From the NCBI GenBank assembly GCA_030145625.1, contig JAQYVF010000027.1:1-53906 (forward strand): a stretch of DNA of 53,906 bases, written 5' to 3'. Origin of the DNA: Desulfocapsa sp. Its GTDB lineage: Bacteria > Desulfobacterota > Desulfobulbia > Desulfobulbales > Desulfocapsaceae. Every line of letters starts with the position of its first letter. The stretch's first letter is position 1. Positions 1-53,906 of this stretch are shown here, piece by piece. The position numbers and the translations under genes were made by a program. The notes under the pieces were generated by a model. It did no database searches. It worked only from the letters and a program-made list of their open reading frames with translations, and was not told the origin of the DNA.

Positions 1-1
1 A

Positions 2-550
2 GTAATACTTCATAAATTTTCCCAAAAAATTGGGGCTAGAAAGCCGATATGGGATTTCGGCTGTGGTCCCGGTAATACAACAAAATACCTGAAAAACCTT
101 GGTGTTGAAATTTCAGGGTTGGATCTTTCAGAAAAAATACTCATACAGGCAAAAACAAATCACCCAGAAATACACTTCCAAAAGGGAAATATTCTTAAGC
201 TCGATTTTAACAACGACTCAATAGCTGCTGTTGTAGCATTCTACGCATTTGTTCACTTCACAGAGAAACAAGTAGGAATAGCATTCCATGAAATATTTAG
301 TGTATTGCAACCAGGCGGAATATTCCTTTTCACATACCATATTGGTAAAGATACAATCCACCTAAACGAATTTCTCGGTAAGAAAGTGGATATAGATTTC
401 ATGTTGTTCACTACAGATTTTATTTCCAGTTGTCTCAAGGACAGTGGATTTGAAAGGATTGATATAATCGAGAGAGAACCATATCCTGGAGTTGAGTACC
501 AAAGCCGAAGGGCTTATGTGTTTGCCCAAAAACCAAGCGCACTTTTTTAA
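2..550 (+). CDS. Class I SAM-dependent methyltransferase, 5' end outside window
   Basis: The reading frame is open from the first bases of the window, so the true start lies to the left. About residue 17 of the visible part is a classic motif I, WDFGCGPGNTT, which is the SAM-binding glycine loop of Rossmann-fold methyltransferases. An acidic residue after the next strand (ISGLDLS) would bind the SAM ribose. Further on are the AFYAFVHF strand and the QPGGIFLFTYH post-motif typical of the Methyltransf_11/25 group. The C-terminal part ends in ERIDIIEREPYPGVE-like strands seen in small-molecule methyltransferases. The substrate cannot be told from sequence. The gene is AT-rich and is followed 26 bases later by an unrelated polyferredoxin gene on the same strand. 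Confidence 0.85.
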   Translation, partial: VILHKFSQKIGARKPIWDFGCGPGNTTKYLKNLGVEISGLDLSEKILIQAKTNHPEIHFQKGNILKLDFNNDSIAAVVAFYAFVHFTEKQVGIAFHEIFSVLQPGGIFLFTYHIGKDTIHLNEFLGKKVDIDFMLFTTDFISSCLKDSGFERIDIIEREPYPGVEYQSRRAYVFAQKPSALF

Positions 551-576
551 CCCTATTCAAAATTCGCACCCCACCT

Positions 577-1272
577 ATGATTTCAAAAAAAAAGACAAAG
601 CAAAAAAGCAAAATCAAAGAAATTTGCTGCCGAAAAGGCAGCCAATTAAGTATGGCCTTATTATTACCCGTGGTAATTATAGGCGGTTATTTCTGTCCAA
701 GAATTGGCTTTACCGTTGTTGCTCTTATCACTTTATTCTTGATTCTCTCAAGTAAGCGGGGCCGATTTTATTGTGGCTGGCTTTGTCCCATGGGAGCGTT
801 TCATGAACGACTTCTTGCCAAAATCAGCTGGAATCGTCCAGTACCACGACTGTTTAAGACTTCATGGTTTCGCTGGGCAGTCTTCGTCCTGATGATGGGA
901 TTCATGCTCACCAGGTTATGGGTGGCATGGGGAGATGCGAAAGCTGTTGGAGGTGTATTTCGGATGATGTGGATAGTATCCATGACCCTGGCCATCGGCC
1001 TCGGCATCTATTTCAAGGCCCGCGTATGGTGTATTATTTGCCCTATGGGTTCATTACAGGGAGTGGCCAGTAAAAACACCTACCTCCTAACCGTAGACAA
1101 CAGCTGTATAGAATGCAAGAAATGTCAACGTGTGTGCCCTATTGCCACGTATCCAGGGGGGTACAGAAAAGAATCCGGTCCATCCCACGTACCATCTATC
1201 GAATGTTTACGCTGTTTTAATTGTGTAACGAATTGTCCTAAGAAAGCGTTATCCTTTCCGTCAAATAATTAA
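577..1272 (+). CDS. NapH/CcoG-like membrane polyferredoxin (4Fe-4S protein)
   Basis: A 231-residue membrane protein with about four hydrophobic segments (near residues 26-58, 94-112 and 126-146) and two membrane-proximal Cys motifs, FYCGWLCPMGAF and CIICPMGS, as in NapH, NosR and CcoG. At the C-terminus are two ferredoxin clusters, CIECKKCQRVCP and CLRCFNCVTNCP, each able to hold a 4Fe-4S centre. The family passes electrons from the quinol pool or cytosol to a periplasmic or membrane partner; no partner is encoded next to it, so its circuit is unknown. No good ribosome binding site precedes the ATG at 577; an internal ATG at 652 would remove a basic N-terminal tail and is an alternative. Repeat copy A begins at its stop codon. 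Confidence 0.85.
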   Translation: MISKKKTKQKSKIKEICCRKGSQLSMALLLPVVIIGGYFCPRIGFTVVALITLFLILSSKRGRFYCGWLCPMGAFHERLLAKISWNRPVPRLFKTSWFRWAVFVLMMGFMLTRLWVAWGDAKAVGGVFRMMWIVSMTLAIGLGIYFKARVWCIICPMGSLQGVASKNTYLLTVDNSCIECKKCQRVCPIATYPGGYRKESGPSHVPSIECLRCFNCVTNCPKKALSFPSNN

Positions 1273-1418
1273 GGCCAGCTTGCAAAATTGCCCTTTCGCT
1301 CAAGCTCTTCATTATGAGAAAAATTTTATCCTGGGAATATCAAACAGATGCCTGCAGTAATTTTTTTCTCATGCCTCGATTTTGAACGAAAATTCTAATT
1401 TTTCAAGGTACCCTTAAG
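1272..1418 (+). repeat. Dispersed repeat, short copy A (internally deleted)
   Basis: This stretch matches, in reverse orientation, the repeat at 21044-21295. Shared blocks include GCAAAATTGCC near the left end, GAGAAAAATTTTATCCT, TTCTCATGCCTCG and CAAGGTACCCTTAAG at the right end. Copy A lacks about 105 bases present in the middle of copy B. The ends are loosely inverted: the left end is TTAAGGCCAGCT here (TTGAGGCCACCT in copy B), and the right end read in reverse is TTAAGGGTACCT. It starts at the stop of the polyferredoxin gene and ends inside an RCC1-repeat gene fragment. Confidence 0.75.
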
Positions 1419-1676
1419 TCAAACGGTACCGTCGTTACTACAGGAAACAACAATTCCGGGCAGTTGAATGTCACTTCCTGGTCAAATATTAAACAAATCG
1501 CGGCCGGACAATATCACACAGTCGGTCTCAAAACAGATGGTACTGTCGTTGCTGTGGGATATAATACCTATGACCAGATTAATGTTGCTACGTGGAATCT
1601 AATCGTTCCTAAAAGTGTATCCAGGCCTTGGTCACTTTTTTTACCGGCTATCATAACTAACAAGGATAAAAAATGA
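1413..1676 (+). pseudogene. C-terminal fragment of an RCC1-repeat protein
   Basis: Reading plus-strand frame from 1413 gives LKSNGTVVTTG, then AAGQYHTVGLKTDGTVV and AVGYNTYDQINVATW, which are RCC1-type beta-propeller repeats (HTxGLKxDGTVxAxG). There is no start codon or ribosome binding site for a complete protein, and the upstream half of the gene is missing exactly where repeat copy A ends. The frame runs on to a stop at 1676 with a non-repeat tail. It is a remnant, most likely truncated when the repeat or an associated element arrived. A short translated product from the TTG at 1464 cannot be excluded but is unlikely to fold as a propeller. Confidence 0.7.
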
Positions 1677-1838
1677 TTCTTGGTCAAGTATCAGATCTTT
1701 TAATACCCGTTGTCCCCTGATTCATCGATTGAAATAGTTACCCAAAGAGATGTGAAAAATGAAGCTCTTTAAATTGGTGAAGAATCTGGTTTACCCACTG
1801 AGAATCACTTCATCTTTTAAAACGAACTGTGCTTTTTT
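1677..1838. other. Intergenic, nothing recognised
   Basis: Between the RCC1 remnant and the end of the convergent yifB gene. I see no gene, no strong hairpin and no repeat here. Confidence 0.5.
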
Positions 1839-3359
1839 TCATCCATTTCTCCGATACTGTACCGCCTCGGCAACATGCGAAAGTTCCAACTGTTGCCTAC
1901 CATCCATGTCGGCAATGGTCCTGGCTATCTTTAAGATACGATGATAACCTCGGGCTGAAAGACCGAGACGCTCTACGCTCTTTTCAAGAAGGCGTATGCA
2001 TGAATCGTCCAGTTTACAATAACGCTCGATTTCCCCCGGTCCCATCTGCGCATTACAGTAAATTCTGTTGTTTTCCCGGTATCGCTCTTCCTGCACCCTT
2101 CTGGTGGCATCCACCCTTCCCTTGATCCCGGCAGAAGACTCTCCCTGGCGCTCATCATTGATCTCTTGAAAAGGAACGGCGCCAACTTCAAGGTGGAGAT
2201 CAATCCGATCAAGGAGCGGTCCGGAAACTTTGCCGGTATAGCGCTGAATCTGTTGATGCGTACAGTTGCATTCCCTCTTCTCATCGCCGAAATATCCACA
2301 GGGGCAGGGATTGGAGGCCACAACTAAGACAAAACGTGCAGGAAACTGTAGGGTTTGATTGGCCCTGGCTATGGAGACATCTCCAGCCTCCAGAGGTTGG
2401 CGCAACACCTCCAGGACATGTTTTTTAAATTCAGGCAATTCATCGAGAAAAAGTACCCCGTTATGAGCTAATGACACTTCTCCAGGACGAGGATTCTGGC
2501 CGCCACCTATGAGACCGGCATCGGAAATGGTGTGATGCGGAGCCCGAAAGGGACGCCTGGCAATCAGGGGAGTATCTGCGTTGAGTTTACCCACTATGGA
2601 GTAGATCTTCGTGGTTTCCAGAGCCTCTTCAAAACTCATGTCAGGTAGAATGGTCGAGAGTCTTCGAGCCAACATGGTCTTACCTGATCCGGGAGGCCCC
2701 TTGAGAAGAACATTATGCCCTCCAGAGGCCGCGATCTCCAAAGCCCGTTTCACATGTTCCTGCCCCTTGACCTCCTTAAAATCCACATCATAAAATGCAT
2801 TTGACACCAGGAGTTCGCTCTGATCAAGTATCACAGGAGCGCATTCGATTTTCCCGGCAAGAAATTCCACAGCCTGATGAAGGCTGTCAATTGCAATCAC
2901 CTCGATATTGCCAACAACTGCAGCCTCTAGCCGGTTCGCTGTTGGTACTAAGATGCCCTTCAATCCCTGTTCCCTGGCAATGAGGGCGACTGGCAGAACC
3001 CCTGGAACAGAACGAACGGTCCCATCAAGGGATAGTTCCCCGAGGACGCAATACTGTTCAAGTTTTTCTGGTGCAAAGAGCCCGGATGCCGTGAGGATAC
3101 CCAGAGCAATGGGCAGGTCAAATCCAGCCCCTCCTTTCTTGATATCAGCCGGGGCCAAATTCACGGTTATTCGCTTTGCCGGGAATTCATAGCCGCAATT
3201 CTTAATTGCCGCCTTCACCCGCTCCTTGCTCTCCCGCACACTGCCGTCCGGTAGCCCGACAGTGGTAAACATCGGCAACCCTCTGGCCAGATCCACTTCC
3301 ACCATCACTGAGAGGCCGTCCACACCCTGCACCGCACCACTATGGATCATTGCCAACAT
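1839..3359 (-). CDS. comM: YifB/ComM family Mg-chelatase-like AAA+ ATPase
   Basis: A 506-residue protein of the usual length for YifB/ComM. The N-terminal domain (about 1-180) has the ribosomal-S5-like, Lon-protease-like ChlI fold with VNLAPADIKKGGAGFDLP. Residues 221-228 are a Walker A motif (GPPGSGKT), residues 301-308 a Walker B (GVLFLDEL), and near 360 is the conserved NPCPCGYFGD. The C-terminus is the Mg_chelatase_C domain. In Haemophilus and Vibrio, ComM is a hexameric helicase promoting branch migration during integration of transformed DNA; that role is known for the family and only inferred here. The ATG at 3359 has a GAGGG ribosome binding site eight bases upstream. The next gene upstream on this strand is trmN6-like. 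Confidence 0.93.
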   Translation of the reverse strand: MLAMIHSGAVQGVDGLSVMVEVDLARGLPMFTTVGLPDGSVRESKERVKAAIKNCGYEFPAKRITVNLAPADIKKGGAGFDLPIALGILTASGLFAPEKLEQYCVLGELSLDGTVRSVPGVLPVALIAREQGLKGILVPTANRLEAAVVGNIEVIAIDSLHQAVEFLAGKIECAPVILDQSELLVSNAFYDVDFKEVKGQEHVKRALEIAASGGHNVLLKGPPGSGKTMLARRLSTILPDMSFEEALETTKIYSIVGKLNADTPLIARRPFRAPHHTISDAGLIGGGQNPRPGEVSLAHNGVLFLDELPEFKKHVLEVLRQPLEAGDVSIARANQTLQFPARFVLVVASNPCPCGYFGDEKRECNCTHQQIQRYTGKVSGPLLDRIDLHLEVGAVPFQEINDERQGESSAGIKGRVDATRRVQEERYRENNRIYCNAQMGPGEIERYCKLDDSCIRLLEKSVERLGLSARGYHRILKIARTIADMDGRQQLELSHVAEAVQYRRNG

Positions 3360-3413
3360 TATGGAACCCTCTACAGAATTAGAAAAACAGGTTTATTTAT
3401 TTCCTACAGCAAA

Positions 3414-4163
3414 TCAGGAACAGATCCAGTCCGCCTCATACTGCCGCTGCATGGCAGGGCTGTAGTCACCATCTTTGCGACTATAAATATAAAATGGTGG
3501 CAGGACGTCTACTCCCTCACCTCCATTTTTCACAGCCTCAAGCAGAACAAGACGAGCACTGGTTGGTGGTTCAGGATAAGAATAGACTAACTGCATCCGT
3601 TTGACAGTCAAACGATACTGCGGGAGCAGGCCAAGCAGAGTCCCCATTTTCTCAGCCGGATAAATCATCACCAGCCTGCCCTTATTTTTGACGACTGCAG
3701 CGGCGGCAGCGAGTATTTCAGGCAAGGTACAGGCTACCTGGTGTCTGGCTATAAGAGCCTGATCATTTCCAGACAGCCGTCCACTTCCGACAGTGTAAAA
3801 AGGCGGATTACAGACAACGGTGGAAAAGAATTCAGGTGCACAATGGGTGAGGATATTACGTAGATCCCCTGCCACCACCTCAATATTATTCTCAAACTGG
3901 TTGAGACGGATATTTTCCCGAGCCAATTGTACAAGCTCGGGCTGCAGCTCAAAACTGATCAACGATCGGATATATGCTGAAGCACGGTGGAGAAGGATGA
4001 GCCCCACCACCCCGCAACCTGCACCAAGATCAAGAATTGTTTCATCCTTACCAGGACGAACAAAATGGGCAAGGAGTACAGAATCCAGGGAAAAACGATA
4101 ACCGTCCCTATGCTGCAGACAGTGCAGACTCCCGTCAAAGAGAGTATCGCGACTCCTCTCCAT
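3414..4163 (-). CDS. TrmN6/YfiC-like N6-adenine tRNA methyltransferase
   Basis: About 249 residues. The start GYRFSLDSVLLAHF is the signature of the tRNA1(Val) A37-N6 methyltransferase family (TrmN6/YfiC). Motif I is ILDLGAGCGVVGL (residues 43-55), and the catalytic NPPFY is at about 119-123, which marks methylation of an exocyclic amino group. The family methylates A37 of tRNA1(Val); whether this member does is inferred. The frame extends to a TTG at 4193, but the ATG at 4163 follows an AAGGA and gives the usual family N-terminus, so I prefer it. It lies 54 bases upstream of comM on the same strand. Confidence 0.85.
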   Translation of the reverse strand: MERSRDTLFDGSLHCLQHRDGYRFSLDSVLLAHFVRPGKDETILDLGAGCGVVGLILLHRASAYIRSLISFELQPELVQLARENIRLNQFENNIEVVAGDLRNILTHCAPEFFSTVVCNPPFYTVGSGRLSGNDQALIARHQVACTLPEILAAAAAVVKNKGRLVMIYPAEKMGTLLGLLPQYRLTVKRMQLVYSYPEPPTSARLVLLEAVKNGGEGVDVLPPFYIYSRKDGDYSPAMQRQYEADWICS

Positions 4164-4268
4164 GGGTTCCTTTGTCTGCTCCGGATCAGCCAAGCCGTTC
4201 CGTCCTACAACAGTTAAAGAAGCATATCACCAAATCGAATTAACCTCATACGACAACGTCTTTTACCA

Positions 4269-4311
4269 GCGCACCATCTTCGCATCAGCAAGAAAAGCGA
4301 AGATGGTGCGC
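4269..4311. terminator. Strong perfect hairpin between two minus-strand genes
   Basis: GCGCACCATCTTCGC (4269-4283) pairs perfectly with GCGAAGATGGTGCGC (4297-4311) around a 13-base loop. It starts about 10 bases after the stop of the DUF1015 gene, where a terminator is expected, but no clear U-run follows on the minus strand. It may be a transcript-stabilising structure or a REP-like unit. Confidence 0.55.
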
Positions 4312-4321
4312 CAGGGTATAC

Positions 4322-5692
4322 TTACTCTACTTGTTCACCTTCTACCTGCATATTAAAGAGCAACCCAGTCATGATCTTGGGATAAAAATAGGTGGATTTA
4401 TGGGGCATGATCAACTTTTCATCAGCCACCTCTCTGACCTGGTTAATACGAGTCGCATTCATAACAAAGAGCAGTGGTGTTATCTGATCAGTCTTATTGC
4501 ATTCCTTAACAGCCACATCCATGGCCTCATCCGGGTCACTGAAATAGTGGATCAGGTTCTCCTCTTCACAACGATGATAATCAAGCTGCAAAGCATGATT
4601 AATTATCACGTCGGACAGTACTACAACGTCAAGCTCCTTTACCTGATCAGGCTTTGAGCCCATCAGTTCTTTGGCCTCAGGCTTCATAACCAGGAGATAG
4701 CAACGGTCTTCACCTGGATGATAAACGCCAAACGATGTGGAAACCTTTCCTGCAGAGCTGCGCTCTTCCTCATCCATCCTGGCCAGGACCTCGGCAAGAA
4801 GAACCTCCCGACTGCCGCCGCTGATTTCTTCAAGAACAAACCAGGAATCGAGACGCTCACGGAGTTCATCCATGGACAATTTCCCAGGCCAGTTTAAGAG
4901 CCTATGCGTGGGCAGGACAGAAAGACCAGGATCTTCCATGGGACAAAGATACATCATGATATGATTGGCCGGATCTTTCTCTGAAAAATCAGCATTGCGT
5001 TCCCGCTGCAATTTCCTGTAAGCAAGAGCAGTGGTATAGCGATGATGACCATCAGCAATATAAAGTGATTTGTCTTTAAAAAAATCCTGTACCTGCATAA
5101 TGACAGCCCCATCCGTTACCCTGTACAGGGAATGAACACACCCATCGCCATCAGTAATCAGGCCCATGGGTTCCTGCTCTTTGGCCCCTTCGAGAAGATC
5201 GAGTACCCGATTCTCCTCATCTGAATAGAGAGAGAAAATTTGGCTAAACTGGGCTTTGGTGGTGTCGAGCAAACGCAAACGATCATTGATAACAGTGCCA
5301 AAGGTCTCTTCATGGGGTTTCACCACCCCTTCTTCAAACTCGGAAAGTCCAACTTGAGCAACGACTCCTTTTCTAGTGAGCATTTTTCCGGAAGGATGCT
5401 TATACTGCACCGTATACAGATAGAGAGCCGGATTCTGGTCACGAAGAAGAACGCTCTGGTCCAGCCATTGCTGAAAAAGATCAGCGACATCCTGGTAACG
5501 AGAATCTCCCTCGGTAGCAGGGCCTGGATTTTTGGTAATATCAAGACGAATCATGGAGTAGGGGTTTTTGGCCGTATAAGACTCTACGGCGTTCTCACTG
5601 ATTACATCGTATGGAGGAGTGACAACATCATCAAGACTGCCTACTTTTTCCACATTAAAAGAAACGCCCCGGAGGGGTGCGATAAAGGCCAT
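4322..5692 (-). CDS. DUF1015 family protein
   Basis: A 456-residue protein with the family's diagnostic start (MAFIAPLRGVSFN, then TPPYDVIS), a HEETFGTVINDRLRLL block and YIADGHHRYTTAL near the middle. These define DUF1015, a widespread family of about 400-450 residues found in many anaerobes. The DGHHRY block resembles ParB-like and SerK-like nucleotide-using folds, and small-molecule kinase activity has been suggested for relatives; I do not assign a reaction. No signal peptide or membrane segment is visible, so it is cytosolic. An AAGGAG site precedes the ATG. It is transcribed away from queD, and a palindromic site (around 5792) lies between them. Confidence 0.88.
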   Translation of the reverse strand: MAFIAPLRGVSFNVEKVGSLDDVVTPPYDVISENAVESYTAKNPYSMIRLDITKNPGPATEGDSRYQDVADLFQQWLDQSVLLRDQNPALYLYTVQYKHPSGKMLTRKGVVAQVGLSEFEEGVVKPHEETFGTVINDRLRLLDTTKAQFSQIFSLYSDEENRVLDLLEGAKEQEPMGLITDGDGCVHSLYRVTDGAVIMQVQDFFKDKSLYIADGHHRYTTALAYRKLQRERNADFSEKDPANHIMMYLCPMEDPGLSVLPTHRLLNWPGKLSMDELRERLDSWFVLEEISGGSREVLLAEVLARMDEEERSSAGKVSTSFGVYHPGEDRCYLLVMKPEAKELMGSKPDQVKELDVVVLSDVIINHALQLDYHRCEEENLIHYFSDPDEAMDVAVKECNKTDQITPLLFVMNATRINQVREVADEKLIMPHKSTYFYPKIMTGLLFNMQVEGEQVE

Positions 5693-5788
5693 GCGTGTTA
5701 GCTCCTTTTTTGCTACAATAGAGAATTTTTTATTAAGACAACAACAAGGTTTGCGTCATAAAACGAGTCTGCCTTGTCAAAACAATAC

Positions 5789-5804
5789 ACTTTAGGCCAC
5801 CTTT
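5789..5804. promoter_or_regulatory. Dyad site TTTAGG-CCA-CCTTTT between divergent genes
   Basis: This copy of the AGGCCACCT core lies in the 269-base divergent region between the DUF1015 gene and queD. Related sites occur at 50180 and 50341 (intergenic) and in repeat copy B. It could be an operator, or a relic of the repeat end. Confidence 0.35.
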
Positions 5805-5961
5805 TGTCTCAGTCATCTGAGGACAGAATTGAATTGTGCCCCACAGGAATCATAAACATTAACACTGAACCCACTATATTTTCAAGGCTGGCAGATGATT
5901 TTCTCTGATTATTTTCAAAGCGAAAAACAGTGCTGCCGAGCCCTGCAACGGAGACCAACAT

Positions 5962-6345
5962 ATGTATGACATTTTTATAAAAACCCATTTTGCCGGAGCC
6001 CATCATCTCCGTGACTATCCCGGTAATTGCGAAAAACCACACGGGCATAACTGGAAGATCAGAGTTACTGTGCGTGCAACAGAAGTAGATGAACTGGGTA
6101 TGGGAATCGACTTCAAGGTCTTAAAAAAGAAAGTCAATGCGGTTGTCGATGAACTGGACCATCAGGATCTCAACAATCTCCCTGCCTTTCAAGACATCAA
6201 TCCTTCATCCGAACACATTGCAGCTTTCCTCTTTGACCAGCTGAAGCCCGAATTACAGCATGATCGCTACAGCCTGTACAGCGTCGAAGTGTGGGAAACA
6301 GAGAACTCCGGACTGATCTTTTACGGACCCAATGCCCGACCTTAA
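5962..6345 (+). CDS. queD: 6-carboxytetrahydropterin synthase QueD
   Basis: A 127-residue protein, the usual QueD length. It converts 7,8-dihydroneopterin triphosphate to 6-carboxy-5,6,7,8-tetrahydropterin in synthesis of preQ0 and queuosine. Visible features are the zinc-binding histidines in HFAGAHHL and HGHNW, the catalytic Cys in NCEKPHGHNW, the DELDHQDLN segment with the catalytic His, and VEVWET with the substrate-binding Glu. The ATG has a GGAG eight bases upstream. Its end overlaps queE by 14 bases, so the two enzymes of consecutive steps are translationally coupled. I could not see a preQ1 riboswitch upstream. Confidence 0.95.
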   Translation: MYDIFIKTHFAGAHHLRDYPGNCEKPHGHNWKIRVTVRATEVDELGMGIDFKVLKKKVNAVVDELDHQDLNNLPAFQDINPSSEHIAAFLFDQLKPELQHDRYSLYSVEVWETENSGLIFYGPNARP

Positions 6346-6997
6346 GATTTCCGAGATCTTTTACTCGATACAGGGTGAATCCACCTATGCCGGGCTGCCC
6401 TGTGTCTTCATTCGCCTGGGAGGCTGCAATCTCCGCTGCAACTACTGTGATGCGGCCTATACCTGGAAGGAAGAAAAGAATCAGGAAATCGAGTCCATTC
6501 TCTCCACCATCGACACCTTTTCCTGTAACCTTATCGAGGTAACCGGAGGAGAACCACTCATCCAAAAGAGAACTCCTGAGCTACTGACCAGATTATTGGA
6601 GAAAGGAAAAACAGTACTACTTGAAAGTAACGGCTCCATTCCCATTGATAAAATCCCCGATGGTGTCATTGCAATCCTGGATGTAAAATGCCCGGACAGC
6701 AGCTCAGGTAACTCGTTTCACCCGGACAACCTCCGTTTGATAAGGAAACGACTGCAGAAATCTTCAGGCTCCTGCGAACTGAAGTTTGTCCTCTCTTCCA
6801 AGAAAGATTATCTATGGGCAAGAGATTTTGTAATACAACATGCACTGACCGGGTTACTGCCCATTCTCTTTTCCCCGGTTCAGCAACGGCTCACTCCTCC
6901 TGACCTGGCCAACTGGATCTTAGAGGACATCCTGCCAGTACGGCTGCAGCTCCAACTCCACGCTGCCCTCTGGCCGGATATCAGCCGAGGAGTGTGA
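6332..6997 (+). CDS. queE: 7-carboxy-7-deazaguanine synthase QueE (radical SAM)
   Basis: A 221-residue radical SAM enzyme that converts 6-carboxytetrahydropterin to 7-carboxy-7-deazaguanine. The N-terminus EIFYSIQGEST and LGGCNLRCNYCD are diagnostic; the cluster cysteines are C32, C36 and C39 in a CX3CX2C pattern. VTGGEPLIQ (a SAM-contacting GGE block) follows. The C-terminal half has the short partial barrel usual in QueE, with LKFVLSSKKDY and ILFSPVQQ. It overlaps the end of queD. queC and queF are not in the window. Confidence 0.95.
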   Translation: MPDLKISEIFYSIQGESTYAGLPCVFIRLGGCNLRCNYCDAAYTWKEEKNQEIESILSTIDTFSCNLIEVTGGEPLIQKRTPELLTRLLEKGKTVLLESNGSIPIDKIPDGVIAILDVKCPDSSSGNSFHPDNLRLIRKRLQKSSGSCELKFVLSSKKDYLWARDFVIQHALTGLLPILFSPVQQRLTPPDLANWILEDILPVRLQLQLHAALWPDISRGV

Positions 6998-7033
6998 CAT
7001 ATTTGTTCTTCAATTTATTACACAGGAACACAG

Positions 7034-8059
7034 ATGAAAAAAACAGTTGCCGTTGATGAAGCTGTGGGAATGGTATTACCCCATGATATTACCGAAATAG
7101 TAAAAGATAAATTCAAGGGAAGGGCCTTCAAAAAAGGTCATATCATTCACGAAAACGATGTGGAACACCTCAAGCGCTTGGGCAAAGAGCACATCTATGT
7201 TCTCAATCTGAGCCCTGAGGAAATCCATGAAAACGAGGCCGCTCAGCTACTTGCAACAGCCCTGGTCGGTCCCGGCACCACGCTCTCTGCTGAACCGGTT
7301 GAGGGTAAAATAGCTATCCATGCTGCATGTGACGGTCTTCTTAAAGTCAATGAAGAAGCTCTCTACCGCTTTAACCTCCTGGGAGAGGTGATGTGCTCCA
7401 CCCTGCAAACCAACACCCCGGTAAAAAAAGGGGAAACCGTTGCTGCCACTCGCCTTATCCCTTTGATATCCAGCCGAAATATTATTACAGAAGCAACAAG
7501 CATTGCCCAGGACATACTCCCTGTTGTCGAGGTAAAGAAACTGCGTAAGGCCAAGGTAGGACTGGTCATCACAGGCAACGAGGTCTTCTCCGGCAAAATT
7601 GAAGACCGCTTTGAGAAGGTCCTGCGGGAAAAGCTCACGGTACTGGGTTCCGAGGTCACCTCCGTCACCTTTGCACCGGATGACATCGATACCATCAGCG
7701 AGGCCATCACCACAAGTATTGAAATGGGTGCCGACCTTATTGTCACTTCAGGCGGCATGTCTGTGGATCCGGATGACGTGACCAAGATGGGCATTGCCAA
7801 AGCTGGAGCCACCGACTGCTATTACGGCACTCCCGTTTTACCGGGAGCCATGTTCCTGAGTGGTCATATTGGAGACATTCCGATTCTGGGATTACCAGCC
7901 TGTGGCATGTTTCACAAAATCACGGTATTTGATCTCGTCCTGCCACGAATCCTGACCGGTGAGACCATTGGTCGAGAAGAATTTGCCAGGATGGGCCACG
8001 GCGGACTCTGCCGCAATTGCAAGCACTGTCAATATCCTGTCTGTAACTTTGGAAAATAG
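7034..8059 (+). CDS. Molybdopterin-binding (MoCF) domain protein with Cys-rich tail
   Basis: A 341-residue cytosolic protein. Residues about 170-310 form a MoaB/MogA/CinA-like molybdopterin-binding domain (KVGLVITGNEVFSGKI, then DLIVTSGGMSVDPDDVT). The first 165 residues resemble the linker and beta domains of MoeA-like proteins but are too short for full MoeA. The last 20 residues carry four cysteines in the spacing CX2CX2CX4C (CRNCKHCQYPVC), which could bind a metal or Fe-S cluster. The family is common in anaerobic deltaproteobacteria near molybdenum genes; its exact role, perhaps in molybdenum cofactor sensing or insertion, is inferred. AGGA precedes the ATG. It lies 36 bases after queE and 2 bases before the pseudouridine synthase gene. 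Confidence 0.85.
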   Translation: MKKTVAVDEAVGMVLPHDITEIVKDKFKGRAFKKGHIIHENDVEHLKRLGKEHIYVLNLSPEEIHENEAAQLLATALVGPGTTLSAEPVEGKIAIHAACDGLLKVNEEALYRFNLLGEVMCSTLQTNTPVKKGETVAATRLIPLISSRNIITEATSIAQDILPVVEVKKLRKAKVGLVITGNEVFSGKIEDRFEKVLREKLTVLGSEVTSVTFAPDDIDTISEAITTSIEMGADLIVTSGGMSVDPDDVTKMGIAKAGATDCYYGTPVLPGAMFLSGHIGDIPILGLPACGMFHKITVFDLVLPRILTGETIGREEFARMGHGGLCRNCKHCQYPVCNFGK

Positions 8060-8061
8060 AG

Positions 8062-8949
8062 ATGAATGAGCAAAGCACGCAAAACCCCTTGCATTGCACT
8101 CTTACAGCCGCGCTGGCTGGTTCTGCCTGTCAGATGCTGGCAGATGCAAGCGGGCTCCCCAAATCCAGGATCAAGATTGCCATGTCCAAAGGAGCCGTCT
8201 GGCTCAAACGGGAAGGCGCCAAGGAACGACGTATCCGTAAAGCAAAGTTCATGCTCAAGACTGGTGACAAAATCCAGCTCTGTTACGATCCAAAGGTACT
8301 GGCCCTGACTCCTCCGGAGCCATACTGTTTAGAAGAGACGAAAGAATACAGTGTCTGGTTCAAACCACCTTGGCTTCTCAGCCAGGGTACACGTTATGGT
8401 GACCACTGCTCCCTGCTCCGCCTGGCAGAAAAAAGCATGAACCATGTGCAATTCAGGCTGATCCACCGCCTGGATCGTGAAGCATCGGGTCTGATGCTCT
8501 TGGCACACAGCTCCAATTCAGCACGACTGCTATCACAACTCTTTGTGGAAAACAACATTGAGAAAAACTACTTTGCAGAGGTGTGGGGAAATCCGCAGCT
8601 CTCAAAAGAGGGAAAACAATTAACAGATTCTCTTGACGGTAAAGAGGCCTGTACCGAAATTCTTCTCGGGTATCCAGGCGAATCTGACAAGAGCACGCTC
8701 CTCGACATCCGACTGCACAGCGGGCGACTCCATCAAATACGCAGGCATCTGGCCGACTGGGGCCATCCTATACTCGGTGATCCCCAATATGGCCGCAGCC
8801 CCCTGCACGACGGCAGCCACTCCACCCTCCGTCTCTGTGCCTGGAAACTCCGCTTCCAATCGCCTTTCAGTGGTTCGGAAAAATGCTACCGAATTCCAGC
8901 AGAGATCTGCCCTTCCTTTTGCTCCTCACTGCTGCAGAGTTCTCAATAG
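8062..8949 (+). CDS. RluA-family pseudouridine synthase
   Basis: A 295-residue protein with an S4-like N-terminal part (about 14-75) and the catalytic block LIHRLDREASGLMLL at residues 133-147, whose Asp138 would be the catalytic aspartate of RluA-type pseudouridine synthases. The C-terminal LHQIRRHLADWGHPILGDPQYG is the conserved end of the fold (residues shown in the LHSGRLHQIRRHL block). It isomerises uridine in rRNA or tRNA; the target base is not readable from sequence. It starts two bases after the molybdopterin-binding gene and ends convergently with lpxB. Confidence 0.92.
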   Translation: MNEQSTQNPLHCTLTAALAGSACQMLADASGLPKSRIKIAMSKGAVWLKREGAKERRIRKAKFMLKTGDKIQLCYDPKVLALTPPEPYCLEETKEYSVWFKPPWLLSQGTRYGDHCSLLRLAEKSMNHVQFRLIHRLDREASGLMLLAHSSNSARLLSQLFVENNIEKNYFAEVWGNPQLSKEGKQLTDSLDGKEACTEILLGYPGESDKSTLLDIRLHSGRLHQIRRHLADWGHPILGDPQYGRSPLHDGSHSTLRLCAWKLRFQSPFSGSEKCYRIPAEICPSFCSSLLQSSQ

Positions 8950-8956
8950 GCAACAA

Positions 8957-10108
8957 TCACGGCAAGAGGCTCAGAGCCATTTTTGCAGCCCTCTGCGAAG
9001 CCCCTGGCTGACCAAGTCTGGTCTGGACAAGGGCGAGCCCCTGCGCCATCTCTTCTCTTCTTTGCTGATCAAAGAGGATAGAGTTCAACTCTTCTTCAAT
9101 TCGCTCCGGCGTAACATTTTCCTGGAGCAGTTCAGGCACCACTTCCTTACCGCCAATAAGGTTCACCAGGGAAAAATGAATAACTTCCTTATTAACGAGG
9201 AGTTTTCCAAGAAAGTAGGTCCTGGGAGAGACTTTATAAACCACAACCATTGGAGTGTTGAGTATGGCAAGCTCCAGAGTAACGGTACCGGAGACAGCCA
9301 CTGCTGCATCACAGGCAGCCATCATATCATGGCGTTTGTCCCGGATAAGATGCAGATCAAGTCCTTGACCAAATTCATCCAATCCATTTTCCTTGATCTC
9401 CTCCTCTGTCACCGTAGATGCCAGGGGAAGAAGAAAAACCATTTTTTTCGTACTCTTTTCCACAAGTCTCTGGGCTGCCTGCAACAAGATTGGTAGCAGA
9501 GAGGTGATTTCCTTTTTTCTACTGCCAGGTAAAAGTCCGATACAGATATGATCGGGATCAATAGCGTGCAGTCTGCAAAACTCATCACGTCCACAGGAAC
9601 TCTTTACGGAATCGAGAAGCGGATGCCCCACGTAGTCGGCAGCAACCCCACGCTTGCGATAAAACTCTTCCTCAAAAGGAAGTATCACCCCAATCCGATC
9701 CACCCGCTGACTGATCGTCTTGACCCTTCCGGAACGCCAGGCCCAGACCTGGGGGCTGATATAGTAAAAAACCGGAATTCCCAGTTTTTTAGCAAACTTG
9801 GCAAGCATGAGATTAAAATCGGGAAAATCGATGAGAATAAGCAGTGAGGGACGTTCCTGGACAAGGGTTTTCCTCAGAATCTTCCTGGCAGAAAGGATAT
9901 CAGGAAGATGGGAAAAGACTTCGGCTAAGCCAACCACCGCAATTTTCTTGGCCTCAAAAAGGATATCCACTCCGGCTGCAGCCAGTTCCCGCCCGCCCAT
10001 ACCGCAGAAAGAGAGTTCTGGCCTGCACGCCTTCATGGCTGTAACCAGTCGTGCCCCGTGTAGGTCGCCGGAGGCTTCTCCGGTAATGATCATAACCCTG
10101 TTATTCAT
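8957..10108 (-). CDS. lpxB: Lipid-A-disaccharide synthase LpxB
   Basis: A 383-residue GT-B glycosyltransferase, the normal LpxB length. It joins UDP-diacylglucosamine to lipid X, giving the lipid A disaccharide at the inner face of the inner membrane. The start VMIITGEASGDLHGA is diagnostic; also seen are FCGMGGRELAAAGVD, LILIDFPDFN, YYISPQVWAWR and LLPGSRKKEI. The C-terminal half has AVSGTVTLELAIL and MVVVYKVS. It is the last gene of a same-strand run after the Gfo/Idh/MocA gene (36 bases away) and the liv genes. Confidence 0.96.
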   Translation of the reverse strand: MNNRVMIITGEASGDLHGARLVTAMKACRPELSFCGMGGRELAAAGVDILFEAKKIAVVGLAEVFSHLPDILSARKILRKTLVQERPSLLILIDFPDFNLMLAKFAKKLGIPVFYYISPQVWAWRSGRVKTISQRVDRIGVILPFEEEFYRKRGVAADYVGHPLLDSVKSSCGRDEFCRLHAIDPDHICIGLLPGSRKKEITSLLPILLQAAQRLVEKSTKKMVFLLPLASTVTEEEIKENGLDEFGQGLDLHLIRDKRHDMMAACDAAVAVSGTVTLELAILNTPMVVVYKVSPRTYFLGKLLVNKEVIHFSLVNLIGGKEVVPELLQENVTPERIEEELNSILFDQQRREEMAQGLALVQTRLGQPGASQRAAKMALSLLP

Positions 10109-10144
10109 TTATTGAAAATTACCGATAGCGATAAGACATTCTGT

Positions 10145-11119
10145 TCATTGATCTGCCGACATCATCTCAGCATAGACCCCAAGTTTCAGGTGTTCTCCTA
10201 TCTGTTCAATCACCTGCAGAGCCACATTCAAGGCCCTTCTCCCCTCTTCACCTGAGACCAGAGGTCTTGTCCTGTTACGCACATTCTCTACAAAATGGAT
10301 GATCTCGGAATTAAGCGCATCACCCTCAGGAAAGGAGCGGACTACCACATCCTGCTTAGGCATTCCATTTTCCTGAAACTCCCCTTTTTGGAGGTTAACA
10401 GTCATTACCTTACGTTTGGCAAAATCAACATGCACTAAGGCACCTGGCTGAAAGATACGCATAAGACGGGTATTCGTCCTGGAAATCCTGGACACTGTGA
10501 CGTTGGCAGTGGCCCCGTTCTCGAAGATTAGACGAGCATTGGCAATATCGGTAAAATCAGTAACAACCGGCGCTCCCACCGTATGAATGGTCTCCAGCGG
10601 AGATTTGATAATGTTGAGAATGATATCAATATCATGGATCATGAGGTCGAGGACCACATCCACATCCACACCGCGATTTTTAAAGGTAGAAATACGCTGA
10701 CTTTCAATAAATATCGGTTTGGTGAGCGAAGGCTCCATGGCCTGTACCGCTGGATTAAAACGTTCCAAATGCCCTACCTGAAGGATTAGACCACGATCTG
10801 CAGCCTTAGCGATAATATCGTCGGCCTGTTCTATTGTGCTGGTGATGGGTTTTTCCATGAGCATATCCACCCCCGCCTCGATACAGTCCAGAGCGACCTC
10901 ATGATGATAGCTGGTGGGTACAACTACGGATACAGCATCTACTTCTTGCAACAATTGACGATAGTCGCTAAAGGCAACACAGTTATTTGCCTTGGCAACA
11001 CTCTCAGCAGCAACAGGGTCAATATCAGCAACTCCGACAAGTTCAATTTCATCCATTGCAGCATACTTCTGGGCGTGGAACTTGCCAAGATACCCCACAC
11101 CGATAACTCCTACTTTCAT
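10145..11119 (-). CDS. Gfo/Idh/MocA-family NAD-dependent oxidoreductase (possibly GnnA-like)
   Basis: About 324 residues. The N-terminal Rossmann fold starts GVIGVGYLGKFHA, with VVVPTSYHHEVAL and the family's EKP motif at about residues 89-91 (MLMEKPITSTIEQAD). The C-terminal half is the usual alpha/beta oligomer domain with DLMIHDIDIIL, whose His is a likely catalytic residue. I moved the start from 11155 to the ATG at 11119, which has an AGGAAG site. Its position next to lpxB suggests work on UDP-amino sugars of lipid A, as GnnA does when oxidising the 3-OH of UDP-GlcNAc, but no GnnB aminotransferase is nearby, so this is inference. Confidence 0.85.
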   Translation of the reverse strand: MKVGVIGVGYLGKFHAQKYAAMDEIELVGVADIDPVAAESVAKANNCVAFSDYRQLLQEVDAVSVVVPTSYHHEVALDCIEAGVDMLMEKPITSTIEQADDIIAKAADRGLILQVGHLERFNPAVQAMEPSLTKPIFIESQRISTFKNRGVDVDVVLDLMIHDIDIILNIIKSPLETIHTVGAPVVTDFTDIANARLIFENGATANVTVSRISRTNTRLMRIFQPGALVHVDFAKRKVMTVNLQKGEFQENGMPKQDVVVRSFPEGDALNSEIIHFVENVRNRTRPLVSGEEGRRALNVALQVIEQIGEHLKLGVYAEMMSADQ

Positions 11120-11151
11120 AATCTTACTTCCTTTAATGGTCCTGTGAGAAA

Positions 11152-11859
11152 TCAAATCCCCAGGTAGGCCTTTTGAATATCCTGGTTCTGCAGCAGATTT
11201 TCGGCACTGTCACTGATGGTAATTTTTCCATTTTCAATGACATACCCCCTATCTGCAATATGCAGTGCCTGATTGGCATTCTGCTCAACCAGGAAAATAG
11301 TTGTATTATGGTCTTTATTAATCTTTTTAACAATTTCAAAAATCTGCTTGATCATCAGAGGGGCAAGGCCCATGGAAGGTTCATCAAGCAACAACAGCTT
11401 AGGCCGAGCCATAAGTGCCCTGGACATGGCAAGCATCTGCTGTTCCCCTCCGCTCAGGGTACCACCGTCCTGATTACGTCGCTCAGCCAGAATGGGAAAG
11501 AGAGAGAAAACATAGTCAAGGTCCTCTTTGATACCCTCCCTGTCAGTCCGAAGAAAGGACCCCATATCCAGATTTTCCTGAACAGTGAGTTGAGGAAAGA
11601 TATGACGCCCTTCAGGCACCTGACAGATCCCCATGGCGACCAGTTTGTCCGGAGACAATTTATGCACCGGTTCACCTTCAAAGAGGATCTTTCCGGAACG
11701 AACAGGGACGATGCCGGAGATAGCCATCAGGGTCGTACTCTTACCGGCACCGTTGGCACCAATCAGGGTAATAATTTCTCCACTGTTAATGATCAGGTCA
11801 ATCTGGTGCAGTACCTGGATATTACCGTAGCCTGCATTCACCCTCCTAAGCTCAAGCAT
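11152..11859 (-). CDS. livF: Branched-chain amino acid ABC transporter ATPase LivF
   Basis: A 235-residue ABC ATPase. It has Walker A GANGAGKST, the Q-loop region VPEGRHIFPQLTVQENL typical of LivF, the signature LSGGEQQMLAM and Walker B LLLLDEPSMGLAP. It powers uptake of leucine, isoleucine and valine together with LivG and the LivHM permeases. The ATG at 11859 follows GGGGAGG by six bases; the frame extends upstream but the start here fits best. It overlaps the end of livG by 8 bases. Confidence 0.95.
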   Translation of the reverse strand: MLELRRVNAGYGNIQVLHQIDLIINSGEIITLIGANGAGKSTTLMAISGIVPVRSGKILFEGEPVHKLSPDKLVAMGICQVPEGRHIFPQLTVQENLDMGSFLRTDREGIKEDLDYVFSLFPILAERRNQDGGTLSGGEQQMLAMSRALMARPKLLLLDEPSMGLAPLMIKQIFEIVKKINKDHNTTIFLVEQNANQALHIADRGYVIENGKITISDSAENLLQNQDIQKAYLGI

Positions 11860-12643
11860 CAACATCCTCCCCAAGATAGGCTTTGATCACAGCAGGGTTA
11901 GAACGTACCTCTTCAGGGGACCCCTGCGCAATCTTTTTCCCATAGTCCATGACAAAAATTCGGTCCGAAAGGCTCATAACAAGTTTCATATCATGTTCAA
12001 TCAAGAGGATAGAATGACCTTCGCGGCAGATCAAACGAATCAACTTAACCAAAGCCTCGGTTTCCTGAGGATTCATCCCTGCGGCCGGTTCATCAAGGAG
12101 AAGGAGAAAAGGTTCAGTGGCCAGGGCTCGTGCAATCTCCAGCCGACGCTGGGCACCGTAAGGGAGATTCTTCGCCTGTTCGTTAACCTGTTTATGCAAG
12201 TTAACCTTTTTTAAAATCTGATAACTGCTGTCGACAATTTCCCGTTCTTCCTTTCGAGTGGCAGGATTTCTAAAAATTGCCCCCAAGATAAGAGAATGTG
12301 TTCGGCAGTGCCTGCCTATCATCACATTCTCAAGGACACTCATGTTGGCAAAGAGTCGGATGTTCTGGAAGGTCCTGGCCATCCCTTTTTCCGTTATCTT
12401 ATTCGGTTTCATGCCGTTGAGCCTGGTTTCCTTTCCTGTCTCCGGATTACGAAGTCGAATTTCTCCGGCACTGGGAGTATAGATACCGGTCAGACAATTA
12501 AAGAAAGTCGTTTTTCCCGCACCATTGGGACCAATCAAGGCGACGATCTCGCCAGGATGAATATCAAGATCCAAGGAATCGAGGGCTCTGATCCCGCCAA
12601 AATTCATGGTCAGATTCCTTACATTCAGTATTGCTTCACTCAT
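11852..12643 (-). CDS. livG: Branched-chain amino acid ABC transporter ATPase LivG
   Basis: A 263-residue ABC ATPase with Walker A GPNGAGKTTFFN, the LivG-specific MARTFQNIRLFANMSVLENV region, a signature motif LPYGAQRRLEIARAL (degenerate, as usual for LivG) and Walker B LLLLDEPAAGMNP. The C-terminus ends in the VIKAYLGED helix. It pairs with LivF below the membrane. It begins 3 bases after livM and overlaps livF, so expression is coupled. Confidence 0.95.
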   Translation of the reverse strand: MSEAILNVRNLTMNFGGIRALDSLDLDIHPGEIVALIGPNGAGKTTFFNCLTGIYTPSAGEIRLRNPETGKETRLNGMKPNKITEKGMARTFQNIRLFANMSVLENVMIGRHCRTHSLILGAIFRNPATRKEEREIVDSSYQILKKVNLHKQVNEQAKNLPYGAQRRLEIARALATEPFLLLLDEPAAGMNPQETEALVKLIRLICREGHSILLIEHDMKLVMSLSDRIFVMDYGKKIAQGSPEEVRSNPAVIKAYLGEDVDA

Positions 12644-12646
12644 GGA

Positions 12647-13870
12647 TTATTCACTTTCTGAAGATGGCTGTTGTTTAAATCGATAGCGCCGCCGAACATT
12701 GGAGATAAGGCCTTCGGGCTTGAATATCATCATGATTACCAGGATAGCACCAAAGGCCAGCATTCGATATTCGGAAAGTGCGCGCAGATATTCGGGAAGA
12801 AGGATAAGAGCCAGGGCACCCAAAATGACGCCGACGATAGATCCCATGCCGCCGAGCACTACAATGGAAAGGATGATGGCCGATTCCAGAAAGGTAAAAC
12901 TTGCAGGATTGACAAAAGTTGTTTTGGTAGCAAAAATAACGCCCACCAATCCGGCCCAAAAGGCTCCGAGGCTGAAGGCCATCAGTTTAGTCTTGGTCTT
13001 GTCAATCCCCATGGCCTGGCAGGCTATCTCATCCTCACGCAAAGCCAGCCAGGCCCTGCCAAGACGAGAATTTTGCAGCCGATTAACCACAAAGATCGTG
13101 AATATCACCAGTCCAACTACCAGGTAATAGATATAATTAATCGAAGCCGCAAAGGACAAATCCATCCCGAAAAAACCAGGCCTGGAAATATTGGAGATAC
13201 CACTTGGCCCCTGGGAAAAATCATTCCAATTCTCAAGAACCAGCCTGATGATTTCACCAAACCCCAGAGTAACGATGGCCAGATAATCGCCACGAAGACG
13301 CAGCACCGGAAAACCGAGAAGTATCCCGACAAAAGCGGCGAGCAGTCCACCAATTGGCAAAACTACCCAGAACCCCAGTCCAAAATGCATATTCAAGAGA
13401 GCATAACTATAGGCCCCGACAGCATAGAATGCTACATAGCCAAGATCCAGCAGGCCTGCCACTCCAACCACGATATTCAGTCCAAGCCCTAACACCACAT
13501 ACATTAGAGCAGTGGTCATGATGTTGGTCTGATAGGTAGAAAAGAGGTGGGGAAAAAGAAGGGCAAAGGCCAGGCAGGCAAGACAAAGTGGATAGAGAAA
13601 CCTTGGTTCGCGCAGGATACGATGAACAAAAGGCTCTGTAAGGACAGTCTGTGCCTTTTTACTCGCGGCACGCCTCTCCTTACGGACAAAGTATACCTTA
13701 ACCAGAATGGAAAGGACAAAACTGCCGATGGCAATAAAAATCATATTATTCCAACGCCAAGTCACAATCCGTTCGATGGAATCGACCTTGATCACCATGA
13801 TGGGAAAGGTGAGAAAAGCAAACCAGATCGAGACAAAAAGAGACCGCTTCAATTCTTTTACAGGAAACAT
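12647..13870 (-). CDS. livM: Branched-chain amino acid ABC transporter permease LivM
   Basis: A 407-residue inner membrane permease with about ten hydrophobic segments. The core FALLFPHLF, then ALMYVVLGLGLNIVVGVAGLLDLGYVAFYAVGAY-type segment (seen near residue 140) and the EAA-like loop LREDEIACQAMGID are LivM hallmarks. The N-terminal 90 residues are an extra two-helix region joined by a charged loop, as in Pseudomonas LivM/BraE. It works as a heterodimer with LivH encoded just upstream. Confidence 0.95.
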   Translation of the reverse strand: MFPVKELKRSLFVSIWFAFLTFPIMVIKVDSIERIVTWRWNNMIFIAIGSFVLSILVKVYFVRKERRAASKKAQTVLTEPFVHRILREPRFLYPLCLACLAFALLFPHLFSTYQTNIMTTALMYVVLGLGLNIVVGVAGLLDLGYVAFYAVGAYSYALLNMHFGLGFWVVLPIGGLLAAFVGILLGFPVLRLRGDYLAIVTLGFGEIIRLVLENWNDFSQGPSGISNISRPGFFGMDLSFAASINYIYYLVVGLVIFTIFVVNRLQNSRLGRAWLALREDEIACQAMGIDKTKTKLMAFSLGAFWAGLVGVIFATKTTFVNPASFTFLESAIILSIVVLGGMGSIVGVILGALALILLPEYLRALSEYRMLAFGAILVIMMIFKPEGLISNVRRRYRFKQQPSSESE

Positions 13871-13884
13871 ACTGAGATACCCGC

Positions 13885-14787
13885 TTACACTTTCTTGGTT
13901 TCGGCCTTACCAAGAAGGCCGGATGGTTTAAAGATAAGAATCAAGACGAGAAGAGAGAAGGCAAAAACATCTTCATAATCCGAAGAGACATAACCAGTAG
14001 CAAAACTCTCCGTCAATCCAAGCACAAGGCTGCCTAGTACTGCTCCGGGAATAGAACCGATTCCACCCAGGACTGCAGCTGTGAAGGCCTTAATCCCGGC
14101 AATAAAACCGATATAAAAATTAATTTGTCCAATGTGAGAGGCAATGAGCATTCCACCTATGGCAGCAAGGGCAGACCCAATAACAAATGTCGCAGAGATA
14201 ACGCGATCCACATTAATTCCAACCAGCATGGCCATGGTACGATCCTGAGACGTAGCACGCATGGCCTTACCGATCCGGGTAAATTTAATCAGCACGGTAA
14301 GGGCGAGCATAACCAGTGCGGTGGTTACCAGGATGACAAGATCGGAAGAGCCTACAATATGGGCCACGGGTTCCATGAAGGCAAATTCAGGGATCAAGGC
14401 TGGAAAAGACAGAAAATCGGAAGTCTGAGCCAACAGCACATAGTTCTGCAGAAAAATTGACATACCAATGGCGCTGATTAGCGGCGACAGCCTCGGCGCA
14501 TGACGCAGAGGGCGGTAGGCAATTTTTTCAATGGTAACACCATAGGCACTGGACCAGACAGCTGCGGCAAGAGCGGCAATAACAACGATGGCTAAAAGAG
14601 GAAAACCATATATAGAAAGCACTGTCGCCACAATGAAAGAGGTAAAGGCCCCTATCATGTAAATCTCACCATGAGCAAAGTTAATCAGCCCGATGATGCC
14701 GTAGACCATGGTATAGCCAAGTGCGATCAAGGCATAAATAGACCCTCTGGTCAATCCTCCAAAAAGGAGTTCAATAAAATAATCCAT
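13885..14787 (-). CDS. livH: Branched-chain amino acid ABC transporter permease LivH
   Basis: A 300-residue inner membrane permease of usual length, with about eight hydrophobic segments. GGLTRGSIYALIALGYTM and GLINFAHGEIYMIGAF near the N-terminus are the LivH signature. The cytoplasmic EAA-like loop is MRATSQDRTMAMLVGIN, which contacts the ATPase. It lies 14 bases upstream of livM and is separated from livK by 183 bases that contain a hairpin. Confidence 0.95.
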   Translation of the reverse strand: MDYFIELLFGGLTRGSIYALIALGYTMVYGIIGLINFAHGEIYMIGAFTSFIVATVLSIYGFPLLAIVVIAALAAAVWSSAYGVTIEKIAYRPLRHAPRLSPLISAIGMSIFLQNYVLLAQTSDFLSFPALIPEFAFMEPVAHIVGSSDLVILVTTALVMLALTVLIKFTRIGKAMRATSQDRTMAMLVGINVDRVISATFVIGSALAAIGGMLIASHIGQINFYIGFIAGIKAFTAAVLGGIGSIPGAVLGSLVLGLTESFATGYVSSDYEDVFAFSLLVLILIFKPSGLLGKAETKKV

Positions 14788-14898
14788 ACGTTTTGGTTAA
14801 TTTATAAGGAGTTGCGTTTAGACATTAAAGAAGCACACGCAAAGTCGGGAAAAATACCCCTCAAGGGGTATTCTATGGAATACTTCAAAAAGCTCATC

Positions 14899-14945
14899 GG
14901 TCTAAATAAAATTGCCTGAAACAGAGAGACACCTCTATTTCAGGC
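14899..14945 (-). terminator. Hairpin between livK and livH, likely partial terminator
   Basis: On the minus strand GCCTGAAA (14938-14945) pairs with TTTCAGGC (14914-14921), and the stem is followed by AATTTTATTTAG. It lies about 25 bases after livK. Such leaky terminators commonly keep the binding protein more abundant than the permeases. Confidence 0.6.
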
Positions 14946-14970
14946 ATGAACCGAAGATGAAAGAGTAATC

Positions 14971-16104
14971 TTACTTTTTCACTTCAACGTACTGACCATT
15001 CTGTACTTGGTACATGGCAAAACCAACACCTACTGCATCACCTTTTTCATCAAAATAGATGGTTCCCACTGGCGTATCAACCTTTTCGGTATGCAGAGCC
15101 TTGACCACGGCTGCCATATCAGTGGAACCGGCTTTTTCAACGGCATTCAGGATAGCAAGAGCTGCTGAATAGGCATTCTCGTAGAAGGCACCAGGATCAG
15201 AATTGTAAGCAGCCTTATGGGCCTCTTTAGATGCTGCGGCCAGAGGATTTTGAGAGTTATCCTGAGGACCGGAAGCATAGACACCTTCAGCATTTGCACC
15301 GGCAACCTTGATAAAAGTATCGTCTTTCACACCATCATCAGAGATGAACACAATATTCAAACGTTTTTTCTTCATCATGGAGACAATCTTAGAGGCCTCA
15401 GGATGATAGCCGCCAAAGATAACTGCATCAGCATCGAACCGTCTGATCTTCTGGACAATAGCGGTGTAGTCAACAGCATCAGGGGTTACACCTTCAAAAA
15501 GGACAACCTCGGCTTTCCCGGATTCCTCAATAAATACCCTGGCAAATTCAGCAAGACCTTTACCATAGTCACCCTTATCGTGAATAACAGCGATCTTCTT
15601 AGCACCAATGGTATCAATGGCAAAGTCAACCTCGACTCTGGCTTGGGCATCATCAGCAGCAATGGTCCTGAAAAAGTTAGGATAATCTCCGGACTGGGTC
15701 AGGTCAGGGGTAGTTGCTGATGGAGAAATGACAACAACACCGGCCTCTTTATAAATGGGAAGTGCCGCTTTGGTGGCACCAGAACAGATATGACCAAGGA
15801 CTACGTCCACACCTTTTGTCACCAAAAGAGTTGCAGCGTTGGTAGCCAACTCGGGTTTACAGGCATCATCCTGCACCAGCAACTCGACTTTTTTCCCATT
15901 GATTCCACCTTTGGCATTATACTGAGCAACAACCAACTCAGCGGCTTTGACCGTTGGCATTCCATAAGATACAAGTTTGCCGCTCTGGGCTCCGGCAACA
16001 CCGAGCTTAATAGTATCTCCTGCAACAACCGCACCCGGTACAGCCATGGCAAATCCTAAGGCAACAGCTGCAACAAACAATTTTTTCTTTAATCCTGATT
16101 GCAT
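14971..16104 (-). CDS. livK: Periplasmic branched-chain amino acid binding protein LivK-like
   Basis: About 377 residues. A Sec signal peptide (KKKLFVAAVALGFAMA...VVAG, residues about 5-29) precedes a Peripla_BP_6 domain: IKLGVAGAQSGKLVSYG, YNAKGGINGKKVELL with DDACKPELA, HICSGATKAALPIY and SPSATTPDLT. This delivers leucine/isoleucine/valine-type ligands to LivHMGF; the exact ligand is not readable. I chose the ATG at 16104, preceded by GGAG at six bases, over two in-frame ATGs just upstream. It is the first gene of the liv run and is divergent from lpxK. Confidence 0.93.
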   Translation of the reverse strand: MQSGLKKKLFVAAVALGFAMAVPGAVVAGDTIKLGVAGAQSGKLVSYGMPTVKAAELVVAQYNAKGGINGKKVELLVQDDACKPELATNAATLLVTKGVDVVLGHICSGATKAALPIYKEAGVVVISPSATTPDLTQSGDYPNFFRTIAADDAQARVEVDFAIDTIGAKKIAVIHDKGDYGKGLAEFARVFIEESGKAEVVLFEGVTPDAVDYTAIVQKIRRFDADAVIFGGYHPEASKIVSMMKKKRLNIVFISDDGVKDDTFIKVAGANAEGVYASGPQDNSQNPLAAASKEAHKAAYNSDPGAFYENAYSAALAILNAVEKAGSTDMAAVVKALHTEKVDTPVGTIYFDEKGDAVGVGFAMYQVQNGQYVEVKK

Positions 16105-16325
16105 TGTCATCTCCATTTAAAATTTTTTTTTGTATATCCCTCACTGTCTAAAAAAAAGCCTACGAAACAGAATAGGGCTGAAACTCTTTGCAAATGATAG
16201 TATCTTTATCAGACTATTTAGTCAAAAGGAAGACGAGAATAATAACAATAATTAAAAAGTCACGTTTTTTCTCCTCACGTTCTATCCCTAAAAAGACCGT
16301 ATTACAACTACTACCTCACAAACAC

Positions 16326-17408
16326 ATGGCAGATAATTTTTCTAATCTCTTTTTCCTTGGCCGCCCTTTCAGTCCTCTCTACAGTGCTGTTATGAAAACC
16401 AGGGAAGCATTGTACAACAAAGGTCTCAAACGACGACATCAGCTTCCTGTTCCAATCATTTCCGTCGGCAATCTAACCATGGGCGGCACTGGTAAGACCC
16501 CTGTGGTGGCCTACCTCGCGTCCCTACTCCTGGAAAAAGGATTTAAACCTGCGATCATCTCCCGTGGTTATGGCGGTGCTGCCGGAAACAAGGTCAACGT
16601 AGTTTCTGACGGCAAGACTATTTTTCTCGATGCTGCCGCAGCCGGAGATGAACCCTGTTTTCTGGCCAAAACACTTCCCGGGGTTCCGGTTCTTACCGGT
16701 ATCGTAAGAATCCTCCCCTGCCGCCATGCCATCGACGAACTGAACTGTGACATCCTTCTTCTTGATGATGGTTTTCAACACCTTTCAGTACAGCGCGATC
16801 TGGACCTGGTCCTTTTCAGCGCAGCAAAGCTTGCCGGCAACAGTCGAGTTTTTCCCGGAGGAGATCTCAGGGAACCGGTTTCTGCCCTGAAGCGCAGCCA
16901 TTGTTTTATGCTTACCGGAGTGACCGATACAAACAGAGATCGCTGCACTCAATTCAGTGAACTTCTACGACAACGATTTCCATCAAAACCTGTCTTCTTC
17001 TCCTCGTATCTGCCAATTGCGGCAAATGAGTTAGGAAGCGATGAAGTCCACAATACAGCCACTCTGCCTTCACCTCTTTATGGTTTCTGCGGTATTGCCC
17101 AACCTGAGCTCTTCCGCAATAGCCTGAAAAAAAACAACATACCCCTTTCCGGATTCATGGCCCTCAAAGACCACCAACCCTACGCCCGAAATCTGCTTAA
17201 AAAACTCAGCAGACAAGCCGAAGAAAGCGGTGCTCAAGCCCTAATCACTACAGAAAAAGACCTGGTCAAACTCCAGAAAGACTCCTTTCAGCTTCCCTGC
17301 TTTGCCCTCAAAATGGAAGTCCGACCTGAGCCATCTTTTGTTAACTTCATCAATGAGAAAGTGGAACGATTCACTGTTCACCAAACCAGCCCCCCAAAAA
17401 ACAAGTAG
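16326..17408 (+). CDS. lpxK: Tetraacyldisaccharide 4'-kinase LpxK
   Basis: About 360 residues. It phosphorylates the 4' position of the lipid A disaccharide at the inner membrane. The motif ISVGNLTMGGTGKTPV carries the Walker A at residues 53-58; DDGFQHLSVQRDLDLVLF and FPGGDLREPVSALKRS are diagnostic. The N-terminus FSPLYSAVMKTREALY is the membrane-associated helix. The frame is open to a TTG at 16188, but that would add 46 basic, low-complexity residues not usual in LpxK, so I start at the ATG at 16326; no clear ribosome binding site is visible for either. lpxC follows on the same strand. Confidence 0.9.
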   Translation: MADNFSNLFFLGRPFSPLYSAVMKTREALYNKGLKRRHQLPVPIISVGNLTMGGTGKTPVVAYLASLLLEKGFKPAIISRGYGGAAGNKVNVVSDGKTIFLDAAAAGDEPCFLAKTLPGVPVLTGIVRILPCRHAIDELNCDILLLDDGFQHLSVQRDLDLVLFSAAKLAGNSRVFPGGDLREPVSALKRSHCFMLTGVTDTNRDRCTQFSELLRQRFPSKPVFFSSYLPIAANELGSDEVHNTATLPSPLYGFCGIAQPELFRNSLKKNNIPLSGFMALKDHQPYARNLLKKLSRQAEESGAQALITTEKDLVKLQKDSFQLPCFALKMEVRPEPSFVNFINEKVERFTVHQTSPPKNK

Positions 17409-17662
17409 TCTCCCGTCTACCTATATTACTTGAACTTTGACCACAGACAACAACTCATTATACCGGTCAGGCCCCGCACTCAATGAGCACAAAAAAACAA
17501 AAAACAATATCCATACCCTCTGAAATCATGTCACTTTTCCCGCAGTTGTGTCATTCTTCCCACAGGCAAAGCGAAAGGAAAAAAAGCACACTATCTCCCC
17601 AACACCCTGATTCTACATGCTTTCAGCCAACACCTACCCTCACCAAACCGCCCCGCACAAAA

Positions 17663-17678
17663 TGGCATGTTTTTTGCA
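17663..17678 (+). promoter_or_regulatory. Candidate sigma-54 (-24/-12) promoter for lpxC
   Basis: TGGCATGTTTTTTGCA matches the consensus TGGCACG-N4-TTGCW with one mismatch and the exact GG-N10-GC spacing. It lies 56 bases before the lpxC start. The rest of the 325-base gap after lpxK (17409-17662) shows no gene or strong hairpin. A single match by eye can be chance. Confidence 0.45.
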
Positions 17679-17733
17679 ACATTGTTGGTGTTTTTAAAGA
17701 TTCATGTTTCATTTATCATTACAAGGACCTACA

Positions 17734-18738
17734 ATGGCAAATTCTCTTAATCCTCATCAGTACACACTCAAAAAATCAGTCAGTTGCTGTGGGGTTGGTT
17801 TACACTCAGGCAATACCGTAAACCTGACCATCAAACCAGCTGCAGAAAATTCCGGGATCCGGTTTTTCCGCACTGACTTACTTGGCAAGAATTTTATTCC
17901 TGCCCATATGGACAATGTCGTAGACACCAGGCTTGCCACCACCATTGGTGAGGAAGGTATGCTGGTTTCGACCACAGAACATCTCATGGCAGCCCTGCAG
18001 GGATATGGTGTCGACAATGCAGACATCGAAATTGATGCCGCTGAAGTACCGATCATGGATGGTAGCGCCGGCCCCTTTATGCTGTTGCTGAAACGTGCCG
18101 GTCTAAAGAAACAGAGCGCTATGCGTAAGGTCCTGCGTATTACCAAAGAGATTGTCTTTAAATCCGGTGACGCAGAAATCAAAATCGTCCCTTACGAGGG
18201 ATTCAAGATCAGCGGGAAAATCCAGTTCGACGACACCTTAATTGACAAACAGTCCTATACCCTTGACCTCAGCTCTAAAAATTTCATTGAAGAAATTGCT
18301 CAAGCCAGGACATTTGGCTATGTTGAACAAGTCGAAGAACTCTGGGCCAACGGACTGGCCCTGGGTGGAACCCTGGACAATGTGATCGCCATTCACTGGG
18401 ACAGGAACAGTATCCTCAACGAAGGCGGGCTCCGCTTTGCAGACGAATTTATTCGGCACAAGGTCCTCGATCTCATTGGAGACCTGGCCTTAGTAGGTTG
18501 CCCCATCCTCGGCCATGTCATTGCCAGCCGCTGCGGACATACTCAGCACCTGGCTTTTATGAAAGCCCTTGCCCAGGCATCAGACTGCTGGGAAATTATT
18601 GAGATGAAAACCAACGGAGGACATTCTGTTTTCCAACAAGTTGCCACATCTACAAAGGCTGTGGGAAATCGAATAAGACCTTTTTTCACCAGCCCTGCTC
18701 TGACGACACCAAACAGGATCGCCCCGGCATCTTGCTGA
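17734..18738 (+). CDS. lpxC: UDP-3-O-acyl-N-acetylglucosamine deacetylase LpxC
   Basis: A 334-residue zinc deacetylase catalysing the first committed step of lipid A synthesis in the cytosol. Visible are GVGLHSGNTVNL at the N-terminus, the zinc-binding His in TTEHLMAAL, EVPIMDGSAGPF, ARTFGYVEQVEEL with the acyl-tunnel region, and the second pair of zinc ligands in HKVLDLIGDLAL. GHTQHLAFMKAL holds the catalytic His. A 30-residue tail rich in Ser/Pro/Thr follows the usual end. The ATG at 17734 has AAGGA at a good distance; an upstream in-frame start at 17704 would add ten residues. Confidence 0.95.
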   Translation: MANSLNPHQYTLKKSVSCCGVGLHSGNTVNLTIKPAAENSGIRFFRTDLLGKNFIPAHMDNVVDTRLATTIGEEGMLVSTTEHLMAALQGYGVDNADIEIDAAEVPIMDGSAGPFMLLLKRAGLKKQSAMRKVLRITKEIVFKSGDAEIKIVPYEGFKISGKIQFDDTLIDKQSYTLDLSSKNFIEEIAQARTFGYVEQVEELWANGLALGGTLDNVIAIHWDRNSILNEGGLRFADEFIRHKVLDLIGDLALVGCPILGHVIASRCGHTQHLAFMKALAQASDCWEIIEMKTNGGHSVFQQVATSTKAVGNRIRPFFTSPALTTPNRIAPASC

Positions 18739-18792
18739 CTAAAGAAAGCCTCGCACTGGCCCACCGGCCGGCCCTCCAAGCTATATACTCCT

Positions 18793-18823
18793 CCCACCCG
18801 CATAGATAGAACCAGCGGGTGGG
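18793..18823. terminator. GC-rich hairpin between convergent lpxC and yjbQ
   Basis: CCCACCCGC (18793-18801) pairs perfectly with GCGGGTGGG (18815-18823) around a 13-base loop. It sits between two convergent genes and could end transcription from either side, although no U-run follows. Confidence 0.5.
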
Positions 18824-18862
18824 AACATGAAGCAAACACAGTACAAGGTGGTCTACAGCTAA

Positions 18863-19279
18863 TCATTCTCCAATAATCTTCACCAACACCCTCTTTCTTC
18901 TCCGTCCGTCAAATTCACCGTAGAATATCTGTTCCCAGGTACCAAAATCAAGTTTTCCTTCAGTTATTGCCACAACCACCTCTCTCCCCATAACCTGCCG
19001 CTTCATGTGAGCATCGGCATTATCTTCGTACCCGTTATGACGATACTGTTCAACCGGTGCATGCGGTGCCAGTTTTTCCAACCACACATCATAATCATGA
19101 TGGAGCCCCGCCTCATCATCATTGATAAATACCGAGGCAGTAATATGCATGGCGTTGACAAGCAAAAGTCCTTCCGTAATTCCACTTTCTCGCAAACAGT
19201 CTTCAACAGTTGGGGTTATATTGACAAACCCTCTCCTGCTGGGCACTTCAAACCATAATTCTTTTCTGTAGCTTTTCAT
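18863..19279 (-). CDS. YjbQ/UPF0047 family protein
   Basis: A 138-residue protein of the UPF0047 family, annotated as secondary thiamine-phosphate synthase enzyme because E. coli YjbQ shows weak activity of that kind. Conserved parts visible are [29 protein letters not shown] with the His, and the [18 protein letters not shown] block carrying further metal-binding His residues. The end [15 protein letters not shown] is typical. The true physiological role in this organism is unknown. It stands alone between lpxC (convergent) and a sulfotransferase-like gene. Confidence 0.88.
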
Positions 19280-19335
19280 AATGCAGCACTCCCTAATAAT
19301 AAATCACTTCTCTAATTTGAGATGGAACAAAAGAG

Positions 19336-20526
19336 TCAGCCCTGATCTCTTGCAAATTTATTAAGTATAATTCTGAAACGCCTTTGCAGAAAATGATAAA
19401 TTGTTTTTTTAATATTCGCCAACCGTCGATTCTCGTTTCTCAGTTCCAAATTTTCATTTTTCAATTTTGAGTAATTAGTTTTCAGGTTTGAATTTTCATA
19501 CCTCAGCACTGCAATCTCAACAGCCATCTTTCCTGAAATCGGGAGAGCATAATCCAGGAGATCAAGGGGTTTTAATCCTTCCCAGGTTTCCGGACAGTTC
19601 GGAAAATCAATAATCGATTCTTCAAAAAGAACGCCATCATCTTTGTGTAAATATTTCCTTGCCACCGCTTTATTTGAACTATCATATTCTTGAAGAATCT
19701 TTTCACGATCAGATCGTCCAAAATATTTTGTATTCGTAGTGACTGCACCGCTCTTCATTAGATACTCGGCGAGTACATCCACAAAATAACCGTTATTGTT
19801 CAAATTCATATGTCGAAAATACTCTGTTACTTCTCGAGGAGGAGAAATATGTGCCTCTTTGAGTTCCAAAGGTAAGTTATCGACTATTGATAAAGGCAAA
19901 CCAGCAAGTTTGAAAAAATAGGCAACAGGGTCCGGTACAATAGTGCGAGGTTCAAAGGGCGCAACAAGTATATTCTCCTTACCGAATTCTTCAGCCCACC
20001 AATCAAGGATCAGCTCATAATCAGCACGCTTTCTCACTCTATCAAGTTGTCTATAATCATGAAGATATAACTTACTCCTGTCAGGTTTCTGCTTCACGAA
20101 TTGTCCATATAGCGATTCAAAGAAATAGTCCTGCCGCCTGACATAGGCAACAATCTTGATGTCATCAAAATAATCCCTATAGCGACCCATTAATTTTGGA
20201 ATTCCACGTGTTGCCTGGCTCAACCCCTCCTCGCTGATGATCGCATAACGGCACCCTGAATCGGTTATCTCTTTTACCGATAATTCAAAGAGCTCATCAA
20301 AATCACACACCTTCAAATCTTCCTGCAGATGGGACATTTTCAACTTATTAATGATCGACAAATAAAGGTATGAATGCTTTATCAAGCCAGGGTTAGGCCG
20401 ATCATCAATAACTGGATAACAAACATCAAACTCCTTCAGACGCTCTCGATGTTCATCCAAGTACAATTGTATCAGTGAGGTTGCTGTCTTATGCCAACCA
20501 ATATGTATAAATAATGTTTTTTTCAT
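19336..20526 (-). CDS. Sulfotransferase-like protein with C-terminal coiled coil
   Basis: About 396 residues. The N-terminus LFIHIGWHKTATSLIQ (residues about 4-19) resembles the PAPS 5'-phosphosulfate-binding loop (HxGxHKTGTTxxQ) of carbohydrate sulfotransferases and related capsule proteins. ISEEGLSQ and IVAYVRRQDYFFESLYGQF fit the 3'-phosphate-binding strand of that fold. The last 60 residues have heptads of Leu and Asn (NSNLKTNYSKLKNENLEL) and a basic end, which suggests a coiled coil. I cannot confirm sulfotransferase activity from sequence alone. The frame extends to 20544, but the ATG at 20526 begins the conserved motif. No partner genes are adjacent. Confidence 0.65.
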   Translation of the reverse strand: MKKTLFIHIGWHKTATSLIQLYLDEHRERLKEFDVCYPVIDDRPNPGLIKHSYLYLSIINKLKMSHLQEDLKVCDFDELFELSVKEITDSGCRYAIISEEGLSQATRGIPKLMGRYRDYFDDIKIVAYVRRQDYFFESLYGQFVKQKPDRSKLYLHDYRQLDRVRKRADYELILDWWAEEFGKENILVAPFEPRTIVPDPVAYFFKLAGLPLSIVDNLPLELKEAHISPPREVTEYFRHMNLNNNGYFVDVLAEYLMKSGAVTTNTKYFGRSDREKILQEYDSSNKAVARKYLHKDDGVLFEESIIDFPNCPETWEGLKPLDLLDYALPISGKMAVEIAVLRYENSNLKTNYSKLKNENLELRNENRRLANIKKTIYHFLQRRFRIILNKFARDQG

Positions 20527-20544
20527 CTGTTTATAAGTAATCAC

Positions 20545-20836
20545 TTTATAGGTAGCCTAACAATCCTGAAAATTCTTCAGTTCTCCAATTATTCACAAGA
20601 ACCTATCTTGATTTTATTGTTTTTTCCAGGTGTTTTGCAGTTGCTTATGAAATACCTCGGAGACTTTCAGAAAACCTATTTTCATTCCATTCATAACAAA
20701 TTCAAACAGACATTTCCCGCCGCAAGAGCACTCGCCACAGACCGATTCTTCATTTATATTCCAGCTCACCGAGTTACGGTAACAATTGACGACGAAAAAT
20801 TTATTCGTAAAACAGAAGGGATAATACTGACTATAG
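20545..20836. other. Intergenic, nothing recognised
   Basis: About 290 bases between the sulfotransferase-like gene and the IS3 remnant. An 84-codon frame at 20608-20862 has no ribosome binding site or family resemblance, so I do not call it. Confidence 0.45.
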
Positions 20837-20937
20837 AGGCTGATCATAGATCTGCTTGCTAAAATTGGCGAACTTACGGTGGAACGTTATTTTTCAGCAA
20901 AAGCCTTCGGTCGTTGAGCCTTTACCAAAGGGAGTCT

Positions 20938-21360
20938 ATGATTGACCCCGGTCATTCTCGACTCAGCATTGTTCGGCAATGCAAACTATTGTGTGTGAAC
21001 CGTTCAACGTTCTATTATCAGGCTACAGGGGAAAAACCTTTTAACCTTAAGGGTACCTTGAAAAATTAGATTTTTTGTTCAAAACCGAGGCATGAGAAAA
21101 ATTTTACCGCAAGTGCCCTGCAAGAATCACCCTAACGAATAAGGATAGATTGTGCGAAAGAAGCGAGCCACGATCTTATCCTGGGTTGGAACTACGGGTA
21201 CAAGTACCCTTGGGGTGCATATTTTTGATATTACGAGGATAAAATTTTTCTCACAACGAAGAGTTTGGGCGAAAAGGCAATTTTGCTAGGTGGCCTCAAG
21301 TCTGGACGACAAGACCCCTGATGAGGCATACTGGAAATTACCTCGGCCCAGAGCTGCGCC
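20938..21360 (+). pseudogene. IS3-family OrfB transposase, both ends only
   Basis: The N-terminal fragment (MIDPGHSRLSIVRQCK... VNRSTFYYQATGEKPF) and the C-terminal fragment (DDKTPDEAYWKLPRP) match the HTH_21 start and the integrase end of IS3-group OrfB. The catalytic rve domain between them is gone, replaced by a 252-base repeat. Reading through gives stops within the repeat. Confidence 0.8.
21044..21295 (-). repeat. Dispersed repeat, long copy B
   Basis: The reverse complement of this block matches copy A at 1272-1418 over both ends but carries about 105 extra bases in the middle. It contains internal dyads: TGAGAAAAATTTTA near 21092 is repeated inverted as TAAAATTTTTCTCA near 21240, and GGGTACAAGTACCC lies between them near 21197. 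Its ends are loosely inverted (TTAAGGGTACCT at the left, AGGTGGCCTCAA at the right). It contains only a 45-codon frame (VRKKRATILSWVG...) with no evidence of function. It sits inside the IS3 OrfB remnant. Confidence 0.75.
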
Positions 21361-21449
21361 GGACCGTTACTGAAACTGGTGGCCTAATAATTAAATAAAT
21401 TCCACCTTATTTACGCTACCAAGCTGTCCGAACAGGTGGGACCACTTCT

Positions 21450-22445
21450 CTAATAGCTTGCATCTGTAACAGCATTCGATAATTCATGTTTAGCAATATC
21501 TAGATTTTTTTGAGCAGATGGATAGAATTTAGGATAGAGGTCGATTGCTTTTTCAAATGCCAGGATTGCCTCTCTGTATTTTTTTATAGTTAAAAACTCA
21601 TACCCCATATTGTTGTAAGCCACCGCCACATTTTCAGCCCCTCGTTTAAAAGAATCCATTGCTTCTTCATAGAAGCCGAGCTGAAAGTAGGCAAGCGCAA
21701 GGTTATTATAAATTTTTTTATTATTTGAGATTTTTACTAATGTTTTAAGCAACTGAACTGATTCTTCAAAATTACCATTCAGATAATAAGTGACTGCCAA
21801 ATTGTTACTAATCGTTACATCGCGCGGTTGATAAGCCAATGCTGTCTTGAACCGAGTAATTGCCTGATCGTATTTTTGTTGCCTACTGTATATCAAACCA
21901 AGAAATTCATGTGATTGGTATTGCTCTGAATTGATCTCCAGTGCAGCAAAAAAATCCTGCTCTGCCTCCACAAATTTCCCCAGTCCGAAGTATGCCTTAG
22001 CACGACCTTCAAGAGCCACCGAATCCTCACTATTTATGGCAATCAATTTTTCATAGACGGCTTCTGCCTCAATAAATTTACTTTTTTTGAGCAACAACCC
22101 TCCTTGCTTATGAACAATAGACACATTATCCGGTTCAACCCCAAGTCCTTTTACGTAATAAATATAGGCCCTGTTCAGATCCCCTCTCGACAAATATCGA
22201 TCACCAAGTTCTTCAAATTCTCCTGCTGTCCGTTTTTCCTCTAAAACCGGTTCTGATATTAGTTCATGCGCCGCCTGCTGCCGTTCGATCTGTTTATCAA
22301 GATTATAGCCCCCATCATTCTGAAAATATGAACAACTGTTCAAAAGCAAGGGAACAGTCAGTATGACAAAAACCATGAGTGGTTTGCTAATATACTGAAA
22401 TAATGAACGAACGACATTTGTGTTGAAAATTAAGTCCTTTTTCAT
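21450..22445 (-). CDS. TPR-repeat lipoprotein of the Tad locus (TadD-like)
   Basis: A 331-residue protein with a long basic N-terminus, a hydrophobic segment and a lipobox (LLLNSC, Cys near residue 38). From about residue 60 it carries at least six tetratricopeptide repeats (for example AYIYYVKGLGVEPDN, AYFGLGKFVEAEQDF, NLAVTYYLNGNFEE, NNMGYEFLTIKKYREAI). TadD lipoproteins of this form help secretin assembly in Tad/Flp systems, which fits its place at the end of the operon; the exact role is inferred. Its stop abuts the right end of the dead IS3 element. Confidence 0.8.
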   Translation of the reverse strand: MKKDLIFNTNVVRSLFQYISKPLMVFVILTVPLLLNSCSYFQNDGGYNLDKQIERQQAAHELISEPVLEEKRTAGEFEELGDRYLSRGDLNRAYIYYVKGLGVEPDNVSIVHKQGGLLLKKSKFIEAEAVYEKLIAINSEDSVALEGRAKAYFGLGKFVEAEQDFFAALEINSEQYQSHEFLGLIYSRQQKYDQAITRFKTALAYQPRDVTISNNLAVTYYLNGNFEESVQLLKTLVKISNNKKIYNNLALAYFQLGFYEEAMDSFKRGAENVAVAYNNMGYEFLTIKKYREAILAFEKAIDLYPKFYPSAQKNLDIAKHELSNAVTDASY

Positions 22446-22517
22446 AATTAGCAGATTTTATTTTGATCTCCGAACCAAGGAGACCTTATTTCAAAAGACA
22501 CAAAAAAGTTTGCCATA

Positions 22518-23846
22518 TTAATAGGTTGAAGCAAGTAAAGACTCTTTTGCCAACGTAGAATAATCAACAACGATTTGAGCATAGCCTTCAGGGAATCGCA
22601 CATTCGCCAGATCCTTTCCCAATAGCACCCTTACTCCAATGGATGCTCTTTCGAGAGAATCGACCTTTTCTATATTCTGAGCTCCCGGAATAACCCTGGC
22701 AAGTTCTTTTGCCACCAGTAAATACCCTTCTCTATAGAATATCACACTGTTATCAAAGTAAAAGTTTTTCGCGTTGGTTATCCTGCGAATATTAAAGCCA
22801 TGACCACGGAAATAATCCGCACTTCTTCCCGCCATACCGGTAACTCCGTTACCGTTAGACACCTCTACAGCACCGTTTGAATGATTCTCGGAAGCTTGTA
22901 TTCGATTTCGGACAATTGTTTTATTTATCTTCTCCGTAACAAGTCTGACGGTCGCATTATTCTTCGGTATTGAAGAGACGAATTCATGAGTAGCCTTCTT
23001 ATCAGCAACACGTATGTTTTCCTTTGAAGGACTCACCCTCTCCTCTATTACCGTACTCACACTTGGCAGCCGATCAAAACGATCAGGAATGTCAACCTCA
23101 GACGTTACGACCTCGTTAATCTCAACCCCACTCTGTACCTCCTCGGAAAAAGAATTATCGGGTATTTCGTAAATCGGATCAATCAACGATGTTTCATTGT
23201 TATTTCCTGCTGGTTCAAAAAATGTTTCGGCAGCCGTCGCAACACTCAACTCTTTCGATATCAGTTCATCCGAGTTCTTCTCCAGGTCAACAATCGTTTG
23301 CGCAAGCTTTAAGTTATTTCTTATGCGATTGTTGTCCTCTGACAATCGTACAGCCTCATGCAATAACGCAAGTCCTTTTTCATAATCCCCACATAAGAGA
23401 CTTGAGCAAGCATAATTATTATACAAATATGCTCCCTTTGAATCGCACTGTAGGGCCTGTTCATATGAATCGCGTGCCTTTTCACAGCGTTTAAGGGCAT
23501 CGTAAGACATTGCTATTCCATTATAGGCCTTACAGTAGCTGCTGTCATTGCGCACAGCTTTGATAAATTCTGTAATGGATTTAGAATATTTCCCTTGTTG
23601 CTGATAGTACCGTCCCAGTTTGTAATGAGAGGTAGAAAGAGTTGACACCGGACGTACAGATGACCAGAATTTTTCGGCTGCTTTTTTATTTTTCAGCGTT
23701 CTCTTTTCAGTATCCAGCATATTAAAATATGAAAACTGGTTATCATGATAACCGCAGCCACTCAAAAACAAGGAAAAGAGGAGCAGACTCAGAAATTTAC
23801 TTCTCCAAACATTTCCTCTCTTTTCTGCAATCCATTTTCTTTTCAT
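22518..23846 (-). CDS. TPR lipoprotein with C-terminal LytR_C domain, Tad locus
   Basis: A 442-residue protein. The signal peptide ends in a lipobox (LFSLFLSGCG). Residues about 65-190 hold TPR units (HYKLGRYYQQQGKYSKSI, AYNGIAMSYDALKRCEKA, LYNNYACSSLLCGDYEKG). A low-complexity, acidic linker follows. Residues about 325-420 fit the LytR_C domain: VEVSNGNGVTGMAGRSADYF and FNIRRITNAKNF, with the GVRVLLGKDL end. LytR_C domains occur at the ends of LCP proteins and in some pilus-associated TPR proteins. It begins 4 bases after tadC and is probably an envelope assembly factor for the pilus. Confidence 0.8.
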   Translation of the reverse strand: MKRKWIAEKRGNVWRSKFLSLLLFSLFLSGCGYHDNQFSYFNMLDTEKRTLKNKKAAEKFWSSVRPVSTLSTSHYKLGRYYQQQGKYSKSITEFIKAVRNDSSYCKAYNGIAMSYDALKRCEKARDSYEQALQCDSKGAYLYNNYACSSLLCGDYEKGLALLHEAVRLSEDNNRIRNNLKLAQTIVDLEKNSDELISKELSVATAAETFFEPAGNNNETSLIDPIYEIPDNSFSEEVQSGVEINEVVTSEVDIPDRFDRLPSVSTVIEERVSPSKENIRVADKKATHEFVSSIPKNNATVRLVTEKINKTIVRNRIQASENHSNGAVEVSNGNGVTGMAGRSADYFRGHGFNIRRITNAKNFYFDNSVIFYREGYLLVAKELARVIPGAQNIEKVDSLERASIGVRVLLGKDLANVRFPEGYAQIVVDYSTLAKESLLASTY

Positions 23847-23850
23847 AGTC

Positions 23851-24810
23851 TCACCCCTGTATAATCACTCGGAGCACTTGAATCGCCGCAGGCCCCGCAA
23901 TAACAACAAAAAATGCCGGGAAAATAAAAAGTATCAAAGGAACAGTGAGCTTTACAGGCAGCTTTGCCGCCAATTCTTCAAGTCTGCTATATCTCTTTTG
24001 TCTCATTTCTTCTGCATGTATCCTGAGTGCATTTGCCACTCCGGTTCCATATTTATCTGCCTGAATGAGAAGACTTACCAGGTTGTCAATATCAGGTAAC
24101 CCTGCCCGCAGAGCAAGGTTTTTAAGACAGGAATTACGTGACCTTCCGGTTTTCAACTCAAGCGACAGGATTTTAAATTCTTTAGCCAGTTCGGGACTGG
24201 TAATATAAATCTCCTGCGACACTCTGCGGATTGCGGCATCAATTCCCATACCTGCCTCCACACATACCATCAACAAATCCATTGCATCCGGAAAAGTTCT
24301 ACTCAATTCTTTCTTCCGATAGTGAGCAACCACTCGCAGCCAGAGAACCGGTAGAAAGTAACCAACATACCCAAGCACAAGTGTAGTCAATAATGTCGCG
24401 CCATTAATGGGCCGAAAGTAAACAAAGTGAGAAATCATCAGCAGTATAACCGGGAGCAGAAAAAAGATGGCTCTTACTATCCGGTAAGAACGTATTGAGT
24501 TGCGGTTATAAATGCCCGCCCGCTGGTAAAAAAGCGGGGTATCGGAATAAATGCTTGTGTCGGCATCTTTTTTTCTTTTGCCAGACAATTTAAGAAACTC
24601 AAAAACCCCTTTTCCTTTTTCCCCTCTCTCTTCTGAAACAGGAACATCCAGCCCCTTCCCTTTATCACTCCACTTTTTTGTCCGCTTTATCAGATCTTTT
24701 TCTTTTTGCCGACCAGACAAAAAGAATGATAGAGCGACGTAAAGGAGAATGATAACGACAAATGTTGCCACTGACAGGATCAAGGGTGTATTTTCCATAA
24801 AATTACTCAC
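23851..24810 (-). CDS. tadC: Tad pilus inner membrane platform protein TadC
   Basis: A 319-residue T2SSF-domain protein. It has an N-terminal membrane helix, a charged segment, two central helices (IFFLLPVILLMISHFVYF and a second), and the TadC core FPDAMDLLMVCVEAGMGIDAA with ELAKEFKILSLELKTGR and the final helices KLTVPLILFIFPAFFVVI. TadB and TadC form the inner membrane base driven by TadA. Its ATG overlaps the stop of tadB by four bases. Confidence 0.93.
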   Translation of the reverse strand: MSNFMENTPLILSVATFVVIILLYVALSFFLSGRQKEKDLIKRTKKWSDKGKGLDVPVSEERGEKGKGVFEFLKLSGKRKKDADTSIYSDTPLFYQRAGIYNRNSIRSYRIVRAIFFLLPVILLMISHFVYFRPINGATLLTTLVLGYVGYFLPVLWLRVVAHYRKKELSRTFPDAMDLLMVCVEAGMGIDAAIRRVSQEIYITSPELAKEFKILSLELKTGRSRNSCLKNLALRAGLPDIDNLVSLLIQADKYGTGVANALRIHAEEMRQKRYSRLEELAAKLPVKLTVPLILFIFPAFFVVIAGPAAIQVLRVIIQG

Positions 24811-25763
24811 ATATCCAGTTGTACCAATCTATACATTATAAAAGAACCGATGCTCATCATTGTCAAAGCAGTGATTATCATATACGGGCCTAGTGGGTCA
24901 CTTGCCAAAAGAAGAATATACTCTGGGTTAAGCATGAGTATCGCTCCTCCTGAAAAAAACGGTAATGCCAGTAGAATCATTGCGGACAGTTTCCCTTCTG
25001 CTGCCAATGTTTTTACTTTTTCCCGGAAACGAAATTTTTTTCGGATAACTCCTGAAATTTTCACAAGCATCTCGACCAGATTACCTCCGGTTTCTCGCTG
25101 AATAATCACAGATGTGACAAAAAATCTGAGCTCTGGAGAATCAATCCTACGTGAGAAATTTCTCAATGAAGAATCAAGGTCTCTGCCAAAATTGATTTCT
25201 TCAACAATACGATTAAATTCTTCACCTATTGGATCAGCCATTTCTTCGGCCACCATTTTAAAACTGGCCAATATTGAATGGCCAGCCTTTAAGGAATAAC
25301 CCATGAGATCGAGAGCATCAGGAAACAGAGTCTCGAATCGATTTCGTCTTTCCTTACGTTTATAGAGAAGATAAAAGAAAGGTAGCAAAGCCCCGGCACA
25401 CGAGATGACAATGGAAAGAGGAAGAACTGCCTGTAATGATGCACAGATCAGAAAAGATACGGCCCCAACAATCAGAGTAAAAAGGATAAACACACCAGCA
25501 AGAGTTTTCACACCACCCTGCTGCATAAGTTCGTCCAACTTTCCAACCGCAGGAATCGCTGCGAGAATAGCGTCAAACAACTTAATATCGCTGAATTTTC
25601 GATAATACAGGATGTCGAGCTCTTCTTCTTCCTGCAAACCAGTTGAATAACGTTCTGCGACCCTATTGACCGAACGTGTTTCAGGTTTTTGAAATAGCGA
25701 GTAAACCAGTTCGAATACAATTAGAATGAGAAAAAAGAGTGCGGCAGAGAAAGCAATTTCCAT
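24807..25763 (-). CDS. tadB: Tad pilus inner membrane platform protein TadB
   Basis: A 318-residue T2SSF-domain membrane protein. An N-terminal helix (FFLILIVFELVYSLF), two central helices near residues 90-130, and the conserved TadB block LFPDALDLMGYSLKAGHSI with GEEFNRIVEEINFGRDL and FFVTSVIIQRETGGNL. It pairs with TadC and the TadA ATPase to assemble Flp pili. It is followed by an overlapping tadC and preceded by a 150-base gap after tadA. Confidence 0.93.
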   Translation of the reverse strand: MEIAFSAALFFLILIVFELVYSLFQKPETRSVNRVAERYSTGLQEEEELDILYYRKFSDIKLFDAILAAIPAVGKLDELMQQGGVKTLAGVFILFTLIVGAVSFLICASLQAVLPLSIVISCAGALLPFFYLLYKRKERRNRFETLFPDALDLMGYSLKAGHSILASFKMVAEEMADPIGEEFNRIVEEINFGRDLDSSLRNFSRRIDSPELRFFVTSVIIQRETGGNLVEMLVKISGVIRKKFRFREKVKTLAAEGKLSAMILLALPFFSGGAILMLNPEYILLLASDPLGPYMIITALTMMSIGSFIMYRLVQLDM

Positions 25764-25913
25764 TGTTCACCTCTTCCAATCCATAAAGACCAATAACCAA
25801 TTAGATATTCATTAAAAAGCCGACGCTTTAAAAAAACACTCGTTCAAAATGATATGATTGTTGTTCCCTTCAACCTTCGACCTTTGAGCCAGTGACCTCA
25901 ACAGCGCCAAAGA

Positions 25914-27281
25914 CTATTCCAGATCAGATAGATTTTCCGTTAGTGGAATCCCCATTTTTATGAATCGATCAAAAAACTTTGGCCGTATACCATGAGTGCG
26001 GAACCGTCCTGAAACAATACCCTCTTTATCCACACCACTCTGCTCAAATGAAAATATTTCCTGCATGGTGATCACACTTCCTTCCATTCCTGTGATTTCC
26101 TGAAGACTGACTATTTTTCTCGACCCATCAACCAGTCTTTCAACCTGGATAACAACATCAATAGCTGAACTTATGAATTTTTTAATGTAATCACTCGGCA
26201 GATTAAACCCTGCCATATTGACCATGGTTTCGATACGCATTAATGCGTCCACAGGGGTATTGGCATGCACTGTTGTAAGGGATCCATCATGACCTGTATT
26301 CATTGCCTGGAGCATATCAACAGCCTCAGCCCCGCGAACCTCTCCAATAATAATTCTATCCGGACGCATGCGCAGACTGTTTCGAACAAGGTTTCGCTGA
26401 GTAATCTGCCCTTTCCCCTCAATATTTGGTGGCCTGGTTTCAAGGCGAACAACATGATCCTGTTTAAGCTGTAATTCAGCTGAATCCTCTATGGTAACAA
26501 TCCGTTCAGCAGGTGAAACAAATTGCGACATGACGTTCAACAATGTTGTCTTACCAGACCCGGTTCCTCCGGATATCAAAACGTTGAGCCGCGCTTGAAC
26601 AATGGACTTGAGTATTTCACCAAGAACTGGCGTTATAGTTTTCAGTACTGTCAGATCTTTTAATGTCAGGGGGTCAACAGAAAATCTTCTGATTGAAAGG
26701 CAGGGACCATCAAGGGCCAAAGGAGGAATGATGGCATTGACCCGTGAACCATCCTCAAGACGAGCATCTACCATAGGCGAGATTTCATCTATCCTTCTAC
26801 CAACGGCAGAGACTATCTTCTCTATGATTCTCATCAGGTGAGCATCATCCTTAAAACGCACCCTTGTTTTTTCAATTTTGCCGTACCGTTCAACATAGAC
26901 AGATTTATAGGAGTTGACGAGGATGTCAGAGACTGAGGGATCCTGCATCAGGCCCTCAAGGGGACCCAAGCCTAACACCTCATCTTCTATCTCTCTTAAT
27001 AGACGACCATGCTCTTTCGAATTCAGAGGCATAGCTTCCAGAGTTTTGTCGGCCAATATGGTTTCTGTTGCCTTATTGATCTCTCTACGCAACCGGCTTT
27101 CTTCAATATCATCAAGTAGTGACAGGTCTATTATCTTGGTCAACCTGTCATGAATATCTGCTTTTAATTCCACATAGTCATCAGAAACATTGATCTCAGC
27201 GACATTCAATACAGCTTCACTTGTTTTGTCCGCGCCATCTGGAGATTTTTCCAGATTTTTTAGAAGTGCTTGAAGGTCCAA
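25914..27281 (-). CDS. tadA: Tad pilus assembly/secretion ATPase TadA (CpaF)
   Basis: A 455-residue hexameric secretion ATPase of the CpaF/TadA family. It has an N-terminal helical domain, the EVLGLGPLEGLMQDPSVSDI block, Walker A GGTGSGKT at 238-245, an Asp box ERIVTIEDSAEL, the His box HVVRLETRPPN, and Walker B with MRPDRIIIGEVRGAEAVDML. It powers assembly of the Flp pilus in the cytosol, bound to TadB and TadC. It lies 25 bases after the tadZ gene. Confidence 0.95.
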   Translation of the reverse strand: MDLQALLKNLEKSPDGADKTSEAVLNVAEINVSDDYVELKADIHDRLTKIIDLSLLDDIEESRLRREINKATETILADKTLEAMPLNSKEHGRLLREIEDEVLGLGPLEGLMQDPSVSDILVNSYKSVYVERYGKIEKTRVRFKDDAHLMRIIEKIVSAVGRRIDEISPMVDARLEDGSRVNAIIPPLALDGPCLSIRRFSVDPLTLKDLTVLKTITPVLGEILKSIVQARLNVLISGGTGSGKTTLLNVMSQFVSPAERIVTIEDSAELQLKQDHVVRLETRPPNIEGKGQITQRNLVRNSLRMRPDRIIIGEVRGAEAVDMLQAMNTGHDGSLTTVHANTPVDALMRIETMVNMAGFNLPSDYIKKFISSAIDVVIQVERLVDGSRKIVSLQEITGMEGSVITMQEIFSFEQSGVDKEGIVSGRFRTHGIRPKFFDRFIKMGIPLTENLSDLE

Positions 27282-27306
27282 ATTGTAGTTCCCCTAATAG
27301 TGGCTC

Positions 27307-28476
27307 TCAGTTTTTCCTGAACCAGTTAAAAATACCGCCAGGTCGTTCAACAGCAGATTCAACTACAGACTCAGCGAGTGTTTGATACACCTTTGCAACA
27401 TCTGATTTTCGAGAAATTTCAGCAACAACTTTCCCGTTATTGATGGCTCTCATGGCCAATCTATAGTTATTGGGTATTGTCATTGAAATCTCCGAACCAA
27501 TTATCTTGCTCGCCTCAGCCAGGCTGACCTGAGCCTTCTTTTCAAATCGATTGGCAATTATCCGGAGTTTACCATTAGCAACACCGCCTGATGAATAGAT
27601 GGACTCCTGCAGTCTTCTCACATTTATAATGCAGGGTAGACTGAGAATGGAAACAAGGTAAACAGCTTCCGATTCAGCAAATATCTTGAAAGAATTATCA
27701 TCAAAATACATACCGCTATCGATAATGATATAATCAAAAAACTGGCGCATGCTCTTCACTAATTGAAACAGAAATCCGGTTGGCAGATGTGCCTCTGCAT
27801 CAAACTTGCTTGGTGCCGGCATCACATACACTCCAGAAGAATGTCTTACCATGGCGCTTTGCAGGTAAGCCGCATCAAGCCTGCTGAAATTTTTCCCGAT
27901 TTCCTCCCAGTTTGTGTCTGTTTCAAGGTCCAGGAACAGGGGAACCTCACCGACGAGTCTGTTCATATCGACCAGGGCAACAAGCTTATCCTTAGCACAT
28001 GCCTGGATGCTGGTTGCAAAATTGACGGCAAAAGTTGTTGTGCCAACACCGCCTTTTGCTCCCAACACACTAAAAATTTTCCCAAGACTTGCCTGTTCCT
28101 CGCCGCCAGATGTACTTTGCAAGGATTCTATCAAGATTTTATGAAAAGCCCCCTTAACCTCATCGGGGTCTATAGGTTGAGGAAAAAACTCTTTAGCGCC
28201 TGCCCGCAAAGCAGGAAGAAGGATATCAGTAGTTGTTCTGGATGAGGTGAGAAAAAGGCTTCCCACGACATTTTCTTTCAGCAGTGCTCTAATTGTTTCA
28301 AATTCAGTCGCCGGGTCACTCCCTATTTCAAGAACCAGGACATCTACTCGAACAGCGTCTTGATCTTTCTGCAGTGAAAACCCTTCGTAATTGCGAATGA
28401 TTTTGCTTAGACTTTCACGAACCTCTCGCGTTTTGATTGCAAGTTGCACAGATAATGTTTTTGTTTGAATACTCAT
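27307..28476 (-). CDS. tadZ: Tad polar localisation ATPase TadZ/CpaE
   Basis: About 389 residues. The N-terminal 120 residues form a receiver-like domain (VDVLVLEIGSDPATEF, then ALRAGAKEFFPQPID), without a complete phosphorylation pocket. The C-terminal part is a MinD/ParA-type ATPase with the deviant Walker A GAKGGVGTTT at 139-148 and YIIIDSGMYFDD as the later Asp motif. TadZ places the Tad machine at the cell pole. The start at 28476 follows AAGGA at six bases; the frame extends to 28518. Confidence 0.9.
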   Translation of the reverse strand: MSIQTKTLSVQLAIKTREVRESLSKIIRNYEGFSLQKDQDAVRVDVLVLEIGSDPATEFETIRALLKENVVGSLFLTSSRTTTDILLPALRAGAKEFFPQPIDPDEVKGAFHKILIESLQSTSGGEEQASLGKIFSVLGAKGGVGTTTFAVNFATSIQACAKDKLVALVDMNRLVGEVPLFLDLETDTNWEEIGKNFSRLDAAYLQSAMVRHSSGVYVMPAPSKFDAEAHLPTGFLFQLVKSMRQFFDYIIIDSGMYFDDNSFKIFAESEAVYLVSILSLPCIINVRRLQESIYSSGGVANGKLRIIANRFEKKAQVSLAEASKIIGSEISMTIPNNYRLAMRAINNGKVVAEISRKSDVAKVYQTLAESVVESAVERPGGIFNWFRKN

Positions 28477-28548
28477 ACAATTCCTTTGAATAAGCCTTTC
28501 ATTTTCCTCTTGATTCAATTTTCCTCTTTCATTCTCTGTGCCTGCATT

Positions 28549-29808
28549 TCATTCGACAAGTACTGGGATCCTTGCCAGAACACCATAATTTGCTCCTCCA
28601 GTCCCACCAGTTGGCTTGTGGTCCTCACAGCTCGGAAGAAAAAATATGTTCTTTTTCTGGTACATTTCCTCGTACTCTTCATCTGTTAACGGGTCACCAT
28701 TCGCATTCTGCAAGTTAAAATGGTCAACAAAATCCTTCCAGCATTCCTGCCGCGCAGCGAGTGTATCGGTTGTGGTACAACTCCAATCTTCCATCACGGT
28801 CGGAACCTCATTCATCTGCGTCCACGGATCATTCTTGTATTGGATCCATACGACATTTACCTCAACGGCACCAACGAGGGGTGAACAGGTATTGTCGATG
28901 CCACATCGAATTACCGGCAGCATAAGCGGCCAAAACCGGTCGGGCTTTCCATCACCGTCGGAATCCGCATACGCCTCCCAACAATCAGTAACATTCCCCA
29001 GAATATTATCCTGCACACCATTCTGGGTGCCCATTCCTTCGCCAAAAGTAACAGTATTAGGGTTAGTGGCATCGCAATCATCGGTCAGATCCGCCATGTC
29101 ACTATTATTCGCGGTAGAACAAGGATCCTGGGTGAAATTTGTCCACATAGCAGTCATTGACGTGGCAGGATTGCCGCCACTATTAAGCATTCTCCCCATA
29201 TTACAATTATACTGCTTTGTTTCCGGATCAAGAATTGAGTCCTCGCATATGGCAATCGGCTGATCAAGCTCTGCCGGATAAAGAGTTCCGGCAAAACCAA
29301 TATAGGCAACGGCATCAGTACTGACAAAGAATTGATCAAATCCGAGAATTTTTGCAAAGAATGACGGAGTATCACTCCTGGCTGTATAAACCCTGACTGC
29401 ATTGATAAAATCTGTATCAAGATCAAGTTCACCGAAAGAGCGCTCCTGCCAATTCGTTTGCGTTGTATTTTCATTTGCGGTAAACGTTTTGCTCGCAAAA
29501 GACCAATGACCGGTTTGAGCTGTTATTTCAACAACATCCTGGCTACCCGTTTTATTGGAAGAGGCGATACGAGTTGCCTCATCAATTGCCCCTTGACGAT
29601 TTAAGGTACCATCACTTTTGAACAAGGTACTTGCTCCAGCAAGGGATCCGGCATCAGCGGCATTATGCAGTTCATTGCGGACACCATACAGATAGTTCAC
29701 ATCAATACTCAGAGCAGCAAACATCAACAGCATTGCAAGTACCACGGCCGCATAAACTGCTGTTGCCCCATTTTCATTCTTTCGCAACATGTTGTTATAG
29801 ATCATCAT
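28549..29808 (-). CDS. TadG-like pilus-associated protein
   Basis: A 419-residue protein with the TadE/TadG N-terminus: charged residues, then ENGATAVYAAVVLAMLLMFAALSIDVNYLY as one membrane helix, followed by RNELHNAADAGSLAGAS, the conserved putative Flp pilus-assembly (PF13400-type) block. The rest is a mostly polar, extracytoplasmic domain with about ten cysteines (for example CEDSILDPETKQYNC) that could form disulfides. Proteins of this type are pseudopilin-like parts of Tad systems. It lies between tadE and tadZ. The lack of a von Willebrand domain separates it from longer TadG proteins. Confidence 0.82.
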   Translation of the reverse strand: MMIYNNMLRKNENGATAVYAAVVLAMLLMFAALSIDVNYLYGVRNELHNAADAGSLAGASTLFKSDGTLNRQGAIDEATRIASSNKTGSQDVVEITAQTGHWSFASKTFTANENTTQTNWQERSFGELDLDTDFINAVRVYTARSDTPSFFAKILGFDQFFVSTDAVAYIGFAGTLYPAELDQPIAICEDSILDPETKQYNCNMGRMLNSGGNPATSMTAMWTNFTQDPCSTANNSDMADLTDDCDATNPNTVTFGEGMGTQNGVQDNILGNVTDCWEAYADSDGDGKPDRFWPLMLPVIRCGIDNTCSPLVGAVEVNVVWIQYKNDPWTQMNEVPTVMEDWSCTTTDTLAARQECWKDFVDHFNLQNANGDPLTDEEYEEMYQKKNIFFLPSCEDHKPTGGTGGANYGVLARIPVLVE

Positions 29809-29831
29809 CGCTGATAGCCCCCTGTTTCTGA

Positions 29832-30302
29832 CTATTCCATTCGCATCACTGTTGTTCCTACCAAATCAATTGTCCCGTCAAATGATCCACCAATCAGATC
29901 GGTAAGATTAGGGAACACAAGAAAATTATAGGTATAGGTTACCCTGACGGTGACATCTCCCCCGGACTCAGGTGGACTGGGGACATAAGTAATCGTGATA
30001 TCCTCGCTGCCAAGATTATTCGCAGCAGCTACACCAAAATTAACGAGATATCCGTTGGCATAGTCGGTCACAACAGTTTTGATCTCTGCTTCAGTTAACG
30101 GTGTATAGACAGGACTACCATCGATCAACTCGCTGTTAAAAACGATTGCTGCACGGGCACCTTCCCTTGAGGCATTGGTCACTACAGCCTTATCGAAAAG
30201 AAGAAGGCCAAACTCAACAATGCCAAAGGTGAGGACAAAGAGAAGAGGAGCTATCAAGGCAAACTCAACTGCAGAAACGCCTTTCTCTGATCTGATCATC
30301 AC
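29832..30302 (-). CDS. tadE: Tad minor pseudopilin TadE
   Basis: A 156-residue protein with the TadE-like signature at the N-terminus: EKGVSAVEFALIAPLLFVL, one membrane helix with a Glu at position +5 after the predicted cleavage site, and SREGARAAIVF. The rest is a small beta-rich periplasmic domain ending in GTTVMRME. It is processed by the prepilin peptidase in known Tad systems. It lies 20 bases downstream of the small lipoprotein gene and 23 bases before the tadG-like gene. Confidence 0.9.
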   Translation of the reverse strand: MMIRSEKGVSAVEFALIAPLLFVLTFGIVEFGLLLFDKAVVTNASREGARAAIVFNSELIDGSPVYTPLTEAEIKTVVTDYANGYLVNFGVAAANNLGSEDITITYVPSPPESGGDVTVRVTYTYNFLVFPNLTDLIGGSFDGTIDLVGTTVMRME

Positions 30303-30322
30303 CGAATCTCCACATCTCGAAA

Positions 30323-30610
30323 TTATTTGATAGTCATTCCTTCTACATCCACAGAATACGTTTCCGTTTTTGCAGCCGGTTCATCAAATCCCTCTTTGTA
30401 ACGTTCAATAACTCTTGAGGCGACGTCTCCCTCAAGCCCAACTGATGAACCATCCTTGACTCCGGCCTCAGGATTATAAATTTGGCTTTGCTTTGCCAGC
30501 TCGTAGGATGTTCCGTAAAACCTGTCCACCTGTGTCTCCCGTTTTGCGCAACCGACAGAAATACCAAGCAGTAAGACTATCAGGATACTGAAACCAAATC
30601 CTCTTTTCAT
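30323..30610 (-). CDS. Small lipoprotein of unknown function in the Tad locus
   Basis: A 95-residue protein with a signal peptide and lipobox (LLLGISVGC, Cys near residue 21). The mature part is short and polar, with YELAKQSQIYNPEAG and a VIERYKEGFDEPAAK helix. The position after the secretin and before tadE, and the small size, recall the pilot-type or minor lipoproteins often seen in Tad operons. I recognise no family beyond that, and its job is inferred from place only. Confidence 0.75.
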   Translation of the reverse strand: MKRGFGFSILIVLLLGISVGCAKRETQVDRFYGTSYELAKQSQIYNPEAGVKDGSSVGLEGDVASRVIERYKEGFDEPAAKTETYSVDVEGMTIK

Positions 30611-30681
30611 GATATCACTCCATTGTTCAAAATCAGCCTCGTTGGATGAATCAATGATCCACTGTTGATTATCAACACAAG

Positions 30682-32130
30682 CTACTCAGGCACGATATAA
30701 CCAAAATCGCCATCCACCATAGGGGTTGCACCTGTTCCTTCAGCCAAGGAATCACCCTCTTTATTCGGAGCATGATGTTTTTCGAGCATTCCCAGCATGA
30801 GAAGTTCAAAAGGTGTCGGCGACTCGAAAGAATCTGTTGGTAAAGGCAGTTCATCTGCATCTATGGGTTTAACAAGGTGCGGGGTGACAATAACAACCAA
30901 CTCTGTTTCATCCTTCTGATATCGCGTACTCCTGAAAAGAACACCTAATATCGGGATATCGCCAAGGATAGGAAACTTACTTACCGACTCTCGAACATAA
31001 TTTTTGAGAAGCCCGGCAATGGCAAAACTCTGGTTATCCTTTAATTCCACAACGGTTGACATCCGACGGGTATCGATTGACGGCACAACATAGCCGGCGT
31101 ATGAGATAGTCTTGGTGAAATCAAGTTCAGAGACTTCAGGAGAGACAACCAGAGAGATTGTATCATCCCCCAAGACCGTTGGAGTAAAGTTCAAGCCAAC
31201 ACCAAAAGGTTTCCACTCTATGGAAAAGCGATCAAAAGACTGGGCAATGGGAAAGGGAAACTCACCACCTGCAAGGAAACTGGCACTGTGACCACTTTGA
31301 GCTATCAAGGTTGGTTTTGCCAGGATTTTCAACAAACCTTCTTCCTGTAAGGCATCGATTGCCACGATGACCGTATCTCCCGCAATAAAGCCTATTACAG
31401 CATTAATCGAATTAGAGACTGTAAGCGGATTACCAGGCCATCCTCCACTGGGAATTGCGGTCAGGTTATCCAAAAGGCTTAAGCCGAAACCATCGTTGCC
31501 ACTCCAGGCAAAGTTAACACCAAGCTGATTGCCCACCGATTTTGAGATTTCAGCTATTCGGACCTCCAGCATCACCTGTTGAATCCCACCAACCTGCAGC
31601 AAGTTGATAACCTTTCCAGGAGCAAACGCTTCAGCAAGAGTCAGGATTTTAGAAAGCTTCATAGCGCCTGAAACGGTTCCAGTCAGTGTCAGATAGTCCC
31701 CGGAAGACCTGACTGAAACGTTTTCATCGGGAAAAATCTCATAGATACTCTTTTTCAAACCAGATACATCCGGGCTTACAATAATTTCAAACGTTCCGAG
31801 AAGATCATTGTTTTCACCCCAGAGAGTCAATTGAGTAGACCCCACTGACTTGGCACTGACAAAAACCCAGCGCGGTGACTGTGTTTTTGAGTATATTAAC
31901 TCTGCTATCTCAGGGTTGACAACATGAGCTCTTTTGATCACCGAGGTGGATTTCAACTTACCAAGCTTGTTCACTATTAAATTGATAGGTTGACCACTAT
32001 TCGTGTCGATGCTGATCTCCGTTTTACCGGTATCTGCAGACCAGGAAGGATAACTCACGAATAGAACACTCAAAAAGCATAAGACGCATACAATCATCAG
32101 GCTTTGTTTTTTACGTTTGCTCTTCTCCAT
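30682..32130 (-). CDS. cpaC: Tad outer membrane secretin RcpA/CpaC
   Basis: A 482-residue secretin. After a signal peptide (CFLSVLFVSYPSWSA) comes the pilus-secretin N-terminal domain (INLIVNKLGKLKSTS, then VSAKSVGSTQLTLWGEN), a BON-like part (LTLTGTVSGAMKLSKI), and the secretin barrel with VMLEVRIAEISKSVG, FLAGGEFPFPI and the end FPILGDIPILGVLFRS. The C-terminal 45 residues are a polar tail. It forms the outer membrane pore for the Flp pilus. It is 11 bases downstream of cpaB. Confidence 0.94.
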   Translation of the reverse strand: MEKSKRKKQSLMIVCVLCFLSVLFVSYPSWSADTGKTEISIDTNSGQPINLIVNKLGKLKSTSVIKRAHVVNPEIAELIYSKTQSPRWVFVSAKSVGSTQLTLWGENNDLLGTFEIIVSPDVSGLKKSIYEIFPDENVSVRSSGDYLTLTGTVSGAMKLSKILTLAEAFAPGKVINLLQVGGIQQVMLEVRIAEISKSVGNQLGVNFAWSGNDGFGLSLLDNLTAIPSGGWPGNPLTVSNSINAVIGFIAGDTVIVAIDALQEEGLLKILAKPTLIAQSGHSASFLAGGEFPFPIAQSFDRFSIEWKPFGVGLNFTPTVLGDDTISLVVSPEVSELDFTKTISYAGYVVPSIDTRRMSTVVELKDNQSFAIAGLLKNYVRESVSKFPILGDIPILGVLFRSTRYQKDETELVVIVTPHLVKPIDADELPLPTDSFESPTPFELLMLGMLEKHHAPNKEGDSLAEGTGATPMVDGDFGYIVPE

Positions 32131-32141
32131 TCTTTACCTCT

Positions 32142-33002
32142 TTAATTGCCATCCATAGTTAAACTCTTGACGTTGTTTCCGTTCATAACCTCAACAACAA
32201 GTTGTTGTTTTACAATCGGTGGCTTAGGAGTAATAGCCTTCACTTTGCTTACCTTTACAGGCGCATTGCTTGCAGTGGCATATGATTTCAGGAGAGATTT
32301 AACCGTAATACCTTTGGTAAGAATTTGGTCTGTGTCTGAATATCCTCGCAAGGCAATCTGAATCCTTCCTTGATTAATGGCAAGAGCGAGTTTCTCCGCC
32401 TCTTCCAGATCTACCTCCAAGGTGACAACGGTGACTTTTTTAGAAGTCTTATCCTCAGTTTCCTGGGCCTGTGTTCCTACCGAGAGGACAAGGATATTTT
32501 CAAGAACCGTCTTGGTTACCTGAGTTCTCTTTTCTCCAGGTTTTTGCAGGGAAACAAGGACATCAACCAGATGGCCCGGATGCAAAAATCCAGCAACACC
32601 GATAACGTCATCGACTTTTACAGCCATGGCCCGTTTTTGAGGAGTGATGACCGCAGCCATCCCTCCTTTTGTAAGATCCGGGGGAGCAAGTGCTGACTCA
32701 AGAAGTGGTTCTGTCGCCTGAATTGGCTTAATAACAATCCTATCCACAGCATGGGTGAGATCAGTAAAATGACCATTTGGTAATGTTTTCCTTAAATAGG
32801 ATGTCATGCGCAAATCCTGCTGTGTAATCTTTGCGCCCCTATTAAGATTACGATCCACCACTGCGATTTGGACAATTTCCTGATCACTTTCAGGTTGTAA
32901 AACAGTTGATTGCCTGGATGTCTTTTGATAGACGACATAGCTTACAAGAGAAGCCATGCCAAGAGCTATAACAAGAAATAGTATACGTACTGATTTATTC
33001 AT
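32142..33002 (-). CDS. cpaB: Flp pilus assembly protein CpaB/RcpC
   Basis: A 286-residue protein with one N-terminal membrane helix (ILFLVIALGMASLVSYVVY) and a SAF domain (VVDRNLNRGAKITQQDLR, then PLLESALAPPD). The block AMAVKVDDVIGVAGFLHPGHLVDVLV is diagnostic of CpaB/RcpC. It is a periplasmic factor that supports secretin assembly and may bind peptidoglycan. It lies between the prepilin peptidase and secretin genes. Confidence 0.93.
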   Translation of the reverse strand: MNKSVRILFLVIALGMASLVSYVVYQKTSRQSTVLQPESDQEIVQIAVVDRNLNRGAKITQQDLRMTSYLRKTLPNGHFTDLTHAVDRIVIKPIQATEPLLESALAPPDLTKGGMAAVITPQKRAMAVKVDDVIGVAGFLHPGHLVDVLVSLQKPGEKRTQVTKTVLENILVLSVGTQAQETEDKTSKKVTVVTLEVDLEEAEKLALAINQGRIQIALRGYSDTDQILTKGITVKSLLKSYATASNAPVKVSKVKAITPKPPIVKQQLVVEVMNGNNVKSLTMDGN

Positions 33003-33047
33003 ATTCCTCTCCTCTCCATCCCCATTTGGTGATTCGTAGTAGCTTGA

Positions 33048-33629
33048 TTACAAAACACCAAAAACAGATAACGTTTCCTTGTTTACCGCTAGATATATGA
33101 AAAACAGGCAAACACCACTTGTGATCGCAACAGCAAACGGTATTCCATCCTGCATAAGTTTTTCTTTATCAAACTTGAGCAATGAAATATCTTGGAACAC
33201 ACCCAGTAGCACCAGGGACTTAAATATCTTCGAGAGCGTTTGTCTCAATATCCTCCGGTACAGCATCAGTCCAAGCGCCATTACACCTCCTACAATAGCT
33301 ATGAATAAAAAAGCACCGATAGTGTGTCTGAAGCCAAGAACGGAGCCGACTGCACACATCAGCTTCACATCTCCAGCGCCCATACCACCCATGAGATAGG
33401 GCAAAAGAAAAATAACAAAGCCAAAGGCCAAACCACCCAAGCTGAAGAGGACCCCATCCAAGCCGCCAATCAAAAAATAGATAAGTAATGCCATGAGGAC
33501 GGCCGGCCAGGTCACAAGGTTTGGTATGCGGCGCTGATACAAATCAGTGACAGAGGATATGATCAGCACTATGATCAGTCCCCCATAAAGGACAAGCAGC
33601 ATATAATTATTAGGATCAATATTCGACAT
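33048..33629 (-). CDS. cpaA: Tad prepilin peptidase TadV/CpaA
   Basis: About 193 residues, an A24-type aspartic prepilin peptidase without the methyltransferase domain. The first catalytic Asp is in SVTDLYQRRIPN and the second in the GAGDVKLMCAVG block (GxGD). About six membrane helices. It cleaves the Flp and TadE-type leaders. The ATG at 33629 is 13 bases after an AAAGGGAG; an in-frame GTG at 33656 is possible. A hairpin and the flp gene lie upstream. Confidence 0.9.
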   Translation of the reverse strand: MSNIDPNNYMLLVLYGGLIIVLIISSVTDLYQRRIPNLVTWPAVLMALLIYFLIGGLDGVLFSLGGLAFGFVIFLLPYLMGGMGAGDVKLMCAVGSVLGFRHTIGAFLFIAIVGGVMALGLMLYRRILRQTLSKIFKSLVLLGVFQDISLLKFDKEKLMQDGIPFAVAITSGVCLFFIYLAVNKETLSVFGVL

Positions 33630-33734
33630 AGTGCACCAAACACTCCCTTTAAACACACTGCATGGTAAGATTTTTGATGTTTCTTTACATTCTCCTTGGC
33701 CCCAGTGATGGTATTAAAACGAAGCGATGAGTCC

Positions 33735-33756
33735 AGAGCCATTCGGGAATGGCTCT
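33735..33756 (-). terminator. Perfect hairpin downstream of flp
   Basis: AGAGCCATTC (33735-33744) pairs with GAATGGCTCT (33747-33756) around a very short turn. It lies between the highly expressed pilin gene and the machinery genes and may be a partial terminator or 3'-end stabiliser; no long U-run follows. Confidence 0.5.
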
Positions 33757-33884
33757 GTCACCAGGCCAACAGCCTAAACACCTTCCTTTGTTACACCCCC
33801 ATTATCTGGCAAGCAATGCAGATCACTCGCCTCTTCCATTTCAGGGAGAAACGAACAATCTGCCAAGCCTGAGCCTTGCTTTCA

Positions 33885-34070
33885 TTAAGTAAGAGCCGTA
33901 ATTAAAGCGTCTCTTATTGCAGTGAAAACCAACACAAGCTGCTCTCCCACAGCGGTCACTGAAAGAATGATCACGACTGCAATCAGAGCTGCTATCAAGC
34001 CATATTCGATAGCCGTTACACCGTCTTCCTCACGCCAGAAACTTTCAACCTTTGTTGTAAGCCAATTCAT
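33885..34070 (-). CDS. flp: Flp-family type IVb pilin
   Basis: A 61-residue pilin. The leader ends in EEDGVTAIEYGLIAALIAVV: the cleavage site Gly is followed by the V-TAIEYGLI motif with Glu5 and Tyr6, the mark of Flp pilins, then a single hydrophobic helix. The prepilin peptidase gene is next downstream. An AGGAG lies nine bases before the ATG. The structural subunit of the Flp pilus, used for adhesion and biofilm in known systems. Only one flp copy is in the window. Confidence 0.95.
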   Translation of the reverse strand: MNWLTTKVESFWREEDGVTAIEYGLIAALIAVVIILSVTAVGEQLVLVFTAIRDALITALT

Positions 34071-34098
34071 TTCGATCTCCTCTTTTGAATTGTTTTAA

Positions 34099-34137
34099 GC
34101 ACTCCAGCCGTAAACCCACCATTTACTGCTGGAGCAC
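34099..34137 (-). promoter_or_regulatory. Stem-loop in the flp leader
   Basis: CTCCAGC (34102-34108) pairs with GCTGGAG (34128-34134), and inside it GTAAA pairs with TTTAC, leaving a small loop. It lies about 30 bases before the flp start, ahead of the ribosome binding site. It may stabilise the pilin mRNA or be a control point; it is also possible that it ends transcription from the AAA ATPase gene. Confidence 0.5.
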
Positions 34138-34318
34138 ACCCAAAAAAAGCATCTGATTATCTAAGTCACTATGCTGTCAATAGACCAGTCAATCCATCAA
34201 TCAGTCTCCTTCATGATATTCCAAAGATTCTTCACTCAGGACGTCTTACCTGTATGTTTCCTTACTCTTTTTTTCTTCTCCTCCTGTCCGCGGATCTTTT
34301 CACAAGTATTACCACCAG

Positions 34319-35641
34319 CTAAATCCTCTCTTCACTGCGAGTTGCTGTGAAATAAAGGTCTATCGATTTATCCAGGTCTTCTTTTGTCATCCTAGGTGGC
34401 CTGTTTTCGTAAATAGCGATATTGACGAGTTGCTGCAGGATATCCCTTGGATGACAACCTCTCAGGGGTCTGATTTCGCGGAAGTATTTTTCCATCAGAT
34501 AATCGACACAGTTCTTATCATACGGAATATTGAAGTGTTCGGCAGAATCTTGAAATATGGTTATGAAGTCTTCTTCGCTTGGGTCCAGCATGCGAATTTT
34601 ATAAGGTATTCTTCTCAGCAAAGCTTCTTCAAGAATCTGTCCCGGATCCAAGTTTGAACAAAATACTAGTAAGGCGTTGAAAGGAACCATTATTTTGTTC
34701 CCACTGGGCAAGGTCAGGTAATCAATTCGCTTTTCAAGTGGCAGAATCCATCGATTCAATAACTGCTCAGGACCTGCTCGCTGCCGACCAAAATCATCAA
34801 GGACAAAAATCCCGCTGTTGCCTTTCAGCTGTAGAGATGCTTCACAAATTTTTGTTTGAGCATTATAGCCAATTTCCAAAGAATCCATGTCCATCTCTCC
34901 ACCAACAACAACGGCGGGACGTTCTATTCTCAACCAACGCTGATCTGACTTTTCCTTTTCATTGTCAGTTTCTACTGGATTATGAAATTGAGGATCATAG
35001 AGTTGTATTAATTGTCCCTCAACAATGATGGTTTTGGGGATGTATACGGCGTCTGTGAAACACTTGGCAATTCGTATTGCAACTTCTGTCTTACCGTTTC
35101 CTGGGTCTCCATAGAGAAACAATCCCCTGCCGGAATTTACAGCAGGGCCAAGTGCTGCTAAGAAATCATCAGGTAAGACAAGCCCAGCAAACGCACTTTT
35201 CAACTGTTTCGGGCCAGGTCGCTCATTTCGAATCGATTGGGTTTCAATACTATTCAGGTATTCGTTGAACTGGACAGGGGCCGTGCCAATATAATTTGAT
35301 TGCTCCCGTGCCAGCAGGGCTTTCTGCCTACCGGTTTCTGTCAGGATATAATCAAAATCATTCACTCCGGAGGTGGATTGGTAGGCAAGGATGAGTCGTT
35401 GCTTCAAATCATACAGCAGATCACTGAAGATTCTGAGTGGCAGACCAATCCTTTTTGCGATCTGCCTACCGGTTAGAGATCCACAAGAAAGGATAATTTT
35501 ACAGATAAGGTCTTCTACAAAAATCTGGTTTAAACCAGTCTGTTCTAGAATTTGGGGAGATTTCGGAAAGAATTGATCGGAAACATGAATATCCGCCTCT
35601 TCAGGTCTTGGAGTCAAAATTTCACTGAGTGTGCGGACCAT
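34319..35641 (-). CDS. AAA+ ATPase at the head of the Tad locus
   Basis: A 440-residue cytosolic protein. The first 130 residues look like a winged-helix-type region (LTGRQIAKRIGLPLRIF, then DYILTETGRQKALLAR). The ATPase domain has Walker A GDPGNGKT at 178-185 and Walker B GIFVLDDFGR, plus a sensor region LLVFCSNLDPG and the C-terminal GCHPRDILQQLV. Similar ATPases occur beside Tad clusters in deltaproteobacteria; the function is unknown, perhaps as a regulator or remodelling ATPase. It is the first gene of the locus, 248 bases before flp, with a likely promoter upstream at 35819-35846. Confidence 0.8.
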   Translation of the reverse strand: MVRTLSEILTPRPEEADIHVSDQFFPKSPQILEQTGLNQIFVEDLICKIILSCGSLTGRQIAKRIGLPLRIFSDLLYDLKQRLILAYQSTSGVNDFDYILTETGRQKALLAREQSNYIGTAPVQFNEYLNSIETQSIRNERPGPKQLKSAFAGLVLPDDFLAALGPAVNSGRGLFLYGDPGNGKTEVAIRIAKCFTDAVYIPKTIIVEGQLIQLYDPQFHNPVETDNEKEKSDQRWLRIERPAVVVGGEMDMDSLEIGYNAQTKICEASLQLKGNSGIFVLDDFGRQRAGPEQLLNRWILPLEKRIDYLTLPSGNKIMVPFNALLVFCSNLDPGQILEEALLRRIPYKIRMLDPSEEDFITIFQDSAEHFNIPYDKNCVDYLMEKYFREIRPLRGCHPRDILQQLVNIAIYENRPPRMTKEDLDKSIDLYFTATRSEERI

Positions 35642-35796
35642 ACGTATGCCCCTCTAAATATCAATTTTGAGGTTAACATCCACATCTTGTAGGCGTCACT
35701 GCAATGGATATGACAAATAACTTAGGAAACCATATTACCTCACTCACAGCCACCATACATGCAAACTACTCACTTCTTCTGACAGAAAGCGACACA

Positions 35797-35809
35797 ACCA
35801 CAAGGTGGT
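35797..35809. promoter_or_regulatory. Dyad ACCAC-AAG-GTGGT near the Tad transcription start
   Basis: A perfect five-base inverted repeat just downstream of the predicted -10 element on the minus strand; a possible repressor site. Confidence 0.4.
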
Positions 35810-35818
35810 ATACTGAAT

Positions 35819-35846
35819 GTTATAGCAAACGAAAGGCGTCTGTCAA
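35819..35846 (-). promoter_or_regulatory. Sigma-70-like promoter for the Tad locus
   Basis: On the minus strand TTGACA (35841-35846) and an extended -10, TGCTATAAC (the hexamer TATAAC at 35819-35824), are 16 bases apart. The start of transcription would be near 35812, about 170 bases before the AAA ATPase gene. Confidence 0.55.
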
Positions 35847-35863
35847 TAGGTACAATTACCTAT
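35846..35863. promoter_or_regulatory. Operator-like dyad ATAGGTA-CAAT-TACCTAT
   Basis: A perfect seven-base inverted repeat immediately upstream of, and touching, the -35 of the Tad promoter. The place suits an activator or repressor of pilus expression. Confidence 0.5.
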
Positions 35864-36170
35864 ATTATAAAGGAGGGAGTATTATTATTCTTTGTGAAAT
35901 CATTCAACTTTTCATCATTTCTATTTAGAAATCAATGAATTAATACTGAAGAGTTGTTCGTACAAATTGTAAGAAATTGATATATTTTTTTATACTTTTT
36001 TTATTAGTAATCTGAGGATACTATAAGCACAATCATGTACTAATGTTCAGACCAGACACTTATAACTACAAAAAAAACTGACAGTTACGGCATACAATCA
36101 ACACAAAATATGTATAATTCTCTTTATCATAGATTTTAACAAGAATACCAGAACCTAAATCGAATTAAAC

Positions 36171-37337
36171 CTACCTACCATCCCTCCTGTTTTGTCCCCC
36201 CAGTTTCCTAACACAGAACCAGGCAAAAACCAGGACAATGAGCAACACCGCAAGAAATCCATTCCAGCCATATTCCGCATAGGCATAACCAGGCAGCACC
36301 GATCCGAGGCTCCCTCCTGTATAGTAAAAAGAGATATAGAAACCGTTGGCTAAGGCTTTGTTTTTGGCAACAAGGGTGTTGACGTAGCCGGAGAGAAGGG
36401 CATGGACCATAAACATCCCAAAACAGAAGACAAACATCGCCCCAAAGAGGAGAACAGGGTCAGTGACCAGGAAAAGCAGAGTTCCTAAAGCAAAGATAAT
36501 GATTCCACCCTGTGCCGCCCTGATTTCGTTGCCGAAAAAGCTGATAATCCTATGCACATTCAATGATGCCACGATCCCCATACTGTACCCCAGATAGATA
36601 ACTCCAATCCCGGATTCTGTGAACGAACTGTTGAGTTCTTTCAGGCGAAAGGGAAGAAAATTCATCAATGCCGCAAAGGAGAAAAAAACACAAAATATGG
36701 TAAGATAGAGCCAGATTGTATGCTTGCTGCCCAGGAGCACAACCATATCTTTCCTACTTGGTCGAGCATAGCGGAGACTGACATCCCGAGTCAATCTACC
36801 AAGAAGAAAAAAAGCAATGATCAGAAGAATACCCAAAACAAAGAAGAAAAAACGCCAGCCAAAGAGATCTGTAAACAGGCCGGAGAGAAAACGTCCGAGG
36901 AATCCGCCCACTATTGTGGAAGAGATGTACACACCGATAGACTGCTGGACCTCATGCAATTCTGAGGTAAGAGAGACATAACTCATCAAGGAAGTAAGGA
37001 TGGCAGGGATCAACAGTCCCTGCAGGCCCCGGATGATGAGAAGCGAAAGATAATTATCACTCAATGCAAAGAGGATTTCCAAACTTCCAAGGAGAAGGAC
37101 AGCGCCTCTGACCAGAATCTTGGCAGAAAAGCTCTCGAGCAGAAAACCGTAGATCAATGGGGCGATGCCCAAGGGGGTCATCATCAAAGTGGTAAAGAGG
37201 ATAGCCTGAAATTGACTCAGACCGAATTCACGCTGAAAAACCGGCTGGATTGGTTGTGCTGCATAGAGGGAACAGATGGTAATAATGGTGCAGAAATAGA
37301 CGATAGCCTGAGGGCTACGAAGATGTCGACAGATCAT
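36171..37337 (-). CDS. MFS transporter (YnfM-like)
   Basis: A 388-residue inner membrane protein with twelve hydrophobic segments. It starts QAIVYFCTIITICSLYAAQPIQP, has the MFS signature between helices 2 and 3 (APLIYGFLLESFSAKIL) and RGLQGLLIPAIL in helix 4. The helix 1 and 2 motifs resemble the YnfM/arabinose-efflux-like group that moves small metabolites or drugs; the substrate is unknown. It lies 46 bases downstream of the HD-GYP gene on the same strand, so could be co-transcribed with the signalling genes. Confidence 0.85.
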   Translation of the reverse strand: MICRHLRSPQAIVYFCTIITICSLYAAQPIQPVFQREFGLSQFQAILFTTLMMTPLGIAPLIYGFLLESFSAKILVRGAVLLLGSLEILFALSDNYLSLLIIRGLQGLLIPAILTSLMSYVSLTSELHEVQQSIGVYISSTIVGGFLGRFLSGLFTDLFGWRFFFFVLGILLIIAFFLLGRLTRDVSLRYARPSRKDMVVLLGSKHTIWLYLTIFCVFFSFAALMNFLPFRLKELNSSFTESGIGVIYLGYSMGIVASLNVHRIISFFGNEIRAAQGGIIIFALGTLLFLVTDPVLLFGAMFVFCFGMFMVHALLSGYVNTLVAKNKALANGFYISFYYTGGSLGSVLPGYAYAEYGWNGFLAVLLIVLVFAWFCVRKLGGQNRRDGR

Positions 37338-37383
37338 AGCAGAAAAGATTGCTCAGGAGAGGATGGAGGGATAGCCTCTCCTC

Positions 37384-38445
37384 TTATTCTGCCGAATGGA
37401 GGGGATCCTCTTCCATTGCCTGATAATGATCTTTCACGGTAAGCCATTCGTGTTCCTGCCTGAGAAAAGAATCTACGACAAGGGGATCAAGATGCTCTCC
37501 TCGCTCCTGCAGGATAATCTCCCTTACCTTTTCATGGGGGTAGGCATCCTTATAACAGCGTACGCTGGTCATGGCATCATAGATATCTGCCAGAGCCATG
37601 ATCCGGGCAGATATGGGAATTTCATCTCCTGCCAGTCCTTGCGGATAGCCTTTTCCATTGTACTTTTCATGATGAAACATTGCCACATCACTGGCTGTTT
37701 TTAGATAATGCGATCCGGTTCGGGAATGGATATCCAGCAGCATTTTCCCACCGATGACAGAATGGGTTTTCATTATCTCAAATTCCTCAACAGTCAGGCG
37801 TCCAGGTTTATGGAGGATATTGTCCGGAATTGCGACTTTCCCGATATCATGGAGGGGCGTGACCAGTGCTATTTCATCAACAAAGGGTACAGTGAGAGAC
37901 AGTTCGCTGCAGTTCGCCTCTAAGTCCCGACCCAATAATCCTGTATAACATTGAACCCGCTCCAAATGATAACCCGTTTCTTCAGAGCGATACTCTGCAA
38001 GTTTAGCCAAAGAGAGAATTAATTCATCCTGGCTCTCTAACTGAAGAAGCCGTATGCCACTTTTAATCCTGAGCTCCAACTCCTCGTTCAGGGCAGGCTT
38101 AGTCAAAAAGTCATCAGCACCTTCATTCAGTGCGTGGACAACGGAATCCTTCTCTTCATTGGAAGTAAGAACAATGAGATAAATATAACGAGTCTGTTCC
38201 TGCCGAATTCGCCGGATCAATTCAAACCCGTCCATGGTCGGCATCTCCAGATCAGTTACAACCAGTCTGATATCAGAATGAATCCGGAAAATGTCAAGTG
38301 CCTCCATCCCATTCTTAGCGCTCAGAACCTTGTGTCCCTGCTGTTCGACCAGCATACGCAAAAGCATGAGTTGTGCAGGATCATCATCCACAACCAGGAC
38401 GGAAAATTTTGAATGATAAGGTGCTGAAACAAGCTGTTCTTTCAT
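37384..38445 (-). CDS. Response regulator with HD-GYP c-di-GMP phosphodiesterase domain
   Basis: A 353-residue cytosolic protein. Residues about 14-130 are a receiver domain with phospho-acceptor Asp65 (VVTDLEMPTMDG) and Lys in FLTKPA. Residues about 145-345 are an HD-GYP domain: HDIGKVAIPD with the HD pair at 199-200, HSVIGGKML, and HHEKYNGKGYPQGLAG, which is the GYP motif. This family hydrolyses c-di-GMP. Its start overlaps the stop of the REC-Hpt gene (ATGA), so the two are coupled. GGGAG precedes the ATG. Confidence 0.93.
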   Translation of the reverse strand: MKEQLVSAPYHSKFSVLVVDDDPAQLMLLRMLVEQQGHKVLSAKNGMEALDIFRIHSDIRLVVTDLEMPTMDGFELIRRIRQEQTRYIYLIVLTSNEEKDSVVHALNEGADDFLTKPALNEELELRIKSGIRLLQLESQDELILSLAKLAEYRSEETGYHLERVQCYTGLLGRDLEANCSELSLTVPFVDEIALVTPLHDIGKVAIPDNILHKPGRLTVEEFEIMKTHSVIGGKMLLDIHSRTGSHYLKTASDVAMFHHEKYNGKGYPQGLAGDEIPISARIMALADIYDAMTSVRCYKDAYPHEKVREIILQERGEHLDPLVVDSFLRQEHEWLTVKDHYQAMEEDPLHSAE

Positions 38446-39260
38446 AACACTCCCTTCCTAAGCAACGGGGAAGCAGAAAAAGAAAGCTCCCCTGCAAGCT
38501 TTTCACTTTCCTGCAGCTTCTGTGCCTTAGCACTCAACTCCAATGTTCGTGCCAATTCCATCTGCGCGTCAAGCCCCATACCAAGCAGGGTACCTTTTAG
38601 CCGGTGAGAAGCTGCAGCAACAACGACAAGATTACTATTTTTAATACCTTCCTCTATATCATCCATGGCCTGTTGCACTGACTTGAGCGATTCCTGAACC
38701 AACTGGCGCAACTGTTCATCTTCCAGGGGATAGGTAGTTTTCATATGTTCGAAGACAGCCCTAACTAATTCTTCTGTCTCTATCCCCTCTTGATTGCTGA
38801 AGACACTGATGTCCCTTTTCTTCTCTTCCGCGATCACTCCATCTCTACAATGCAGAAGAATGTTCTTAAAATCTTCCAGTGAATACGGTTTAGCCAGGAA
38901 TTCATCAATCCCCGCCTCTCGACATCGAGCCCTGGATTCCTCATCGTTATTCCCGGTCATAACGATAAGAGACAACTGCTTCCCCTTATATCTATCAACA
39001 AGAGACGTTACCGGTAAAGCCTCCTTGTACTCAGGGAGTATGCTCCCTGCCTGACAGGATCGAATAATTTTGGCAGTCTCAATACCATCCAAAACAGGCA
39101 TTTCCATATCCAAAAAAACCACCTCGAAATCCTGCCGAGCAAGTTTTTCCAGTGCTATCATACCATTATCCGCCACGGTAACCCGGTGACCAGCATCTAC
39201 AAGAAGCAGACATGCCAACTCTTGGTTAAACGAATCATCATCAACAAGGAGGATATCCAT
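38442..39260 (-). CDS. Receiver-Hpt phosphotransfer protein
   Basis: About 272 residues. A receiver domain at 1-135 has Asp51 (VVFLDMEMPVLDG) and Lys in FLAKPYS. A C-terminal histidine phosphotransfer domain at about 165-265 carries His219 in AAASHRLKGTLLGMG. It can relay phosphate between a kinase and a response regulator. The frame extends to a TTG at 39275; the ATG at 39260 has a GGGAGG. The hybrid kinase gene lies upstream and the HD-GYP regulator downstream. Confidence 0.9.
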   Translation of the reverse strand: MDILLVDDDSFNQELACLLLVDAGHRVTVADNGMIALEKLARQDFEVVFLDMEMPVLDGIETAKIIRSCQAGSILPEYKEALPVTSLVDRYKGKQLSLIVMTGNNDEESRARCREAGIDEFLAKPYSLEDFKNILLHCRDGVIAEEKKRDISVFSNQEGIETEELVRAVFEHMKTTYPLEDEQLRQLVQESLKSVQQAMDDIEEGIKNSNLVVVAAASHRLKGTLLGMGLDAQMELARTLELSAKAQKLQESEKLAGELSFSASPLLRKGVL

Positions 39261-39452
39261 CCCCTCACCTCCCAAAGCATCTAATACTTCACATACGACA
39301 TGCAGCAGATTCTATTCTCTATAGCCACCGGTAAAAAAACAGACAACAAAATTTTCCCGGAGACACTGTTACCAATCAATATTGTATATTACCCTGAACA
39401 AAGGATGACGAGCAACTCTTTTTACAATGACAATTATATCTCTTCAAGATCA

Positions 39453-41879
39453 TCACCGATCATCCAGTATTTGCCTGACTTTCTTCAATAGCTGTCCCAT
39501 AGCCACCGGTTTTTGTAAAAAAGCTGCCACCCCAATTGCGTCAGCCTTCTCTCTACTCATTGCTTGACTGTAACCGGTGCAGAGGATAATCGGAAACCCG
39601 GGATGAGTCTGAAGAATAGATCTGCTCAACTCCTTTCCGGTCATTCCAGGCATAGTCATATCAGTCACCAAGGCCTGATAACGATCCGGATCCTGTTCAA
39701 AAGCCTCTTGCGCCGACTTTCCATCCGGAAAACAGACAGCAGTATAACCATGCAGTTGCAGGACTTCTTCCAGATAATGTCTCACATCCATTTCATCATC
39801 AACAAGCATTATTGTTTCCGTTCCACATAGCGACATCTCTTTATCGAGCGATTGAGGTGCAGAAAAAGGAGTATCTTCACTGCACTTAGGCAAGTACACC
39901 TGAAAAACAGTTCCCTGTCCAGGTTCACTGCTTACCATGATTTTCCCGTTCAATTCCTTCATAATTCCATGGACAACGGCAAGGCCCAGACCGGTTCCTT
40001 TTCCTTTCTCTTTTGTAGTAAAATAAGGTTCAAAAATTTTCCCTACAAACTTAGGATCCATTCCAACCCCGGTATCTCTCACCTCCAAAAGAACATACTC
40101 TCCCTGTTCCAGTTCCAGTTTCGGGCCAACAAATGCGTTAGTCATCACACACAGTTCAGAAAGTTTCACTGTCAACTTTCCCGCCTTTTCTCCCATGGCA
40201 TGATAAGCGTTAGTACACAAATTCATCACAACCTGATGGATTTGTGTCGGATTAGACAACACCAATCCATCCGACTTGATATCCTGTTCAATGGTGACAG
40301 TGGTGGGTAGAGTCGAACGCAACATCTTCAGAGCCTCTTTGACCACAATAGAGATGTGGATCGGTTGTTTCGGTACATCAGACCTTCTGCTAAACGTCAG
40401 GATCTGGCCCACCAGATCACTGGCACGCTGACTCGCTTTTTTTGCTGTCTCCAGACAAGAGCTAAATTTTTCAGGCGAGTCTTTCTGTAAGAGTGCCAGT
40501 TCAATATTACCAAGAATTACGGAAAGGATATTATTAAAATCGTGTGCTATACCACCAGCCAAAGTTCCGATAGCTTCCATTTTCTGAGCCTGGAAGAGTT
40601 CTCTTTTCAACTCCCGATGCTGGGTCACATCAGTTCCGACACTGAGTATCTCCTTAAACAAACCATCTTCATCGGTTATCGCCTTGTTACTCCATTGAAT
40701 GTAGACCCGTCTTCCATCTCGACACACATTTTCATTTTCATTTAACTTGTAGTTCTCAGGATGCTCCAAAATATCTTTAATCATGAACTCCAGATCTCTA
40801 CCACTACCTGTATTTTTGGGTACAATGGTATCCATCACATGCCAGCCAATAATTTCTTCGGGCTTATAGCCAAACAGCTCCAGGCCAACTTGGTTCAGAA
40901 AAACAATTTTCCCGGTGTGATCCAAACGCATGATAACAGCATTCGCACTCTCAACCAGACTTCGATACTGTCTTTCGCTGAGATCAAGTTCTCGGGTCTT
41001 CTCACGAAAACGGGCGTTGAGGATTCGGTTATTGAGAAAAAGTGCGCAACTGAGGCAGACCACTCCAACAAGGGTCCAAAGAAGCCATGACGGAACAATG
41101 ATCTTTTCATAACCCTTTGCTCCCATCCAATATGCAACTCTTTTGTAATAAAATGAATTTTTTTCCTGCTTCCAGAGTGAAAGCTGCAAATCTATCTGCC
41201 TGAGCAGATCGAGATATTCTCCTTTACGAGTGGCAAAAAAGATAGAAAAAGGTGCAAACTGAATGGAACTGCCAACGAGGCCAAAATCTCCAGCATGACG
41301 AAGCCCATAGTGTTGAGGCGCTACACCGGCATCCGTTTCACCTTTTTTCACAGAGTCAAATACAGCGTCATGAGAGGGGAACTTAACAATCTCGCAGGAA
41401 ACACCAAACTGCCTACTGGTTTTCACAAAATTACGACCATTAACATCCTTCTCCATTACCGCAATTTTCTTTCCTTCCAACTCAAGGATATTGCTGACAT
41501 CGGAACCAGGCCGTAAAAAAACCTGACCCCATATATCAAGGACCGGCTCTTGATTGTAGTTCAGTAATTCTTCGCGCTCCGGGGTATGAGCAACGGTGGT
41601 CAGCAGATCAATGTCACCTTTTAAGAGGCGATCCATAGACTGAGCCCATGTCCCTGCAACGAAGCTCAACTGCCAGTTATTTTCTTTAGCGATCTGTCGA
41701 ATCAAATCGGGATACAAACCATCGGCTTGCCCATCTTCATTGACGAAATTCAACGGAGCCAAAGAAAACACTGAAACACGGATCTGGCGCCCCGAATCGT
41801 CTTCGCCCCCAAGAACAGGGAACCCGATCAAAACACAGAAAAAAAAGCAAAACAAAAAAATGAAACCATTTTTCAACAT
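39453..41879 (-). CDS. Hybrid sensor kinase with periplasmic solute-binding domain
   Basis: An 808-residue inner membrane protein. In order: signal peptide or first helix (1-24), a periplasmic SBP_bac_3 domain at about 32-250 (VSVFSLAPLNFVNEDGQADG), a membrane helix at 262-282, a PAS domain at about 303-425 (NAVIMRLDHTGKIVFLNQ), HisKA with His446 in GGIAHDFNNIL, an HATPase domain at about 545-665 (N-box MNLCTNAYHAMG, G-boxes RDTGVGMD and GKGTGLGLA), and a receiver domain with Asp740 (VTDMTMPGMTG). The periplasmic part probably senses an amino acid-like ligand. Two more signalling genes lie just downstream. Confidence 0.94.
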   Translation of the reverse strand: MLKNGFIFLFCFFFCVLIGFPVLGGEDDSGRQIRVSVFSLAPLNFVNEDGQADGLYPDLIRQIAKENNWQLSFVAGTWAQSMDRLLKGDIDLLTTVAHTPEREELLNYNQEPVLDIWGQVFLRPGSDVSNILELEGKKIAVMEKDVNGRNFVKTSRQFGVSCEIVKFPSHDAVFDSVKKGETDAGVAPQHYGLRHAGDFGLVGSSIQFAPFSIFFATRKGEYLDLLRQIDLQLSLWKQEKNSFYYKRVAYWMGAKGYEKIIVPSWLLWTLVGVVCLSCALFLNNRILNARFREKTRELDLSERQYRSLVESANAVIMRLDHTGKIVFLNQVGLELFGYKPEEIIGWHVMDTIVPKNTGSGRDLEFMIKDILEHPENYKLNENENVCRDGRRVYIQWSNKAITDEDGLFKEILSVGTDVTQHRELKRELFQAQKMEAIGTLAGGIAHDFNNILSVILGNIELALLQKDSPEKFSSCLETAKKASQRASDLVGQILTFSRRSDVPKQPIHISIVVKEALKMLRSTLPTTVTIEQDIKSDGLVLSNPTQIHQVVMNLCTNAYHAMGEKAGKLTVKLSELCVMTNAFVGPKLELEQGEYVLLEVRDTGVGMDPKFVGKIFEPYFTTKEKGKGTGLGLAVVHGIMKELNGKIMVSSEPGQGTVFQVYLPKCSEDTPFSAPQSLDKEMSLCGTETIMLVDDEMDVRHYLEEVLQLHGYTAVCFPDGKSAQEAFEQDPDRYQALVTDMTMPGMTGKELSRSILQTHPGFPIILCTGYSQAMSREKADAIGVAAFLQKPVAMGQLLKKVRQILDDR

Positions 41880-42056
41880 CTACTATCCTTTACAAAAACA
41901 GTTTGACAACAGTTCTTAAAAAACGATACCACATTGTACTGAAAAAGGAAAAATATTAGAAAGCACTAGTCAGGCGAGACGACCCATGCTAAAAAACAAG
42001 CCCTGACAGATAATTAACAGACCATCTTTTTTACCAAAAACATTTGTATAACAGAT

Positions 42057-42611
42057 ATGGATATCGTTACACTGACGGGTATTGCTATAGCATTAGGCAT
42101 GGATGCCTTTGCCGTAGCTCTGGGAGCAGGAGTCTTTCTTCGACCGCTAACCGGCAGACATCTCTTCCGTCTGGGGTTTCATTTTGGACTCTTCCAGGGA
42201 TTGATGCCTATCATCGGATGGATGGCAGGGCTTGGCATGCAAACCTTTGTCACCTCCTGGGCTCCCTGGATCGCTTTTGGACTCCTGAGCTTTGTCGGGG
42301 CTAAAATGATCCATGAGGCGCTGCAGGACAATAACGAAGAGATGGTTAGGAAAGACCCCACCCGGGGATTCACTCTGGTTCTACTCTCAATAGCCACCTC
42401 GATCGATGCCCTGGCAGTTGGGTTTTCTTTGGCCTTAATCGGAGTAACCATCTGGTACCCCGCCCTGATCATCGCCTTCTGTGCCGCGATCATGACAGTG
42501 GCCGGACTGTTACTGGGCAATACAATCGGTACAATCTGGGGAAAACGAGTGGAAGTCCTTGGCGGTATCATCCTTATAGGTATTGGACTGAAGATAGTTT
42601 TACAATCCTGA
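42057..42611 (+). CDS. mntP: Manganese efflux pump MntP
   Basis: A 184-residue inner membrane protein with six hydrophobic segments, the MntP length. LGMDAFAVALGAG in helix 1 and ATSIDALAVGFSLA in helix 4 hold the conserved Asp residues of the two repeat halves that bind Mn(II). It exports manganese. I do not see the yybP-ykoY manganese riboswitch in the upstream 177 bases. It is convergent with hisHF. Confidence 0.93.
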   Translation: MDIVTLTGIAIALGMDAFAVALGAGVFLRPLTGRHLFRLGFHFGLFQGLMPIIGWMAGLGMQTFVTSWAPWIAFGLLSFVGAKMIHEALQDNNEEMVRKDPTRGFTLVLLSIATSIDALAVGFSLALIGVTIWYPALIIAFCAAIMTVAGLLLGNTIGTIWGKRVEVLGGIILIGIGLKIVLQS

Positions 42612-42689
42612 GCTGTGATGGTAAAAAAATCGGTCAGCTTTTGCTAAGCCTTCAACGTCAGGAACTCCCTCAAAATACTCCTATTGCCA

Positions 42690-42717
42690 GACAGGTAGAA
42701 TCCGCCCACTACCTGTC
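42690..42717 (+). terminator. Hairpin between convergent mntP and hisHF
   Basis: GACAGGTAG (42690-42698) pairs with CTACCTGTC (42709-42717); pyrimidine-rich sequence with TTTT runs follows on the plus strand. Likely the mntP terminator. Confidence 0.55.
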
Positions 42718-42744
42718 GGTATCTCTTTTCCCGCTTTTTCTTCC

Positions 42745-44346
42745 TCAACGGATCTCAACACCATTATCATGTAGGGCCTTTTTTACCTCAGAGATGGGCA
42801 CCTCCCTGCGATGAAATATACCTGCGGCAAGGGCTGCCTCAGCATCGGTTTCCTGAAAAACGTCAACAAAATGAGCAGCCGAACCAGCACCTGATGAGGC
42901 GATGACCGGAATGGAGACTGCCTCCCGTACCTGTTTGATCAGCTCCATATCAAAGCCGCTGTTGGTCCCATCCTTATCGATACAGTTCAGAAGAATTTCT
43001 CCGGCCCCAAGTGCCTCACAACTGGTAGCAAGCTGAACAGCATCAAGATCACGCCCTTCCCTTCCGCCTTTAACTGTGCATTGATACCAGCAATACTCCT
43101 CTCCATCAGGTCCTGGCAAGGCTGTTTTTAAAGTATTATGAGTGGTCTCCTCAGGACTCTTTACATAAACCCGGCGTGGATCCACGGAAATGACAACGGC
43201 CTGGGCTCCATAGACAAAGGAGATCTGCTCAATGGCACTCTTGCCAGTCTTTTTTCCTGTGCGCAGATATTCTTCAACGGTATAGCAGGCATCAGAACCG
43301 ATGGAAATTTTGTCGGCACCGGATCTGAAATATTCTGAAGCCACATCAAGGGCTGTATACTGTTTACCATTGCTATCGGTAAACTCACGAATACCTCCTC
43401 CAATGGTAAGGGGAACAAAGACATTCTCAGACGTACGGCGCAGGACCTCGAGCATGGGTTGATCCTGCATGGGGAAATCCCTAAAACCGGTGATATTTAG
43501 AAAGGTGATCTCATCAGCCCCCTCCTCATAGTACCGTTTGGCAAGTTCCACCGGTTTACCAAGATTTCTCACCTCACCAGCATCCCGCACATCATACTGA
43601 TCGCCCTTGGTTACAACAAGATCACCGTTATCATTACTCCGCACATCAAGGCAGGCAATGACGCGTTTGGCTATACGGGTTTCAGAGAGCTTCCCTGTTT
43701 TTACTTGAGAAGATACAGTGAGTGTCTCTACTGCCCTTTCCTGTAGATACTTCTCCAAGATAGCAAGCCCCACCTTTCCACTCTTTTCAGGATGAAACTG
43801 AAAGGCGGCGACATTTCCCAGCTCCACTCCACTGACAAACTCCTCTCCATAGTTGGTGGTAGCTAGCAGCCATTCCCTATCTTCTTCCATGAGAGTGGCC
43901 CGGTAGGAATGCACAAAATAGAGTTTTTCATCATTGTATGAAGAAAAAAGAGGCGATTCCTTATGCAGATTCACACTATTCCAGCCAATCTGAGGAACGG
44001 ACAAGTCACTTTCTTTAAACCGTTTAACTTGCCCCTTAAGAATAGACAATCCGGCCACTCCTGGAGACTCTTCACTCCCTTCAAACAAAGCCTGGAGAGC
44101 GACACAAATACCGAGAAAAGGCTTGTCGGAGCGAATTCGTTCGATAAGAGGTTCGATAAATCCGTCTCGCTGCAGTCTCTCCATAACCGAGCCATAACTT
44201 CCCACACCGGGAAATATCAATCGTTCTGCCTGCAAAATATCGGCAGAACTTTTGACATCCTGCACACTGTATCCAAGTTGTTTAATGGCATTTCTGACAC
44301 TGCGGATGTTGCCGGCACCATAATCGAGTAATGTTATCATGTTCAT
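42745..44346 (-). CDS. hisHF: Fused imidazole glycerol phosphate synthase HisHF, eukaryotic HIS7 type
   Basis: A 533-residue fusion of glutaminase and cyclase. Residues 1-210 are the class I amidotransferase: [10 protein letters not shown], nucleophile Cys81 ([11 protein letters not shown]) and catalytic His-Glu in FQFHPEKSG. Residues about 225-533 are the cyclase barrel, from [12 protein letters not shown] through SIGSDACY to [11 protein letters not shown]. The cyclase has the long inserted loops ([35 protein letters not shown]) I know from yeast HIS7 and not from usual bacterial HisF. It makes IGP and AICAR for histidine and purine synthesis. No other his gene is near. No clear ribosome binding site. 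Confidence 0.92.
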
Positions 44347-44543
44347 CAGGTATTCAAAATAGAGTATTCAGAAGTCAAAAATGAAAAAAGAAACTTTCCC
44401 ATTAATACCTCCATTGCTAAAATTTCGGGAAATAATTTCTACAGAAGAGTTCCTGTCTTCTGGATTGTCGTTGCAAAATTCATTTACAGAAGCCTATTCG
44501 TAATTATTCAGCTAATGCCTAATAACTGGCGAACAACCGCTCT
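44347..44543. other. Intergenic upstream of hisHF
   Basis: AT-rich, without a gene. A small six-base hairpin CAGAAG...CTTCTG occurs around 44440-44460, and GTAATTATTCAGC at about 44493 resembles the arm of the inverted repeat that follows. Confidence 0.4.
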
Positions 44544-44651
44544 GTAACTGTTTAGCAGTGCTTTATATTCGTTCAGTTAGGACTTCGAAGCATACTAGTG
44601 CTATTCGAGAAGACCTAAATGGACGAAGATGAAGTGCTGCTGAATAGTTAC
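44544..44651. repeat. Large imperfect inverted repeat (MITE-like)
   Basis: Two arms of about 50 bases face each other around a CTAG centre near 44594. The outer part of the left arm, GTAACTGTTTAGCAG, matches the reverse complement of the right end, GTAACTATTCAGCAG; further matches along the arms include TTCGT and TTAGG. About 70-75 percent of positions pair by eye. It lies in the gap between hisHF and the fmdE-like gene and has no coding frame. Confidence 0.65.
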
Positions 44652-44664
44652 GCCTATTCTTACT

Positions 44665-44685
44665 TTCACAAGAGTAACTTGTGAA
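44665..44685 (-). terminator. Hairpin after the FmdE-family gene
   Basis: TTCACAAG (44665-44672) pairs with CTTGTGAA (44678-44685), about 15 bases past the stop of the last gene of the cobalamin run; a weak terminator without a clear U-run. Confidence 0.45.
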
Positions 44686-44699
44686 GAATTAATAAGTTA

Positions 44700-45281
44700 T
44701 CATACAGGCTGATAATATTTTCCGTGGGCGCAACCACGACAGAGTGCCTTGCCGTCCTGTTCCACATCACGGCAATCCTGCACCCACTCACCACAGCCCT
44801 CACACTGAACGCGCCGAAGCGGTCTGCCAGGCATATCCTCCTCCGGAATCTTCACCTGCACCTCATCAACAGTGAAGAGCTCATCCTGGGGCATAACGCG
44901 GTAAGCCTCAAGCTGACGCGTGTATTTATTCTCGATCTCCGGGCAATATTTTTTGGAAAGTTCACGCGACTCTTCTCTGGCCACGATGCGCACAGCTTTC
45001 CCAGTCTCTAGATTTACAAAGGTAGCAGCCATGACTCCATAGTCTACCCAGCGCATAGACCGTTTTCCGAGACTGCAACCAGTGACAGACTGGATAGCAT
45101 CTGTGGCACAACGATCAATCTCAACCAGGACATAGAGCTTTTTTCGATCTAGTCCGCGAGGATCCTGGATACCGATGGCTTCCAGACCGATCATGGACAA
45201 CCTCACCCCGATCACCTGTCCGGCACAGATATGACCATGCACCTTGGTTGAACGCTCTAACAGTAAATCAAAAGACTCCAT
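44700..45281 (-). CDS. FmdE-family protein
   Basis: About 193 residues. The N-terminal domain is FmdE/TraR-like: HGHICAGQVIGVRLSMIG, VEIDRCATDAIQSVTGCSLGKR and a VDYGVMAATFVN strand, with conserved His and Cys residues for metal. The C-terminal zinc ribbon has CEGCGEWVQDC and LCRGCAHG. The family name comes from a subunit of formylmethanofuran dehydrogenase, but bacterial members stand alone and bind metal, and their role is unclear. The ATG at 45281 has GGAGGG; the frame extends to 45347. It is the last gene of the cobalamin run, 134 bases after the U32-like gene. Confidence 0.85.
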   Translation of the reverse strand: MESFDLLLERSTKVHGHICAGQVIGVRLSMIGLEAIGIQDPRGLDRKKLYVLVEIDRCATDAIQSVTGCSLGKRSMRWVDYGVMAATFVNLETGKAVRIVAREESRELSKKYCPEIENKYTRQLEAYRVMPQDELFTVDEVQVKIPEEDMPGRPLRRVQCEGCGEWVQDCRDVEQDGKALCRGCAHGKYYQPV

Positions 45282-45415
45282 TGCTCCCTCCGGGAAATAC
45301 GGGCCGAACTCCTTGTCAGCCCTTTGTTCAAGAGTAATCAAACACAAAAATCACAATACCCATGTAGGCATCCAGTGTCAACCAAGGCAGGAAGCAGGGA
45401 GAGAAAAAAGGGAGC

Positions 45416-46492
45416 TCAGTTTCTGAAATCCGGAAGATCGAAGGGAAGATCCCGGCCTGTTTTCTCCAGCAGTTCACGGCAATATGAACATGTTGTGCAA
45501 TTTTGCCCGCACTGACTGAGATGTTTTCTAAACCCTTCAGCAAGGAGGCTGTTATCCACATAAAGACTTCTTGCCAGCCATTCCGTGGTATCAAGGAGTT
45601 CCAGGAGATTCCCCTGATATTGTCCCTGACAGTATGCCTCGATTACCGGTTGCAGAAAAGAAGGCCCCAGAGTCCTGCCGCAGAGTTTCAGGCCATCAAC
45701 CAGCCCTAAATAGTAAGCTGAATCCTCGGGGCGAATAAAAGGAGACTGGAAGATTCGTGCTGGTTGCTCCCTTAGCAAACGGATACATCCCAGTTCTCTG
45801 TTGAGCACAAAGGTCTGTTCTCCGACAAGCCCTGTATTGGCAAGCCCGATATGGGCATCATGGGTAAGTTTGAAGGGACAGTGAAAAATACACCCTTCAT
45901 TGGCCAGCAATTCCAGATGCAGGTCAGGCCAGGTCTGCCTGCACTTCTGTACCAGATTGAGCAGAAGATCAGGACTCCTGTTCAAACTACGATCCAAAAC
46001 GATCTTGGTCGGTGGGCGAAAAGGTGTATCTTCAATATGCAAAAGACGATTATGGATTTTAGAATAGGATTGAAAAAGCGAGTTGACACCAGGGACCGCC
46101 TCCAGGCAAACCGCTGTCTCAGGACTGAAATCGCCCAGAGCCTGCAAAAAATAATAATCGTTAAAAACCAGGCCCTGCAAGCAATCCTCGGCAAGGAGAG
46201 CCTGCAGACGTGAGACAAGATCAGCCAGAAACGCTTTATCACTGTAAAGAGCCGGATGCAGGAAACGGTTGTTGCAGAGTGCATACTTGCCAGGCCCCGG
46301 CAACATGGAAAGAAGTTGACTGAGACGTCCGACATCATGACAGTCAGAGGAGTGCCGGCCATCCAGGCCATATGAAGTATACAGACTGAAGTGCAGGGAG
46401 TGAAGAAACTTCAGATGAGCAGCGAGGAAGGCAGTATAGTCCTCATCCGGAACAAAGGGAACATCAAGAAAAGGGGCACCCCCTGCTTCCAT
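45416..46492 (-). CDS. U32-peptidase-like protein with ferredoxin-like Cys cluster
   Basis: A 358-residue protein. Its centre has LLANEGCIFHCPFK (C201, C205) and, later, RPEDSAYYLGLVDGLKLCGRT (C271), which resemble conserved blocks of U32-family proteins, several of which hold Fe-S clusters. The last 30 residues have C328, C332, C335 and C338 in CX3CX2CX2C, a second possible cluster site. No signal peptide or membrane segment is seen. Its first codon overlaps the stop of cobO (TGATG), so it belongs to the cobalamin operon. Function unknown; a redox or metal step for corrinoids is a guess from context. Confidence 0.75.
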   Translation of the reverse strand: MEAGGAPFLDVPFVPDEDYTAFLAAHLKFLHSLHFSLYTSYGLDGRHSSDCHDVGRLSQLLSMLPGPGKYALCNNRFLHPALYSDKAFLADLVSRLQALLAEDCLQGLVFNDYYFLQALGDFSPETAVCLEAVPGVNSLFQSYSKIHNRLLHIEDTPFRPPTKIVLDRSLNRSPDLLLNLVQKCRQTWPDLHLELLANEGCIFHCPFKLTHDAHIGLANTGLVGEQTFVLNRELGCIRLLREQPARIFQSPFIRPEDSAYYLGLVDGLKLCGRTLGPSFLQPVIEAYCQGQYQGNLLELLDTTEWLARSLYVDNSLLAEGFRKHLSQCGQNCTTCSYCRELLEKTGRDLPFDLPDFRN

Positions 46493-47034
46493 CAGAATTC
46501 AAATCCCTTCTGCGCCTTGACACCCGAGCGATAAGGATGTTTGACCTCGCTCATCTCTGTGACCAGATCCGCAGCATCGATCAATTTCTGCGAGGCGTAT
46601 CTGCCGGTGATAACCACATGCATATCCTCTGGTTTATTCTCCAGCACGGTAAGAATCTCTTCTTCGGCAAGCATATCGTAGTGGGCCAGATAAGTAAGTT
46701 CATCCAGGATAACCAGAGAGTAGCGGTTTTGCTCAATGACCGCCTTGGCAAATTCCCAGGCCTCCAGAGCTACCGTTTTATCTTTATCCAGATCGTCAGA
46801 TTTCCAGGTAAAGCCCCGTCCCATGACATGAAAATCCAGAAGTGGGGAAAATTTCTTGGCAGCCTCCATCTCACCATATTTCCAGCTGCCCTTAATGAAC
46901 TGTATAATACAGACCCGCTGTCCGTGCCCCAGGGCCCTGAAGGCAAGGCCAAGAGATGCTGTGGTCTTTCCCTTACCGTTGCCGGTAAAGACTGCCACCA
47001 AACCTTTAGTTTTGTGTTCCTTGCCGTATACCAT
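46492..47034 (-). CDS. cobO: Cob(I)yrinic acid a,c-diamide adenosyltransferase CobO/BtuR
   Basis: About 180 residues. Walker A GNGKGKTTASLGLAFRA is specific to the CobA/BtuR/CobO family; IQFIKGSWKYGE and LVILDELTYLAHY follow, and HVVITGRYASQKLIDAADLVTEM is the conserved end. It adds the adenosyl group to cobalt(I) corrinoids using ATP in the cytosol. I start at the ATG at 47034 (AGGAG eight bases upstream), not at the longer frame to 47214 that lies inside cbiF. It overlaps cbiF by 29 bases. Confidence 0.94.
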   Translation of the reverse strand: MVYGKEHKTKGLVAVFTGNGKGKTTASLGLAFRALGHGQRVCIIQFIKGSWKYGEMEAAKKFSPLLDFHVMGRGFTWKSDDLDKDKTVALEAWEFAKAVIEQNRYSLVILDELTYLAHYDMLAEEEILTVLENKPEDMHVVITGRYASQKLIDAADLVTEMSEVKHPYRSGVKAQKGFEF

Positions 47035-47785
47035 GACTGAAACTCCTATCATATAACTTGGAAACAGCATGCAGGGCGGTATCGCCGAAAACCTCACCCA
47101 CGCAGATAAGGGCCGTCTTTTTAATACCGGCTTCTTCGACCCTGGCTGCAATATCTGCAAGCGTTCCGGTAATGCATTGTTCATCCTCCCAGGTCGCCTT
47201 TTCAACCACGGCAACAGGAGTATGAATGGGATAGCCGCCAGCGGTCAATTCCTGAACCACAGTCTCGATCATAGATACAGATAGGAAAATGAGCATGGTG
47301 GTTTGGTGACTGGCCAGAAGGCGCAACTTTTCCAGTTCCGGAACCGGAGTCCTTCCTTCCTGTCGTGTGATTATTACAGTCTGTGAAACCTCGGGCAGGG
47401 TCAATTCAGCCTTCAACGCTGCTGCAGCACCAAAAGCAGAACTCACTCCAGGTACGACATGATACGAAATCCCCAGTTCATCCAAAGCCTGCATCTGTTC
47501 CTTAATGGCACCGAAGATAGATGGATCACCGGTATGCAGCCTGACCACACGTTTTCCTTGGCGCCAGGCAGCAGACATGATTTCCACGATCTCTTCAAGG
47601 TTCATCCCCTGGGAATCATAAATCTCGGCCCGGCACTCTTCCAGCAGTTGCTTGTTAACCAGACTTCCGGCATAAACAATACAGTCAGCCTCGTCAAGGA
47701 GTCGTCTCCCCTTCAGGGTGATCAATTCAACATCACCAGGCCCTGCTCCGACAATAGCCACAGGACAATTCTTCTCTTTACTCAT
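47006..47785 (-). CDS. cbiF: Cobalt-precorrin-4 C11-methyltransferase CbiF/CobM
   Basis: A 259-residue tetrapyrrole methylase. VAIVGAGPGDVELITLKG is the SAM-binding start, and VVRLHTGDPSIFGA, YHVVPGVSSAFGAAAA and IFLSVSMIETVVQEL are CbiF/CobM hallmarks. It methylates C11 of the corrin precursor. It overlaps cbiET by 8 bases and cobO by 29. Confidence 0.95.
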   Translation of the reverse strand: MSKEKNCPVAIVGAGPGDVELITLKGRRLLDEADCIVYAGSLVNKQLLEECRAEIYDSQGMNLEEIVEIMSAAWRQGKRVVRLHTGDPSIFGAIKEQMQALDELGISYHVVPGVSSAFGAAAALKAELTLPEVSQTVIITRQEGRTPVPELEKLRLLASHQTTMLIFLSVSMIETVVQELTAGGYPIHTPVAVVEKATWEDEQCITGTLADIAARVEEAGIKKTALICVGEVFGDTALHAVSKLYDRSFSHGIRQGTQN

Positions 47786-49034
47786 GAACGAACTCCTGAA
47801 TCTGTTTTATTCCCACAATAATTTTGATTGGATTGTACTGCTGTCGCTCTCCCTCAGGATAACTGAATCGCTGCACGGCAAGTTCTCTTATTTCCACTTC
47901 AAGCCCATGGTCATAAAGAATTTTCGGGGCCTGTTCTGCAGTTTTTTCAATAACGGCATTCACCACCATGATCCCACCCGGCAAAAGCCTGGTCACACAA
48001 TAATCAAGGATCTGTTCCAGGTTACCGCCACTGCCACCGACAAAAATCCTGCTCGGATCGGGCAAGTTGTACAATGCATCGGGCGCCATCCCCTTCACCA
48101 GTTCCAGGTTCCAGGCAGCAAATTTTTTTCGATTGTTCTCAATATTCTTCCACTGCTCTTCTTCCTTTTCAATGGCCAGGACACGAATTTCAGGAAAGAG
48201 ACGGGCAACCTCCAAACCCACTGATCCGGAACCGGCTCCCACATCCCAAAGGACCCCATTTTTGGGCAGGCGCAGTGAATGAATGGATGCCGCCCGCACT
48301 TCATTTTTTGTTATCAGACCCCGGCTGTGACAAATTTCAGGCTCCTGTAATCCGAAAATCGGTTCAGCTTCCTGGGAAAGATTCCGGTTCACCAGAATCA
48401 TCACATTGGGATCAACAAAAGCTTGCTCAGCGATTTCCTCAAGGCTCCCCTTAATCAGTCGTTCTGTCTCAAACCCGAGATTTTCACCAACATGAACCTT
48501 TATCCCTGATGTATATTCTTTTCCGCACTCCGTTAGCAGTTGCCGGGCAATCATATTGGGAGTGTTCTGCCTGTCGGTGAGTATAAAAACCTTAGGCCAC
48601 CTTAGAAGGCTGACAGCAAGGTTCCCGGCAGGACGTCCATGGAGACTGACAAAATGAGCATCATCCCAGGGTATCTGAAATCTGGAAAAGGCAAGCTGCA
48701 TGGAAGAACGAGCAGGAGTAATTTGAATCTCGGTTCCAGGAAATGCACTGATGAGCTTGCGGCCAATTCCAAAAAATAGTGGATCTCCAGAGGCGAGCAC
48801 CGTCACATCGCCATCATGGAGAGAATCCTCAATCCGCTGCAGTGTCATGTCTAGAGGGACAATGGGAATCTGTGGAGGCAATAGTTCCCCCGGAAACATT
48901 ACCGTCAAGTTTTGATATAAACGAGTAGAGGCTACCAGTATCACGGAAGAATGAAGGGCATGACGCAGAACAGAGAAATCCTGGTCGACCCTATCATCAA
49001 AACCAACGAGATGGAGTACTGATCCCATTGTCAA
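47778..49034 (-). CDS. cbiET: Fused cobalt-precorrin C5/C15 methyltransferase CbiE-CbiT (CobL type)
   Basis: A 418-residue fusion. Residues about 5-205 are the CbiE tetrapyrrole methylase (VTVLASGDPLFFGIGRKL, then VSLHGRPAGNLAVSLL). Residues about 225-410 are the CbiT decarboxylating C15 methyltransferase, with motif I LWDVGAGSGSVGLEVAR and IFVGGSGGNLEQIL. CobL has the same fused order. ATGA overlap with cbiD, and 8-base overlap with cbiF. A copy of the AGGCCACCT motif lies inside at about 48596. Confidence 0.95.
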   Translation of the reverse strand: MTMGSVLHLVGFDDRVDQDFSVLRHALHSSVILVASTRLYQNLTVMFPGELLPPQIPIVPLDMTLQRIEDSLHDGDVTVLASGDPLFFGIGRKLISAFPGTEIQITPARSSMQLAFSRFQIPWDDAHFVSLHGRPAGNLAVSLLRWPKVFILTDRQNTPNMIARQLLTECGKEYTSGIKVHVGENLGFETERLIKGSLEEIAEQAFVDPNVMILVNRNLSQEAEPIFGLQEPEICHSRGLITKNEVRAASIHSLRLPKNGVLWDVGAGSGSVGLEVARLFPEIRVLAIEKEEEQWKNIENNRKKFAAWNLELVKGMAPDALYNLPDPSRIFVGGSGGNLEQILDYCVTRLLPGGIMVVNAVIEKTAEQAPKILYDHGLEVEIRELAVQRFSYPEGERQQYNPIKIIVGIKQIQEFVHE

Positions 49035-50131
49035 ACCTCCCCATCAGTCATGGCCACAATCGTGGAAGAGGCATCAACGAGATAAACGATTACATCGATT
49101 CCAGAGACCTCTTGGCAGTAGTCCTGTGCAGCTTCACAGACCCGAAGAATCACCTCATTCTCCCCCTGCTCCAAAAGGCGTCCATAGATTTCACGGGCGG
49201 TGTTGGATCCCTCCAGGATTTGCAGGAGTTCTGAACTGCAGCCGAGCCCACTAAGAAATTTCAGGGCTGCTATTACCTCAAGCGCCCCATTACGTACATG
49301 GGTCTGCGGGATCTTCATCCCCCCTTTCATCACTTTGGCCCACATGGCAGCAAGGTGAATCTTCTGAAAGTTATGGCGAGCCGCTTCCTGCAATGAAAAA
49401 TGGAGATAATCCCCCATCATCACCTGCGCCTCTTCAGGCAGATCAAGATGTTCCTGTACCGCCCGTTCCGATGTTCTCCCTGTGGAAAGAATAACCTCTG
49501 TCAATCCAGCCGCCCGAGCGACATCCATGGAGGCGGTAATAGTTGCAGTCCAGGCATCCGCTGAAATCGGGCGTACAATACCGGTAGTGCCAAGCACAGA
49601 GAGGCCGCCCACAATACCAAGACGATGGTTCAGTGTCTTCTTTGCAAGTTCCACTCCTTGAGGGATGGAGATGGTGATATCCAGACAATGTTCCTCTTCC
49701 CCATTTCCCTCCACTAAAGCCTCGGCAACGGCCTCCCGAATCATCTTCCTCGGAACCGGATTGATGGCAGGCTCACCAACCGGGACAGCGAGCCCTCTCT
49801 TGGTAACACTCCCCACACCAACCCCACCCAGGATCTGGAGTGATTCGCCTCTATTCATGTCCTTCTTTTGATAACAGACAGAGGCCTCAATCCTGGCACC
49901 ATTGGTCACATCAGGATCATCTCCGGCATCTTTGATCACTGCCGCCATGGCAGCACTTTTCTCAGAATCCATAAAATCCGAGTGAACAAGATTAAACCTG
50001 ACCCGTGAACCATCGGGAAAGGGTATCTCCACAGAGTCCTGTATCGTACCGCTGACAAGCAACAAGGCTGCAGCCTTTGCAGCTGCTGCAGCACAAGCCC
50101 CTGTGGTATATCCGGATCGTAGTTTTTTCAT
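49031..50131 (-). CDS. cbiD: Cobalt-precorrin-5B C1-methyltransferase CbiD
   Basis: A 366-residue protein. The start LRSGYTTGACAAAAAKAAA is the CbiD signature, followed by VKDAGDDPDVTNGA-type residues (here VIKDAGDDPDVTNGARIE), VGSVTKRGLAVPVGEPAINP and TTGIVRPISADAW. It methylates C1 in the anaerobic corrin route, which identifies the pathway as cobalt-early. It is the first gene of the operon; no B12 riboswitch is visible upstream, but two palindromic sites are. Confidence 0.96.
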   Translation of the reverse strand: MKKLRSGYTTGACAAAAAKAAALLLVSGTIQDSVEIPFPDGSRVRFNLVHSDFMDSEKSAAMAAVIKDAGDDPDVTNGARIEASVCYQKKDMNRGESLQILGGVGVGSVTKRGLAVPVGEPAINPVPRKMIREAVAEALVEGNGEEEHCLDITISIPQGVELAKKTLNHRLGIVGGLSVLGTTGIVRPISADAWTATITASMDVARAAGLTEVILSTGRTSERAVQEHLDLPEEAQVMMGDYLHFSLQEAARHNFQKIHLAAMWAKVMKGGMKIPQTHVRNGALEVIAALKFLSGLGCSSELLQILEGSNTAREIYGRLLEQGENEVILRVCEAAQDYCQEVSGIDVIVYLVDASSTIVAMTDGEV

Positions 50132-50179
50132 AAAACAACAAAATCACCCTGTTCTACAGAGTAGATCTTATACTTTTCT

Positions 50180-50195
50180 CTTTAGGTGGCCTTTA
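50180..50195. promoter_or_regulatory. Palindromic site TTTAGG-TGG-CCTTTA
   Basis: One of two copies upstream of cbiD. The half-sites TTTAGG and CCTTTA are partly inverted around TGG. Confidence 0.4.
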
Positions 50196-50340
50196 TTGCT
50201 TTAACATTTCTTTACAATGATCAGGACGAATGAATTAAACAATCTGCCCTGGATATATTCAAAATTGATACTAAAGCAGGTCGGGAAAAAATGAAACACC
50301 GAAGCTCTGCCTATCACAAAAAATATCAAACCCAATGTCT

Positions 50341-50356
50341 TAAGGTGGCCTTAAAT
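50341..50356. promoter_or_regulatory. Palindromic site TTAAGG-TGG-CCTTAA
   Basis: A perfect six-base inverted repeat around TGG, in direct orientation with the copy at 50180. It may be an operator for cbiD or the divergent lipase gene. Confidence 0.45.
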
Positions 50357-50487
50357 GATGAGGTTTTTGTCACTGACTAGTGCCTGGTAATAGAGTAGGT
50401 TATATTGACTGTGTCTGTCTATTAATGATAGTGCAGCAAATAACTACTATTCAAGTTTTCTCATGTGACAAAAAAAAGGCTATCCGC

Positions 50488-51336
50488 TTGAACAACCATA
50501 ACATATTCATATCTGCAAAAAAGTTATCCACTCACACCACCTTTTTCACAATTACGATCATCTGTTCTTTATGCACCGCGTTGTTTACAGGCTGCAGTAC
50601 GACGAGTTATTCGAAAAAGATGCTGCCAAAAGATAACACCCGCAATGAATGCGTTATTCTTCTCCATGGCCTGGGTCGGACCTACCATTCCATGGAAGAC
50701 ATGCAAGAAAAACTTGCTCAGGAAGGTTACCACACAGTTAACCTTGATTATCCTTCCAGAAAAAAAACTATTGAAGAGCTGGCAGCAGAAGATATCCCTC
50801 CTGCACTCAAGCAGTGTTACAGCTTCAATCCAGATAAAATACATTTTGTCACTCATTCACTCGGTGGCATAGTAGCCCGCATGACCATCAAGCAAAACAG
50901 ACCTGAAAAACTTGGCAGAATTGTTATGCTGAGTCCGCCAAACCGGGGTAGTGAAGCGGTAGATAATCTAAAAGAACGATGGTATTATTCCTGGATCAAT
51001 GGCCCTGCCGGTCAAGAACTGTCAACATCCGAGGATTCTACCCCCAATCAACTTGGGCCGGTTGACTACCCGGTTGGGATTATTACAGGTGACAGACAGG
51101 CTTTTTTTGACTCATGGCTACTGGATTTGTTTCGGGGGGCAAACGATGGGAAAGTCTCAGTGGAACGTGCCAAGGTCGAAGGAATGACAGATTTTATAGT
51201 TGTTCACCAAAACCATACATATATTATGAATTCCGACTATGTCCAATTTGAAACAGTCAACTTCCTCACCAACGGATTTTTTTCACATAATAACAAAACG
51301 ACACCAGACTCATCAAAAAAACAACTAACTAATTAA
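50488..51336 (+). CDS. Lipase/esterase-like alpha/beta-hydrolase lipoprotein
   Basis: About 282 residues from the TTG at 50488, or longer from 50425 or 50380. A hydrophobic signal with a lipobox (CTALFTGCSTT) suggests lipid anchoring. The hydrolase fold has ILLHGLGRTYHSMEDM (oxyanion loop), the nucleophile Ser in VTHSLGGIVARM, an acidic region after DGKVSVERAKV, and a late His in VVHQNHTYIM. The HGLGR and THSLGG pair resembles PGAP1/LipA-like esterases. Substrate unknown. The DUF900 lipoprotein gene follows three bases later, so the two are likely one operon. Confidence 0.8.
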   Translation: MNNHNIFISAKKLSTHTTFFTITIICSLCTALFTGCSTTSYSKKMLPKDNTRNECVILLHGLGRTYHSMEDMQEKLAQEGYHTVNLDYPSRKKTIEELAAEDIPPALKQCYSFNPDKIHFVTHSLGGIVARMTIKQNRPEKLGRIVMLSPPNRGSEAVDNLKERWYYSWINGPAGQELSTSEDSTPNQLGPVDYPVGIITGDRQAFFDSWLLDLFRGANDGKVSVERAKVEGMTDFIVVHQNHTYIMNSDYVQFETVNFLTNGFFSHNNKTTPDSSKKQLTN

Positions 51337-51338
51337 AG

Positions 51339-52655
51339 ATGAAACAAGTAAATATCGGTTTGAAAGCCAGCTTTCATTATTTTGTCTTTTTTATTATCGC
51401 TCTCCTTCTTTCCGGCTGCCAACCCAAAGTTTACCTCATGCCAACCCCCATTGGTTATGATAAAGACTCCATGGCCTTCTTCGAATTATCCGAAGCCAAA
51501 AAAGAAGGTAACTTTCTTTACACCCTGTACGCCACCAACCGGAATCCTTTTGAGATCTCCTATAACTACAATAAATACAGCATATTCCCTTCTAATTCTT
51601 TACGACTTGGTTATGTGATTCACCGTGTCGGTGATGAAGATATGAGCTGGGAAGATTTACGAAAAGAATCTCTCACAGAAAAACGGTCCACCAATCTGCT
51701 TATCGAGAAAATAGAATTCATGGAAATGGCCCATTATGACCTTACTGGCGACATGACGCAGGATCCTGATCCGGAAAGAGATTTTTTCAATATGATCAAC
51801 CAAGAACTTGATAAAATGTACAATAAAGATATTTTGGTCTATGTACATGGAGCAAACTGTAATTTTTACAGGGCCACAGCCCAAGGTGCCCAATATTTTC
51901 ATTTTACCGGTCACAATTCTGTGGTTTTAACATTCTCTTGGCCTTCTGCAGAAAACATACTCAAATATAAGACTGATGTTCTCCACGCCAAGCAAACAGT
52001 TCCTGCCTTTGCCAGGTTAATCGAAATTCTGGCCAAAAACACAAAAGCAAAAAATATCAATATTCTCGCATATAGTGCCGGCGCCCAGGTAGTTTCCCCT
52101 GGACTTGCTTACTTACGCGATATGTATCCTGATATCAAACCTGAAACATTAAAAAAACGATTTCGGATCGGTGAGGTCTATCTAGCCGCACCGGATTCGA
52201 ACTTCGCACCTTTTATTGACAGGTATATGAAGTTTAAAGATATTGTTGAACGCACAACCATTAACCTTAATCAATACGACAAGGTCTTACGGATCTCAGC
52301 CATTCAAAATGGAATATCCAGACTTGGCAGACCCAATATCAATGAACTGACAGAAGAAGAAAGGCTGGCAATCGTCGAAGCATTGCAAAAGGACAAGCTG
52401 GATTTGCTTAATGTTGGTGATTCTGAAGCACTTAAACTGGGTGGGGCTCACGACTCCTGGTATAATCATCCATGGGTAAGTAATGATTTGCTACTGTTAA
52501 TGCTTTTCAACGCAAGTCCAGAGGAGCGTGGATTAGAAAAATATGAGTTGGGAAATGGTGCAACAGGATATTTTTTCCCAAAAAATTACGATCAAATAAT
52601 CAGAGAAATTTTAGAAGCGGAGCAAGATGAATTTCTGCAAAAATTACAGCAATAG
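51339..52655 (+). CDS. DUF900-like alpha/beta-hydrolase lipoprotein
   Basis: A 438-residue protein with a signal peptide and lipobox (ALLLSGC). LYATNRNPF near residue 65 and LVYVHGANCNFYRA near residue 170 mark the DUF900 family; the nucleophile Ser is in ILAYSAGAQVVSP, and a late His is in HDSWYNHPWVS. An extra 130-residue region lies between the signal and the hydrolase core. The reaction is unknown; membrane lipid or ester hydrolysis in the envelope is likely. It starts three bases after the lipase-like gene. Confidence 0.82.
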   Translation: MKQVNIGLKASFHYFVFFIIALLLSGCQPKVYLMPTPIGYDKDSMAFFELSEAKKEGNFLYTLYATNRNPFEISYNYNKYSIFPSNSLRLGYVIHRVGDEDMSWEDLRKESLTEKRSTNLLIEKIEFMEMAHYDLTGDMTQDPDPERDFFNMINQELDKMYNKDILVYVHGANCNFYRATAQGAQYFHFTGHNSVVLTFSWPSAENILKYKTDVLHAKQTVPAFARLIEILAKNTKAKNINILAYSAGAQVVSPGLAYLRDMYPDIKPETLKKRFRIGEVYLAAPDSNFAPFIDRYMKFKDIVERTTINLNQYDKVLRISAIQNGISRLGRPNINELTEEERLAIVEALQKDKLDLLNVGDSEALKLGGAHDSWYNHPWVSNDLLLLMLFNASPEERGLEKYELGNGATGYFFPKNYDQIIREILEAEQDEFLQKLQQ

Positions 52656-52823
52656 AAAGAGCTCTAAAAAAAAGAACAATCTGTTTTATGAATAATTTTG
52701 TCTAGCTATTAGTTATTGTGACCTATTGTAACAATAAAATCTCCACAGTTACAAATAACGCAACTAGTAGATTGAAACAAAATACATGGCTAGATAGGGC
52801 ATTAAAAATATACGGTACAGCTG

Positions 52824-53849
52824 ATGGTCGAACAGAAAAAAAACAGCAACATTAAACTGCTATTCAAATCAGGGATTGTTCTTCTCCTTATTCTGAGTTG
52901 GGGATGGGGCATTATTGCTCTATTTTTAAACGCTCCCGGTCCAGACTGGTTAAAATCATTGCTTACAATATTCTTTGCAACGCTCCTGCCCGGAGCTTTT
53001 ATTGTTAGTCGTTCATTTTTAAAAGGATTTTTTTTCTGTCTTGCCGCTTTCATCGCTCTTCTCATTTGGTGGAACACGCTTCAACCGACGAACAACAAAG
53101 AATGGGCCCCGGATGTGGCGCAAATATCACACAGCGAGATCCTGGGAGACAAGCTTATTATGCATAACGTTCGTGATTTTCGTTATATAGACGAAATCAC
53201 ATTTCAAGAACGTTGGCAGAAAAGAGAGTATGATTTGAACAAGCTTCAGGGCTTGGATCTATTCCTTTCTTACTGGGCTTCAGATTCTATTGCCCATATT
53301 ATATTGAGCTGGGATTTTGGCGGCAATGATCACCTGGCCATCTCAATTGAGACCCGTAAAGATAAAACACAGGCATATTCAGCTGTTAAAGGTTTTTTCA
53401 AACAGTTTGAATTATCCTATGTTGCAGCAGAAGAACGAGATATCATTCAGTTACGTACAAACTACAGAAAAGAGCGCGTTTATCTGTATCGACTCAACAC
53501 TCCAAAAGAGAAAGCTCGTGCCTTATTGGAAGACTATCTCACCGAGATGAACAGACTTGTTGATGAAGCGGAATTCTACAATGCTCTGACCCGAAACTGT
53601 GCCACTACGATACATCTACACGTAAAAGCAATTCATCCAGATGAGCCAATACCTGTTGACTGGCGCCTCATTCTCAGCGGCCATCTTGATGAAATGCTGT
53701 ATGAAAATGGATCCTTAAAAGGAAATGCGCTGCCTTTTGCTGAACTGAGAAAAAGGAGTAGAGTTGATCAACGGATGCAAAAATACGATGGTGATAATTA
53801 CTCAAATATGTTGCGAGAAAATACGCAACAACTTGGCCTGATAGATTGA
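52824..53849 (+). CDS. DUF4105 (Lnb N-terminal periplasmic domain-like) membrane protein
   Basis: A 341-residue protein. Three hydrophobic segments lie near residues 12-33, 42-62 and 66-83. The rest is the DUF4105 domain: NVRDFRYIDEITFQERW, DSIAHIILSWDFGGNDHLAISIETRK, and a late NALTRNCATTIH. The HxxxSxxF and NCTT-like residues resemble those of the lipoprotein-processing domain of Lnb, in which Cys and His are catalytic. Here the Cys is in RNCATTIH and the His in AHIILSW. It is near two envelope hydrolases on the same strand, 168 bases downstream; function not established. Confidence 0.8.
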   Translation: MVEQKKNSNIKLLFKSGIVLLLILSWGWGIIALFLNAPGPDWLKSLLTIFFATLLPGAFIVSRSFLKGFFFCLAAFIALLIWWNTLQPTNNKEWAPDVAQISHSEILGDKLIMHNVRDFRYIDEITFQERWQKREYDLNKLQGLDLFLSYWASDSIAHIILSWDFGGNDHLAISIETRKDKTQAYSAVKGFFKQFELSYVAAEERDIIQLRTNYRKERVYLYRLNTPKEKARALLEDYLTEMNRLVDEAEFYNALTRNCATTIHLHVKAIHPDEPIPVDWRLILSGHLDEMLYENGSLKGNALPFAELRKRSRVDQRMQKYDGDNYSNMLRENTQQLGLID

Positions 53850-53856
53850 AAAAAAA

Positions 53857-53906
53857 TGGTCGGGACGAGAGGATTTGAACCTCCGACCCCAGCGTCCCGA
53901 ACGCTG
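53857..53906 (-). tRNA. tRNA-Pro (anticodon CGG), 3' half, cut by window end
   Basis: The minus strand reads the anticodon stem-loop CAGCG-TTCGGGA-CGCTG (anticodon CGG), a variable loop, a T arm with GGTTCAAATCC, the acceptor strand and a genomically encoded CCA. The D arm lies outside the window. Confidence 0.9.

What the first reader, a model, noticed from the sequence alone, without database searches (positions are those of the whole stretch)
42745..44346. Eukaryotic-type fused HisHF in a bacterium
Most bacteria have separate HisH and HisF. Here both are fused and the cyclase carries the long loops I recall from yeast HIS7 ([35 protein letters not shown]). It stands alone without other his genes. 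It may reflect gene transfer between eukaryotes and bacteria, in either direction.
Basis: partly seen in the sequence, partly recalled or inferred. Interest (0 to 1): 0.6.

Follow-up and report, generated by a model that had tools for sequence, protein, structure and literature searches.

The report
Bacterial fused HisHF, yeast HIS7 type
This bacterium has a fused two-in-one histidine-making enzyme like that of yeast; such bacterial fusions were already published, but relatives found here, including an unfused half-way form, hint that eukaryotes got the enzyme from bacteria rather than the reverse.

Summary
Confirmed: 42745-44346 (minus strand, 533 aa) is one intact gene for a fused HisH-HisF imidazole glycerol phosphate synthase that aligns end to end with yeast HIS7, loops included. 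It is the only HisH and HisF over family cut-offs in its genome and keeps the catalytic and gate residues. It is no one-off: 51 of 60 genomes of its family and 63 of 395 of its phylum (25 families) match full length; purple sulfur bacteria, an Archaeoglobales MAG and a Nitrospirota MAG have it too. The kind is published: Fani 2007 (PMC1963479) reported it in two delta-proteobacteria, with shared insertions, and proposed plant-to-bacterium transfer. My evidence leans the other way. Yeast falls inside the prokaryotic fused clade in the trees made, and a class-level lineage of the phylum (three genomes) has an unfused HisF with three of the five HIS7 insertions, at the base of the fused forms. 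Against: AU tests do not reject yeast outside (p 0.18-0.32), yeast is the only verified eukaryote, and that lineage's HisH is ordinary. Ordinary enzyme; open, testable origin.

The parts
42745..44346 (-). fused hisHF gene (533 aa), bifunctional imidazole glycerol phosphate synthase
   Evidence: AlphaFold model pLDDT 87.3; its six best PDB matches by fold are yeast HIS7 chains, TM 0.88-0.90, 49-51% identity
43738..44346 (-). HisH glutaminase domain (residues 1-203); triad C81, H185, E187
   Evidence: TIGR01855 at 43741-44337; triad aligned to yeast and invariant in 45 of 45 fused rows
43675..43737 (-). interdomain linker (about residues 204-224)
   Evidence: between the two family matches; residues 205-220 have pLDDT under 50
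42748..43674 (-). HisF cyclase domain (residues 225-533); catalytic D234 and D389, gate residues R228, E279, K346, E450
   Evidence: TIGR00735 at 42748-43674; residues invariant in 45 of 45 fused rows
43561..43638 (-). insertion block A (about residues 237-262, some 10 aa longer than ordinary His[12 protein letters not shown])
   Evidence: alignments; present in f23, fused forms and yeast; limits approximate
43462..43482 (-). insertion block B (about residues 289-295, 3 aa longer)
   Evidence: in fused forms and yeast, not in f23; limits approximate
43342..43374 (-). insertion block C (about residues 325-335, 11 aa)
   Evidence: in fused forms and yeast, not in f23; limits approximate
43246..43287 (-). 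insertion block D (about residues 354-367, 12-13 aa)
   Evidence: present in f23, fused forms and yeast; limits approximate
43090..43170 (-). insertion block E (about residues 393-419, over 20 aa; [13 protein letters not shown] loop)
   Evidence: present in f23, fused forms and yeast; limits approximate

Best explanation
The gene makes the cell's only recognisable imidazole glycerol phosphate synthase. The N-terminal HisH half hydrolyses glutamine; the ammonia passes through the barrel of the C-terminal HisF half, where it cyclises PRFAR to IGP and AICAR (steps inferred from the well-studied family; not assayed here). The enzyme is native to this bacterial family and belongs to a prokaryotic clade centred on the window's phylum, with spread to purple sulfur bacteria, Archaeoglobales and a Nitrospirota MAG. 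Within that phylum a HisF gained blocks A, D and E while still separate (state kept in lineage f23), then B and C and the fusion to a HisH; the fused gene then passed to eukaryotes as HIS7. Shown: the fusion, loops, residues, distribution and the f23 state. Favoured but not proven: the order of events and the bacteria-to-eukaryote direction. The enzyme part alone I hold at about 0.97; the figure below is for the whole statement.
For: Single HisH/HisF over cut-off in the genome; residues kept in 45 of 45 fused rows; fold equal to yeast HIS7. Full-length match in 51 of 60 family genomes and 63 of 395 phylum genomes in 25 family codes; 78 of 80 named loci fused, the other two cut by contig ends. 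3 of 3 genomes of f23, the only members held of its class, have an unfused 298-aa HisF with A, D, E and without B, C. It lies at the base of fused plus yeast (fused plus yeast 100/99). At 33 columns that separate fused from ordinary HisF, f23 has the fused letter at 18, the ordinary at 9, another at 6. Yeast lies inside the prokaryotic fused clade: HisF 96/88 and 98/92, HisH plus HisF 95/83, HisH alone 92/72; 0% of 200 bootstrap trees hold the prokaryotic fused rows together without it.
Against: AU tests do not reject all prokaryotic fused forms as one clade without yeast: p 0.179, 0.315, 0.185. In one search (insertions B and C left out) no starred set holds yeast; starred branches do not force it inside. 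Yeast is the only verified eukaryote, on a long branch (1.56, 1.94). f23's HisH groups with ordinary HisH (98/80), not with the fused HisH, so f23 is not a plain pre-fusion pair; HisF transfer, or fission with loss of B and C, is possible. f23 joined to fused family f27 has AU p 0.057, short of rejection. f23 is not resolved as one clade and only 88/81. Its ordinary-type letters are clumped: columns 1, 5, 6, 8, 14 and the last four of 33, none from 15 to 29, which would also fit a mosaic of two HisF types.
Confidence: 0.58

Rival explanations
1. The published model: the fusion and the loops arose in eukaryotes and were passed to delta-proteobacteria, perhaps from plants (Fani 2007), then spread among prokaryotes.
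For: All histidine-making eukaryotes are said to have HIS7 (PMC8305728, section read); the 2007 tree put three bacterial sequences with plants. AU does not reject yeast outside the prokaryotic clade.
Against: Needs f23 to have lost the fusion and blocks B and C while falling at the base, and yeast is placed inside, not outside. Breadth in one bacterial phylum.
Confidence: 0.2
2. Two transfers: a bacterial HisHF went to eukaryotes, and a eukaryotic (for example algal) copy later went back to the subclade that holds the window gene, Chromatiaceae, Archaeoglobales and a Nitrospirota MAG.
For: Yeast falls next to or among this subclade. It would reconcile the 2007 plant grouping.
Against: Weak support, one verified eukaryote, long yeast branch; in the HisF tree yeast is not tied to this subclade.
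Confidence: 0.17
3. Convergence: separate fusions and separate loop insertions in bacteria and eukaryotes.
For: Some ordinary HisF have unrelated insertions at site E (L182-L191), and three genomes have hisH and hisF in one frame with a stop between, so such changes are easy.
Against: The inserted sequences themselves are alike over the five blocks, and fused plus yeast is one clade in both domains (100/99 in HisF; 100/99 in HisH).
Confidence: 0.02

Closest known systems
Yeast HIS7 (IGP synthase, PDB 1jvn, 1ox4-1ox6)
   Same: Domain order, full-length alignment, the five insertion blocks, catalytic and gate residues, fold
   Different: 286 of 510 aligned residues identical; bacterial gene
HisHF of delta-proteobacteria and of two Archaeoglobales (Fani 2007, PMC1963479; mSystems 2024, PMC11237513; passages read)
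   Same: The same fused enzyme; the 2007 paper already describes the shared insertions
   Different: They described three bacterial sequences and two archaeal species; here it is family-wide and also in Chromatiaceae and a Nitrospirota MAG, with an unfused looped HisF in f23
Ordinary separate HisH and HisF (T. maritima type)
   Same: Same two activities and core folds
   Different: Separate chains, HisF about 250 aa without the five blocks; separate clade

Membership tests
Bifunctional IGP synthase HisHF / HIS7 | HisH and HisF in one open reading frame, in that order | tested here: met
Bifunctional IGP synthase HisHF / HIS7 | Both domains over the curated family cut-offs | tested here: met
   TIGR01855 208 against 105.4 bits; TIGR00735 328.6 against 294.55 bits
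Bifunctional IGP synthase HisHF / HIS7 | Insertions shared only by bifunctional proteins (Fani 2007) | tested here: met
   five blocks A-E in the window and yeast, absent from the ordinary HisF aligned, save unrelated insertions at site E in some; note that A, D, E also occur in unfused f23
Bifunctional IGP synthase HisHF / HIS7 | Cys-His-Glu triad, two catalytic Asp, gate residues | tested here: met
   the residue roles are recalled from the literature on yeast and T. maritima
Bifunctional IGP synthase HisHF / HIS7 | One clade with eukaryotic HIS7 apart from separate HisH and HisF | tested here: met
   with yeast as the only verified eukaryote
Bifunctional IGP synthase HisHF / HIS7 | IGP synthase activity | not testable with these tools
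   needs an assay or complementation

The most novel reading that the evidence does not exclude
Eukaryotic HIS7 is a bacterial invention: the looped HisF arose unfused in the window's phylum (state kept in the class-level lineage f23), fused to HisH there, and was handed to eukaryotes; the published direction (plants to delta-proteobacteria) is reversed and the 'still unknown' prokaryotic donor group is named.
Probability: 0.53. Interest if true: 0.65.

Novelty: new member of a known kind. Interest (0 to 1): 0.45.

Why it matters
The histidine genes are a much-used case for how gene fusions arise. A 2021 paper still speaks of a 'still unknown' prokaryote as a possible donor of HIS7 (PMC8305728). 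An unfused HisF with only some of the HIS7 insertions turns the question 'which way did it go, and did the loops come before the fusion?' into one that a well-sampled tree and simple enzyme tests can answer. The window gene itself is an ordinary housekeeping enzyme of its family.

Tried and rejected
Considered and rejected: chance or a frame artefact (intact ORF, 610.6 bits to yeast); a contaminant or recent transfer into this one genome (51 of 60 genomes of the family match full length); a second, ordinary hisH or hisF in the genome; a virus or plasmid vector: viral contigs gave six loci at 32-37% identity, plasmids 93 records, all under 60% identity, the 15 listed at 34.8-39.3%. Neighbourhood as a clue: 10 of the 43 other ORFs listed in five hisHF loci were scanned and gave no his gene. 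f23 as a plain pre-fusion hisH-hisF pair: not supported, because its hisH lies on another contig in two genomes and groups with ordinary HisH; no hisH was found in the third f23 genome, G153, 80% complete. Rows left out of trees: near-duplicates at 80% identity (127 fused to 30, 70 unfused to 42; one unfused outside 240-340 aa dropped before that), then L095 and L126 (cut by contig ends) and L053 and L054 (WbuZ/AglZ-like HisF); one search used 19 of the 38 short and 20 of the 34 fused rows, the fused ones picked by hand for spread; one search added 11 fused rows to the 34; the HisH tree left out L052-L055, duplicates L148-L151 and HisH under 180 aa; one search left out six fused rows. The six viral loci were not used.

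Not found in print: the unfused looped HisF of f23 and fused HisHF in Chromatiaceae did not appear in the listings of six searches of the open-access library or in the passages read; subscription papers are not held, and Brilli and Fani 2004 (Gene) was seen only as a reference.

The submission tried lacked fields and was not filed.

Full report
WHAT IS THERE. The stretch 42745-44346 holds one intact minus-strand ORF of 533 aa. Residues 4-202 match HisH (TIGR01855) and 225-533 HisF (TIGR00735), both over the curated cut-offs. The best match among solved structures is yeast HIS7 (1jvn), aligned over residues 3-533 at 610.6 bits; the next has 179.5 bits. Window and yeast share 286 of 510 aligned residues. 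An AlphaFold model (26-row alignment; pLDDT 87.3) has yeast HIS7 chains as its six best PDB matches, TM 0.88-0.90, 49-51% identity.

WHAT IT DOES. HisH triad C81, H185, E187, HisF aspartates D234 and D389, and gate residues R228, E279, K346, E450 align with yeast and are invariant in 45 of 45 fused rows (their roles are recalled from the literature). The own genome (229 contigs, completeness 100) has no other HisH or HisF over cut-off. By established knowledge of the family it converts PRFAR and glutamine to IGP and AICAR; no activity was tested, and I did not look for the other his genes.

HOW COMMON. In the own family 58 of 60 genomes (own included) match: 51 over nearly the whole query (from residue 4 or before to 526 or beyond, by my count of the table; two of them, G053 and G029, with one stop inside the match), 7 partial, 2 without a match. 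In the own phylum 71 of 395 genomes match at E 1e-60 or better: 63 fused and full length in 25 family codes (one of them, G277, as two matches in one 582-aa frame), 2 cut short (G092, G201), 3 of family f23 with an unfused HisF, and 3 (G166, G343, G205) with ordinary 40-44% identical hisH and hisF in one frame with a stop between. In a sample of 118 phylum genomes, 104 match an ordinary short HisF query at E 1e-40 or better; that count includes some fused and the f23 genomes. Of 43 other ORFs listed in L042, L066, L071, L108 and L112, the 10 scanned gave no his gene.

THE FIVE BLOCKS. Against ordinary HisF of about 250 aa, the fused proteins and yeast are longer at five places, A to E. Some ordinary HisF have their own unrelated insertion at site E (L182-L191), so length alone proves nothing there; but the inserted sequences of the window, its relatives and yeast are alike.

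AN UNFUSED HALF-WAY FORM. Family f23, the only family held of its class in this phylum (3 genomes, 3 genera), has in 3 of 3 genomes a stand-alone HisF with 298 aligned residues, blocks A, D and E, and no B or C. Its loop sequences show the kinship. The G079 protein passes the HisF cut-off, and its model (pLDDT 88.5) matches yeast HIS7 better than ordinary HisF. Two of the three genomes have a separate hisH on another contig; none was found in the third, 80% complete. At 33 diagnostic columns f23 has 18 fused-type, 9 ordinary-type and 6 other letters; yeast has 28, 4 and 1. The ordinary-type letters are clumped: columns 1, 5, 6, 8 and 14 and the last four, none from 15 to 29. That fits an intermediate, but a mosaic of two HisF types is not excluded.

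TREES. HisF, 76 rows, quick: f23 plus fused plus yeast 100, fused plus yeast 100 (SH-aLRT); f23 at the base but not resolved as one clade. HisF, 43 rows with ordinary HisF: fused plus yeast 100/99, f23 88/81; yeast inside the fused rows, 98/92. HisF, 38 rows rooted on f23: yeast inside, 96/88; holding the prokaryotic fused rows together costs 14.5 log units, AU p 0.179. HisH plus HisF, 49 rows (bootstrap not fully settled): yeast inside, 95/83; AU p 0.315 (7.6 log units). HisF without B and C: yeast inside, no starred set, AU p 0.185. HisH alone, 79 rows: fused plus yeast 100/99 apart from all separate HisH; yeast with the window's subclade 92/72. In some searches, 0% of 200 bootstrap trees make the prokaryotic fused rows one clade. 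A long yeast branch would be expected to be pulled outward, to the root; it is not. But the AU tests do not exclude yeast outside, and they are the stricter measure.

RESULTS AGAINST. f23's HisH lies among ordinary HisH (98/80 with family f25). So f23 pairs a looped HisF with an ordinary HisH; it may have received its HisF, or may descend from a fused form that lost HisH and two blocks. Joining f23 to fused family f27 has AU p 0.057. Yeast is the only verified eukaryote.

LITERATURE. Fani 2007 (PMC1963479; passages read) found three fused sequences in two delta-proteobacteria, the shared insertions and the clustering with plants, and proposed transfer from plants. PMC11237513 (passages) reports two Archaeoglobales species with about 70% identity to HisHF of sulfate-reducing bacteria. 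PMC8305728 (passages and section 19) names hisHF among fusions of some prokaryotes and leaves open a 'still unknown' prokaryotic donor. PMC6029752 (passages) counts hisHF among the fusions of E. coli, against the other papers. PMC4339202 (passage) says that the one possible Nematostella HIS7 hit is the proteobacterial version. PMC10138114 and PMC5919458 (passages) gave nothing on bacterial fused HisHF. So the finding is a new member of a known kind; what I did not find in print is the unfused looped HisF and the nesting of yeast.

VERDICT. A real, intact, lineage-wide fused IGP synthase, very probably working; the kind is already published. The better-supported history is bacterial origin and transfer to eukaryotes, at about 0.53-0.58.

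Noticed in passing
window 46492-50131 (minus): Run of cobalamin biosynthesis genes near hisHF: CobA/CobO/BtuR, two tetrapyrrole methylases and CbiD.
   Followed up: partly
window 45416-46492 (minus): 358-aa ORF between the cobalamin genes and an FmdE-family gene; no Pfam match at 1e-3.
   Followed up: no
window 44700-45347 (minus): FmdE domain followed by a segment with a weak, sub-cut-off match to the zinc finger zf-dskA_traR.
   Followed up: no
L049 8612-10060, L050 8788-10212, L051 8729-10177: Ordinary hisH and hisF lie back to back in the same frame with only a stop codon between the two open frames, so a fusion would need little change.
   Followed up: partly
L052, L053, L054, L055 (own family): Some relatives carry an extra separate hisH/hisF-like pair; the L055 HisF-like protein passes the AglZ/HisF2 cut-off, and those of L053 and L054 match WbuZ and HisF below the cut-offs.
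   Followed up: partly
L182-L191: Several ordinary HisF of the phylum are 271-285 aa long (against about 251) through unrelated insertions at the site of block E.
   Followed up: partly
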